From Isoetes taiwanensis (Eukaryota; Streptophyta; Lycopodiopsida; Isoetales; Isoetaceae), in contig JAJEKV010000064.1 of assembly GCA_021234155.1 (NCBI GenBank), forward strand, positions 5,146,001 through 5,210,000: a DNA stretch of 64,000 bases, in the 5' to 3' direction. The notes below the pieces were generated by a model that had not been told where the DNA came from, did not search any database, and worked only from the letters and a program-made list of their open reading frames with translations. The translations under genes and the position numbers were made by a program. Shown in pieces: positions 1-64,000 of the stretch. Position 1 is the stretch's first letter, and each line of letters opens with the position of its first letter.

Positions 1-852
1 CAAACTTTTTGACGAGAGGCTGTGTTCTTCACTGCCTTCTTCTTTTCTACCATCATTCAGACTTCACCTACATTCAAACCATTTTACCTGCATTTAGCCC
101 GTTTCTACATCGCACCTTACATTCACGTTTCAAGGAACAACCCAGAATTTAAGCCACACAATGGCATTGCTTCCACCCCGTAATTTAAGCCCACACGGTG
201 TTTCTTGTATATGAAAAAACTGATGCTTTTTCATTGTCTTTCTAATTATCTACCTTAGCTACAAAACTCCCCTATGCTTGGCAAGGCCATCTTTGTCAAT
301 GAACAATTTATTACTTGGAACAACAAGTTACCAGGTAGATGCCTAAAACATTCATGAGTGTTATAGGAAACTTCATGACACCCAAAGAATCATCTTCATG
401 GGTGTATGTTGTAGCATCAATTTCATTGGTAGTGGAGCCTTCAATATAAATGCCCCATTTTCAATCTAAGTTAAATTGTCCACATGAATTGCTATAGACA
501 TAGCACCCTTTTATTTGAGTTGAATCAATTACATGCCTAGCTTTATAGACATTTGATTTCTAGGATACATTTGAAAGTGAAATTGATTAGGGAGCATAGA
601 AGAGTTCTACATTACATGGCTATGCAACTGCAACATCTCCAATTCTTTCTTATTAGATAATGTATGGGATAAAATATTAGCTGATGATAAGAAAGAGATA
701 ATTTGGCAAACTTGTCTATAGTGTTTTTGTTATGCATAGACGAGTGTTTGTGCCTAATTGGGTCAGCTTATCCACTAGAGTTTTATTCATGTTTATGCAT
801 TGTGTATTGTGCCTCCGTCTCTGTTAAAAAATAAATTTCAATTACGCCATTG

Positions 853-896
<44 letters not shown>

Positions 897-1089
897 TACT
901 TGTTGTTTACTCTACATACATAATGATTTGGATACATGAGACATACCTGAAACTTAAAGGATAGTGAGGAAAGTATATGGTGGTTACATGAGCAGAACTA
1001 GAAAAATATTTAATATATTTTAGACCCTATGTCTTGACACGTTTGCTGATTATTAACTTAAACAATATCTACGGATAATCACATGTTTA
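1..1089. other. AT-rich spacer, no gene seen
   Basis: No reading frame with recognisable protein features on either strand. The stretch holds a trinucleotide microsatellite and ends in the tetranucleotide tail of a LINE fragment. Confidence 0.6.
858..894. repeat. (ATT)n microsatellite
   Basis: About twelve uninterrupted ATT/TTA triplets directly visible after a T run. Confidence 0.95.
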
Positions 1090-1605
1090 GGAAGGAAGGA
1101 AGGAAGGAAGGAAGGTTTTTTTATCGTCCGCAGAGGCCAATCGGCCTATGGGACCCAAATTACACGGGCGCAACAAGCCCGTTGCTACCTGGATTAAAAA
1201 ACCCCCCTTAGGAGGGAAAAACCGTCGCAGCAACAAGCCTGCTGGCAGCTGTACAAATATACATATACATATGAATTCCCGGAACCTCAGGTAGGCGCCC
1301 GGGGGCAGAGGTGAGTCCGCAGATCCAAAACCTCCTGGAGGTAGGAGCCAAGGGATCGAACTGACGGCGTACTGAGTAGCTCGTGCAGGGGCAGACCAGG
1401 TCGCACCAAGAGAATGTAGCGAGCCCGAATCTGACCATAGGCTGGACAGCTCTGGAAGGCATGGCTTTCATCCTCAACAACCCCCAGTGGGCAACACTGA
1501 CAAAGCCTGTCCTGGCGCGGCTCTCCAACCCACCGACCCGTCTCAAGCCGAAGATGGTGGGCCCCTGTTCGAATGGACGCGATGATCCTGCGCTTCTTCT
1601 TAGGG
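1090..1605 (-). mobile_element. 5'-truncated LINE 3' end with tetranucleotide tail
   Basis: Read on the minus strand, this encodes the cysteine/histidine motif found near the end of plant LINE ORF2 proteins: RLCQCCPLGVVEDESHAFQS followed by CPAYGQIRARYILLVRP, that is C-x2-C...H-x4-C. Its 3' end reads CCGATTGGCCTCTGCGGACG ATAAAAAA and then runs into a (CCTT)n tail at 1090-1115. The copy at 46,639-47,109 matches it through the zinc-finger motif, the CAGCAGGCTTGTTGCTGC segment and the GACGATAAAAAA end. The tail is a short tandem repeat rather than poly-A. I could not find a target duplication for this copy. Overlapping frames on both strands are shadows of it. Confidence 0.75.
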
Positions 1606-1612
1606 CATACAT

Positions 1613-2414
1613 AACAAACCCTAACAGATCTACGCAGCTGGAGACCGGAATGGCGCTCGAACTTCCCAGATGGGCATTTCGGATTCCATGGCTCTATAAA
1701 AAGGTATTTAGCTCTGCAAGTTTGCTTTGGAACATACTTCCAGATAGTCTTAGCTGTTGGATTGATGGCGTAGCTACCTGCGTCTTGCTTATGGGAAGGA
1801 AAAAAGGTGGTTTCAACAAGGGAACCATCTTAAAAATGGAGGAGGAGAAGAGACAGGCCGTCAAAAGGAAAATCCTTTATGATTTTCACATCCCTGCCAA
1901 AGCTTCGGTGGTGGCTGACCGCTCCAATTTAAGAGCCAACGGGAATGATGAATATGCCTTAGAGAGAGAGAGGTAGTAGCGAAAATTTCTAATCCAGCCA
2001 GAGAGTGCATTGTGAGTCAGGCCATTGAAAATACTGTAGAACAAGCTGCTGCAACAGTTGATCCTGTTGAAGATCAAAATGCTATGAGGAAATCCAGCAG
2101 ACTGTGCAGACATATACAAAACGAGGCCCTGATCAGGTCTGATTTAGAACAGTAGCTTCAGATTTTGTAAAACCTGGTCATTTATTTGCTGCATATTTCA
2201 TTACATCAGCAGAAATGTTAATTTAAGTATAAAAATGCAGACATTAAGATTGGGTTGGTTAATTTTAACATAAATTTGATTAGATAACATAGATGTAGAT
2301 CGGATCTGTCAGAATTCGTATAGATCTGAATGATTTGATCTAACTGATTTGATTTGTTTTTTTTTTTTAAGAACAAACCAAAAGTTCATTAATCAACAAG
2401 AATATGTAAAAAAT
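1613..2414. other. Unassigned stretch with a short open frame
   Basis: A + strand frame is open from about 1,640 to 1,976. A second, in a neighbouring frame, runs from about 1,977 to 2,152 and ends ...RSSRLCRHIQNEALIRSDLEQ-like with a stop. The composition looks coding-like, but I recognise no domain. It could be the tail of a mobile-element gene. From 2,160 to 2,414 I see only AT-rich DNA and a T run at 2,357-2,369. Confidence 0.3.
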
Positions 2415-2431
2415 GAATATCTCTCATCTAG
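2415..2431 (+). repeat. Target-site duplication, left copy (LINE)
   Basis: GAATATCTCTCATCTAG occurs here and again, identically, at 9,246-9,262 right after the poly-A tail. A 17-bp perfect direct repeat around a poly-A element is the mark of target-primed reverse transcription and fixes the element's limits. Confidence 0.95.
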
Positions 2432-2450
2432 GCTAGGAAGGGGGAAATGA

Positions 2451-2894
2451 ATGTTAGACGCTCGAAGGGCGCCACCGACGGAACTGTGGGAGGATTCTCC
2501 AGACCCAATGGATGAGGCCTTGCTCGAGGCTGTTCTCCAGGGTCTGGAAATCACTCAAGTCCCTGAAGATTTCCAAGACTCTGTCAATTTAGTGGAGAAT
2601 TTAATCAGGGTTACCAGAGTTTCTAGATCTAGAATTGGTTTCTGTAGGATAGGATTCAACACCTTCTTTCTTTGCATCTTGTGTTTTGATAGGCCAGGTT
2701 CCCTGAGAGTTGCTGCTCACAATTCGCAACCCTTTCTGGGGAGTAGATTTGAGAGAAATCTGTTTACCATGAACGTTCCCACAGAATTTGGAATCGAACC
2801 AGTCTACCACTGGGCAACCTTCTTTGATCTGCAGCCAGCCCAATTTATTGGTGATATCGAAGTGGTAGTTTGGAGGTTTTCAGTTGCAAATTAG
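2451..2894 (+). CDS. Upstream small ORF in the LINE 5' region
   Basis: A 147-codon frame begins with ATG 20 bp after the element's first base. It starts MLDARRAPPTELWEDSPDPM, and the first 55 residues are acidic and coding-like. The second half (residues 60-147) is rich in aromatic residues. It lies about 270 bp before ORF1 and in a different frame. I recognise no domain. It may be an ORF0-like leader product or may only act on translation of ORF1. Comparison with other copies would show whether the frame is kept. Confidence 0.45.
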   Translation: MLDARRAPPTELWEDSPDPMDEALLEAVLQGLEITQVPEDFQDSVNLVENLIRVTRVSRSRIGFCRIGFNTFFLCILCFDRPGSLRVAAHNSQPFLGSRFERNLFTMNVPTEFGIEPVYHWATFFDLQPAQFIGDIEVVVWRFSVAN

Positions 2895-3160
2895 CTTTCT
2901 TTTGCATTCTTGGGACTCTGTGCCAGCTCTGGGCACCCTTATCAGGCTTCTTTAGAGTTTTTTAGAGTTTTTAGACTGTTTCTTGGCAGAGGCGTACGGG
3001 TTATTTTCTCTAGATTTCCCTCTGTTCCTCGGGAAGGGTGTTTCAGTTAAGTTTCCGGGGCAAAAGGGGGAAGTTCTTGAACTGCCCTCTCTTTCTCTCT
3101 GCTCTAGTCTCTCCGGCTCCCTTAAGCGTCTTCCCCTTTTCGATAGTTGCCTCTCAAGCG

Positions 3161-5092
3161 ATGACGAAGGCCAAGAACAGTGGGGCTGGATCCTCCAGGG
3201 TGAAGGATAACATAGAAGATGAAGAATGGACCCAAATTTTCTGGCTCGACGACAGAAGGGACCAAGGATGGAAACTGCTCAAAGAGATTCATGTTGGACT
3301 TGAAATAATCAAAGACCAGCAGAGTGCAGCGGCAGTGTGCATGGGGGTTCAAGAAGAGGTGGCTATCACAGCATGCATAGAAAAAATGGTCTTGTTGGAC
3401 AGAGATTACCGAGAAGGAAGGGCCAATGACAGAGACTGGATTTGGAATATGTGGGGGTTTGCACAAGAAATGGATACTGCTCTGTACAAGCTCATAACGG
3501 TAAAACAGGGGCATACTGAAACTGACTGCTGTAGCTTAAAAAATAGTATTTTCAGAGCATCCATGGACGAAATGCTAGCCAAGGTTAAGGATCTCATTAT
3601 CCGATGGGACGAATTGAAGGGCGCCACCAAGGCAAGCATCCGGCTGATCAGAAGATGGGAAGGGGCGGAAGATCACGTCATTGAAAGGCACCGAAGGGAT
3701 TTCAGAGCAACCTTAAAGAAAGAAGAAATTCCGAAAGTGATGGCGACCTCCCTGGAAGTTTACCAAACAAAACTCAAGAAAAAGGCTATAAAATGCAGTA
3801 TCAGAGATAGTAACGGCTTCTTCAATCCGATGGAGGTCAATACCTGTGATTGTGAGAATTGCCAGGAGATCAAGCTTTTGGAGCTTAATGAAGTAAAGAC
3901 AAAATCAAAGGATAACAAGATAAGCAATTCAGTTCCGGTCATTGGTAAAGGAGACAAAGCCAAAGGTTTGAACTCTCCTTTATCTTATAAAAATGTGCTT
4001 TTGAAAGATGTCTCTCTGGATTCTTCTAAGCTCTCTGGTTCTAATAATAAGTATAACAGTGACTTTGTCGATCTTTTTGAAGTCCAGGATCTCTCGGCTA
4101 TTGACAATTTTTCCAGGAAAGCTATTTTGCTCCATTTTCCTATCAAATGCCCATCTCAGAATGATGTTAAGCTCTGGATAACCAAGAATCAGCATATTCC
4201 AATTCTTTCTATTCTGAAGCTGGACAACAAGACTTTCCAGGTTGTGTGCAGAGATGAAATTAGTGTCCATTCTATTCTTAGAAGGAAACTTGATTTCATC
4301 TCCAACTCCCCATTTTACATTATGAGATGGACTGCCGACTTTATTCCCGGGAAGGAGGACTGTATCTGCACCTCCACCTGGATTACCTTCTCTAACCTCC
4401 CCCCGGCGTTCTGGACCCGTTCTCATTTGACTACCATCTCTGGCTGCTTAGGTGAGGTCCTCGAGGTTAGCCTACCTCAAACCAACTATCCTTCCGTTTG
4501 TATATCCAAGCCTATTTCTTCGGAATGGCACAGGAATCTCAAAACTAGGATCAGTGCTGAGGGGTTTATGGATCTCAAGATTTCCTACTCCAAAACTCCT
4601 GTCCTGACTCCCAGTCTCAAAAATAAGGGCCCTGTGCATCAGGAGGAGATCAGACGAGTTTGGGTCCCCAAAGGGAAAAAGGAGGAAAAGGATCTCAATT
4701 GGAATAACTCTCATAGTCAGGATATGAACAGTAACAGAAATGGGAATATGAATTTGATTCGGAATATGGAATCCAATGGGCATGAACCCCAAATAAAATT
4801 CAATATTAATGAGGATATGGTGGTCACCCTGGAGAATATTAACATCTCTGTCAGAATTGACACAGGTGACATCTTCCTTTCTAGGCCTAAACCTCCTGAC
4901 CTCCCTCAATGGGAGAATACTAAATTTGATCAGATAATTGAAGAGATCATTGATAAGGAAGAGGAAGGTTGGAAGATGATTGAAAGAAAAAAAGGAAGAG
5001 GTAAGAAAAAATGGTACCAGGGTCCCAGCAGAGCCAGCCCGAGAAAATCCACCATCCAAGCTGGACAGGTGGTAGGAAAGTATAGGTGCTGA
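3161..5092 (+). CDS. LINE ORF1, RRM-like (DUF4283-type) nucleic-acid-binding protein
   Basis: The 643-residue frame is placed at the first ATG (MTKAKNSGAG...); the open frame reaches further upstream to 3,038 but has no ATG there. Residues 1-200 are charged and probably helical. Around residues 310-450 is a block typical of plant LINE ORF1 proteins (KAILLHFPIKCPSQNDVKLW, then DFISNSPFYIMRW and WITFSNLPPAFWTRSHL), resembling the DUF4283/RRM-like fold that binds element RNA. The C-terminus is very basic and Asn-rich. No CCHC knuckle is visible; a CDCENC cluster near residue 227 is too short to count. The stop overlaps the ORF2 start in TGATG. The frame is intact. Confidence 0.85.
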   Translation: MTKAKNSGAGSSRVKDNIEDEEWTQIFWLDDRRDQGWKLLKEIHVGLEIIKDQQSAAAVCMGVQEEVAITACIEKMVLLDRDYREGRANDRDWIWNMWGFAQEMDTALYKLITVKQGHTETDCCSLKNSIFRASMDEMLAKVKDLIIRWDELKGATKASIRLIRRWEGAEDHVIERHRRDFRATLKKEEIPKVMATSLEVYQTKLKKKAIKCSIRDSNGFFNPMEVNTCDCENCQEIKLLELNEVKTKSKDNKISNSVPVIGKGDKAKGLNSPLSYKNVLLKDVSLDSSKLSGSNNKYNSDFVDLFEVQDLSAIDNFSRKAILLHFPIKCPSQNDVKLWITKNQHIPILSILKLDNKTFQVVCRDEISVHSILRRKLDFISNSPFYIMRWTADFIPGKEDCICTSTWITFSNLPPAFWTRSHLTTISGCLGEVLEVSLPQTNYPSVCISKPISSEWHRNLKTRISAEGFMDLKISYSKTPVLTPSLKNKGPVHQEEIRRVWVPKGKKEEKDLNWNNSHSQDMNSNRNGNMNLIRNMESNGHEPQIKFNINEDMVVTLENINISVRIDTGDIFLSRPKPPDLPQWENTKFDQIIEEIIDKEEEGWKMIERKKGRGKKKWYQGPSRASPRKSTIQAGQVVGKYRC

Positions 5093-5096
5093 TGGA
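5088..5096 (+). promoter_or_regulatory. Stop-start overlap TGATG between ORF1 and ORF2
   Basis: ORF1 ends with TGA at 5,090-5,092 and the first ATG of the ORF2 frame is 5,092-5,094. The A is shared. Overlaps of this type support termination-reinitiation in some non-LTR elements, so this probably explains how ORF2 is made. The geometry is seen; the mechanism is inferred. Confidence 0.7.
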
Positions 5097-8000
5097 TAAA
5101 AGCATAAAATGTGTGACCTGGAACCTCCAGGGAATTAATAACAGCATTAAAAGAGACAGGCTGAAGGCTTGCATTTCCACTCTCAACCCTGATATTCTAT
5201 TTATTCAAGAGCATAAAATTCATGATGAAAATCATAAAACTATTATTGGTAAAACTCTTCCTCCAGGGTATGACCTCTGGTCTATTCCTGCTAATGATTC
5301 CTCTGCAGGCATTGCTGTGATTTGGAAGAATAGCCTCAATATTTCGGACACTTATATGGTGAATGGTAGAAATGGTAGATGGCAAATCATGCTATGTAAC
5401 TTATTAAACATTAGAATAGCTTTAGTTAACATTTATGCCTTTAATAATCCAGGTGACAGGGTGGGTATCTGGAACCTGGTTAAAAATAGTCTTGACAATA
5501 TGGAATTCGATGAATGTATCCTGGGTGGTGATTTAAATATGGTAACTAACAATTTTATGAAGAATAAGAATTTCAGGCCCCTGGGAGCTCAAGAAAATAA
5601 TGCGTGGAGGAATCTTATCAGCAGCCATAACTTGTTGTTGGCAAGAACTAAGCCCAACTCCTACAGTTGGACTGATAAGAGGAATGATCCTACACTCTGC
5701 CTTCATGACAGGTTTTACCTATCTGAGAACCTTTGGAACTGCAGCAACAGGGTCAGTAATATGGAAGGATACACCCTATCTGACCACTTCCCTCAGCAAA
5801 TGATTATATCTGACAGGAATATCAACAATAGGAAGAGAAAAACTTACTTTAAGCTGAACTCTAGTCTCTTGGATCAGGAAGACTTTTTGGTCAGGTTACA
5901 GCAGGTTTTATCTAGATTTCCGAAACCCAATGGACCTTCAGGATGGATGTTTTGGTGGATCACTGTTTCCAAAGCTATTAAGAACTGGCTTAAGGAATGG
6001 GGAAAAGAGGTTCACAGGCAAAAAGTGGCAACTCTCCAAAATTTGAGGGATACCCTTCCTCAAGCTCATGAATCAATCAGGGATAATATCAGAGCTGAGA
6101 TCGAGAGAGAGGAAATCAAAATAGCTCAGGGCTGGAGGTTTAAGGCCAAGATTAGGGAAATCAAAGAGGATGAAAGAGGCAGCTCAAAGTTTTTCTTTGC
6201 CAAGGCAAAAGGTAGAATCAAGAGGAATCATATCTTCGATGTTAAGGTTGGGGATGAAACTATTACAGATGAGGAACAGATCAAAAAGGCGGCTTCAGAA
6301 CACTTCACAAACATCATGGGAACCAATCAGGACATTCATTTCAGCAGGATGGATGATTTCATAAATATTCAGCCCAAGGTTATGGCTGAAGATAATGATA
6401 ACCTGAACAGGCCTTTTACCAATGCTGAGATTCTTCTCACTGCCCGGGAGATGGACAAAGGCAAGACCCCTGGGCCAGATGGCCTACCAGTGGAATTCTT
6501 CCTTAAATCCTGGCCTATTTTGGGAGAGTGTATCACGAGTTTAGCCAATGAATTTAGGGACAAGAAGTGCTTGGATGCAAGGATCAACACCAGCCTCATC
6601 ACACTCATACCCAAGGTGGACATGCCAGCATCCTTTTCGGATTACAGACCAATTTCCCTCTCTAATGTGATCTACAAGTTGATCTCGGGCACCGTTGCTA
6701 GGAGGCTCAAGCCTATTCTGGACAGAATAATCAGTTCTTCTCAAGCTGCTTATCTTAAAGACATGTTTATTCTGGACAATGTTGTTACTGCCATTTTGGG
6801 ACTCAATTGGGCAAAGGATTCCAATCAGGACATTGCCTTAATCAAGCTGGATATCACTAAAGCTTTCGATACTGTAAGTTGGAGTTTTCTTTTTAAATGT
6901 TGCAATGCTTTGGGGTTTTCCAATGAGGTGATCCTTATCTTTAGAGCTATTCTTGCTAACTCTAGGTCTTCAGTCCTGATTAATGGGGAATGTAGCCCCT
7001 TTTTCCCTCTTAAGAGGGGGGTGAAACAAGGGTGCCCTCTAGCCCCCTTTCTTTTTCTTATAATCATGGAAGCCCTTCACTGCAAATTGGAAGAGGCCAA
7101 GAATTCTAACATGATCCAGGGGCTAAACCTCCCTACTAATGAAGAAGGAATGGATCAAATTTTGAATGGGCATTTTGCAGATGACACCTTCATTCTAGTC
7201 TCTATGGATAATCAATCGATCATCAACACTCAAGCAATTCTGGAGAGGTTTGACAATGTATCTGGATGCAAAATTAATCCCATTAAATCGAAGGTTATGA
7301 CCAGGGATCAGGTAAAAGGAGAACAAACTGCTGATCTCCTTGGCTGTAAGTATATTCTCCCAACCAATTCTTCCAAGATTTTAGGTATCCCTTATGCTCT
7401 TAAAGGTAGCCCCTCTGATATTTGGGCAGAGATTATCGAGAAGTTCCAGAAAAAGGTAGACAATCTAAACTCTAAATATATCTCCAAACAGGGCAGAGCG
7501 ATCATTGCTAATTCTGTCATTTCTTCTTCCCATATTTATCAATCCTCTGTCATTCTTGCCCCCAAGAAGGTTTCCAATAAGTTGCAAAGCATTATTGGAA
7601 GATTCATTTCCTGCGGCCAAAACAGGAGATGCTGGGTTCCGGTAGCCATGACGGAGTGCTGCAAAAAGAAGATAGATGGCGGCCTTGGAGTTATTAATAT
7701 TGAGAAACAGGGCCTAGCTCTGGCAGCCAAGTATCTGTTCAAAGCTGCTCATAATCTGATCAAGCACCATATTTCCATCATCATCAGGCATTACCTCAGG
7801 AAATGCTGGTCCTTTGGCTGGAGGCAGCTAAGAGTAATTCTTCCCCACTCGATTTATTTTCCTTTTACAGCTCCCAGTTCCACTCCTGGCCTTATCAAAA
7901 GGTGGATCAGAGCTTGGAATCTGGTTAGAGGGGTGTTTGATTGGAAGGAAGGTCTTTCCTTGGATCAGTCCATCTTTTGGAATCCAGCCATTCTTACTAA

Positions 8001-8750
8001 CAATCCTACTCTTTGTTTAGCTTGTCACTTCCCAGATCAGGCCAAGCTATGGGGATCCAAAGGTGTTATTCTGATCAGGGATATGTACAGGGAGGATGGG
8101 ATCATCCCTTTCAGGGAGTCTGCCTTGGCTACAGAAGGGGAGGCGTGCGAGAATCTCTACAATAACGTTTGCACTACCTTACTCCAAGGATCCTGGTCCA
8201 ATAGTGGGGACAACTGGAACCACCATGGAAAGATAGTGTTATCAGTCAAAATGGCTTACAGATTTCTCACTAGGGATCTCTCTATGTCTATCCATGATAA
8301 ATGGCAAATTGATGCAGATAGGTGTGCGAGAAATCTCAAATTCATGTGGTCTAGCCCGATTTACCCCAAAATTAAGTCCTTCAAGTGGCAATTGTGGCAC
8401 AAGGCCCTGGCGACAAACAGCAAGAGATACAGAATGCAAATGGCTGATTCGGATGTCTGCCCGAGGTGTCTGGGTCAAAAAGAAGACGAGGACCACCTTT
8501 TTAGGGAGTGTTTGTGGTCAGAATGGGTGCTGGAATTAGCATCCAATTTTCTAGGCTATAACATCACGACCACTAACTCTCTCGGATTTCTTTTTTTTTG
8601 CGAAATCCTAATGATTGGAGAGTCTATATTTTGCTATGGAGGATATGGAAAGGGCGTAACTCGCTCATTTTCAACCAGGAGATTATTCACCCAGAAGCGG
8701 TCATCAAGCAAATCATATATGACATTAACTGGATTTATGATGCCACTTAA
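5092..8750 (+). pseudogene. LINE ORF2: endonuclease, reverse transcriptase, zinc finger (one frameshift)
   Basis: Residues 1-235 form an APE-like endonuclease: WNLQGIN (Asn near 11), QEHK (Glu near 41), LGGDLNM near 143 and SDHFP near 230. The reverse transcriptase spans about residues 430-760, with KLDITKAFDTVSWSFL, RGVKQGCPLAPFLF and the catalytic HFADDTFIL near 694. A zf-RVT-type segment follows (FKWQLWHKALAT, CPRC...EDEDHLFREC, about 1,100-1,150). At the T9 run (8,591-8,599) the frame slips. The typical plant LINE continuation (NPNDWRVYILLWRIWKGRNS) lies in the neighbouring frame and ends at TAA 8,748-8,750, consistent with loss of one T. The original frame stays open to 9,192 only by chance. 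Without this break the protein would be near 1,220 residues. Confidence 0.88.
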
Positions 8751-9245
8751 TTTATACTTACAGCTCTTTGTTCGATTTCAGGAATTATCTATGTACTGGT
8801 GCGAAAGATCAAATGGAGAAGGACCGACCCTTTTACCAACATGGAATGGCTTAAGGTCTTCGGACCTCCAAATCTGTTCGGGCATGAAGAACCATGCTTA
8901 TGTAATTGCTGCTGCGACCAAAACTATGATGTCAGAAGAATCCTATTGTGCGATGCCAAGGATAATACAGGAAGATTCAATATGGCCAAGGCGGGATCCT
9001 GCCTATGCAGATATTGCGTTCTTACCATTATGGTCAAGGGGAGGGATCGGAAAATCAGCAATTTCCATCTCAGATCCCCATTCTAGCAAACTAAAGTATG
9101 CCCTCTTTGATAGTTTCAGTAACTCTCAGGGGAAAATCATATTCCAGGACTTAACTGTTTTTATCTTTAAAACTCTACTCCTTTTTATATGACATGGGTT
9201 ATACTTCCCTGTAAAAAGTAAAATTTTGTAACAAAAAAAAAAAAA
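8751..9245 (+). other. LINE 3' untranslated region and poly-A tail
   Basis: About 480 bp without a conserved domain, ending TTTTGTAAC and then an A run up to the target duplication. Open frames here are read-through of the shifted ORF2 frame or chance. Confidence 0.7.
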
Positions 9246-9262
9246 GAATATCTCTCATCTAG
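9246..9262 (+). repeat. Target-site duplication, right copy (LINE)
   Basis: Identical 17-bp match to 2,415-2,431, starting at the end of the poly-A run. Confidence 0.95.
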
Positions 9263-9469
9263 TTGTGTAAGCACAAGAGGATGTCGATGGAACACGAGCC
9301 TGCGGCACAATGTATTTACTCCATACTAGATAAGTAAAAGCAGATATGGCTCTGCTTCTAACCGCATTGGACTTGTAACGTAGTCAAATCAGATGTGACT
9401 ACTGGAATCTCAGCAGAGTTTGAAGATGTATCCTGGGCCCGCGGCAAGACAGTATTGTCTTCAGCGGCT

Positions 9470-10638
9470 GGGTTAAATTTGAACGTTGCAGTACCATTCT
9501 GGAGCCCTCCAGCCATGCAGAGAATGGCAATATAGAAAATTGCCATGCAAAAGAATGGCAATATAGAAAATTGCCATTCAAACCGAAATGCAGAACATAA
9601 TATAGCCATTCAACAGAATGGCTATCATTTTTAAAAATTTCTAATTTTATGTATGCATATAATATTTTATTTTAATTATTTTATATCTCGAATTTTTTCC
9701 TTGCCTCAGTGCTAATTATAAGGGTTAAATTTGCCAATATTATAAGGGTTTAGAGTTTTATGCTCTAAACTTAAAAGTGTTTGTGTTCTAAGCATGGATT
9801 CTCATACAGGTATGTGCTTGCATTTGATACCTCAACAGTCGAGGAGACTATATCTTCATGTTCAAAATTTGATCAAGAGTTCGTGGCTAAAGTTATATCA
9901 TGTTTAAGGCAAAGGGTTCAAGAACGAACAGGTGGTGTATTGGAAAGCACAAAACTCTTCTCAACGAATGATTATGCTATTGGTAGTGTGGAGATAGAGC
10001 AACAAACTGAAAAGGGCAACTACTTTGTGCAAGAACTTTGGAGAAGGGAGGTATGGATTTGTTGATATTGAAAAATGCAAAGGACAGGCATTTGCATTTG
10101 TTGTGAGATTAAATGTGCAGCATGGTCGTAAAAACATGAGAGCATTATGGGATGTTTGCAGAGAGCAACAATTTAACTTTGATGCTTATGATGAAGTAAT
10201 GAAACTGTGGCAGGCCACTCTTGTTCTTCCAGCAAGTTCTGTAGAGTGTGAGTGTGGTTTCCGAAGACAGAATTTGATAAAAGATGAAGATAGGGAACGT
10301 TTATTGCTGACTACACTTGAGACCTTGTTGTTTTTGTCATTATCGGCACCTAGTTATGTAGATGCTGATTATGAATTGATTTTTTCTAATTGGATGGACC
10401 AAAAGCAACGTTGTGCTTTGCCATTGTAACTTTTTAATATGAATATATGGAATCATTGAGTATTACATTCATGGTTTGATTATTATCTGTTTAATTTGTT
10501 AATTTATTGAATTGAAAGGTAGCCAAAAAATTTACTATGCAGCAGAATGGCAACGTTAAAAACTGCCATTCAAACCGAAAGGCAAGTTTTGGAACCGCCC
10601 TTCAAAAGAATGGAAGGGCTGCCATGCAAATTTAACCC
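9470..10638 (+). mobile_element. Small hAT-like DNA transposon remnant, 1.17 kb
   Basis: The ends read GGGTTAAATTTG (9,470-9,481) and its reverse complement (10,627-10,638), a 12-bp terminal inverted repeat. Just inside both ends are repeated short motifs built from GAATGGCAA / TTGCCATTC, including two nearly identical units at 9,521-9,575. Such subterminal repeats are usual in hAT elements. The interior holds the C-terminal part of a transposase. I see no convincing 8-bp target duplication (left flank CAGCGGCT, right flank TTGGAGTC), so the outer limits are less sure than the repeats suggest. Confidence 0.65.
9781..10429 (+). pseudogene. hAT transposase C-terminal part (dimerisation domain)
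   Basis: The 3' part encodes KLWQATLVLPASSVECECGF followed by RRQNLIKDEDRERLLLTTLE, the hAT C-terminal dimerisation signature (a P-x-S-S-x-E-x-x-x-G-F-like block). The first part (9,781-10,065, from about ...TSTVEETISSCSKFDQEFVA) joins the second (10,025-10,429) only through a one-step frame change near 10,040-10,065. The N-terminal BED finger and most of the catalytic core are missing. It lies inside the inverted repeats of the 1.17-kb element, so it is the remains of that element's own gene. Confidence 0.65.
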
Positions 10639-10730
10639 TTGGAGTCAGCCGAATCAACCCATTGAAGTGGAGCAAAGCGACCATATGTAACAGGAGGAGT
10701 AGAATCACGTGGAGCAAATGCTGAAGAGGG

Positions 10731-11290
10731 CTAAGATGCCGAGGTGTTAGAACCCTTAGCTGACTTTTGCGGTTGACAAAGAGCAGGTGGATGTTTGGGT
10801 GGACGGTGCGCACCACGACGATCAATGTCCATGTACTGTCCACGAGCCTCTTCAACTTGCTTTTGCGACCTCTGAATCTCATCCAACCTTTGCCTCTGTT
10901 CATCCAACAGCAGAGGCGTGAGACCAGTGGCTAGTGTAGATGTAGAGGAAGTCACAGGGGGATGAGAGACATCTATTGAAGAAGGAGCAGAGCTAGGAGT
11001 AGGATTTGCAGCAGAGGCAACTGGAGGAGCCTGCTGGTAAGACTTACGAAATTGAGCAAAGAGAGGGGCCTCAAAGAACATGAGAGCCAGCTCTGGGCCA
11101 TTTAATAATCGTAGCTTGAAAGCAAAGAACATGGGCCCACTCTGAACAATAATTGTCTGAGGCAGATCACAATGAATGGGTCGTGCTACACAAATCTTAG
11201 TAATGCCATTGGTTATAGCATGTTGCAAGTGAAATCCAATCTCATTAGCAATAGCAGAAATGAACTCAAAATCTGAAACTCTGGAGGAAA
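10731..11290 (-). pseudogene. Possible LINE ORF1-type fragment (DUF4283-like)
   Basis: On the minus strand, DAPFWIAIEDFPPEFQ (about 11,320-11,270) and, in a second frame, TKICVARPIHCDLPQTIIVQ (about 11,190-11,130) resemble the W-x-x-x-x-x-x-P and ARICVE...LP blocks of DUF4283 proteins. A Pro/Ser/Thr-rich linker and a Gln/Arg-rich helix follow. The two segments are in different frames, so the gene is broken. It could instead be part of an unrelated low-complexity protein. Confidence 0.35.
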
Positions 11291-11322
11291 GTCTTCAATA
11301 GCAATCCAGAATGGGGCATCTG

Positions 11323-12131
11323 GCTTACCTGAAAAAGAGCCAGGAACATACTATCAATTATGCCATTGTGTAACCAACAACAATGAAAAGAATTTCAACT
11401 TAATTTAGACCCGACATAGAATAGCTATCTAGGCCGATCAATCTTGGCCTCCATTCCAAATGCTTCATCTAGCAAAACTTGATGATCCACAATGTCGATG
11501 TGGCAACTGTAGATTCAATACAAATAATGATACTAGTGGTCATTGCAAGGGGCGCCCTTGCAAATCGCATCCTAATGTATGTGTCAAAGACTTCTACTTC
11601 TTAGAAAACTCCAACTCCAGTTTGAACTTAGCCCATAATTTTCTTTAATTCAAACTCTTCTATTATTGAATACTATAAAGACCAATTTTTAACAACGTGC
11701 AAAGCACTATTGATTTCCCTAATAACAATTATCATAGAAACATAAAAATTCTCGTGTCACTGCTCGCAAGATACAACATCCCGATAGATAGGTTTTTCAT
11801 TCATCTCAGCAATTTTCTATAATGATTTAGAGTGGGCTATCCACAAAAAATGAAAACCACAGGGAATATCAGGTTATATCACCTGGACCCCAAAATTATA
11901 ATTTTTATAAAATGTTGGCTAGTGCCGAGAGCTTATCATCGGGATTAAGAAGCCTCCCCCTTTCGGGTTCTCGAGGGAAAACCCTAGCGATAAGCCATTG
12001 GCAAGGGACCTTGGACATACACAAGGCAGCCAAAAATGCTCCCCTGAGAAATCCCATGATGCAAGAAAAAACCGCAATCGCGCATCCTATTGTACCTACA
12101 CATCATTAACACACACGTGCCACATGACAAT
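11323..12131. other. Spacer, nothing recognised
   Basis: Short open frames only, without repeats or domains that I recognise. Confidence 0.5.
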
Positions 12132-12156
12132 TTAAAAATAACTTTCACATGAATAT

Positions 12157-12341
12157 ATGGAAATCAAGGGGGGGATGGTGGGAATCAAGGGTACCATCAA
12201 GAGAGGAGTAAGCACCGATAAGAAGCTGATGAAGAACCCCAATTTTTCCATCGGTTTACTTGCCCAAAAATGCATGCAATGCATGGATGTTGTTCTTGCA
12301 CAAGAATCCCGATCCGATACTTGGATCAATAGCATTCTTTA
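12157..12341 (+). other. Open frame interrupted by the 12.2-kb element
   Basis: A frame beginning MEIKGGMVGIKGTIKRGVST runs into the left junction and stops at the first bases of the element (...SDTWINSIL). If the element and one copy of TCTTTA are removed, the frame stays open for about ten more codons into the right flank (24,539 onward). The insertion therefore probably hit transcribed or mobile-element DNA, but I recognise no product. Confidence 0.3.
12336..12341 (+). repeat. Target-site duplication, left copy (TCTTTA)
   Basis: TCTTTA lies directly outside the left inverted repeat and again at 24,533-24,538 outside the right one. It is short, but the position is exact on both sides. Confidence 0.7.
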
Positions 12342-12365
12342 AGTCGTATTTAATTAAAGTGGGAC
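12342..12365 (+). repeat. Left terminal inverted repeat (24 bp)
   Basis: Identical over 24 bp to the reverse complement of 24,509-24,532; one further A/T pair also matches but is counted in the target duplication. Confidence 0.85.
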
Positions 12366-13257
12366 TCATTCCATTCCCATTTTTTTTCGGAACCCGGTTA
12401 ATTTACATAAAAAGTAGCACCCCGACCCGAAAACTATCCTTAATTCGAATTTTTGAATAAAACTCTGAATCCGAGCTGTGCTGCAGTTTTCCCAGGTTCG
12501 CGAGTCGAGAACAAAAACAATGCAACTGAAACAAAGGAAATTCATTAAAGTTTGAATCCAAAGATGTAGTTGAAAAAGAATTTTTATTAATAAATTGAAC
12601 AGATACAATGTATTTTACATCGGACGCAGAGACCATGGCGGTCTTGTCGCACTACAAGCTACATCATCTTGGTAGGTGGTCCACCTTAGGGGATTAACTT
12701 GTGGCGCTTCTTCATGCCGCCCAGTAAGCCTTGGGGCAACCTCAAGAGTGTGGAATGCCTCACGTGGAGGTGCCTCTCGAGCTACCGGCCCACTCCCACC
12801 CGACTTCTCCACTCGCCTCCCCGCAGCCTTTCATCAATATGCTCCTTCCCCAACCTCCGCGGATGTTATGCAATGCTTGCAATATGCCTTGAGCTTCCTG
12901 GACTTTCTCTTTGTTCTTCGCCACGTTCTTTATTCCCAGGGTGTAGCGAGCAACCTCTGAATTCGCGAGCAACCTTGTCCCAAAGGCCGGGCAAGAGTGT
13001 AGCGTGACCGGGATCTGTGCCAGAACGGTATTTCTTCCGCCTTGAGCGGGATCCGTGCCGCCTGGAGCGGTCTCGTGGATGCCCGAAAGGATGCACGTGG
13101 CCGGTGTCGGATCTGTGCCTGAACCACCTGGAGCAAGGAGAGTATGATTAACAATTACGGTGTCATTAGTCAAAACGTAGAAAAGAACGTTGAAATCAAA
13201 TTACAACGGAGAACATTCATTCCATACAACTGCATCCAATGACGTGGGAAGTAGTGT

Positions 13258-13510
13258 CTTTCTCGACTCGCGAGTCGAGAAAGGCCCATAAAAGTCAAAG
13301 TACAACCATTCTCATTAGAATATGGTTGCATCCAATCACACACGGAAGCATACAAATGCTTTTGTCAACGAGACAACTAGCATGCCTTTCTCGACTCGCG
13401 AAGTCGAAAAGTCCCAGGAAACCCAATGTACAAGCATTATCATAATAGATTGTACAAGCATTTCATCAACACGACAGCATGCCTTTCTCGACTCGTGAGT
13501 CGAGAAAGGC
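13258..13510. repeat. Palindrome cluster 1 (three copies)
   Basis: Copies at 13,258-13,283 (perfect 26-bp palindrome around TCTCGACTCGCGAGTCGAGA), 13,385-13,411 (degenerate) and 13,481-13,510 (30 bp, one central mismatch). The unique sequences between copies differ. The cluster lies between coding-like segments of the minus-strand gene. Confidence 0.9.
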
Positions 13511-14489
13511 ATCGAAAACTCAATATACAAGTATATTCATTACAAAATGGTCAATACATGTGTTCACGCTCGATTACAATATTCACACAATTTGACTATC
13601 CGAAGCGGGGGTCACTCTTCTTGTTCACCAAAGTATTTGTCGTCCATAGCTTTCATGATCGGGCTTGCTCTCCTGGATCGGGTTCCGTGAGGCTCGGATA
13701 GTTCGTAAGCACATCGGCGACAAGAATGGCAAAGAGGGATTCCGCCAAGACAGACAGTAGTCCGAAGGACAACCACCTATCTGCTCTCATATTCTTCGTG
13801 TCGATATGGCTTAGCAATGATTGTATTTTATGCGTTATGATAGCACTTGTAGGCGGAGTCGCCTATGATCAGCGTGTTGTGTTTGCCATAGTCCCGAATT
13901 GCTCATAAACACCGGCCCAAATTTTCACCATTATAGGCTTCCCCTTTGTGATGGCTGGATCGAGGTCCTTCACATGCTCGACCCTTTCGCTTCCCCAAAC
14001 GAACTTGAACTTCAAAACTGAAATGCCGAGAACACCAAGAACATTGACAATATTTTTCTTTGCCATACAAGACCATATGCCCACTTCAATCCGTGCGTGC
14101 ACCGGCCAATAATTTCCTTAGCTCGGGCCCTCGGATACACTATTTTATGCTCTGCTTTCACCGGGATCTCATGAGGTGTTAATCTCGGGACGCGTCTTTG
14201 TCGTGGTATACCGCAGCTAATACTCCATTGACGCCAAATATTACAAGCTTGGTGGGACCACCGGATCCCGCTTGGAGTTTGGCTCACCCATATTTCCGGT
14301 TCATCGGGATCCAAATGCGGGATCATTAACTTTTCGTGTTCTTTTTTCTCGGGCCGCGGAGCGAGTGTCTTGCTCGATTTTCATTCTCATTCTCCTCGCG
14401 ACGTGAACCGTTGGAATCCATTGACAATGATCCCACTCGTTGAGCTCGAATTCCCCGAAATGATGACATCCGGCCGAAAAGGAACGAAG

Positions 14490-14568
14490 TTTTCTCGACT
14501 CGCGAGTCGAGAATGACAAGAAAAAGGTATTGAAAGGAACGAGTTTTCTCGACTCGCGAGTCGAGAAA
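14490..14568. repeat. Palindrome cluster 2 (two copies)
   Basis: Two copies, 14,490-14,513 and 14,545-14,568, sit in the intron directly after the donor at 14,593. They are separated by about 30 bp, and GGAACGA(A)GTTTTCTCG repeats before each. Confidence 0.9.
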
Positions 14569-14593
14569 CACCGCTAGAGCAAAGTAAACTCAC

Positions 14594-15252
14594 CTCAATC
14601 TCGTGTTTTCAATAATGTTTTCGCAAAGATTCTGGTCCAATCCTTCGACATCCTCGCCTCCGTCGTTTTTGTCTCCCTCGCCCTCGCCGCCTTTATCGCT
14701 TCCATTTGTCTTCCTCCCCTTGAAATGCTCATGAAGCAGATCCAAGTATGACCGAATGGTTTCAACCATGTCCTTATTTCCAACCACGGATATAGGTTTC
14801 ATTCCAAACAAAGATAGCCCCCCTCGAGAGAACAAAGCATTCATGTACCACTCGCGATACAATTTGATCTTCCTCACCAAGCCGGTTATGAAGTACTTGA
14901 TAACTCTTGGCCGGATAGGAATTCTATGTATAGGACCCGGTCGCACCATCCTTGCTGACCTTGTCCATCGATGGAACATCCTCCATAAACCTGCCCCCTT
15001 CCGTGGTTCCATCCGCTCTTGAGAGATCATGAACTTGTCGAGATAATGATGCTCGCTAGACCACCACTTATCCGTGTCGACCACCGATCTTGAAATCAAA
15101 ACCAAAACTATGTTGGCAAAGCTTGGTGCCTTCGGCAAGCCAAGTCCGCACTCATGATCAAGTTCGTATATGGAGTGCATGATCTTGTTGGTGAAGTTAA
15201 TATCACCGCCCATTGGGAGACAAAGAGCTTGTTTGATTGCCCCAAGATGCAA
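14594..15252 (-). CDS. Longest open exon of the accessory gene
   Basis: A 220-residue frame without stops. It contains GGDINFTNKIMHSIYELDHE, then ISRSVVDTDKWWSSEHHYLD, then RPGPIHRIPIRPRVIKYFIT and a basic, hydrophobic middle. The end is a Gly/Glu/Asp-rich linker and LCENIIENTRL. A good donor (GAG|GTGAGT) sits at 14,588-14,593, and a palindrome-rich intron follows. The text does not resemble a family I can name. Length and composition make chance unlikely. Confidence 0.5.
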
Positions 15253-16271
15253 AAGACAAGGAAACCGAAAGTATCCAGTCGGTCATGTCCGTTTCACGCC
15301 TTGTACCAATGCTCTATGTCAGCTTTGTCATAAAAAGGGTGGGGTCTTCGATCATATTGATGGCAAATAGTGCCACGGGTCCAGTGCGGCCTGCACCACC
15401 AAATCCCTTGTGTCCCAAAGTAACCAGAAATGGGGGAGCTATCGTCATTTTAAATGGGACCACCCCGAATCCAAGCTTCCTTTTCGTAATTGCCATAGCA
15501 CGCTCGTGGAAAGGAAGGGTTTTGACGCTACGCTTCAGCTTGGTGTTGATGTAGGGTTGACATAGACGGTTCAATTCCTTCATGTCTTCCTCATCAAGGG
15601 CAGCCTTTTCCTTGTAATAATCAAAATCATGGTATTCATTAGATGCAACGCTGCGTAACTCCGTGATGCCTTCTTCTCTAACGACGCCGCCGCTTTAGGA
15701 CCGTGGCATAATCCTTTAAGGCCCCCCACAATTTAGAACTCCCAGTCTTCCTCGCCAGGATTGTTCCCTCCAAGATTTTGCCTTGTAGGTCAAGCGCTTT
15801 TTGTCCGTGAGGCCCTCAGATCCTCTTCATGAACCGCTTGTCAAACAACTTGGGGTCGGGCCCCGCTTGGAAATTCTCCATTGCCGTCCTTCACCTTTGC
15901 CTCTTGTCCATTGAGCCCATATGTCAGTCCATTTCTCCCGTAACCGCCTCGGTAAGAATGAGGTCGTGTTGGTCCGAGAGAGACTCCCCGCCTTTCCTTG
16001 GTGTTCTCTTCTTCTTCTCCTCTTTCTTCCTCTCCCTCGCCATCTTCCTGTCCCTCCAGCAGAACATATCTGCATAGTTTCTCAAAGGTCTTCCACTTAT
16101 CCGAGGGAGCCCTGTTTCCTTTAGGACGCTGAGGACAACCCAATGCTTTCCACTGTTGCCTAGCGTGTATGATCCGTCGTCGATAAGGGCTGCATTCGCA
16201 TAATGTACCAATGTCAGAGCATGAAAGTATCTACAAACACCCAGGAATAAACAGTAAAATGTAGCCCCGGG

Positions 16272-16655
16272 TTTTCTCGACTCGCGAGTCGAGAAAGTCC
16301 CTTGAATGTCTAATTTTCTTTTACTTCTCTGGGTTTTCTCGACTCGAGAGTCGAGAAAGCTCTGCATCCTTTGATTTTCTGCATTACCCTGCCTTTCTCG
16401 ACTCGCGAGTCGAGAAACCCCAGTGATAATCGGCAAATGTTAGGATGGCAGGGCTTTCGACTCGCGAGTCGAGAAAGTCCCATTCAATGTCTAATTTTCT
16501 TTTTATCAAGTTAAGGGTTTTCTCGACTCGCGAAGTCGAAAGCTCCACATCCTTTGATTTTCTGTGTTACTCCGGGCTTTCTCGCGAAATCGAGAAACCC
16601 CATATAATCGGCAAATGTTAGGATGGCGAGGGCTTTTCGACTCGCGAAATCGAGA
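16272..16655. repeat. Palindrome cluster 3 (seven copies, higher-order array)
   Basis: Copies at about 16,273-16,296, 16,335-16,358, 16,394-16,417, 16,454-16,477, 16,518-16,541, 16,577-16,597 and 16,634-16,656, about 60 bp apart. The spacers recur in threes: GTCCC..TTGAATGTCTAATTTTCTTTT, GCTC..CATCCTTTGATTTTCTG and CCCC..ATAATCGGCAAATGTTAGG. The block is therefore a roughly 180-bp unit repeated about 2.3 times, each unit carrying three palindromes. Confidence 0.9.
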
Positions 16656-17257
16656 ATGGAAAGATCTCGAGAGTTATTTACCTTCGTAGGCGGCACTCAC
16701 GCTATTGTGTTCTCGGGCAAAGGGCTAATCTTTGGCCAGCGGGCCGGCGTCTCCGTAGAAAGAACTCGCGCACTCTCGCTTTTGGCATATCTATCCTTGA
16801 TCCTTTTGCGGCACCTCCTTTCTCCTCGTCTGCGCAATACTTGAGCGCCCTAATCGAATCTTCGACCGCCTACAACCCGTAACCGACGCTTTTTCTTCTT
16901 CAGATCTTCTCGGACTTCCAAATTTGAACAACTCACTGCCGACTGCTAAAAGGTATGACATCCGCGAGGCATTGATCTGCAGGATGTCGCACCATCATCG
17001 TTCGTAATCTCCGGCATGTGTCTTTGGATTAAATTCCCCGGGGTGAACAAGACGGCATCTCCGCGTGCAAACCTTCAGTAGCCTAATGTCCAAAGCAGCC
17101 TTGTGTGATATTCCCAACGGATAATAATCGAGCTAGACGCTCCATTTTCTCGTGCCCCTCTCACGAGAAATCCTGATCCGATCATCCGGATCGAGGTTTG
17201 GGGAGTCGACCATATCTTCGCCTCCTTCGCCATCCGACTCCTCCCGCAGTGGTGTCA

Positions 17258-17823
17258 TCATCCCCATCTTTGTTTTTGGTGGACTTTTTGTGTATGAACC
17301 ACAACATTCCCCATCGCAGAGTGTTGTAGAGTCTTCAAAGACAATGAGAAGTGAAGCTCCCCCGTATTGAACAGTTTTCCCCGACTCGAAATCTCCATAC
17401 CAAGCTCCCCGGATGTTAGGGTTCCGGCCTCCTTCATCCCTTCCGCATCCTTCCACCCAAGGTTCTGACAATTTAAAGGCGCCGGCCTTTTTTCGGTGCC
17501 CTTAGCCTTGCTCATGGAAGAGTGAGAATAATTTGAAACTGCTAATTTTTTGGTGCGATAGAACTTACTCTTCTGGCAGTCCTCGACATGTAGTGTTAAA
17601 TGCTTCGAATCTGGCGCAGAGACGGAGAGCACAACACCGATTTTTCTTGTACTTGTCTCCGAGCTCTTCTTGTCCCTTTGGTGTAGAAACAGATCTTTCT
17701 CCTTCCCACTTGTCGATACCTCGACATACCACCAAGAATCTGCCGCTGTTTCAAGAAGCTCTGTCTCCAGTCCCTCGATGACGAAGAATGGAGTTCGGCC
17801 AGTGATCACCAGTGAGTCCGAGG
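17258..17823 (-). CDS. Open exon of the accessory gene with a clear acceptor
   Basis: The acceptor TTCTTCTTGCAG precedes AFTSDSLVITGRTPFFVIEG, and the frame stays open for about 185 codons (SWWYVEVSTSGKEKDLFLHQ, then a basic Ser/Lys-rich region). I recognise no domain. A similar acidic/Lys-rich segment with donor GTGAGC lies just upstream on the minus strand (17,892-18,005), so the two were probably joined by removing a 68-bp intron. Confidence 0.45.
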
Positions 17824-18009
17824 TGAATGCTGCAAGAAGAACGGATGGATCAGTTAAGGTATTCCGACAAAAGAAAAACCTCAGAGCTCACCTGGGGTGT
17901 TTGTCTTCTTCTTCTTCTTTGCCGGTGGCGAAGCATCCCCTCCCTACCGCTTCTTGGACGGAGTCATTTCTATATGCCCTCTCATCCTCTTCGGACGACT
18001 CTGTAAATT

Positions 18010-18870
18010 AAGTTTCCTCCGCGTTGTGAGTTTTAGGACTGCATGTAAAAAAGATCGGGCGTGTTCTTTAATTTGAAGTTAAGGACATGCAATCATTTAT
18101 GAAAAAAGCGGGCTAAAAAGTACAAAGACGGCCCGGCTTTTAGCCCGCCCAAACACTATTTCAAATTGAATCACATCAAGGGACTAAGTGAGTGGAGCGT
18201 GAGTTTATCTTCCTCGCGCATTGGGGAACTTCGAGGTCGGAGGGATCATCGACCGTGAGCGACTTCCGAATGGCGCCGCGACGCGAAGTCCGCTAACGGC
18301 GCCTTTGCATATGTGTGTTTTTTCCCGACCGCGGCCCTATTGCAAAGCAGTTGAATTGATCGATGAGCACGGAGCTAAGGTAGGAAGCGGAGAGGAGCTG
18401 CCGGACACCGAACTCTACATCACTGCGGCGCCATGGAAAGGGGATACGGAGAATCGCAGTTGATACGAAAGTAATAGATGCGAATACACTCTTGAAGAGA
18501 CCGACGTAAGAAGCAAAGACTCGGGTGAGGCTGCGGGATCCGTGATACGCTGGCCCAAGGAATTACCGCGTGAAGAGGTGAGTTTCGAGATGCCTATGTT
18601 ATTTCTCTTGTAGAACATGCCGTATGTGTTTAAATAATGGAACTGCCGATAAGCTCGACGATTTCAAGTTCGTGTTTCCTTGTCCAAAGATTTCTCCGGC
18701 GAGATGATTTACTCTCTAGGTTGAGAGATGCTCTCGGCAAAACATTGGATCGAGGGGTAAAGAACAGCCCGTTTTAGGTCTGCTTTTCCATGGACCTGCT
18801 TACTTGGAATGTTGTACATAGATCGGAGGCTAGGACTAAGGCCCGGGAGATGCGGTTCAAATGCATCCTC
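18010..18870. other. Gene-poor part of the 12.2-kb element
   Basis: Only short frames, for example + strand 18,221-18,463 (MGNFEVGGIIDRERLPNGAA...), without recognisable domains. It probably belongs to a long intron of the minus-strand gene. Confidence 0.4.
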
Positions 18871-18874
18871 TTGT

Positions 18875-19930
18875 AGTTAGTCGGAGGGGCCTCCATCTGT
18901 CCGAACCACTCCTCTTCGCAATATTCGAGGAAGATGGTTCAAGGAGAGTGGCTCGAGGCAGGCTAGAGGCACTTGGGACTAAAAAAAAGGAGAATAGAAA
19001 GTCAAGATTTTGTAGAGAAATGCAAGCCTTGGCTTCCTCTGTGGTTTCCACGTGGTTAGTTGTAGAGGCCTCCACCGGTCCCAGAGCCCCTCCCTTCGCA
19101 CTATTCGGCCTAAGATGGTTCGAAGGAGAGTGACTCGACCGGGTCGAGGCCACCGCTACTGCATAACACAATGTGAGAATTGGTCGGCTAAGGGATTCTC
19201 AACTTGCGAAGTCGAGAATGCTTGGCTTCCTGTTACATTCTCGACTCGCCAAAGTCGAAATGCCTTGGCCATCCGAACTCCCAAGCAGTACACATGGAGT
19301 GCCTTGGGTAAGGCATTCCCCACTCGTCAGCCGAGAATGCATACTGACAAGCTCACGGAATGCATGCATTCGACCACACACAAGAATTGGGTTGCTAAGA
19401 GTTGGCCTCGGCAGACAAAAACACTTCCCTCTCGCAATGTCCGGGGAAGATAGAAGGAGAGTGTTTAAGACCTGCCTGCAGGCCAGCTCTAGAGTGCACT
19501 TGAGTCCTGCGTTTTTCTCGACTCACGGTCGAAAAGCAGCCAAAGAACTCAGGGTTAGTCGCCGAGGCCTCCACCCAATCGTGAGCCCATCCCCTTCGCA
19601 ATATTCGCCAAGATGGTTCGGGGAGACGGTCTTTGATTGGGTAGAGGCCACTGCGACCACAATAAGGAGAATTGGGTTGCTAAGAGTTGGCCCGCACGAT
19701 CAAAACCACTTCCCTTCGCAATGTCCGAGGAAGATAGAAGGAGAGTGGTTGAGACCGTCTGCAGCCAGCTCGAAAACACTAGGAGCCTCGCGTTTTCGAC
19801 TCACGAAGTCGAAAAGCGCCAACACTCAGATGGTTAGTCGCCAGGCCTCCACCCGGTCGGGCCCTCTTCGCAATATTCGGCGAGCATGGTTCAAGGAGAG
19901 TGGCTCAGACCGGTTGGAGGCACCGCGCGA
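18875..19930 (+). repeat. Interspersed minisatellite with two unit types
   Basis: A core of about 50 bp (CTTCGCAATATTCG...AAGATGGTTC...GGAGAGTGGCTC) occurs at about 18,909, 19,088, 19,590 and 19,862. A sister type (CTCGCAATGTCCG...GAAGATAGAAGGAGAGTG) occurs at about 19,424 and 19,707. GAGGCCTCCACC precedes most units and GAGGCCAC or GAGGCAC follows. The order A-A-B-A-B-A suggests expansion in blocks. No coding role seen. Confidence 0.75.
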
Positions 19931-20205
19931 CGGTACAAAGAGCCATTGGCAGAGTACATTCTCGACTCACGCAGTCCAGAAGGCCGCAGCAGGTTCTAAA
20001 GAATGTGAAGACATTGGGTAGTCGGCAATCTCGGAATCACGAAGTCGAGAATCCCTCAACCAACAAATTAGCGTAGTGTACACTCCCTCTTCTCGCCTCG
20101 CTGAAAGTCGAGAAGTTCTCGACTTCGCCAGCCGGAGAAGAAGGCCTGTACTTCCTTGACTGTTGGCAAGCTGAAGTATTCTCAACTCGCCACTCCCTTC
20201 TGCAT
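19195..20205. repeat. Palindrome cluster 4 (about ten degenerate copies)
   Basis: Degenerate forms (CATTCTCGACTCGCCAAAGTCG, TTTTCGACTCACGAAGTCGAAAA and others) at about 19,197, 19,237, 19,315, 19,514, 19,793, 19,960, 20,034, 20,090, 20,115 and 20,178. Most keep the two arms but have a mutated centre, and they look older than clusters 1-3. Confidence 0.75.
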
Positions 20206-21149
20206 GTCTCCTGAAGTGGATTTGCTGTGAGTTAGAAATGGAGATTCTGTGAAGCAATTCCTATTCTGAATTTTGCCGGAGAAAGACATTCCTAGTTATT
20301 TTCTCATTTAATGCTCGCAATATCTTACTTCCTAACACCGGGTCTCGATGATTTCTCTCGGTTGCTTGCTACTATAACCACTATTCTCACTTGTGCATGT
20401 ACAATGTATTCAATTCAACCACAAGCAAGAAAAAAGATAACAAAAAATGTAAAACAATACAAAGATTATTAAGATTAATGAGAAAAACAGAGAAAAGTGG
20501 AGAACAAGATGAGAAAAAGTGGAGAACAAGATGTAAAAATGAGATTAAAAAAGGGTATGATATTACAAAAACATACCTGGAAGATTTGCTGGATGAGGAG
20601 GAGGCTTCCGACTTCGATTCCATGTGGGTATAGTCGTTGACAAAGCGTGAATAAGGATTTGCCTGTCAGAAATTGTATCGGGGATTAATAAGAGCCTCTA
20701 ACAAATGTAATATAAGAAAAATGCACTAAAAGACTTACGTAAAACTAAAAAGCAAAGACAAAAAGGGCCTCACTTTCTTCTCAGCGGTAACGCCTCGCCA
20801 ACAATGAACTCGCTACAGAACTTCGGCGCCTGAAGCGCCCCCGGACAACACCAAGCCGCCATAAGATGGCGCCGAATCGCTTCGGTTTGATCGATCGCCT
20901 GATTGGTAAAGCCCCTAAGGAAACAGTGGAGCTCAAGAGTGATCGAGAAAAACAGGGAGGAAGAATGGTCGGGAGAGGAAGAGGGTGCGCTTACTCAGGC
21001 TGCACCCTCAACCTCGTAAAAGTGCAATAATATACTGCCACACGGTGGGCCATGCCCTCCATGACGGGGCGGTCGCGGGATTACCGACGCGGGTTTCATC
21101 CTTCAAAGCCTCCAAGAGGCTTACGCGGCCATGCCAAGATATGAAAGGG

Positions 21150-21400
21150 TTGGTTATATGTTTATATATGTTGTCTTATGTATTTAATAAGGTTTCAATG
21201 GTTGAATAGTATCAATGGTATATATGGTTACAATGTTCACATATGGTTTAGAATGAGTGTGGTTGTATGCTTTAATATGGTTATATGATTTTAGTTAATA
21301 TGGTTGTATGATTTAATATGGTTATATTTAATATGTTTGTATGGTTTTATATGGTTCATATGGTCATATTTGTGGTGTTTGGGGCTATATGGTTTTAATG
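21150..21400. repeat. Degenerate TATGGTT-rich tract
   Basis: Many copies of variants of AATATGGTTGTATG and TATATGGTT over about 250 bp. It sits between the starts of the two divergent genes of the 12.2-kb element, where a promoter region would be expected. Confidence 0.7.
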
Positions 21401-21409
21401 TGAGCTTTT

Positions 21410-24337
21410 TCATTCAGGGAGCATGTGAGATGAGTAAAATGGAGCCAGGGGAAGTCCAAAGGAGGCCATTGCCCTAGGCTCCAATGGAGGAGGATGGGTT
21501 GCCTTTTGTTGCACCCTTGCAAACGGATGGTATTCTGCAGAGGGCATAATAACCTGCAGTTGATCCATTTGATAGTGTGAATGATGAGAGGCCGGGAGAT
21601 GAACATCTTGGAGTTGGCATTGTGAAGCTTCTTATCGGGTTGATACTATCATGTCCCGGGGAAGCTCTAGTGATTGCATTGTGTGCTCGGGGTGCCGGAG
21701 TCCCAAGCTCGGTTAGAGATGGCCAATTAGATTTATTACACACAAGAATGGTGATACTCTAGAATGCCCCATTGAACTACACACCCCAAGGCCCACCCAA
21801 GGCCATGTGGAAGATTTGGTGGTCGATGAGCATCCTTTGATCACAAGGAAGAGACGCTATGTCTTTCATAAAAGGCAGCCAAAGGTGCCCAAGAGGCCTA
21901 GAAGTGACAAATATTTAGAAAGGATGGAAAGTATGGCACCAACCAAAGAAAACCCGAGGCAATTAGGGGACAAGAGTGTTGCAACCCTAGATTGCACAAA
22001 GGCATTACAATGTGGATGACCTCGTGCGATAAGGTCCCAATACATTGGACAGCTTCAAAAAGATAGGATTAATTTCATTTTACTCCTTGTGTAGGAATTC
22101 CAAATATGATGAAAACACAGGACGGGCCGCTATATCAATTGAGGGGAATGAAGGTATGTATGAGAGCATTGAGATGGATTCTTGGGGTGAGCAAGTCTTC
22201 ATTTTACGAGATCTTTGGGAGCAGGTTAGAAAAGGGCACACTTTGTTCCAACATGGTAATGCACTCACTTTGAAACCTAGAGCAAATACTCTAAAGGCCA
22301 TTGCGTCTTGAGAGCTTTGTGAGATACATGTCTCAATCTATGCCCCACAAGTCGAGAGGTGAACGAAGCACGGTGTGCGAGTGGTGCAAAAGAGTGTTGC
22401 CACAACACTATATCCAAAAGGAGTGCCTTAAGGAGGTCAACTCCATCCTAGAAACTACCGGAGGTAGGCCTCTTTCTCAATCACATTTCAAAGAGTTATG
22501 GAGCACTCACTTCTTTCTGGACGTGAGTGTCCTACAACACATGCCATTCTCAAAGTGCAACACTTGTATTCAACTCAAGGATACACTTGCATCAACCGCA
22601 ATAGAGAAAGAAAGAATGGCAATTAGGGAGCAATTTGCAGATCACCAAAGGGACCAAATATCATGTAGACAGTTGTATTGGCGAAGGAGAACATTTTCTC
22701 GAGATGCAAATGGACAAATTTTTGTGTATAATTCATGATAAGATGGACCAACACAAGACTTTCTTGCCAAAGCTAGATCCTTTACCCAAGCGTTGTCAAA
22801 ACGCTTTTCGGATGAAAGTAAGTCCAAGGTGTATTAACACATGGTCATGGAACTGGAACATATGGTCATTTTGTGCTTGATCTATGGAGAGATGATCCAA
22901 ACTTCCATGTGAGCTCTATTTTCAAGTGCTTGAGAACACTAGAGAAAGGATCGATAGAAGGGAGGAGGTATTCCCCTTCAAAGACCCATTTTGAGGCTTT
23001 GATGGATGATCAACCGCTTTGTTCTGAAAGGCGGATAAAAAGCTCACATCCAAGGTGCCTAGTGAATCAAGGAGGACTTGGGATGATTTCCCCTTACTAG
23101 AGAAATCACTGCCTGAGGAGCTATGTGTTCAGTTGGACAACTGTTGGAAAGAAAACAAGAATAGATGGATGTTTGGGGCAATGTCATACTTGACAGCAGT
23201 GGGAGTATTCAAAGTTGTGAAAGTGGGATTCATGATGGTTGGGCATACGCATGATGATATTGATGGATTCTTTGGAACTTTCTCCACCAAGCTCAAGAGA
23301 GAAAACGTGACCACTCTCCCTGAACTAATGGATGTGTTTGAGAGCTGCATTGACCCCAACCCAATGGCTTTCTTGATGGATGAGGTTGCAGATTGGAAAT
23401 CATTTGTAGAAGGATACTTGCTAGATGGCAAGGACCAGTTGACAGGACACACAAAGCCACTTCAATTCAAGTTTTGGGTTAGGGATGGAATACCAATCAT
23501 GCAATATAAGTGGAGACCAGGTGACAAGTTGTGGATGCCTGTACAAGGTATCGAAGTTGTGGCAAAGGGGTTTCTTCTGGTGAAGTTCTCATTCCTAAAG
23601 GGCAGCCAAAACCACTACCTCCCTTCAAGATAGTCAAAGACTCTAGCCAACCTGGTGAAGGGCATCAAGGATTACATAACGACCGATGATGTTCGAAATG
23701 GAAAGCACACCTCCACTCTTAAGAAAAATCAAATGGACTCCCTAATCAAGTCATTGGGAGAAAGTTGTAACATGCTTAGAAACCGAATGACCATGTGGGA
23801 GGAGCTAAGAGACGGGTTCTTGCCGTGAGTCAAGATGGGAGGGTTCTCAAGGTGCAAGCACGTCTAAGAATGCTCACTTGGGTCCCAAGTGGTTTGTGGG
23901 GAAGTAAGGCCTCAAAGCTGAAGTGGTTTGATCTTCCCGAGTGGGATCCCTTTGAGGACATCAAGGAAGGATACTTTGTGCTAGTAAGGCCTGATGATGA
24001 GGACCGGCCCAATATGGTTAGGGGTGGCACTCTCTCCGATGTGACCACCACTATGCCCGATGGAGAGGAGTTAGCCCTGGATTCCAAATTCAATATTGGG
24101 AGCCCATTGGGAGGCACAAGAAGGGCAACTTGAAGGAGAGCAATACACCGATCACTTGGGGAGAAGAAGTGGAGGCCAAATTATGCTGACCCTCAAAGGA
24201 GGGAATTGGTGGAGTGTGTGGTATGGTCATATCCAAGTTCTCACATTGCAAAAGACAACACACACAAGATCCCAAGAAAGGAGATGGACAAGGCCATGAG
24301 CAACCTCCATGCTATATCATTGTATGAGGGTGCATAA
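21410..24337 (+). pseudogene. Transposase-like gene of the 12.2-kb element (DUF7869-type)
   Basis: The parts appear in order: a charged N-terminal region; RSQYIGQLQKDRINFIL (near 22,030); a Cys-rich block with VCEWCKRVLPQHY and FSKCNTCIQLKDTL (22,370-22,600); a first acidic motif, CIIHDKMDQHKTFLPKL (22,720-22,770); a second, QLDNCWKENKNRWMF (about 23,130-23,175); VGHTHDDIDGFFGTFSTKL (about 23,235-23,295); and a tail ending LYEGA-stop at 24,335-24,337. Proteins with this series of motifs are, from memory, grouped as DUF7869 and look like DDE/RNase H-fold nucleases, so a role in cutting and joining the element's ends is likely. The best open part (23,055-23,633) has 192 codons. Several frame changes show it is no longer functional, unless some are introns. 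Confidence 0.65.
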
Positions 24338-24508
24338 TATTGAGAAGTTTGAAAACTTTCTCAACTAGTGGTTTGTAAAATTTATGAGGAAAACAAGTAA
24401 CCCAATTCTATGTGTGTCATGTGTAATTCTATTCAAGCAATCAATTCAGAAATTTCTTTTATGGTGTGTGAGTCCCATTTTCAGTCCGAGTCCCAAAATT
24501 CAAGATTT

Positions 24509-24532
24509 GTCCCACTTTAATTAAATACGACT
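24509..24532 (-). repeat. Right terminal inverted repeat (24 bp)
   Basis: Reverse complement of 12,342-12,365 without mismatch. It is followed directly by TCTTTA at 24,533-24,538. Confidence 0.85.
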
Positions 24533-24538
24533 TCTTTA

Positions 24539-25159
24539 CAATATTGGATTTGCAACTATAAGTACGATGTGAATTTTAGTAACCCATCGTTAGACTACTA
24601 GAACCTTTGATTTTTGAACATTGGACATGAGTTTCTAGACTCTTTATTGCAGCTGATATGAAGATGAAAAATAGAGAGAGGCAAGTCGTCCCTACGTTGC
24701 CAATTGAAGCTCAAGAAGAGATTGTATCTATCACAAAGGTGACCTCTCTAGAAGACATATTGGTTTTGCAATGGTTAATCTATTATCCATTCTTATAAGC
24801 TGGCTTGAAACTTGGCTCAAAAAGGTCAAAGCGCAGACGCCAAGCAAATCTAGTACATGGTGCAAAACTACTAAGAAAGGCATTCAAGAGTGCCTCTGTT
24901 CTAGTTCTCTATTATCTATTGGTCCTCTTTGTCCTTTTTGTTGTACAAATTACCAAGATAGCCAATTGAGATTCTAAGGCACCTAGTGCATTTTTCATAT
25001 GCTCATTTCTAGAGGAAACACCTTGAGAGTTCCCACCATTTTCCCTTTTTTATGGAGGGGGGGAGGGGGGTTCATACACCAAAAATTAAAGAAATGGAAT
25101 ATATTTTCCATGCTAATTAGAGAGTGTTTATTAAAAAAAAGACCAAAAAAGATTGACGG
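24539..25159. other. Spacer, nothing recognised
   Basis: The right flank of the 12.2-kb element. It contains a G-rich run near 25,058-25,072 and an A run near 25,133. No coding sequence that I can support. Confidence 0.45.
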
Positions 25160-25476
25160 ATTTCCACTAATGGCAGTGGCAGTATTCATTCAAGCCATGT
25201 CACATTTTGTCGTTCATCCCTCTTTGTAGTTGTATAGCTGGCATTATTTTTGTTGTTGCCATTGAATTTTCATTCTACCGGGCAATATTGCCCAGTAGAA
25301 GCAATATTTCAGTGGCAATAGGGAGAAGAACATCCAGAAATAGCTAAAAATTAGTGATTATTATTTCTGTGTTGTCATTAATAGAAGGCTTTAAAGTGGA
25401 AACTTCCAGAAATTCAATGTTACTACCTGGAAACTATGGTGCCACATCATTTTAAAAAATGCCATTAGTGGAAATC
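25160..25476. mobile_element. MITE-like element with 19-bp inverted ends
   Basis: CGGATTTCCACTAATGGCA at 25,160-25,178 is repeated in reverse complement at 25,458-25,476. The 317-bp body is AT-rich and non-coding and holds an internal near-palindrome (GGGCAATATTGCCC near 25,281). No clear target duplication was found, so the superfamily is open. Confidence 0.65.
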
Positions 25477-25479
25477 CGG

Positions 25480-26100
25480 CCTAATACCTGGAGTTCATGC
25501 TTGGAAATAATAGAATATACGTGTTAACACATCTTTGAGCCTGTTGTTAAATATTTTAGGACCACCATTTTGTTCCCATTTCTAAGTGGTGGTGGTTTAG
25601 CACCCAGTAAGACAATGGCATAATAGGTCTCAATAAGGCTTCTTACACATATTTAGGAGGACCATGATATGCCCTAATAAGCCAAATGTGGTATGAGGTA
25701 AAAGAACAACACCAATAAAAACATTAGATAATCGGTTTCACTTATCAAGAGCATGCTGGGAACACACCATACATGGTTACTTCATCCAAAATTTAAAGAA
25801 GGTTCAATGAAAATGAAGATTTGAGCATGGTATTAGTTGAAAGAAATCAACAACTACAAGTGTTGTAAAAGGACAAAGAAAAATGTTCTTTTTTTAATGT
25901 TCTTGTGTAAAAAAGCACCGTGGCTTTCAACTCTTATAAGTGAAAGAAGATTAGATATGATTGTGCACATCACACTTCCAAACTTAAAACTACAGTGATC
26001 AAGACAGGGATATGTTCAATACTGCATATGTTTTATACACAATACGTATTATTTGAACGATATGGCATAATTTTGAAGCATAATACGTCAAAAATAATTC
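25480..26100. other. AT-rich spacer
   Basis: No gene seen. AAAACTACAGTGATCAAGA near 25,986 recurs near 46,536; both lie close to a block of the CGCTTACGCGAA hairpin family. Confidence 0.5.
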
Positions 26101-26114
26101 GGCACCAAAAAAAT

Positions 26115-26362
26115 TTCATGAAGCGAAAGCTCAGTTTTGCTTACGTGAAAATTTTCTCGCGTAAGCAAAACAGAAGTTTCGCTTACGCGAGGCCCAGAAA
26201 ATTTTGCATAAGCGAATTAAAGGATTCACTTTTGCGTAAGCAAAACAGAGCTTTCGCTTACGCGAAATTATTTGAAGTTCGCGTGAGCGAAACCTCTGTT
26301 TTGCTTACGCGAAAAAAATTTTGCGTAAGCAAAACTTAGCTTTCGCTTACGCAGAACTTTGC
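26115..26362. repeat. CGCTTACGCGAA hairpin repeats, block 1
   Basis: About nine alternating copies of TTTCGCTTACGCGAAA-like and TTTTGCGTAAGCAAAAC-like units. Each is nearly self-complementary or complementary to its neighbour, so the block can fold into several hairpins. The same family recurs at 32,040-32,200 and 46,316-46,392. Confidence 0.85.
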
Positions 26363-26489
26363 AAAGCATTTTGGTACATTTTGTTTAGAAGAAAAAAAAA
26401 TTTGCGCCACAATTTGGTCTGTTTTGGCCAGCTGTAATATTATATATAAGAAAAACGCGTTTAGTCTTAGAATTCACGTCAAATGTTAA

Positions 26490-26790
26490 CTACCAAGTTG
26501 AGTCAACGTTTGGGAAATAATCTGCCTTTGAGGTGTGGGTTTTGTGTCCTGAGCCTGATGCCGGAATCTGTGAAGTGAGATTACTCCTTACTAAGGTTTT
26601 TCGAACTTGGGTTCCTACCCAATTCCTTAGAGATGTATAGGTTCTTGTCCTTCCCCTCTTATACTCAAACAGAACGTTGATGTAACATATGCGTAGTGAG
26701 CTTGCTCCTTCGCACATATACACGTCGGCCTTTAGTTCGGACAATTTAGGAGTCTTTAGAATAGCAGAGATAGTATCCCTTGATAGTAGC
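26490..26790. other. Region before the hAT pseudogene
   Basis: Short frames only. It may contain the left end of the hAT element, which I could not delimit. Confidence 0.3.
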
Positions 26791-26799
26791 AGGAATGGC

Positions 26800-29320
26800 A
26801 GTCAGTCATGCATCTACACAGGCAGCACCTGTGGTCATGCATCATCCTCTAGGAGTGTGGGGTTACGCGTGGTCATGATAGGGCCGGAGGGGTTGCAGCA
26901 TGTGGAAGAAATGTACCTCGAAATACCGATGGTCGAAAGAGAGGTCCGAAGTGAGAGTTTGTGAAGGAGTTTGGCCAGAATAAGTGGCAATGTATGTTTT
27001 GTGGGTAAGCGTCCATAAATGGATCTGCAACAAGAATCCGAGCTCATATTTTACGGGATAGTAAAATTGGGGTGCAAACTTGTACTACATTTGCCGACCT
27101 ACGACAAGATGCAATTGAAATGCTGTCTTCGAAAAAGAACAGTAGCAGAAAAACATAGCCAAGGAACAGTCAAGGACCATGCCAAGAAAATGAAATCAAC
27201 CATACCACCCCTCTTGCTCACGCTGCGTCAATGCCAATGTTCCAAGCAGGGGATGGACTAGGGTCAATAGATGTAAGCACAAGCGAGAAAAGAATGACAG
27301 ACACAATTGAAATAGTGGAAAGACAGACTAAGCAACAGAGGGTTGATAAGTATTTAACATCAAAGCAACTGAAGAAGATGCAATTGAAGGTCGTAGCGGC
27401 ATTCTTATCTCTCAGAATGTCTCTACATGTCTTGAAACACAATGAAAGAAGCCTTCCAAGAAGTTGCCAAAGCGGGGCCGGCTTTCAGGTTGTCTTCATA
27501 CAAGCATGCCAATAACAAAATGGTCGATGAAATACACTGGAAAATGGTCGAGAGGGTTCAGATGAAGTTGTGTCGTGTTACTGAAGCCAGGCCGGCTTCA
27601 CTAGTGATGACAGTTGGAACAACGTAAACAAGGACCACCTTATAAACTTCATGATCTTATATCCAGGAGGCGAAGTATTTTTTTAAGACCGTGGAAACCA
27701 AAACCGACCAGGTAATAGGAGATTGGATTTTTCAAAAGACAAAAGTTGTGATAGAGAGCTTTGGATCGAAGAGAATCTTTCAGGTCGTAATGGATAACGT
27801 GTCTAATTGCAAGCTAGTGGATGAATTGTTAGACTCGAAATTTTCAGGATTGCATGTCACCAACTGCCAGTGCCATTGCCTGAACCTATTGCTCAAGGAT
27901 TGGTTCTCACAGCACACTTGGTTTAAAGATCCCGTTCAGAAAGGGCGTCGTCTTGTCAAGTTCATCACCAAAAACCCGACAATTTATGCCATATACAAGT
28001 CATTGCATCAAAAGGCCCTAGCACTCATGAATCCTGGCCAGACTCAGTTTGGTTTCAATTACATTTGTCTTGAAAGAGTGCTTAGGTGTCGTGATTGGAT
28101 TATCTCCACCTTCAATCATACGGACCTTTTTGAATGAGAGAGGAGGCAGAAGGGCAAGAATGCATCCAAACACCGACAGCAGGTCGCTGCCCTTCGAGAA
28201 ATGCTTGTGCGGGAGACATTTTGGAAAGGCGTAAAGAATGGTGTGAGGTGCATGCAACCTATTTGTCATGCCACAAACCCTTCATTCTTCGAATGCAAGC
28301 ACTAGTAAGGTCTGGAGGTGTTGGCACCCAATTCAACCATTCCTGGAGGGTGACGGGCCCAATGCGCCCTTTGACAATGCCAAGCGGGCAGCACTGCTCA
28401 AGGACTTCATTGTACGATGGAAGAAGTCGTACAACAACCTTCATGGTGCTGCACATGCCTTAAACCCGCACAACCATGACATTGACCATACAGATAAGGA
28501 AGTTATGGGTTCATTGAATAAGGTTACAAAACTTTACTGTCTCAAGACTACAAGCTTTTCACTGTCGAGTTAACCGAGTACCAAAACTTAAGTGGAAGGT
28601 GGGCAGACGAAGAGCTTCATGACATGTTGGAGATTTATAAGGAGCCTAATATGAAATCCTATGCATAATGGCAAGCCCATGGGCCAGTTACTGATACCTT
28701 ACGGGCTCTTACAATGATTGTCCTCTAATTGGTATCCTCCAATAGTGCGAGTGAGAGGAATTGGAGTGCCTATCATACACAGTGTCAGTCAAAATCGCCT
28801 ACTGCATAAGAAGGTTGACAAACTTGTACATAACTTCTCAAACTGATGGCTCTTGAATCGCAACAATGGTCTAGCCACAATCAATAAGTTACAGTTTCCT
28901 TTCATGGATGCAGATTTGGAAGTGGAAGAGGACAGATTCAATAACATTGAGAACGAGCTACTTGCAGTAAATGCTGCGAACCATGTTGGTGAAGACATCC
29001 AACGTACCCATTTTGTCAACATCGAAGATGATGTAGACCAAAACATGTTCTCGGACGAGTCAGACGACAGTGAAGATAGCGAGGAGTCCGATACAGAGAG
29101 GGCAGGTCCAAATAATACCGGAGTTCCATTTGAGAACTTAAATGTACGTGATCTAGCGGACTCTCCAATGCCAATTACCCTGACAAATAGACATGTTAGA
29201 AGAAACATGTCTCGAGGACATTGTAGTAAGGGGAAGGGCCAAAGGAGGTTGAATCTAGGCCAGCACGTGGAAGACGACGAAACTCCGGACGATGAAACTG
29301 ATGAAGATGGTGTTGCCTAA
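26800..29320 (+). pseudogene. hAT transposase pseudogene (BED finger, DUF659, dimerisation, acidic tail)
   Basis: The parts appear in order on the + strand. A BED zinc finger at about 26,965-27,090 (EFGQNKWQCMFCG, then SATRIRAHIL and GVQTC) has an in-frame TAA directly after the Cys pair. A linker follows at 27,231-27,440. The DUF659/catalytic part spans 27,691-28,137 (FQVVMDNVSNCKLVDELLDS, VTNCQCHCLNLLLKDW, IYAIYKSLHQKALAL, ERVLRCRDWIIST). The dimerisation motif SNSASERNWSAY is at 28,737-28,775. A 155-codon acidic tail (28,853-29,320) has runs of Asp/Glu/Ser. Several stops and frame changes separate the parts. This is a different hAT type from the one at 9.5-10.6 kb. Terminal repeats were not found. 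Confidence 0.8.
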
Positions 29321-29372
29321 GAAGATGATGAGATGAGTATCTTCAAACTACTATAACCGTGGATGAGTATCT

Positions 29373-30600
29373 TCATTCTATTGTAACCGTTATTGCACTG
29401 TTAATAAAAAAGTAATAAATAAAGTAAGCTGTCCCTAAGAGGTCAAAGTCAATCCTTGCAGCCACCATTTTAGTTCTGTTTCTTTTAGAACCCCAGTACA
29501 AATCATCATGCATGTACGGATAGGCGAGTCTTTCATTCTCAATGGCTTTTTTGCCAGCGCCATTCATACCTTTATATGCTCACCGCTTCACTTCCACTGG
29601 CTCACCTATCAGCCTTTCTTCTCCCCAATTACAAGTACTAGTATAAACAGCTTGGAGGTCCGTGCATCCTTTCTCTTTCCCAAAGTCAAAATGAAGTAGG
29701 ACATTTCCTGGGTGCATGTCCATGTGTAAATGGTGCTTCTTATGAAGCTTAAGCAAGCCACTTAAAAACGACATAGTTAGGTCACCAACTCTTCGAGCAA
29801 CATGTAACTCTTTCTTCCTGCGTTGCTCAAGCTTAAAGACGTCAACCTCCACATTAGAAGTATACCCTAATCTTTTAAATGCATGCCTCGCAAACTCGTT
29901 ATCTCCATGATGTACAAAAGGAGATGCACAAGAACCTCCATTCCAATATGTGGAACCATGTCTAACCTGCATTTGCGACTTCCTCATATTTTTCATCATA
30001 GCCTTCACTATTACATCGGGGCTCGCATTAGCTAGCTGCACATCATCATTATGAAACTTTACACAGTAGGGTTCATCTTTAGGAAACTAGAACCCAAGAT
30101 ATGGCATTTGTACACCGTCCCATATGTTCTAGACCTAATTCTGGTCCTGTTAACTATCTGAGAGGAATCTACCATTGCAAACCAGATAGTCTTGGCATTC
30201 GCCCCTTTTTTTTTCCACTCTTTATTGGTCTCATAGGATGTTTGGCTCTAATAGTTTGTGCCAACACTTTCTTAACCGGGAGGGAGGGGGTTCCTTGCTA
30301 AGTTTTGATTAATCCAAGTTGTATTCTATGCAACAACTTTGTCTTTCAAATCCTCTCTCAAATGAGGACTTGTCAAATTTGCCACCGCATGAACCGTAAT
30401 TCAGGTCAATGCGAGATACATTACCATCTATCCAGGCATACCATTCAAGAATCATCTTTTTTTCAAGCTCTAGCTCTATCATTCGAGGCCCAAAGGCTCT
30501 CTCGGCATCTTTCATCAGAGCTGAATGGAAGTCTAGCCACCCTTCTTTAGTGGTTGTAATCAACTCTAATTCAGAAGGAGTGGCAGCGCAAATTCGCTCA
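29373..30600 (-). pseudogene. Protein kinase-like pseudogene
   Basis: On the minus strand, 30,041-29,580 encodes a helical stretch and then GLLKLHKKHHLHMDMHPGNV followed by LLHFDFG. This resembles a kinase catalytic loop (H-x-D-x-x-P-x-N). CNWGEERLIGEP lies near the place of the DFG/activation segment. An upstream frame (30,563-30,309, KEGWLDFHSALMKDAERAFG) and a downstream one (29,567-29,373, ENERLAYPYMHDDLYWGSKR) have similar composition and probably belong to it. Stops and frame changes separate them. No glycine loop or clear VAIK lysine was seen, so it may derive from an atypical kinase. It runs towards the hAT tail with about 50 bp between. Confidence 0.45.
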
Positions 30601-30659
30601 CAAAGCCAGTTTACAAAGGAGGCTCTTAAGGAAGACCATGGCTGTTAATCTTTTCCTTT

Positions 30660-32034
30660 GCATCACAGTAGAGGACTTGGCTTCTAGGTTGATATGGGGC
30701 TTTGCTTCTAACCTAAGTCCTTCTAACTCTTGTGGATTCATGGCAGTTCTAGAGAAAATTGTCTAGATAACGTAACGCCAACAGTAGCAAAGCAGCAACG
30801 ATACCTATAAGTCTGGCCCAAACAAAAAAAGAAAAAAAAAAAGAAAAAAGAAAAAAAGAAACCCTCCACTTTAGTGAGTGTCGAAATCGTAAACCAATTC
30901 ATTAAGATTCAAGTAAACTATTAAGTTTCAAGTTTGGCAGTTATAGGAATCCTAAACGTGCATTTTTCTCATTCTCTTTGACAGCTTTGAGTTATGATCT
31001 GACCCAGCTACTGACTCCATAAGGAAGCTCCATCTAAGAGGTTAGCAGACTCAACATATTGCACTTGACCAGGTCAAGCTTTTTGCAAAGACAAGACCAA
31101 ACGGATACTTAATAAACAGTGTTGGACTTTCATCGACAACACTACCAGAAACTAGGGTATATCTAATTAATATATCCTCCTAGCCTTCCATGAGAGTACA
31201 TCACCCACCTTTCAATATCGTGTGACCAAAACCAACAACGGCGCCATGAGAGGGCTATACATCTCAATGAAAGGCTGACCCTAGCTATCCTCGACATCGG
31301 CAATGACACCCACTCTCGGCAGGGTACGATTAAACCATGGCACAACAGGCAATGCCCGGGGGATGCACTTATATATAAGGGGGGTATGGCATCTGCGTTC
31401 GGAGGGTAGCAAAAAACCCCCCTTGTATACGCAATTTTAAAAGGCAATTTGACCCCTCTGTGTATAGATATTGCTCCAAATCAGTGCCTAAAAACACCCC
31501 TAACCCCTAAGTATACGTACGCAAATGGTCCAAAAAACACCCCTCCGTTGAACTCTCATGGGTTATACATTGATCAAAGGTGAATCCCCTGGGAGGCAAT
31601 GGTCACTACCTAAGCCTAGCACTCGACGAAAAACTAAACACTAGATCTTTCTTCAACTCCTTGACATATTAATGTTGTCGATCAAAAGGGCAGGCAATAA
31701 AAGTTCAATTTTCTATTTTTTCTTTTTCTTTTTATTTTTTTACATTTTTCTTATAATTTTACGTCAAAAATTAAGCCTGCTTCATCCATAGAACAAGATG
31801 CTCGCCATCGTCACACCCCTTAGTGGTAGGGGGCAATGGGCAGGGGCCTAACCATGGACTCCACCTAGACTTAAGACAATAAACAACAGACAAAATCTAA
31901 CTAATTTTTACCTAAAAACTAAGAAAAGCTAAAAAAAAAAAAAAAGAAAAAAGGCACATTTTGTGAGGCAGGGCTTCGGGGATTTACCTCTTCCTGTGCA
32001 AAAACTTCGAAACTATGGCACATAATATATAAAG
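30660..32034. other. Spacer with A-rich and T-rich tracts
   Basis: Holds an A/G-rich tract at 30,822-30,860, a T-rich tract near 31,715-31,760 and an A run near 31,932. No gene seen. Confidence 0.5.
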
Positions 32035-32035
32035 A

Positions 32036-32205
32036 AATTTTCGCATAAGCGAAATAACTGTTTCGCTTACCCGAAATTGTTTTCATGTAAGCAAAACAGT
32101 TATTTCGCTTATACGAAGTTATTTCTGTTTTGCTTAAGCGAAATTGATGTTTCGCTTACGTGAAATAAGCGAAATGGCAGTTTCGCATAAGCGGAATATA
32201 TATAT
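32036..32205. repeat. CGCTTACGCGAA hairpin repeats, block 2
   Basis: About eight units such as TTTCGCATAAGCGAAA, TTTCGCTTACCCGAAA and TTTTGCTTAAGCGAAA, ending GTAAGCGG-like and then ATATATATAT at 32,195-32,205. Confidence 0.85.
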
Positions 32206-32250
32206 CTAACATATATATGTTCTTATGTTTGTCCTGTTGAATCCGGCCGT

Positions 32251-32640
32251 TGATCCGAGATCCTACGGCTCACGTGGCTTTGGGACGTATCGTGCGGCCC
32301 AGATGGCTTGGGAGTTTGTGTATAGACTATATGTAAGCGATCCTACGGTCCAGGTTGATTCGATCCTGATCGTTGGTTCGAGATCCTACGGCTCACGTTG
32401 GTTTGGGACACATCCTACGGTGCACATGGCTTGGGAATTATATGTAATCGATCTAACGACCCAGGTTGCTCTTGATCTTGATCGTCGATCCGAGATCCTA
32501 CGGCTCAGGTGGCTTGACACATATCCTACGGTCCAGATGGCTTTGGGAATTATATGTAATAGATCCTACAGCTCATATTGCTTTTATCTGGTGAGATCTT
32601 GATCCTTGATCGAGTCTAAGATCCTAAGGCTCATGTTGAA
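32251..32640 (+). repeat. Tandem repeat of about 120 bp, 3.3 copies
   Basis: Units start at the phrase GAGATCCTACGGCTCA at 32,257, 32,380 and 32,492, with a diverged fourth near 32,618, giving steps of 123, 112 and 126 bp. Each unit also holds ATCCTACGGTCCAGATGGCT or a variant. A 125-codon open frame crosses it but is a by-product of the repeat. Confidence 0.85.
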
Positions 32641-32654
32641 TGCTCGTCCTTTAA

Positions 32655-32757
32655 GGAAGGCTTTTTAAAATTTTTTATGTTATTGGGGGGATTCGAACCT
32701 TGGACCTCAACCCCCCAAAACCCCCACTCTAACCACTAGACCAAGCATTAATTCTAT
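32655..32757 (-). mobile_element. tRNA-derived SINE head (A and B boxes)
   Basis: On the minus strand, TGGTCTAGTGG (A box, 32,733-32,743) and GGTTCGAATCC (B box, 32,689-32,699) stand at the spacing of a tRNA-type polymerase III promoter. The sequence between is mostly G runs and cannot form an anticodon arm. The bases before the A box do not pair with those after the B box, so it is not a tRNA gene. An A/T-rich stretch follows the B box. Confidence 0.65.
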
Positions 32758-32814
32758 GAAAAAATTATGTTTCAAATATACTTAAGGGTAATGTTCTAAT
32801 TAAAATAAAATAGA

Positions 32815-33430
32815 ATATAACATCCTAGATAGTTCAGGAATGGGAATCTTCGGAAATGTAAGGGAATAGGGAAATACTTCCAGAAAGTTCTAGGATGTTT
32901 TGAAAGTTTCAGAATGTTCCAGAAAGTTCTAGAAATTTCTAGAATGTAAGGGAATCGAGGAGAATTAAAGGGAATATAAGGAAATCTCATAAATTGTAAG
33001 AGAATGTAGGAAAATATTTACAAGTCTGACGGAATCGCTTAAAATCTAGTTCAATCTAAGGGGATATTCATAATATCTAAGGGAATCTAAGAAAATCTTG
33101 ATGAAATCTTAGAGTTTTTTTTAAGATTTTACAAAGAGCCACAATAGAATGTTTTAAAATGTTTCATAATAAAAAAAAATATAATATAAATGTTGAAAAA
33201 AAATGTTCTAGCTTCGGGGCAAGCGTCTCGAAAAAAAATAGAAAGTGTTTTAGAAATATTGCACAGATCCAAAATAGATTATTTTGGAAGGTTCTAAATG
33301 CTCATGGGTAAGCACCTCAATCAAAATAGAAAATTCTAAGAGAATCTAGGGGGAATCTTCATGAATGCTAAATATAGTACATAGAATGTTGAAGAATATA
33401 GAGGAATCACAAGAGAATCTCAGTAGAATC
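32815..33430. repeat. Degenerate short repeat tract
   Basis: Many variants of GGGAATCTAAG, AGAATGTAAGG and AAGTTCTAGAATGTT follow one another. This is ancient low-complexity repeat DNA without coding potential. Confidence 0.6.
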
Positions 33431-33503
33431 GTTGGTTATCTAGAGCACGACAGGGCCTTGCACCGTAAGAACATGCTAAAACTGGAACAATGTGCCGTAA
33501 GCG

Positions 33504-33682
<179 letters not shown>

Positions 33683-33689
33683 CAAATGA

Positions 33690-34225
33690 TTTGATAGGCT
33701 ACACAAAAGAGTACTGAAATGATACATATTAGGTTAACTTGCTTTGTTGACCTCTGGACGTATAATGACTTGGGGATTGCATGCTGAGCTATTTGAAGGT
33801 CTAAGAAGAATTGGTTGTTGCTCATAACCTTGGCTAGGAGGCACGGGCAGTAAACTATACAAAATGGGATCTAGAAATTGAGCAAACTCTTTTGACAAAA
33901 AACGGAAATATGCTCTTAAAGACTGAATTTCCCTTATAGGTAAGGTGGCTTTTTAGCTTTAATTATAGCACATGGCTTAACTCATCTTGAAGGTTATATA
34001 AAAGATACGAAAACATTTTATGATAACATTGGCACCTTTGTCAGCGCTAAGAGGCACAAAAACCATTTAATGTAAGGTCTAAGACGTGGTTTATGCCATA
34101 AAGGTTTAATATGCTCTCTCATGTTTTAACGAAAAATTCTAAAAGGATAGCCAGTAGTGGTAATAATAACCAAATATTTTTAACTTTAGGGTTTAACACT
34201 TGTGACCTAAGAATGGTAGAGGATT
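33690..34225. other. Spacer, nothing recognised
   Basis: No frame or repeat that I can name. Confidence 0.45.
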
Positions 34226-34549
34226 ATGATCGCTCCGGATTGCTCATATCTGAACTTACGCCTTCATGATTTGCATCCTACGGTGTTGATGGTGCTTTTA
34301 GTCTATTTGCCAGATATATCTACAACGGTTTTAGCACAGCAGGCATGCAAAAAAGGTATGCACCTTTTCGAACTGCTCTTTTACTTTATGGCCTGGCCGG
34401 AAATGCAAAATCGGCCATTTCTGCTGTTATCTGCATATATAAGGGAAGCCGGGTATGTTTGCGCATTAGGCTTTTCTTGTTTTAGCGATGTGGTAGCCAC
34501 TCTGGTCAGAAAGGCTTGCTGGCCTTCTGAACTTGATCTTGCATTTAGA

Positions 34550-34941
34550 AGCCCGGGTTGCTTCATATTAAATAGTATGGGGAAGACTGAAGGGGCAACC
34601 AACAAGGGTAACACCAGATTAAAGCTCCTGGATCTGATCAAGAAAGCTGGTGTTGATCTTAATCATCATTGCAGAATGGAAGGAGAGTCCATTGCTCAAC
34701 CCAGTAAACAGTTCTTGGAAAAGATTGTAGAGAGATACAAGCTTGATTCACCTGTGCCTGTGCCTAGCTTTGCTGCCAAGAAGACCATAGGGCCAAGTGG
34801 TGTAAAGAAATTCTTTCCCACTGTGGGGGACAGCTCCAACACTGATGCACCATGTCCTGACATCACCAGCATTGCTGATAGCCCGGAAGCATTTGACAAC
34901 AGTGGAGACCCTGAAGAAAGCGTTCCTATCCAGCCTAATCA
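34550..34941 (+). other. Candidate exon of an unknown gene
   Basis: The open frame from 34,226 becomes coding-like after a possible acceptor (TTGCATTTAG) near 34,550: TEGATNKGNTRLKLLDLIKK, then CRMEGESIAQPSKQFLEKIV and a Pro/Ser-rich, acidic part, up to a possible donor CAG|GTTTTA at 34,941. I recognise no family. Neighbouring exons were not found. Confidence 0.35.
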
Positions 34942-35439
34942 GGTTTTATATATTAACTTAAAAGCTTAACTAGTGTGAAGGCAGTTTTTATCATAACAAG
35001 GCATCTATGAAATGTTATGATTGTTTCTTTGATACATTAGTGGCATCTAGTTTCATGTAATAAATAAGAAAGGAAAAATCGATGGGGATCCAGCTTCTAA
35101 AAGGCAAATTGAAAAGTATTAACAATATGCTGAAATTCGGGCTTTAAGTTATTTACTAACTTTACTGTTCTTGTGTTTCTAAATGAGGAACTACTGTTTA
35201 ACCGCAATAAACAAGGTATTTTTGCTTCTTATTTTACTGTGAGGATGGTACCACAGCTAGTTGGATTTTAAGGATTCCCATAAGGTTACTAGATTATGCT
35301 CACTAATATGGTATGCGATTAGCTTATGGATCTTGGATTGGACCTAATGGAACTTGGAAGTACAGCAGCATCATTCCTTGAATTTGTCTCATCATGCTTT
35401 GATTATCTTGTTATTTGATTTATGGTTCATTTATTTATA

Positions 35440-35605
35440 ATGTTTGGTGAAGGGCGAAGAGCCGAGTAAAACACCAGCTTACCTGTTAACCCTCTCCTCG
35501 TTACCATGTTCTTTGCTAACGTTGGTCTGGTTGGTTACAGGTAACCAGTTTTACTCCTCCAAATTCCACTTGATTTGGTTTGAATGCAAATGGGAAGTCT
35601 GCTAC
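35440..35605 (+). repeat. Dispersed repeat family B, copy 1
   Basis: GGTGAAGGGCGAAGAGCCGAG ... CTTACCTGT ... TTACAGGTAACC ... TTTACTCCTCCAAATTCCAC. The same order of blocks occurs inverted at 36,437-36,600 and in diverged form at 41,183-41,330 and 44,311-44,450. Confidence 0.7.
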
Positions 35606-36138
35606 GAACAATGCAGAAGAATATTTTTTCACATTTTGGTCTATAACATTATTATTGTCTTGTACTTAAACTGGTAAGCAATATTTCAAATAGATGACTA
35701 TATAGGAACCTTGGTAAAGAGATGCTGGTTTTCCTACTTAAGGTATAAAGGGATATCATGGAATTATGTTTCTTGATCTGTTTGATATCATAAATCTGGA
35801 AATATTTTGGTTAATAGAGTAATTGAATTTCCTATTAATTCTCATGCATACTGCTGAATAGTTCTAGATTATATGAAAATGGCTAAATTAGGCTTTAACA
35901 GAAAAGTGAAAAAGACTATTGGCTTTTGGAGCTACTAAGTTTCTAAGAAAATGGTAACCAATGAATCAAAGTAATAATAAATGGATATGTTTTGAAAAAC
36001 TGACTTGGCATTGGCTAAAATCAGAGTCTATGTTGGCCTTTATTCTCTTGGATCCCTAGGGCTCTCCAATTTTTTGGGACTGATAATTTTGAGGCCTGGC
36101 AACAGATCAGACTTGGATATATATATATCCAACAAGAA

Positions 36139-36141
<3 letters not shown>

Positions 36142-36212
<71 letters not shown>
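36142..36212. repeat. (TA)n microsatellite, 71 bp
   Basis: Uninterrupted TA tract, flanked by similar words (CAACAAGAAATTGTA on the left, CAAGCAAGAAATTTAC on the right). Confidence 0.97.
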
Positions 36213-36214
<2 letters not shown>

Positions 36215-36436
36215 AGCAAGAAATTTACAACATAGACCAACGTGCTTTACAAAAGCATCTCAGATATTCATGTCATGCTTAATAGCGAAAGAAATAAAAC
36301 ACATTTTGTGTGAGTCCATGTGTTCAGATATATCACTTACCAGTTTCCACCAGTGAATGCATAAAACAAACCAGAATATACCAAATGTAGATTCAAGTTT
36401 TCTAAGATATTGCAGTAGTAAGATTTTCTCCAGTGT

Positions 36437-38152
36437 CCAAGACTTCATCCTAAACCAAATATGAGCATATTTGGAAGAGTAAAGTTGGTTACCTGCAGTC
36501 AATCAGTCTAGAGTTAGCCTGAGAAGGGTAAACTAGAAAGGAACTGACAGGTAAGCTATAACTTTACTCGGCTTATCGCCCTTTACCAAATAACATTAAG
36601 AGCTCAAATTAAATTACAAGATTAAATGCAAAACTTCAAGCCTTTGCTATTATTATGCTCTAGTTGAGCTCAACTGCAACGATATTAAATATTCAAGAGA
36701 CGAGCTACCTTCCCATAAATTTATTGCTTAAAATCTCATGATCGTGTTGATCATATACTACATTTCAGAGGCATAGATACAAGACTAAATTATGGGCTTT
36801 TTATACCCGGGTGTCAGATAACCTCATAAGCCAAAATGCAAAATCAGCATATCATAGTTCCCCTAGTTACAATTTTGAGTCAATGTGCTGATAAGCTGGT
36901 CATCAGATCCATATAAAAGCATTTTTCCACCAAGAAGGGAGCAGAGCCATGCCCCATATGTGCCACGAATTAAACAGATACCTTACCATGCCATGCAACT
37001 TGTCTAAGTCAATTCTGCTTGTACATCTATTCAAATGACAGAAGTGTAAAGGAATAATTTATAATTTAAATAAACTACTCATAACAGTTAAGTTCAACCA
37101 GTTCAGCACCAAATAAGGACAATTCCAGCAGATCTTGAGGTCAGCCTCCATTCTTTTATCCCGGTACATCGTCGTTTAGATCCTAAACAGAGGAGCAGGC
37201 CAAATTGATGATATCTTGATCAGGGCTTTTCTAAGAAAAACGTGCAAGGATTTTTATGTCTGCAAGGTCTAATATCCCTTAGTTCATTGGTTATATATCT
37301 GTGAGACAGCTTTAGAATCGATTTACAAAACTCGGCTTAGAATTACATCTTATTCCAACTAGTTAGTTTAGCTCCAGAAAATTAAAAGCACGATGATTCT
37401 ATCAGATTACTACGCAAGGCAAGCCATGCTAAGGATCTTTCTAAAGCCTCTAAGTCATAAACTTATAAAAAACCATGAGTTCAAAGTTCCACAATAAATC
37501 CCAAGCAAAGAACCTGGTTAGGATGGAGCCGCTCTCATTAGCATTGATCTCCTCGTCATTATTCATGGTTTGCTCCTCTGGTTCAGAAGATTCTGCTAGA
37601 CTTGTATTGCTTTGAATGCTTGCCCTTATGGAAAGAGCATCGCCGCCCTAGATCGGCTATACAGTCTTGATCATGGTGCACCTCTAGCTATGACAAAATG
37701 CCATGACCGCCAGTGCAACATCGTGATCGGATTAGGCCTTCAGAGCAGGAAATATCAAAGCCCCATTTGGTAGCAATCCGGCACAGCTTTCCCTTAGTCG
37801 TGGCTGTCACACAATGCAATAGTTTGCCCTAATCTCATATATTTTTTGCCATTATTTAATTTTTATTACCTTGTCAAATTTATTACCTTGATAAAAATTT
37901 GCACACGTCTCCATATTAGCTCCTTGAGTCATTACCATGACATGTCTGCTTGTAGCTCCACTTTATGGAAATATCCGGTCTTTTGTGCCCTTCATGTATC
38001 CTTTTAGAACAAAGCTAAAAGCCCACAAAAATAGAGCAATAGGTGCCCTACGATGCCCATGAAAATGAGCATTACTAGATGCAAAATAAAGGTTAGTAGG
38101 AAAGGCATGCAAACTCATTAAATCATTTGAATGCCAAGTGGCAAGCATGCAC
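36437..38152 (-). repeat. Inverted, diverged copy of dispersed repeats A and B
   Basis: Read on the minus strand, 38,152-37,985 (CTTGCCACTTGGCATTCAAA ... ATGAGTTTGCATGCC ... CATGGGCATCG) matches 40,255-40,375, and 36,600-36,437 (family B) matches 41,183-41,330. The order A then B is the same in both. A repeat unit of at least 1.5 kb is therefore present in inverted, older form here. No coding sequence in between. Confidence 0.55.
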
Positions 38153-38159
38153 TAAGAAG

Positions 38160-38970
38160 GTTGCATGTACTTTCTCAAAGTGAGGCTCACCTTATTTTTC
38201 ACCTTAACATTCTCTGCCATAAATGACCTTGCAAAACGTAGAATAAACCAAATCTTTAGCTAGAATGAACACGTCACATATTCCTTGCCCTTTGCTTGTC
38301 CAATACCTTCTTGCTAATGCATATGAACGTGGAAGCACTTACTTGTTAGCTTGACATTTTTGTTGACCACGTCCCAAAATATCTTGTGGCTTATCTTGTG
38401 TTATCTTGTGGCACCTTGCCCACCTTAAAATATTGTGCGTCACCCATTGGCCCTTAATAATACATTCATTCTCACAGCAGCTTATTCGTCTCATGTGCAC
38501 ATGAGGGTTAGCCCCTTGAACCATTACCTTGAGAAGTCTGTTTGGTGCTCCCCATTTACCATTTACATGCATCTGTACACCATGATGCCCTTGCATCATA
38601 AATAGTTGAGTCTAATAACTTGCCATTATTAGCACAACGAAATAATGGGATGTTCCCACCTCATTTCCCATTAGTGCAAACTGTTTGAATAGAGTCCCAT
38701 CTCCTACAAATCAGCATGCTAGCTATTTTCTCATGCTAAAATACATGGATTGAAACATTGATACTTTATAGAAACATCGTACCTTCAGAAACCATGGAGG
38801 TAGTTGCTAAGCCTCTTTCCCATAGCATTGTATGTGTGTTGTTTTGTAGTATACTAAGGTCAAATCCACTGCAATCATTTTTTCGAGCTATAATGCCCTG
38901 GGTGACACAGTCATGCTTTAGCCTTGTGATAGAGTGGACCAGTACCTTATTCTTGAAACTTAGCAAACAC
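38160..38970. other. Spacer with a weak internal duplication
   Basis: TTAGCCCCTTGAACCATTACC near 38,508 resembles TTAGCTCCTTGAGTCATTACC near 37,917. No gene seen. Confidence 0.4.
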
Positions 38971-38974
38971 GTTT

Positions 38975-39115
38975 GGATATATATATATTTATATATATAT
39001 AAAAAAGCCCTACCACCTACCGGAAGGCAAGAGCTGATCCTAAATGCAGTAGAGGGAGGGGAGGATCCCTATACTACATAAGGATCCCCCCCGCCAACTG
39101 AACTCTTATTAAGCA
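38975..39115 (+). mobile_element. Short dispersed element, copy 1
   Basis: An AT-repeat head, then CCTACCACCTACCGGAAGGCAAG ... GAGGATCCCTATACTACATAAGGATCC ... GCCAACTGAAC. The inverted copy at 42,828-42,967 has the same blocks, including the head of TATATATTTATA. It is about 140 bp and non-coding; the class (SINE or MITE) is open. Confidence 0.6.
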
Positions 39116-39119
39116 TAAA

Positions 39120-39839
39120 TTGGCAGAAAAAATTGAGATTACCTGTGAGTTTTGAAAGTCTTGCGGATTCTAATGATGGTTGTAGTGTCAAAGCTCAGGC
39201 CTGGGAAGGTATCCTCCTCAATTGCCATGTACGTTGTGCCACCTCAAGTGCCATGTATTAGCTGTTGCAGATTTTTCGCAGCATAATAGGGTTTTTATGC
39301 CATGAAATGGATCAATATTTGCATGATCAACCTGTTACAGTTGGGACAAGTATTGGGGCAAGGCCCTGAAGTAAAGGCGTAATAGCCAAGGCATAATAGC
39401 CAGTTTTGCCCAAGGGGCTAATGCTTGCAAAGCAAGTTTGTGTCTTGAATATGTAAGGAGAGTACCTTGTTTGTATGTAAAAAATCACCCTGGTGGGTAC
39501 TGCTCCATTAATCTGCAATGATTGATGTTTGTTGGTTTGCCCCAAAGCAACAAGATGTATGTACCACTCTGAAGATTCCTTATTTGCAAGCTGAGTACTC
39601 TCCATTTCAGGAATTTGAGAAATTTCCTCATTTACGTTGTATTCCCTCCTAAAATTCAGGAAAACGTTAGAACTTCTGAATCAGAATGATAAGTATAAAA
39701 GCATATAAAATGCTATTTAAGAAAATAAAAACAATCCACCTTGGTTCCTAAGGCTCAAATTGGTTAAACCAATAAACTGAAGTCAATGAATATATCCGAA
39801 GCCTTTCCGTTCCCAGAACGTACAGACCATTCCCTGAAC
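39120..39839. other. Spacer, nothing recognised
   Basis: No supported feature. Confidence 0.4.
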
Positions 39840-42564
39840 GTCCACTGAATAGCTCTTCTTTTGCCATTTAACTGCCAAGAATTTGAAGGTCCTTTTTGGG
39901 CTTCGAATAAGCTGTCTAAGTCACCTTGATCAGGCACTATTTCTATATCATCGATATGTATTACCATATGGCCTGGACCATATGAGAAATGGCCACACAT
40001 GAAAGATAACTTGCATGTTGCATTGCAGATAACATTTTACAAAGCATGGCCCCTATGGTTGTTAGGGGCATTGTAAGCTTCATTGCAAGCGACATTGTAA
40101 TATTGACAACTAAGCATGGCATAGTTTTCTATGGAAGTCTCTTAAACAAGGTACTTGGTTATTTTACAAAATCCTTTCTCTATATATGCACACTTGTCTC
40201 GGGCAAAGTGGTCTCTCTATTTATCTTAAACCTTACAAATATATACATGCAACTTGAATGCATGAGTGCCACTTGGCACTAAATTAAATGAGCTTGCATG
40301 CACTTGTTACTTTTTGTTGTTTCTCACACTTTTGTTGCTTCTACTAAAAATGCATACGCCCATATATGGGCATCGCCATATTTTGCTCTTGGGTGCCTAT
40401 GATTGGCTAGACGGATTTGGCACCTTTAAGGTATGTTTTGCAATTGTAGTTGTAAATGTTTAATATTGAATGGACATGGTGATTTTAAAGGGCATTTGGC
40501 AATAGCAAATTGTTTATGTACACGAGGCATCTTTGCCCTAAGTATTTGGTTCATCTTTTTTGGAACCTAAGCGGCCAAAACCATCTGCGAACCCTAAATC
40601 CGAAATTAGGGTCGGCCCAGCTCACAATGCGGCGCCCAACTTATCTGCTACTATGCTACAGATTTGCCATAGCCGATTTGCAAGAAGATCTGAACATATT
40701 CCGGCAATTCTATGCTACTTCATTTCAAGGATAGTTGCCAATCACCGATTCGATTCAATGTGCCTGTGTTAATCCCCATGTATATCTTCCATCCGAGACT
40801 CGATCTATCTGCTGAATCTATTTGTTGCTCAACCTGTATTATTACATGCCCGCAAATGGTGGATGCTCTGAGTTTTCTAATCAGTACATGATTCAAGTTT
40901 TTCAAAGAAAAGGAGGAGGATATTCTCGTTGCTTTATAGCAACCTCTGTTTTAACTATGGCACCCGACTGCTTTGAATCTTGCATTAGAGCACTGCTACT
41001 TTGGAGGATGATGCAACATATGTGGACCTCCATTTAAACCCGAGGTTCTTACAACAGATTTAATATTACTTCCAAATCTAGTTGATCTCCAAACTAGTTT
41101 TGGTGTGTCTTTTATATTCTCGTTCTCATTATTTCTACTAGCTTTATACTTGTTCTTTGCTTAACCCGATTTAAGTAGCAAAGGGTAAAGGCGATGAGCC
41201 ATGGAATTCTCTAGCTTACCCGACGCCCCTTGCCTTTTTACCTTTATGAAGCTAACTAAGGTACTTGATTGGGTGCAGGTAACCGGAGTTCCATTTCCCT
41301 TACTCCATTATTTCAGTTTATGGATGTCTTTGGAGCGTGCTGATTCAAGGACTGGACTTAAATGTTTGTACAAGTGTTTGTTTAAACGTACTGCATAAAC
41401 GGTTTACCCCTCTGCTTTTTTTTGGGGATGCAAGTTATTTGAAGAAAACGTGAAATGACCTCTTTGGTAATACTCAGATGTCGCTTAAAACTACATCTGC
41501 TACATCTTATATCTTGGATTTCAGAAATACTGTCTTAAAATTTTTGTATAAGGAAAGCACCATTTGACTTTGCATATGCTTTAGTTTAAACGATCATTGT
41601 ATCTATTTCTGGCAATGTGGCAAGACCCTTAATCTGCTGCAGCATATTTCAGTAAATATAGTGTGCATAAACCACCATTCGTTTGCCTCATAGCCAAACT
41701 TCAAGGCTCTGTATCTGATATTGCATATTTCAGTATATTTTTTCATTAATGGGTACATGTTTAGAAGCATGCACATGCTTTGTAATTTGTTGTGAGGGGA
41801 GTTCATGCATGAAGCATGCATGGAATGCCACTAAAATATGGTAGAAATATGATTGTTAAGGCGGTCAAAATAACATGAAATGCACACTATTGTGCTTTGG
41901 TTTGTTTGCATAATGAACCTATGAGCATCTTTGTATTTCCATTCTGTCTAAAAATCGGCAAGCTTACACATGGTAAATGAGGTTGAATGTGGCAAGGTTC
42001 TATATGGCTTCCCATTGATTGATAATGGGTTCGATAAGCCTTAGCCTCCGGGAGGTTAAGATAAACCCGACTATATATTCACGGACTTGAATTACTAGTA
42101 TAACTAGTATGGGCCTATGGAACCTTCCACATTCTAGGTGTTATTACTATTCATGCATTCTAATCCTATAGACATCTCTAATTTTTCTACATGAATTTTT
42201 ATACTATAACAGACATCACTTTATCTTTGTTTGATTTATGATAAATCATACTAACGTTTACGATTCTTGAGGTGGATTGCTCTTTGTACCTCCACTTTTG
42301 GGTTGTATCAAGATGTACCCAGGATTACCAAGAGCTCTTATACTCCAAAAATACCTTAAGGGGAGAGAGATCGCCTGCGATCATGTTCCCGGATGTAAAT
42401 AATATGCTAAGCCCTATTTGTTAAGTTCAATAAAACAAGGTATGACTCTTCTATGTGCAATTTGCATTATATCGATTGCTTTGCTCAACTACTTGAGCCA
42501 TGTAGTTGGCTACCATCATGTATCTTTTTACACCCAGTAGCCATCAATGCATATAAAAAATGCT
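39840..42564 (+). repeat. Direct segmental duplication, copy 1 (2.7 kb)
   Basis: Matches 42,969-45,682 in the same orientation, offset 3,129 bp at the start and 3,118 bp at the end. The first 1.1 kb is almost identical; the rest differs by many small changes. It contains repeats A (40,255-40,400) and B (41,183-41,330). Short frames such as the - strand MCGHFSYGPGHMVIHIDDIE occur in both copies, but I see no recognisable gene. Confidence 0.95.
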
Positions 42565-42827
42565 AAATATGGGGTGTTCCCAATCTACATTGTTCACTAC
42601 GTGAACTGGAGTTTTTAACTCTAACTTGAAATTAATCATAGGACATGTGTACACAACAAACACAAGATAGAAGGCAAATTCATGCAAATATTTGTGCAGA
42701 AAAGGCCTGGCCACATGGACACATGAAAGCTGTTCTATACAGATTCAAAGATGATCAAATTTTGACCTACTGTTCGGCATCTAATAGAGGTATTTCTACA
42801 ATCAAAGTTTCTAAAAATGTTTAGTTG
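42565..42827. other. Spacer between the duplicated copies
   Basis: Single-copy in this window; no gene seen. Confidence 0.5.
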
Positions 42828-42967
42828 GCAGGGAGGGCCCCTATGGTTGCATAGCATAGGGACCCTCTCAGCCCTTATGCTTTCACCAATGGAGACCAAC
42901 CTTGCCTTCCGGAAGGAGGTAGGCCCAAAATTTCTATATATCTATAAATATAAATATATATATTCAA
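42828..42967 (-). mobile_element. Short dispersed element, copy 2, at the duplication breakpoint
   Basis: The inverted counterpart of 38,975-39,115. Its AT-rich head ends directly at the first base of duplication copy 2 (42,969). The equivalent position before copy 1 has unrelated sequence. Confidence 0.65.
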
Positions 42968-42968
42968 T

Positions 42969-45682
42969 GTCCACTGAATAGCTCTTCTTTTGCCATTTAA
43001 CTGCCAAGAATTTGAAGGTCCTTTTTGGGCTTCGAATAAGCTGTCTAAGTCACCTTGATCAGGCACTATTTCTATATCATCGATATGTATTACCATATGG
43101 CCTGGACCATATGAGAAATGGCCACACATGAAAGATAACTTGCATGTTGCATTGCAGATAACATTTTACAAAGCATGGCCCCTATGGTTGTTAGGGGCAT
43201 TGTAAGCTTCATTGCAAGCGACATTGTAATATTGACAACTAAGCATGGCATAGTTTTCTATGGAAGTCTCTTAAACAAGGTACTTGGTTATTTTACAAAA
43301 TCCTTTCTCTATATATGCACACTTGTCTCGGGCAAAGTGGTCTCTCTATTTATCTTAAACCTTACAAATATATACATGCAACTTGAATGCATGAGTGCCA
43401 CTTGGCACTAAATTAAATGAGCTTGCATGCACTTGTTACTTTTTGTTGTTTCTCACACTTTTGTTGCTTCTACTAAAAATGCATACGCCCATATATGGGC
43501 ATCGCCATATTTTGCTCTTGGGTGCCTATGATTGGCTAGACGGATTTGGCACCTTTAAGGTATGTTTTGCAATTGTAGTTGTAAATGTTTAATATTGAAT
43601 GGACATGGTGATTTTAAAGGGCATTTGGCAATAGCAAATTGTTTATGTACACGAGGCATCTTTGCCCTAAGTATTTGGTTCATCTTTTTGGAACCCTAAG
43701 CGGCCAAAACCATCTGCGAACCCTAAATCCGAAATTAGGGTCGGCCCAGCTCACAATGCGGCGCCCAACTTATCTGCTACTATGCTACAGATTTGCCATA
43801 GCCGATTTGCAAGAAGATCTGAACATATTCCGGCAATTCTATGCTACTTCATTTCAAGGATAGTTGCCAATCAGTCGATTCAGTTCAATGTGCCTGTGTT
43901 AATCCCCATGTATATCTTCCATCCGAGACTCGATCTATCTGCTGAATCTATTTGTTGCTCAACCTGTATTATTACATGCCTGCAAATGGTGGATGCTCTG
44001 AGTTTTCTAATCAGTACATGATTCAAGTTTTTCAAAGAAAAGGAGGAGGATATTCTCGTTGCTTTATAGCAACCTCTGTTTAACTATGGGCAGCCAGCCT
44101 GCTGGAATCTTGCATTAGAGCACTGCGCTGGAGGATGATGCAACATATGTGGACCTCCATTTAAACCAGGTTCTTACAACAGATTTAATATTACTTCCAG
44201 CTCTAGTTGATCTCCAAACTAGCTGGCTGTGTCTTTTATATTTTGTTCTCATTATTTCTACTAGCTTTATACTTGTTCTTTGCTTAACTGATTTAAGTAG
44301 CAAAGGGTAAAGGGCGATGAGCCATGGAATTCTCTAGCTTACCTGACGCCCCTTGCCTTTTTACCTTTATGAAGCTAACTAAGGTACTGATTGGGTGCAG
44401 GTAACCGGAGTTCCATTTCCCTTACTCCATTATTTCAGTTTATGGATGTCTTTGGAGCGTGCTGATTCAAGGACTGGACTTAAATGTTTGTACAAGTGTT
44501 TGTTTAAACGTACTGCATAAACGGTATACCCCTCTGCTTTTGTTTTTGGGAATGCAAGTTATTTGAAGAAAAACTGTGAAATGACCCTCTTTTGGTAATA
44601 CTCAGACCGCTTAAAACTACATCTGCTACATCTTATATCTTGGATTTCAGAAATACTGTCTTAAAATTTTTGTATAAGGAAAGCACCATTTGACTTTGCA
44701 TATGCTTTAGTTTAAACGATCATTGTATCTATTTCTGGCAATGTGGCAAGACCCTTAATCTGCTGCAGCATATTTCAGTAAATATAGTGTGCATAAACCA
44801 CCATTCGTTTGCCTCATAGCCAAACTTCAAGGCTCTGTATCTGATATTGCATATTTCAGTATATTTTTTCATTAATGGGTACATGTTTAGAAGCATGCAC
44901 ATGCTTTGTAATTTGTTGTGAGGGGAGTTCATGCATGAAGCATGCATGGAATGCCACTAAAATATGGTAGAAATATGATTGTTAAGGCGGTCAAAATAAC
45001 ATGAAATGCACACTATTGTGCTGGTTTGTTTGCATAATGAACCTATGAGCATACTGTATTTCCATTCTCTAAAAATCCGCAAGCTTACACATGGTAAATG
45101 AGGTTCGGAATGTGGCAAGGTTCTATATGGCTTCCCATTGATTGATAATGGGTTCGATAAGCCTTAGCCTCTGGGAGGTTAAGATAAACTGACTATATAT
45201 TCCTGGACTTCGAATTACTAGTATAACTAGTATGGGCCTATGGAACCTTCCACATTCTAGGTGTTATTACTATTCATGCATTCTAATCCTATGACATCTC
45301 TAATTTTCCTACATGAATTTTTTATACTATAACAGGACATCACTTTATGCTGTTTGATTTGCGATAAATCATACTAACCTTTCTGATTCTTGAGGTGGAT
45401 TGCTACTGTACCTCCACTTTTGGGTTGTATCAAGATGTACCAGATTACCAGTAGCTCTTATACTCCAAAAAATACCTTAAGGGGAGAGACTGCTCTGCGA
45501 TCATGTTCCTGGATGTAAATAATATGCTAAGCCCTGCTGTTAAGTTCAATAAAACAAGGTATGACTCTTCTATGTGCACTGCATTATATCTGATTGCTTT
45601 GCTCAACTACTTGAGCCATGTAGTTGGCTACCATCATGTATCTTTTTACACCCAGTAGCCATCGATGCATATAAAAAATGCT
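42969..45682 (+). repeat. Direct segmental duplication, copy 2 (2.7 kb)
   Basis: See copy 1. Beyond about 44,085 the differences become dense, and many are of one kind: TTTG in copy 1 corresponds to CTG in copy 2. Confidence 0.95.
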
Positions 45683-45689
45683 TAATGTG

Positions 45690-46200
45690 TGGATTGCACT
45701 TGACATTAATAGGTTATTACCCTGGTCTGTAAACAACATGCTCTTGAAAGTGAATACCAGCCCGAGAAGTAGAAAATCTATATCTCTTAGTGCTCACAAC
45801 TCAGCATTGAAATAGACACAAGTATTTTCGTAGGCTTTCATTTTTGTTTGGTTTGAAATACAACAGAGTACTTGCATGTATGTTGAACTCAAGTGGTCTG
45901 AAACTTGATCAGATCTAATTCAACTCGTAGGGGATTCTTTTTGAGGTGTTAACTTTTGGACTTAATTCATACATTCGTGGCTTTAACTTAAAGAGCATAA
46001 ATGGACCCCTGTGCATAAACAATATAATCTATCTTCTTAAACTATGAAATTAAAGACATTATGTAAATAGATTTGTAAAACTGGAGGTCTCCATGGTTAC
46101 CTTAGCCTAGGCTAAGGTCTGATAAGTCTTAGATTACCTAGACTTAAGTTTAGGTTTATCCGAGATGTCCAGGCTTAGCCAAAAGGTTAAGTTTAGGCCT
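45690..46200. other. Spacer, nothing recognised
   Basis: No supported feature. Confidence 0.45.
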
Positions 46201-46392
<192 letters not shown>

Positions 46393-46638
46393 ATTTTTTT
46401 ACCGAGACAGTTAGTGTAAAATACGAAAAATACGTATTTTGCCTCGAAATACATATTTTTAGACTTTATACGTCTAGAAATTTTATTTCACACGTACAGA
46501 AATTATCCCTGGATCAAGATAAACGATCAACTTATAAAACTACAGTGATCAAGATAAGTAATCATCTTATAAGATACAGGGTAGGCAAAATAAATTCTGT
46601 CTACTTTGTTTTAGGCAAAAAATAATTAGATTAAAATC

Positions 46639-47109
46639 ATCTCCGAATTGAGACAGGCAGGTGGATTGGGGAGCCATGCCAGGACATGCTTTGTCAGTGC
46701 TACCAGATGGGAGCCATTGAGGATGAATGGGCTTTCCAAAGCTGCCCGGCATATGATGAGATCCGTGCACGCTATGCTCTCTTGGTCAGACCCGACAAGC
46801 CGCCACACAAAATACTGAGCAAGCTTCGGTGCGATCACTGGGAGCATACGTTCATGAGATAATGGATCTGATGGCTCAGATATACCCTCGGACAACCACT
46901 TGATGAGCAAAACGTACTTGATCATGTACATATGTATATTTGTACAGCTTGTTAGCAGCCTTATTGCTGCCACGGTTTTTCCCTCGAAGACCCTTCGGGG
47001 TGGAGGTTTTTTAATCTGGGCAGTAATACGTCTCACTACGCTCCTGTCTAGTTTTTATAGGCCGATTAGTCTCCATGGACGATAAAAAACATTCAATTCA
47101 ATTCAATTC
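46639..47109 (+). mobile_element. 5'-truncated LINE tail, second copy, with 8-bp duplication
   Basis: The + strand encodes a decayed version of the same motif as at 1,090-1,605 (MLCQCYQMGAIEDEWAFQSC, then PAYDEIRARYALLVRP); the His is replaced. The 3' end reads CATGGACGATAAAAAA and then (ATTCA)n. TTAAAATC stands on both sides (46,631-46,638 and 47,110-47,117), a likely target duplication. Confidence 0.78.
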
Positions 47110-47147
47110 TTAAAATCTCTATTAGGCATGTCAGGTGCAAATTCATA

Positions 47148-48548
47148 TTGTATTCCATCATCTACTTATTTAAATGTTTTTGGAGGTGGGTGTCCTCTTT
47201 TTTCCGGCCGCCGGTAACGCCGGTAACACTCCTTTTTCCGGCCAAAAGCGTGAATTTGGCACCGGAATTATTTTTGGACGACGAAGCTTTTCCCCAGACC
47301 CTAAAAATGCTTTTCCTTATTTTCTTTGCATGGCAACCGTTTCAGTCCTGCCCGCAAAATGATTCTTATGGGCGGAGGGGTTTTAGTCCCAATGATTTTC
47401 AAAGGATTCATGCAGTCGCCACTGCCTTCATCTTCAAACGGTGCCCAGCGCTGATCTTTCTGATTAGACATGCGCTTCAATTGGAGGCAATTGTTGGGCA
47501 TGTTCTAAATGCCGGATTCAAGGAGCATCGGCCCATTTTGCAGGTAGTACACAACTAAATTATTTTCATTGGCTTTTACAACTCTTTGGATTGCACTGTC
47601 CAAGATATGGCGTGGGATTGTCCTCTACCTTCCATCTATTGTTTTTTCTTTCTTTTTTGTTAAAGATGGTCTGTAAATTGCAGGTAGAAATTGGAGGAGC
47701 AGAGCCAGGGGGAATCGTCACATTCATCAGGCATTCTTATTTCCAGAGGAATCGCTGCGCAGGTATGCCTAAACCATTACCATGCTTCTATTCTATATCA
47801 TGCTTATGTGGTGGAGAAGAACACAAGGAGTCCCGGAGCCGCCACCGCGATGCCATTTCCATTTAGTTCTCTCGCTAATCTCGCTCTCATTCTATGTAGA
47901 AGGCCATAGCATGCAGTTGATACTGTGCCATTCGTAGAGTTCTAGACCATTGTTATTTATAATCGCTTCAGGGTTTGTGGGGCTAGCTACAGCAGCAGGA
48001 CGCAAGATAATCTTGCATTTATGTGGAACCCTAAATCGCAAGAGCGTAGCTGAAGCAAAGGAGTCGGTGAAGCCTGAAACAGGTAAATATTTTTGCTAAA
48101 AGTTCTTTCTTTGCCTTTTGGGTTTAACTATGCATCAGGATATGACATGGCTAAAATGGCCGGATTTGGCATGGCCAATGCAGTAGGATTGGGCATGGCT
48201 TTGAGCTGCTTTGTTTTTTTGGAAGAAATTGTAAGGATGCTAACAAAATCGACAGTCATGAAATGCATACAACTACTTAGGAGCTTTGATTTTTAAGCCT
48301 TGGACTGTGTTTTGGTGGTGGATTTGCAGGGCATTTTGATTTGCTGTAAGACCTAGCAGTCTGGGATGGGCCATAAAATTGATAAATGTTTTGCTGTGCT
48401 AATAGGCTATGGTAGCCGTTTTTCTAAAATAAGCAGTTAGTGTGTTATGGCAGATCGATCTCCTTTGAGCTATCTGCAGCTTTTGGTTAATCGATTTGCC
48501 CATCTCTGGCATTCCAACACAGGATTTCAATCAGCGGAGGAGTCGTGA
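47148..48548 (+). CDS. Possible small four-exon gene, unknown product
   Basis: Four segments have compatible phases and standard splice sites: up to 47,543 (...VGHVLNAGFKEHRPILQ, donor GTAGTA), 47,684-47,762 (VEIGGAEPGGIVTFIRHSYF...), 47,972-48,082 (GFVGLATAAGRKIILHLCGT, then LNRKSVAEAKESVKPETG) and 48,523-48,548 (FQSAEES and stop). The frame is continuous across all three junctions, which is not expected by chance, though three short junctions are weak proof. The start is unclear: the open frame of the first exon reaches back to 47,148. No family recognised; it could be a non-coding transcript or a gene fragment. Confidence 0.35.
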
Positions 48549-48559
48549 AGCAAAGCAAA

Positions 48560-51530
48560 AGGGAGGTAGAATCTTTTCCTTTTTGCTGGGTTTAGGTGCA
48601 TTTCTGTCTTGCTCATTCAAGATCCATTTAGTTCATAGTTTGAAATCTGCTTGGTGGGGTAAGTGAGATGACTAAAAAGCCAATTATCTAAATTGATGTT
48701 ATATTCTATAAGTTATAACTTATATTAAGTTAGAAGACTTAACTTATATTCTTAACTTTCGATTGCTGTTACTTGGCAGATACTATCTTTCTTATACAAC
48801 GAAATCGACATGCTTTGCTGGAAGTGCTTGATTTGGTTATCTTCTGAGTATTTCCAACTTGATGGTTATGCAAATTACTATGTTAATTTCTATGCTTATG
48901 TATGTTAATTTCTATGCTTATGTTGCAAATTATTATGCAAATTCTCCTCCTCTGCCTTCCATTATTTCTTGACGGTTTTAAAATCAAAGGTACCAGGCAG
49001 TAGCGTCATTCAGCAATAATAGGTTATTCCTGCTTATGTGCAAACAGAAACAAGTTTTCCATGTCTTTTCAGTGTCTCTTCTGAAATCGGCCGTGTTTGC
49101 AATTCCAGATCAGGTTAGTTGTGTCGGATTTGATACTTATTTTCTTTGCTTTTCTTTCATTTCATTGCTTGCTTTTCTATGCAGGTTAAGGTGGAGAATC
49201 TTTGTTGCTGCTGTTCAGAGGCACTCAGAAAATCATTTAGGTAACATTTCGGATGAAGCAAGTGATTTTCTCTAATTTCAGTTCTATTTGTGGGCATGCT
49301 TGGGCAGTTGTAATGTGGCATAAGATGTAGGAAGTAGCAGCTCTCTCCATATGGGCATCCTGAATTTCTCCATAGCTTAGCATGCAATGCAATGCAAGGA
49401 GGCAGAGGCACATGTTCAATGCAAGGAGGCAGAGGCACATGTTCAACAGTTTGCTTTGCATATCATTTCCATGGTTCCTACTTTATGCTGCGACATGCTT
49501 GTGAGAATTGGATTCTGACTTCTTTCTCCTTCTGCATTCCAGATTTAAGAAGCGCAAATATTGGGAGCTTAAAATATCTTGATGCAACACTTTTCATTCT
49601 TCTGCTTGGAAAATCATGGTGGATAGGATAATCATTGCTTTATTTTTTTAGTTTATTCTTATATTGCACTTTTGTTATTTATCAGGCTTTGCTTAGAACA
49701 TTGGCAATGTGGAATTTTACAATATCTGCTCATTCTACATACTTTCAACAATCTGATAAAATCAATATTTACCATATAATGCCAAGATATTTGCATAATG
49801 ATTTGATAAAGCAGCATCTTTGTTAACGGTTATGATCTTTGCAAAGTTTTCTGATTTTGCAGATGCAAGTCACATGTTAGCATTTTTCACATAATGTTCT
49901 GTTGTATAGCCATGAGAAATGTTTTCCATAGCACATGAGATGCATATTAGTCTCTAAGTGTTTTAAATCCTATTGATTTCATGTACGAGCTGCAATATAT
50001 ATGGGCTTTATATTAGTATGTTGTTTCTATTGCAGACATGGACTTCTTAGACCATTAGACCATGGAATACAACATAAATGACAATCTGACAATCGTTGTA
50101 TTGTGTTTCGAATCAACAACAAAACTGTCAAGCCATTTAGGGAAAGTTCCATTGTTTATGGATTAATATTTTTTTGGAGCCATAAATTATCCCTTTTTTT
50201 GGAAACCAGAAATTGTCCTTAGAGATCCTCTCTGGACTCAAATGTTTATTCTCGGTCGGTTTATGTTCCATCTCAAACATACATCAAATTATCTACATTA
50301 AATTGTGAACAACAAAATCTTTGATTTGTTGCCATCTCATGAGCATGATTATTTTGTTTCGAGCCCATTAGAGAATTGTGAGCACGTGGAAGGTTAATAT
50401 TCACACAAACGGCAAGCTCTTAATTATATATCGCCTATATTTTTAACCTTTACACATGCCCAATGAGGATGTTCTATATTTACAATCTTACGACCCTTTC
50501 TTCTTGACCTTTACTCCAACAATGACAAATGATTCTAAAGTCCAAATGCACAGAGTTACCAAAGCTTTTTGGACTTTGAGGTATATATAATCCCATTCAG
50601 CTATAAATCTGCAATCGTTTTCTTAGAAGTTGGAGAAGAATACCAAGGTATAGTGTTGCACATATATTGCACATACTATTGCCCACTATGTCGATGCACT
50701 AGCACAAGAGCACTAAATAATATTGGCATAAAACTCAAAGTCCTATCTCTAAATCCTTTAAATACAAAACAAACCATTATCATCATCTTGGTTTCACAAA
50801 AATAATGACGACATCAACCTACCCTATCTTAGCAACCTCTTGCCCATGGGCGGATGCACGACGCATTCAAGGTTCAAGATACCGAAAAACATAGATGACA
50901 CATCAACTTGCAATATTCCAAACAGTCCAAGCTGACAAAGTTGACAATATAGACTAACATGATTATATGGGATGATGCTCCAATGATACATAAACATGTC
51001 TATGAAGCACTTGCTCTGTGACGAGATATCATCTGATGAATTATTTGGGCAATTGTTGTTTGGGGAGATTTTTGCCTGCTTGAGGTACACCTATATATAG
51101 GATCATGTTGAGGTCACCATAAATATACGAGTGATGAACCATAATCATAAAAGTAAACCATATCTGTTCTTGCAAGCATTAACCAAGGATCCAAAAAGTG
51201 GGGTTAGGCTCAAGGATTACCGGTTGGAGTTCTTATTTTTCGGTTCACTCTTTTGCACGCCGGGGGAAAAACTGGTAGCAAAAATAGACTTTATATGTAA
51301 AATCCGGTATTTTTGAGTTTTAGTATATAGAAATTCGGTATACATTAACAAACACCAGCAAATTATCTGGTTATGCCTCAAATCTTTTTCGAACCCTGGC
51401 ATTAATCTATAGTGTTGCCGGAAGTTTACCCAAATGGATGTTAAAGGTCAAAGTAAAAACACAAGCCACGAGATTACCCCGGCAACGTCGGGCACACTTT
51501 ACTAGGGTTTTATAATGTTTTAGGGTGTGT
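48560..51530. other. AT-rich spacer
   Basis: No gene seen. It contains a 22-bp word (TATGTTAATTTCTATGCTTA...) twice near 48,880-48,920 and the tandem copy listed below. Confidence 0.5.
49391..49444 (+). repeat. Perfect 27-bp tandem duplication
   Basis: AATGCAAGGAGGCAGAGGCA plus seven bases, twice in a row without mismatch. Confidence 0.95.
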
Positions 51531-51538
51531 CCTGAACC

Positions 51539-51594
51539 ACGCCCTAATTTTGACGGTCGAGATTTCACGCCCTAATTTCGACGGTCGAGATTCG
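51539..51594 (+). repeat. 28-bp tandem duplication
   Basis: ACGCCCTAATTTTGACGGTC... followed by ACGCCCTAATTTCGACGGTC..., differing at two or three positions. Confidence 0.9.
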
Positions 51595-52026
51595 TTTGAC
51601 ACGTATCTCTGGATATTATTCCTTCGGGGCTTCAAACGAGGAATCCGCCATACCAGGTTTGCCCTTCTGCCCTCGGCTCTTTGGCCTTTTCCAGGTTTTC
51701 TCTTCCGAAACAGGATTGACTCTGTCTTCACGATGCCGGATTAGGTATCTGGTGTTGATTTAAATAGATAAAATCCAGATACACGATATTACAAAAGGTT
51801 TCAAGAAGGTTTTCGAGCTTCTTTTACACGTTTTCTGGAGCAGGGAATTGGGATTCCACCATTTTCATTACAGGTAAAGATTTTGCATTGGGGTTTAGCG
51901 ATTGCAGTATTTCTTCTGGGTTTGCCTGAATTCAAAATAGGCGTTTTATTTGCAAAGAACGAACTCCGGCGAGCAGTTTCGAGGGCTAGCAGTTTCGAGG
52001 TTGATAACTTTGTTTCTTACTATGTG

Positions 52027-52640
52027 GCTCTCAAAGGCATTGGAGTTGGGCAACTCCTTCCATGGCCAGAACGCTTGATTACTCCATCCGATCGGGTTCG
52101 ATTTTTCTCAGGTGGAAGCAGTGGTGGTTTTAAAGCAGATACTAGGATGTGGAAGAAACGAGTTCAACAATACAAGAAGGTCCTCCCACAGCTTGGTACT
52201 GATAGCATACGAAATGTGGCAGATACTAGGATGTGGAAGGGTCCTCCCACAGCTTGGTACTGATAGCATACGAAATATGATGGACATGAATACCACTTTG
52301 CCGCAGCACTCATAGATGATCCAGTATGGGTGATGAATGTGGTATCATGCTATGGAGTGAATTCCCTTGGAATAATATATGACAGGGGCTTGATTGGTAC
52401 CTTGAATGACTGGTGAGAAGAAATAAAATCTTATTCATATGTGCATGATATAGTCACTACAATTTATTAACAAGACAAGATGTGATGATGTGCAGGTGCG
52501 AGGCCTCTTCCACATATCCGAGAACATATGACTTGCTTCATGTAGCAGGTCTTTTCGCTGCTTCATGCCTTTGATGCGGTCTGTGAGCAGCTTCTGGATT
52601 TGGAAACTTTGAGCATAAGGGGAAGAACTGCCCTAAGGTA
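52027..52640 (+). pseudogene. Plant DUF248 (PMT-type) methyltransferase pseudogene
   Basis: PMT proteins are Golgi type II membrane proteins with a SAM-dependent methyltransferase domain, linked to pectin methylation. The fragment shows QLLPWPERLITPSDRV, DTRMWKKRVQQYKKVLPQLG, MDMNT, ALIDDPVWVMNVVSCYGVNS, LGIIYDRGLIGTLNDW and CEASSTYPRTYDLLHVAGLF, in family order. The last two are separated by a normal 83-bp intron (52,413-52,495) that splits the Trp codon. A 61-bp tandem duplication repeats DTRMWK...VLPQLGTDSIRNV. The glycine-rich segment after MDMNT, needed for SAM binding, is missing and the frame changes there. The last exon stops early. About 600 bp of what should be roughly 600 codons remain. 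Confidence 0.85.
52135..52276 (+). repeat. Tandem duplication inside the methyltransferase pseudogene
   Basis: GGTCCTCCCACAGCTTGGTA ... ACGAAAT occurs at 52,179-52,215 and 52,240-52,276, and GCAGATACTAGGATGTGGAAG at 52,135 and 52,219. The second copy lacks about 23 bp. Confidence 0.9.
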
Positions 52641-52730
52641 ATTAATCTATACATGAGTTGCATTTTAAGCTGAACATACCATGTGCAGTTTCTTTTGTCT
52701 TCTAATTGCAACACAAATGCATGCAGCAGA

Positions 52731-52800
52731 TTGGCAGGGGACTACGGCTTGGATCCCTTGGGATTAATGGATCCAGAAGGTGCAGGAGGATTCATAGTTC
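52731..52800 (+). pseudogene. LHCA3-like light-harvesting protein fragment
   Basis: [20 protein letters not shown] followed by GFIVPP matches the N-terminal phrase of photosystem I antenna proteins (GDYGFDPLGL.DPEG.GGFI.P, as in Lhca3). Similarity begins after a possible acceptor (GCATGCAG) and ends after about 25 residues; the next sequence is unrelated and no transmembrane helix follows. It is a single exon-sized scrap of a nuclear gene for a chloroplast protein, standing next to the methyltransferase scrap. Confidence 0.7.
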
Positions 52801-52809
52801 CACCCATCC

Positions 52810-53460
52810 TTCCTTTCTCTGAGCCTGCATTGCATATTGCTCCAGTCCAAAGACACAACCTGGATCATTCAGCACGTCTGCAGCTTGCCCCCTTCCTTCT
52901 TTTCAGTTTAAAATATTAGCTTAGAACAGACTCCCTCTCTGATTATCTATAACCAAAGGGCTGGCTCAAAGACCACAGATGTCTTCTCCCCGTCCCCTTT
53001 GTTATTGCAAGATGCACCCCAGGCATCATCGGCATTTCTTCCTTTCGCTTTAGCATACCTTGCCAACATCATAAAGCATAAACCTTAGCTTAACAGTTTG
53101 TTCCCCTAACAATGCCATGGCAACCGAACGTAGAATCAGAATAAATAGCCGATCCATGAAGGATCCGTTCACGTAAACATATGACGCAAGTGAAAACCTT
53201 CCTTTCCCCTCGGATGTTATTTGATGCCCGCCATTGAAAATATTTGAGATTGACTACACTTTTCAAAATTCAAGCTTCATTTATTAACAATCGGTTGAAC
53301 CTCGCGACTTCACCAAAATAAGAATATGGGTTGTCTTACAACAAATTTGGAACCGCAAATCACAGATTGACGTAGTCTCTCGCATGTCGATCTAAGAATT
53401 TTTTCATGTGCATGCCTGTTAGTGATTTAAGGCAATATTTCTCTCAACTGCTAATAGACT
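52810..53460. other. Spacer, nothing recognised
   Basis: No supported feature. Confidence 0.45.
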
Positions 53461-53463
53461 TAG

Positions 53464-53690
<227 letters not shown>

Positions 53691-53699
53691 TGCCACATC

Positions 53700-55049
53700 A
53701 CTACATACAATTTTAACACTCCATACAATATAGAAGTCGGGTTGGATTTATTTGTGGCATGTATTTTTGCTTATGCCATGTACATTACGAAATGGAAATT
53801 GGCATTACCATTCCACTCAAAAGGTTGTCAACCGGTCACTAAATGTTAGGGTCAATCGATCACTAAATGTTAGGGTTAAGTCAAGCATTGGAGTTAGGTT
53901 AGGGTCTAAGTCATGCCAAATTGCCCAGTTTAGATCTTTGCCCATCTTAGATCTTTGTAGATGCTTCCAATTTAGATCTTTGCAGATTAAAAAGCTCTTT
54001 GCCAGATCTAAAGATCTTACCGAATCTGAGCCTCATGGACACAACAACCAAACATCAGTGCATTAGCGGCAAGTAAGATGAAGCAAATTCTCCGTTTCTT
54101 CAACAATGCACGAGACTTGATTCTTGGGTTGCTTCAACTTGGAACCACTATTACAGATTATGTTGTTCATGAATTGGGTACTATTTTGAGGATAGTCCAA
54201 TTTCCATGAATTGGCATGTTATTAGCATTGCATACAAGCAATAAGATAAATTTGATATGATAGTTAATGCAGTTGGAATGATCTTCAACATTTTTAAAAT
54301 TGCTTATAGCAATGCATAAAACTGAAGTGATGATGTATTGAAAAGTTCATTCAATGCTATAAAAATGGATGGTTCTATATACAAGGTGAAAAAACATTGA
54401 GCATTAGAAAAACATTGTCTTTTTTATGCATTGTTCAAGAAGCTTTTTTAACAATCTCTGTCTACAATCACATGTAAAGCCCACCAACGGTGGGCAATTT
54501 ACTAGTCCACTCTATAAAAACCATCATGATTAGCACTCAGATATAGAAGCTTAAATTAGTAACCTTGTAAATAAACAAATACAAACCTAAAATCTATTGA
54601 AAAATAGAGAAGAACCACAGCCTTTGAATATATTTGACACATAACTCATGCTCCTCAATGATTGAAACCTTCTCTTTCATATATCAATCTGCCAAGAAAT
54701 CAACACGGCCGGTTTCAAGTGAAGTTAGTAACATAAGATCGAATTGCCACCAGCTTAAATAATTTAGTATGCCGTCAAGTCTTATAAATATTGCCAAAGC
54801 ATGTAGACTTGGATAATCCAGTGATGAGGTTCCTCCTAACTTGGTTGTTGGAAACAATTGATAAGCGTGTTCAGTTGGGGCGCCTAAATTTGCAATGACT
54901 AGCGCAAGGGAATAAGCACAAAAAAACGTAATTTAAAACTGGCTCTCCATGGGCAGCTAACCCAAACAATAATTAAGAACAGTTTGAACTTCTTTGATTG
55001 TGAAACCATTTAACCATCTATCTGCTCCATACATGTCATGCTTTCAAAT
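53700..55049. other. Spacer with small tandem words
   Basis: Near 53,830-53,875, TCACTAAATGTTAGGGTCAA is repeated, and TTAGATCTTTG recurs four times near 53,930-53,980. No gene seen. Confidence 0.5.
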
Positions 55050-58013
55050 TCAACCACTTGAATTCAACAACTTCAAGGCAAGTGCCTCTTGATCAGCAAC
55101 TTGCAATGAACCTATCCCCGTCTCCTCGATGGTTGGAGATCTCTCCATATCACTTACATCTGAATCTTGGCTTAACAACTTTCTTTGAGGATATAAGTTT
55201 TCAGGCTCTTTATCACTACTCCCTTCATCAGCACCTTCATCTATGGTAGCAGGGTCTTTGCTTTTCTTCTTTCTTTTCATTCGCTTCTCTTGCAGACGCT
55301 CTTTCTCAAACAATTTATCTTTCTTCTCATGCTGTTTCATTTCTTGACGAAGTGCTTTGTATCTCTCCTCTGCAACTGATGCATCTAAGCCTGCACATAC
55401 TTATTTCAAAAAACATATTAACTACGTATGCATACTACATGTCGATCATAAGTGCAAAGGGCAAATAGACACATACTTATTACGGTATTGTCCCCAAGTT
55501 CACTCTTCTCTTTCACAAGGGCTGCTAGAGGGGGGACGGCATTTCCTTCTTCATCAAACACTAGTCGTTGACCAGGCGCTTTCGAGGGATCGATTCTCAA
55601 TCTTTTCTTCTTTGGCTTTGGCGTTTTCACCATCGAACTGTCAAAGTAACATGTCATCTCAGCCGGTGGCAGTCATTAAGCAGGTGCTTTAAATAAATGC
55701 AAATCAGCTTAGATTATTTGAAGTCCATAATAACTATACCTGATAGGCACATCCTGATCCTGTTCAAACTTTTCCCTTGGCCTCTTTTTTGTCAAAAATT
55801 TGTCGCCGCTACCATCATCAACATTATTCACATTTCTATCTTCATTGTGTTCCCGTAATTTCTCATAAGCAGAAGACAAAATATCAGCATTCTTCCGCTG
55901 AAATATTCGGTCTAGTTTTGACTTCTTCTTTGTCTCCTTTAAATATTGGGGCTGTTATTTTTCAAGAAGCGAACATGAAGAGTTGTTGGTAACTCAACTC
56001 ATCAATTGGAAGCTTGGTCACATCGAAGGCTTCTTTCTTCAACTTATTTAGAGACCTCAAATAGGTAACAAAAGCTTTCTGAGCCATATGTTTCAAATCT
56101 GGGAATTTTGATAGAAGACCAGCAACAGCATTGGACATGTGCGGAACCTTGTTTAGGTTGGGCTACATAAATAGGCATTGTAATGAGTCCCCTTCTTGAA
56201 GCTACATTTCCAACTAAGTAAAGAAATTCACCTTTATAACTTTGATAGGAATTTTAGCTGTTTCTAAAGCCGTAAGCATAATCTTCTCAGATGGCATTAG
56301 AAACAATAAAGATCGGCCTGCTGCAGTATACCGAGCAGTTCTACCAACACGACGAATGTAAGAAGCCACATCGTCTGGGCAATCAACCTGCAAGAGATAC
56401 CACGTCAATAGATTACCTAAGAGCATGGCAATAAAAGGTAATAAAGCATGATGATCCACCACACCTGAACTACCCAATCTATAATCGGAAAGTCCAGTCC
56501 TCTTGCTTGCCATGTCAGTAGCAAACATAATGGAATGCTTAGACTGACAAAACTTGAAAAAAGATTCTAATCTTTGAGTTTGCTTCATTCTGCCATGTAA
56601 GCACATGACTGGAACATCAGGTCGCAGATGCTTAAACACCTCATGCATAAATTTTACCTATACAGCACTGTCTGGTTTAGACGCAAATCAAGTGTTCCCA
56701 TGAAGCAGACATAGAGCACAGACCTGCTTGCAACTTGTTAAAAAGACAAGAGTCTTTGATCTTATATGTGTTTTCACAAAACTCACGTAGTGCGACAAAC
56801 ATGGCTGTCTGCTGTAGACGTGTTGGAGTTGCAACAGTAGACTCTGCATGCACCGCAAGGTACTCAGGATCTTGCAAACTAAGCCTTGCGAGATCCTGTA
56901 CAGAACGGGTCTGTGTAGCAGAAAACAGAAAAGTCTGGCGCTTCTTTGGAATCTGTGCGAGGATGCTATTCAACGTGCCTGAAAAGCCCATGTCCAGTAT
57001 ACGATCTGCTTCATCCAATACCAGTACCTTAAAATGAAGCAAAATCTCAGAATTTCATGAAACACTCAAATGGTACTAAACATCAACTTATCTATGAAGT
57101 TCTGATCTTCGACCATGCAGAATTTCCTCACCAGAACTTTTTTAATGACTACACGTTTCAATCATCAGATTGCAATGTGTTATGGTAAAGGAAAATTTTA
57201 TTTAAAGAAAGAGCAATACCAGATGATCACCTGAAGCTGAGAGCAGTCAAAATTTGGTGTCTCATCCATGTGCTACAATAAACGTCCAGGAGTAGTCACA
57301 ATTATATTTAACGCATTAATTATTTCCAGTTCCTCGTCAACACCTTTTCTCCCACCAATCAACAAGCCTCCGCCAAGTGAATGATACTTCCCAACTTTAC
57401 GCAATTCATCAAATATCTGCACAGCAAGCTCCCTAGTGGGGGAAATTATAATAGCCCCAATGCCATCGTTTCGTCCCCATCTGAGCCTATATAATTTCTC
57501 AACGACCTAGAATATACCATAACCAATCAGTTGCTAAAACCCAAAATAAAACATAACAAAATGACAAGACCTACCGGAACAAGGAAAGCCAAGGTCTTGC
57601 CAGAACCAGTCTTAACTGCACCAAGAACATCCCTGCCACAAAGCATGGGGCAATGCAGCTCTTTGAATGGCTGTCATTCGAGTAAATCCAGCATCCTTAA
57701 GGGCTCTTCGAGTACCATCAGAAATGGGCAGCTGCTCAAAAAGAGGCACTCCAACGTATGGTTTAAACTCTTCACTTACTCCCGAGTCTGCCAATACGGC
57801 TGATATTTGGACGGCCAAAGGATTGGAACCTGGTTCAGGTGCCCCTGCTCCTATCCTTGCCTCCAATTGTTCAATTTCTTTTGACTCGTCTGCTGTTTTC
57901 GAGGATTTTTTGTGGAATTTAGGTCTTCCATTTGCTACGGTTTTGCGCACAGGCATGTGCTTCACGCTAAACCCCCCTCTCACATTTTTAAAATCAAGGT
58001 TTTTGGGACCCAT
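55050..58013 (-). pseudogene. RH32: DEAD-box RNA helicase of the DBP4/DDX10 (RH32) family, decayed
   Basis: Family members are nucleolar helicases that release U14 snoRNA during 18S rRNA processing. Eight exons with normal splice sites are visible: 58,013-57,575 (MGPKNLDFKNV; Q motif FEQLPIS...TAIQ; KTGSGKT), 57,506-57,231 ([18 protein letters not shown]), 57,027-56,724 (VLDEAD, SATQ), 56,657-56,465 (LHGRMKQTQR, FATDMAS), 56,387-56,232 (YIRRVGRTARY), 56,162-55,740 (the C-terminal block of the family, VPHMSNAVAGLLSKFPDLKH), 55,637-55,484 (RLRIDPSKAPGQRLVFDEEG) and 55,390-55,050. Breaks: a frame change before KTGSGKT, TAG in place of Gln after GRLL (57,273-57,275), a small deletion with frame change after AMFVAL in exon 3, and one extra A after FATDMAS. 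Introns are kept, so this is a DNA-level copy. Confidence 0.88.
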
Positions 58014-58086
58014 GCCGTTTTCCTTTTAAAAGATGCTAACGCATCAATGGATTGCCCTTTGGAGGACCCAACTCTGGACGTTCTTG

Positions 58087-58178
58087 TGCCGAATAATATT
58101 GTGTATAAAAAGTATGGTATAAACCTATGGGATGCCGAATAATATTGTGTATAAAAAGTATGGCATAAACCTATGGGA
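58087..58178 (+). repeat. 46-bp tandem duplication
   Basis: TGCCGAATAATATTGTGTAT... occurs at 58,087 and 58,133, with one difference in 46 bp. It lies just upstream of the helicase start. Confidence 0.95.
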
Positions 58179-58837
58179 TTGGAAGGAATTAGCAATAACT
58201 TTCTTGTATTATTAGCCTAGCCTAGGTTCAAAAGTTTTTTTATTTTAACATCTTCATTCAGGTATCGTACACTACGAAAGTGTTTATGTAATCAATGTTG
58301 AGGGGTGATTTGTTGTTTGCAATGAGGCTTTTAACAAACAAATATATAAACATATCATGTTTATTTATTTTTCAAAAATATGGTTTACATGAATATCTGA
58401 TGCCATGAGAAGGACCGTGACCTAGCTTAAAATATTACTTAGTAAAACTTCAACCTCGTTTCCTTCAAAAATATCATGTTTAAGAATCCCTTCTTATTAG
58501 GAGCTTTAAGAATCCCTTTGAAGCTGCCTGCTCTCCTTCACTGAAATGCCCAGTAGCCTCATTTGCTAGAATGCCCTCTTAAATAAATGATCGAATCTAA
58601 CCTTCTATAATCTTTACGCAAAAGCACCATAGTGATATTTACCCATTGGCATTAGCATAAGAAACAGCCTTATCACAATCCTTCCTGCATCTTTCCCTTC
58701 TCCATGCCCCCGCAAAATTTTCTATGAATGGAGAATAGATAGGCAATAACAATATTGCCTTGAATTTCTCAGCTAAGAAATAAGTTGAAATCAACTCTCA
58801 TAGTTCTTGAAAGAGTAACCCCCCAGGAAATGTAAAG
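58179..58837. other. Spacer, nothing recognised
   Basis: No supported feature. Confidence 0.45.
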
Positions 58838-59510
58838 TCACCTTAGTTCGTTAGCAATCTCCGCAAAAGATGGCCGAACACCAGGATAAGTGGCCCAGCA
58901 TCTCTCCATCAGAGCTCTCCATGCTGGATCACACCAATCTGGTACTAGAGGTCGTAGGGTGTTGTTCACAATACCACCTGCAAAATAAGGAGTTAGAGAG
59001 GGCATTTGCATGCTAACAGCCAGAAGAGTTCTCTCAAGACAATCTGACCTATGATAGCTCCATAATGCATAGTAGCATATCTAGTTAACAGCTCCCACAT
59101 GACTATACCAAAAGAGTAGACATCCACCTGTTCAATAACTTAAGCAGTCAAGCTTATGTAACTATCTGGCATGCTATATTCAGTTGTACAGAATTACGAC
59201 AAGTAGGCAAGGCAGATTAAAGATGATTAAGGTAATTGCAGAAAATCTGTTAAGGTGCTGTAATTCTACGGCATTTTAAACAACGGTCTGCTTTCTTTGA
59301 AAGTGGCAAAAAATCGTAGACCAAATGCCAAACAAAGCATAAATCCTAACAAATTTCCCTGCCAGCTTACTTTTTTCGTCACCATGCCACTGCTGGCATT
59401 GAGCAACTCAGGAGCCATCCAAGGAAGAGTGCCCCGAACTCCACCTGAAACCATTGTTTGGCGCTTGATTTTAGACAACACATGTTCTACCAATGGAAGT
59501 GGATGCACCA
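58838..59510 (-). pseudogene. Raf-like MAPKKK C-lobe pseudogene
   Basis: Three minus-strand exons join into the end of a plant Raf-like kinase domain: about 59,510-59,371 ([30 protein letters not shown]), 59,127-59,049 ([27 protein letters not shown]) and 58,977-58,838 ([40 protein letters not shown], stop). The text is that of the group with an N-terminal PB1 domain. The DFG before LSKIK is altered (EHVLSKIK), and the G-E-x-P-Y segment before YATMHYG is missing. The N-lobe, catalytic loop and PB1 domain were not found upstream. The splice sites are normal. Confidence 0.82.
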
Positions 59511-60050
59511 GGAATTGTGGCCACCTTTAATTTTAGCAGGACATTGTTTCCGCATGCCTACTCCATAGACCTGTTACAATATAGCTTAACTTTAGCATCT
59601 TCATTGAAACCTACAAGTCTTCATAATCTGAAGCATAGCAAGAGTTGAGGAACCAACATGCTAAACAGTTGCAAATGTACCTGCAATTCTGCTTCCGCTG
59701 CCATGGATCGGTCGGAACGAAAGAAAAGGAAGCATTCATGCCACTGCCATAGACCCGAACAATCCCTACCGTCAGGCACATCCCAGGCGAATCGTTGTCG
59801 TCTAACTGTCACTGGGCGTCACTAAAACCCTAAAAAAGCCCAACCGATCACATCCGCTTACATAGAATATTTTGGGGCATATTATCCTCAAAACAAATCC
59901 AAGCCTTCAAACCATCATTCCACCCTGCAACAAGAGGGTTGCCCCCTACGGGCAACCCAAAAATAGCAAAAAAAGGGCACGTCATCGTGAAAATAAAGGC
60001 ACAGGAAAATTACGCTCAAATTATCTCTCGTTAGCTTTGGACAAATTTTG
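59511..60050. other. Region upstream of the kinase scrap
   Basis: A - strand stretch near 59,830-59,680 (YGSGMNASFSFVPTDPWQRK) reads like coding DNA with a possible donor, but I cannot assign it. Otherwise nothing. Confidence 0.35.
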
Positions 60051-60055
60051 TATAA

Positions 60056-60194
60056 GGGAATGTTCACTTATGTGACATTCCTGGCATGGAAAGCATGCCA
60101 ACGCCTGTGACATTCCTGGCATGGAAACCATGCCGACACCGTTAGGGGGAGACATGGTTGACTTGCCAGGAATGTCACATAAGTGAACATTCCC
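60056..60194. mobile_element. Foldback/MITE-like element with 31-bp inverted ends
   Basis: The first 31 bp (GGGAATGTTCACTTATGTGA...) return as a perfect reverse complement at 60,164-60,194. The interior holds TGTGACATTCCTGGCATGGA twice, so part of the inverted arm is tripled. Flanks are TATAA and ATTATG; a target duplication is not clear. Confidence 0.85.
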
Positions 60195-60620
60195 ATTATG
60201 TAGAAACAAGTTGGGTTAAATTCTGTGGCCAGTAAATTTGTTCAAAGAATGCTGGGTAAAATGCTCGGAATGCTAGGTAAACTGATCATTCAAAATCACG
60301 GGTAAACTTGATCTTCGCTGTTGTTCGCTACTGCCAAGAAACGCCGCTGTCAAGAAACGCGGATTTTTGTCACATTCAGGGATTGAATGTTTGCCACGTG
60401 GCAGTCGCGTATTGGCGGATAAGGCAGAATTTAACCTAACCTGTTTTTATGTGAAGAAGGATCCCTTTGATGACACCCTCTGTAAAAGCTAGGTAGGTGC
60501 AATTCTTGCCCATCCATCAATCATATCACGCCATGTGGCAACTTTCAGACCAAGAACGTTAACCTAAAAAAGATTTACTATGCTCCACACGTTACAGGAA
60601 TGGCAATCTACATTCTTGTA
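60195..60620. other. Spacer, nothing recognised
   Basis: No supported feature. Confidence 0.45.
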
Positions 60621-60627
60621 TACAGAA

Positions 60628-62255
60628 TGCAGAGTCTTTGCAGCATCAAGGGGTTTTTATCACAAGCCAACTTCTTCATGCATGTGAAAAGCAAAAGGAT
60701 GCAATATGTGCCAGAAGTGTGGATCAACTTATAGTTTTTAGTGGGCTTGATTCAATTTCTCTTTTGGGTGATCATCTTATTCGCCTCTTTGGTTTCCATG
60801 GTATTTTGAATGAAGCTAATAACGCATTTAACAGAGTTGCAGCACCAACTTGACATACATGGGCTGCATTTCTTTTTGCAAATGCTAAGTTTGGGCAAGG
60901 CCAGACAGTTCTTCAACTCTACCATAAGATGAAGCTATCACATGTAAAGTGTAACAAATTTAGTTTTGTTACAGTTCTTAAGGCATGTGCCATGACAAAG
61001 GATCTTTTGTAGGGCAGGCTCATGCACGAGCACATAGTCCAGAATGGTCTCCAATCAGAAACAATTGTTGGCAGCACCATTGTGGACATGTATGCAAAAT
61101 GTGGGGATCTTCAGGAGGCATGTAACATATTTGACAATTTGACCAACAGAAATGTAGTGTCTTGGGGTATAATAATTTCAGCATATGCCCAGCATGGCAA
61201 ACGCCTTAGAGTTCTTGAGGGCCTTGAAAAAGTGCAAAGGAAGGTATAATGCCAAACTTAGTATTGTGGAATTCTTTAATAGATGGATATGCCCAGCATG
61301 GAGAAGGCCTTTTGGCATTATGTTTCAAAAAGATGCAGCAAGAAGGAATAGAACCAGACAATATTACATATTTATGCCTTGAGAGCATGTGTGAGCTTGG
61401 GTGCATTCTACCAAGGAAGAATTATTCATAATCAGATTATTCAAAAAGGGCTTGCATCTGATGTTATTATTGGGAGCACCCTAATTAATTTGTATTCAAA
61501 ATGTGGGAAGCTAGAAGAGGCCAACCAAGTCTTCCAAAACTTGTCAAGCATACCTTAATTTGATATGTACGTGAACTGTAAAAATATGGATGAGGCAGCG
61601 GAAGTATTTTCTCAAATGGAAAAACAGAATGTGGTATCATGGGGTGCACTGATTTTGGGGTATGTCTAGTGTGGAGAGGGTTCTTTGGAATTAGAGTGCT
61701 TTAATAAGATGCAAGAGAAAGATGTAAAGCCAGATGAAATCATTTTCTTGAACAACTTGAAGGCTTGTGCCAGTACATGAGCATTGGAGGATGGAAGGCT
61801 AACACATGGGCAGATCATTGAGTATGAAGTCCAATCAGACATCGTCGATGGGAAGCATTCTTGTGAACATGTATGGAAAATGTGGAGCCTTACTAGAAGC
61901 TCTACATGTCTTTGAGAAATTACTTGATAAAGACATAGTCTCCTAGAGTGCAATGATCTCTGGCTATGCCCAATATGGCCAGTATTTGTCTGCTTTAGCA
62001 TACTTCAGCAAAATGCGGGAGGAAGGCATAAACCCAAACTGCATACAATCGTGCAGGTCTAGTAGACGAAGGATGCTGGCAATTTAAGTTTATAGCTGAG
62101 TCCTTTGACATTATGCCACCACTTTCTCACTATACTTGCATGGTAGATCTTCTAGGCCATGCAAGTTACCTCCATGAAGCAAAACATTTAATCTTGGGTA
62201 GTAAGCAAACTGACATTGTAGTATGGAAATGCTTGACAATAGTTATCACGCAATA
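60628..62255 (+). pseudogene. Pentatricopeptide repeat (PPR) protein pseudogene
   Basis: PPR proteins bind organelle RNA. This frame set has no intron and shows at least five repeat blocks in order: LGDHLIRLFGFHGILNEANN; IVDMYAKCGDLQEACNIFDN with NRNVVSWGIIISAYAQHGK; LVLWNSLIDGYAQHGEGLLA; LINLYSKCGKLEEANQVFQN; EKQNVVSWGALILGYV; and finally HYTCMVDLLGHASYLHEAKH, the phrase that usually leads into the E motif. The PLS-like spacing fits a plant organelle-targeted PPR. Stop codons or frame changes occur in nearly every repeat (for example after AAPT, after TKDLL and after SSIP). No DYW domain is seen. It is an old pseudogene. Confidence 0.88.
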
Positions 62256-63182
62256 GGAATCCGTCATCATTTCCATAGCTAAGCTGCTGCTTGAAAAAAT
62301 AGAACTTACTCTCAACACACATTTGACAGCATTAAATATTTCCAGATAACTTGAAGTATTGTTCAATTCAATGCAATTTTTTTTTTTTTTTTATTGAAGG
62401 CATATTTCAATAATCTTAGTCTCAAGGACATAATGTCCGTTTTGCAATGGTTTGCAAACCATATGGGCTAAGAAGTTTCTATATTTGGTATTTTGGGGGA
62501 AAGAAACCATTGTGTTTCGGGGTAAAAATTAGGGCAAATATGTACGATCTGTATTCTGGTTGTATGGGCTTTGGATTTTATCGCAATAGAGTGTCAGGTC
62601 TGGACATATGTGGCATTCGGGCCTAAATGAAAGGACCTTCTATTTCAAGTTTGTTCTTATCCTTTTGCCTTAATTTTTTTAGATGCCTCTAGTTTATGCC
62701 TTGAATCCGATAAGAACTTCTTCTGAAGATGGTTTATACAATTTTTTTTGCCCAAACCCGGCAACTAGGGTTGAATAGGCTGTTGTTCTTGTTGTTGTTT
62801 TATTTCTGGATCCCTTGTAATTGTTGGCCAGATTTGAGAATGGTTGGGATGGATTTGCTGAGCCTATTCTTATTTGACCTAATCTTCTGCTGGAATCGAT
62901 TGCCCCTAAGGGGGCAAGCCCTGGTCCCTGTAGGTTTATGGCATATTCCAAGTATATGCCAATATATGTCTGGAATATACCAATGACTGCTCCAAACCCA
63001 TTATTGGGGGTAAACTGGCGGTCATTTCTGTTGCTGGACAGCCCTTCTAAAACCAGTTAACTGGTGTCCTAATCTGTACCTCCAAAACGCTGCGAAATAA
63101 TCTGTATTATTGCTGTAACAAAACACTTTTTCAGATTCTATGTCATTTCGATGGCGGTTAAGCATTTCTCCAGCTATGAGCT
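62256..63182. other. Spacer upstream of the P450
   Basis: Holds a T run (62,379-62,392). No gene seen. A promoter for the P450 would lie here, but I see no clear element. Confidence 0.45.
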
Positions 63183-64000
63183 ATGGCGTTCTTCATGGCT
63201 TCGGCCTCCTCCGATTTTGTTTCCATCCAGTTTGGTGTTGCTCTCATATTGGTCGGGGTAAGTTTGCTCCTACTTGTTTTGCGTAATTTCAACTCATGGG
63301 TTCGTAAACACCCACAAGGTCAAGCTCCTTTGCCTCCTGGAAATCTTGGATGGCCCATGGTCAGGAACATGTCAAATTTTCTTCGGGCTTTCAAATATGG
63401 TAATTCCGAAGATTTCATTGGCAGCTATGTGCAAAAGTGAGTACTTCTCGTAACCTAAAAAAAATTATTTTCTACTCAAGAAAGTTTTTGACCGCAGGGG
63501 AAGCTTTTGACCGCAGTGGATAATTCAGGAAAAATGCTAGAAGACGAATAGATCATAGATCTGCTGTTAATGTTCTTCAATGCAAATCACGACTCCTCTG
63601 CTCATCTGATGATGTGGATAATAATCTTGTTGCAACAACATCCAGAAGTATGCACAAATCAGTCTGGTTTCCAAGCAAATTGAATGTGGCTTTCTGAATT
63701 TCAGTTTTATGCTTTTCTTTTAGGAGGAACAGCAAAGAATCATGGAAGTTAAAATGACAGGGGAGCCTCTTAACTTTGAAGACATGAAAATGATGCCTTA
63801 CCTCTCAATGGTGGTAACCAAACTCTTATTATACCCTATATCATATTGCTTTCTAATCAGATCTGACACTCACAGGTTATCAATGAAGCATTGAGAATTG
63901 TGAGCATATCCCCTATGGGATTTAGAAAAGCACTGAAAGATATCGAGGTCAACGGTGAGGCTGCTATTGTTTCTGTGTTTCAGTTGAAATATATAAGTTA
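63183..64000 (+). pseudogene. CYP88-like cytochrome P450, internally deleted, cut by window end
   Basis: CYP88A enzymes oxidise ent-kaurenoic acid in gibberellin synthesis at the ER and plastid envelope. Exon 1 (63,183-63,436) has an N-terminal membrane helix (FGVALILVGVSLLLLVLRNF), the proline hinge APLPPGNLGWPMV and NFLRAFKYGNSEDFIGSYVQ, typical of the family. The next recognisable exon (63,517-63,647) is already the I-helix region (FFNANHDSSAHLMMWIIILL), so roughly 200 residues between are missing. The exon also has an in-frame TAG at 63,549-63,551 where the family has Glu. Exons 63,724-63,810 (EEQQRIMEVKMTGEPLNFED) and 63,876-63,954 (VINEALRIVSISPMGFRKAL) follow. The ExxR motif's second half and the haem cysteine lie beyond the window or are lost. 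Confidence 0.85.

Follow-up and report, generated by a model that had tools for sequence, protein, structure and literature searches.

A large DNA transposon family of Isoetes taiwanensis with a probable DUF7869 transposase and an opposite-strand partner gene

EnSpm/CACTA transposons are large elements that carry a second gene and internal repeats. Together with Mirage, Chapaev, Transib and Plavaka they form the CMCT clade, which is described as having termini that are mostly 5'-CA..TG-3', target-site duplications (TSDs) of 2-5 bp, and C(2)C and H(3-4)H motifs (PMC12730594). The same source describes Zisupton/KDZ as eukaryotic elements with terminal inverted repeats (TIRs) and an 8-bp TSD (PMC12730594). 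Sola elements, as described in a review, have a DDD transposase, a 4-bp TSD and TIRs of 11-1,124 bp; they measure 2-9 kb, with some >15 kb, occur in the moss Physcomitrella and have been reported in bacteria (PMC10741241).

The locus analysed here lies in a 64,000-nt stretch of Isoetes taiwanensis DNA (the window, to which coordinates refer; GCA_021234155.1, contig JAJEKV010000064.1, positions 5,146,001-5,210,000, forward strand). It very probably belongs to a cut-and-paste family in which DUF7869 is an RNase H-fold D-D-D transposase and a second gene is an accessory partner, the family being either Sola or an undescribed superfamily. The features of the locus are as follows.

12337..12340, no strand: left TSD, CTTT (flank comparison)
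12341..12365, + strand: left 25-bp TIR, AAGTCGTATTTAATTAAAGTGGGAC (perfect repeat, genome copies)
13261..16474, no strand: eight 20-bp palindromes, starting at 13261, 13486, 14493, 14547, 16275, 16337, 16396 and 16455
13611..14265, - strand: last exon of the partner gene, NIF/FCP1-type HAD domain, broken here and open in L020 and L075 (approximate limits)
14590..16260, - strand: middle exons of the partner gene, methyltransferase-like by eye only (reading of frames)
16690..17890, - strand: first large exon of the partner gene, with ParB-like part, frames broken (approximate limits)
21310..24340, + strand: DUF7869 transposase gene, frames broken by small indels (left limit is the start of similarity to L075, right limit approximate)
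22737..22739, + strand: putative first catalytic D codon, IIHDKMD (alignment; role from structure model)
23136..23138, + strand: putative second catalytic D codon, QLDN (alignment; role from structure model)
23262..23264, + strand: putative third catalytic D codon, last D of GHTHDDID (alignment; role from structure model)
24509..24533, - strand: right 25-bp TIR (perfect repeat)
24534..24537, no strand: right TSD, CTTT (flank comparison)

The element spans 12341-24533, with its boundary at AAGTCG and the flanking duplication left out. It is bounded by a perfect 25-bp inverted repeat, AAGTCG...GGGAC, with arms at 12341-12365 and 24509-24533. The 24-mer of the ends had no further copy within the window (shuffles predict 0), and a single scan for it in viral contigs gave no exact hit. 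The original prediction, made from the letters of the window, had described identical inverted ends; they are identical and unique in the window, but 25 bp long rather than 24 bp. Its limits, 12336-24538, took in flank, and its 6-bp duplication, TCTTTA, was rejected as a chance extension that needs the terminal A of each end to be counted as flank; the duplication is the 4-bp CTTT. The correction to 25 bp and 4 bp matters because a 4-bp TSD together with a DDD transposase points to Sola.

We searched the window's own genome (1,658,258,908 bases, 1,110 contigs) for further copies. The left 300 bp were matched at 99-100% identity in the best 40 of 1,881 candidates, and exact copies of the 25-mer numbered 1,102 in forward and 1,115 in reverse orientation, against 0 for the pattern read backwards. 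With >2,000 exact ends in 1.66 Gb, the family is a sizeable component of the genome. Among 100 of the 2,217 exact places, neighbouring ends <15 kb apart formed 26 inward pairs and 1 outward pair. Flanks were compared in all 26 inward pairs plus the window (27 pairs, 26 of them distinct, since two on contig C128 have the same flanks). The 4 bp directly at AAGTCG were identical in 24 of the 27, one of these in an A run; one pair had a 5-bp duplication, TGTAC, and two (L011 and L043/L044) had no match. Crossed pairs, used as a control, matched in 4/702. Family ends are 25 bp long and read AAG...CTT, and the duplications are 4 bp, rarely 5 bp. The genome search that the original prediction had called for thus returned many inverted-end copies, with duplications of 4 bp instead of 6 bp, and its description of a complete-looking DNA transposon is supported. 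The C128 pair (G000:C128:91575-106371 and 130592-141805, both long copies) probably reflects duplication of a segment that carried the insertion.

The inward pairs comprised 12 short (3.4-5.8 kb) and 14 long copies (11.0-14.8 kb). Eleven of the 12 short copies matched the window in their end stretches only, two of these passing the threshold at just one end, and the search assigned no protein to the interiors of the 4-kb copies. The other, L020 (5,109 bp), is an internally deleted copy in which the frame of the HAD domain and much of DUF7869 remain. When the final 1.7 kb of the DUF7869 gene in the window served as query, 40 scored candidates out of 2,018 yielded 41 matches of 92-100% identity. 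Another complete copy, L079+L075 (11,767 bp), has the duplication AAAG; its DUF7869 region is 92% identical to the window's, and larger matched pieces elsewhere are 80-86% identical. Ends that are widespread without the interior, which had been named as evidence against a unit, do therefore occur in 11 of 12 short copies, but gene-bearing copies are present too, and we take the mixture to be the familiar one of autonomous and non-autonomous copies.

The gene near the right end matched Pfam PF25273 (DUF7869) at window:23028-23630 (E 9.5e-40) and contains the HDKMDQHKT, QLDNCWKENKN and VGHTHDDID motifs, as had been proposed. D-D-D was conserved in 67/69 aligned relatives, DUF7869 is under purifying selection, and the predicted structure of a database relative had an RNase H fold with an acidic triad. 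Conservation and predicted fold support the DDE-type enzyme suggested earlier, as an RNase H-type transposase with D-D-D; the structure check suggested with it gave this fold and triad, albeit on a database relative rather than on another copy of the element family. TIR, TSD and acidic triad, the features expected of a cut-and-paste element with an RNase H-fold transposase, were all found, with the fold seen on the relative. A widespread domain whose Pfam name assigns no function thereby becomes a probable transposase for which ends and duplication are defined, so DUF7869-annotated plant and animal genes can be examined as transposons. Relative to the 92%-identical copy, the window's gene has many frame-shifting indels, and these broken frames suggest that the window copy is moved in trans, unless the many indels are assembly errors.

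P0002, P0003 and some other plant-type DUF7869 proteins have an N-terminal PF26133 by precomputed annotation, which hmmscan did not list; at its N-terminus P0002 also resembles Transposase_23 (TNP1/En/Spm), below threshold (E 0.023). One pattern-based scan of prokaryote genomes found DUF7869 at 3 loci, all on MAG contigs and perhaps eukaryotic contamination. L080, a DUF7869 gene 29% identical to P0001, comes from a contig that carries the label of a cyanobacterial MAG and is perhaps such contamination.

Related families were sought around 30 genomic DUF7869 loci. No TIR was found within 1.5 kb of them; in the two elements where the opposite end was later located it was ~10 kb distant. By eye, a right end was recognised at 17 of the 30 loci and none at the other 13: similarity ends at ...CTT or a few bases past it, with the variants ACGACTT, GCGACTT, GAGCTT, GTGCTT, CATGCTT or CCTGCTT. 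These variants follow a recognisably related stretch (GTCCATATTTAATGAAATTGTGCTT-like beside GTCCCACTTTAATTAAATACGACTT). In a tree of 88 sequences (24 of the 30 loci plus relatives), the 15 loci with a known end clustered by end type. The second end type reads AAGCACAATTTCATTAA... L068+L083 is a complete element of this second, diverged family (11,609 bp; left end AAGCACAGTTTCATTATTTATGGAC, right end GTCCATATTTAATGAAACTGTGCTT; 5-bp flanks AATGG / AATGG). Its DUF7869 frame, 997 aa long, lies close to the right end, and the opposite strand holds partner frames.

The last partner exon of L075 matched NIF/FCP1 (PF03031; E 2.9e-10, 40.5 bits against a cut-off of 21.8), and the HAD frame is open over 223 aa in L020. 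The catalytic motif of NIF/FCP1 phosphatases is DxD. L075 and L020 both read FDVNG, and since the second D is N, phosphatase activity is doubtful. An earlier L075 exon contains FWVVDGQHSVRAA, which we took by eye for a ParB-type motif; it matched ParB-like phrog_1033 of PHROGs weakly at 249-338 (E 0.031) and nothing in Pfam. The second-family partner frame in L083 contains VLDFFSGG, which by eye looks like methyltransferase motif I, and L075 has a weaker counterpart of it; no methyltransferase domain was found by Pfam in the L075 or second-family frames. PDB sequence searches with A1, the ParB-like exon and the methyltransferase-like exon returned nothing convincing, as did an NCBIfam search, and the 1,087-aa partner composite had no relative in the best 8,000 candidates, among which spliced genes may be under-represented.

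It is unlikely that the partner is a captured host gene or fragment with no role in transposition. In favour of capture, NIF is a common host domain, and its part of the partner has a dN/dS of 0.35; four scanned frames of the second-family partner gave nothing above the Pfam cut-off and no NIF, and the 12 short copies examined lack the partner, L020 excepted. Against capture, the L075 ParB-like exon has a homologue, in matching relative orientation, in the second family's partner (E 1.7e-16, 29% over 167 aa), so the pairing looks old. This homology gives partial support to the multi-exon opposite-strand gene of the original prediction, and recurrence of the partner in L068+L083 agrees with its inclusion in the unit. 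We consider it highly improbable that DUF7869 itself is a passenger and that another superfamily's transposase moves the ends. Some transposase does work in trans, given short copies that have ends without DUF7869, yet end sequences co-vary with DUF7869 subfamilies, and selection, conserved D-D-D and predicted fold all speak for DUF7869 as the enzyme.

As to its placement, the family shares size, a second gene and internal repeats with EnSpm/CACTA, and its TSD falls within 2-5 bp, but its termini read AAGTCG..CGACTT instead of CA..TG, and no CACTA transposase scored above cut-off when ten window frames and nine relatives were run against Pfam. Like Zisupton/KDZ it is a eukaryotic TIR element, but with a TSD of 4 bp against 8 bp; 0/27 pairs match over 8 bp. 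CACTA, KDZ and Plavaka are not favoured, since termini or TSD disagree with the definitions in PMC12730594. Among described families Sola fits best by description, but we do not file the family there. Shared are a 4-bp TSD (24/27 pairs), a DDD transposase (67/69 relatives), TIRs (25 bp, within range), size range and occurrence in non-flowering plants (PMC10741241), and a moss DUF7869 protein is known (P0005, Ceratodon). The chance that DUF7869 is no more than Pfam's label for a Sola transposase, which would make the family a large new member bearing an extra gene, seems to us just short of even: the likeness is one of description; Sola is said to occur in bacteria, whereas the one pattern-based scan of prokaryote genomes gave DUF7869 at the MAG loci above only; and the account of Sola in PMC10741241 describes neither a ParB-like/HAD partner nor internal palindromes. 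We lean somewhat against the joint claim that DUF7869 marks an undescribed DDD superfamily present in land plants, molluscs, sea urchins and protists, and that its large plant branch has an old ParB-like accessory which also contains HAD and possibly methyltransferase-like parts and acts on internal palindromes or chromatin; the partner would then be a transposition or epigenetic helper of prokaryotic DNA-segregation type. Placed in Sola, the family would be a large new branch that carries an accessory gene; otherwise it is a new superfamily. The earlier suggestion of an undescribed family holds insofar as the literature searched contained no paper naming DUF7869, nor any on the GHTH motif in four spellings.

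In the cut-and-paste scheme that we infer for either placement, DUF7869 protein would attach to the inverted ends, its D-D-D site would make the cut, and it would join the 3' ends over a 4-bp stagger, which host fill-in would convert into the 4-bp duplication. The opposite-strand partner (ParB-like, HAD/NIF and possibly methyltransferase-like) would most likely bind palindromes or chromatin as an accessory, making it a testable case of a ParB-like accessory protein in a eukaryotic transposon. The eight palindromes, absent from the original prediction, match TCTCGACTCGCGAGTCGAGA exactly in five cases and with one mismatch in three; in the gene model proposed here they sit in partner introns and 3' flank, and they are possible binding sites for the partner or the transposase. 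Palindromes of 20-24 bp (TCTCGACTCGCGAGTCGAGA) recur inside the window element and L079/L075. Between the two genes, window:18900-20130 holds diverged direct repeats (unit CCCTTCGCAATATTCG) with the half-palindrome CTCGACT. In the second-family partner (L083:1794-3425, + strand), an in-frame ATG at about position 1809 is followed by ARTKQTAR, the first eight residues at the N-terminus of histone H3; found in L083 only among all fetched loci and the window, it is a possible histone-tail mimic.
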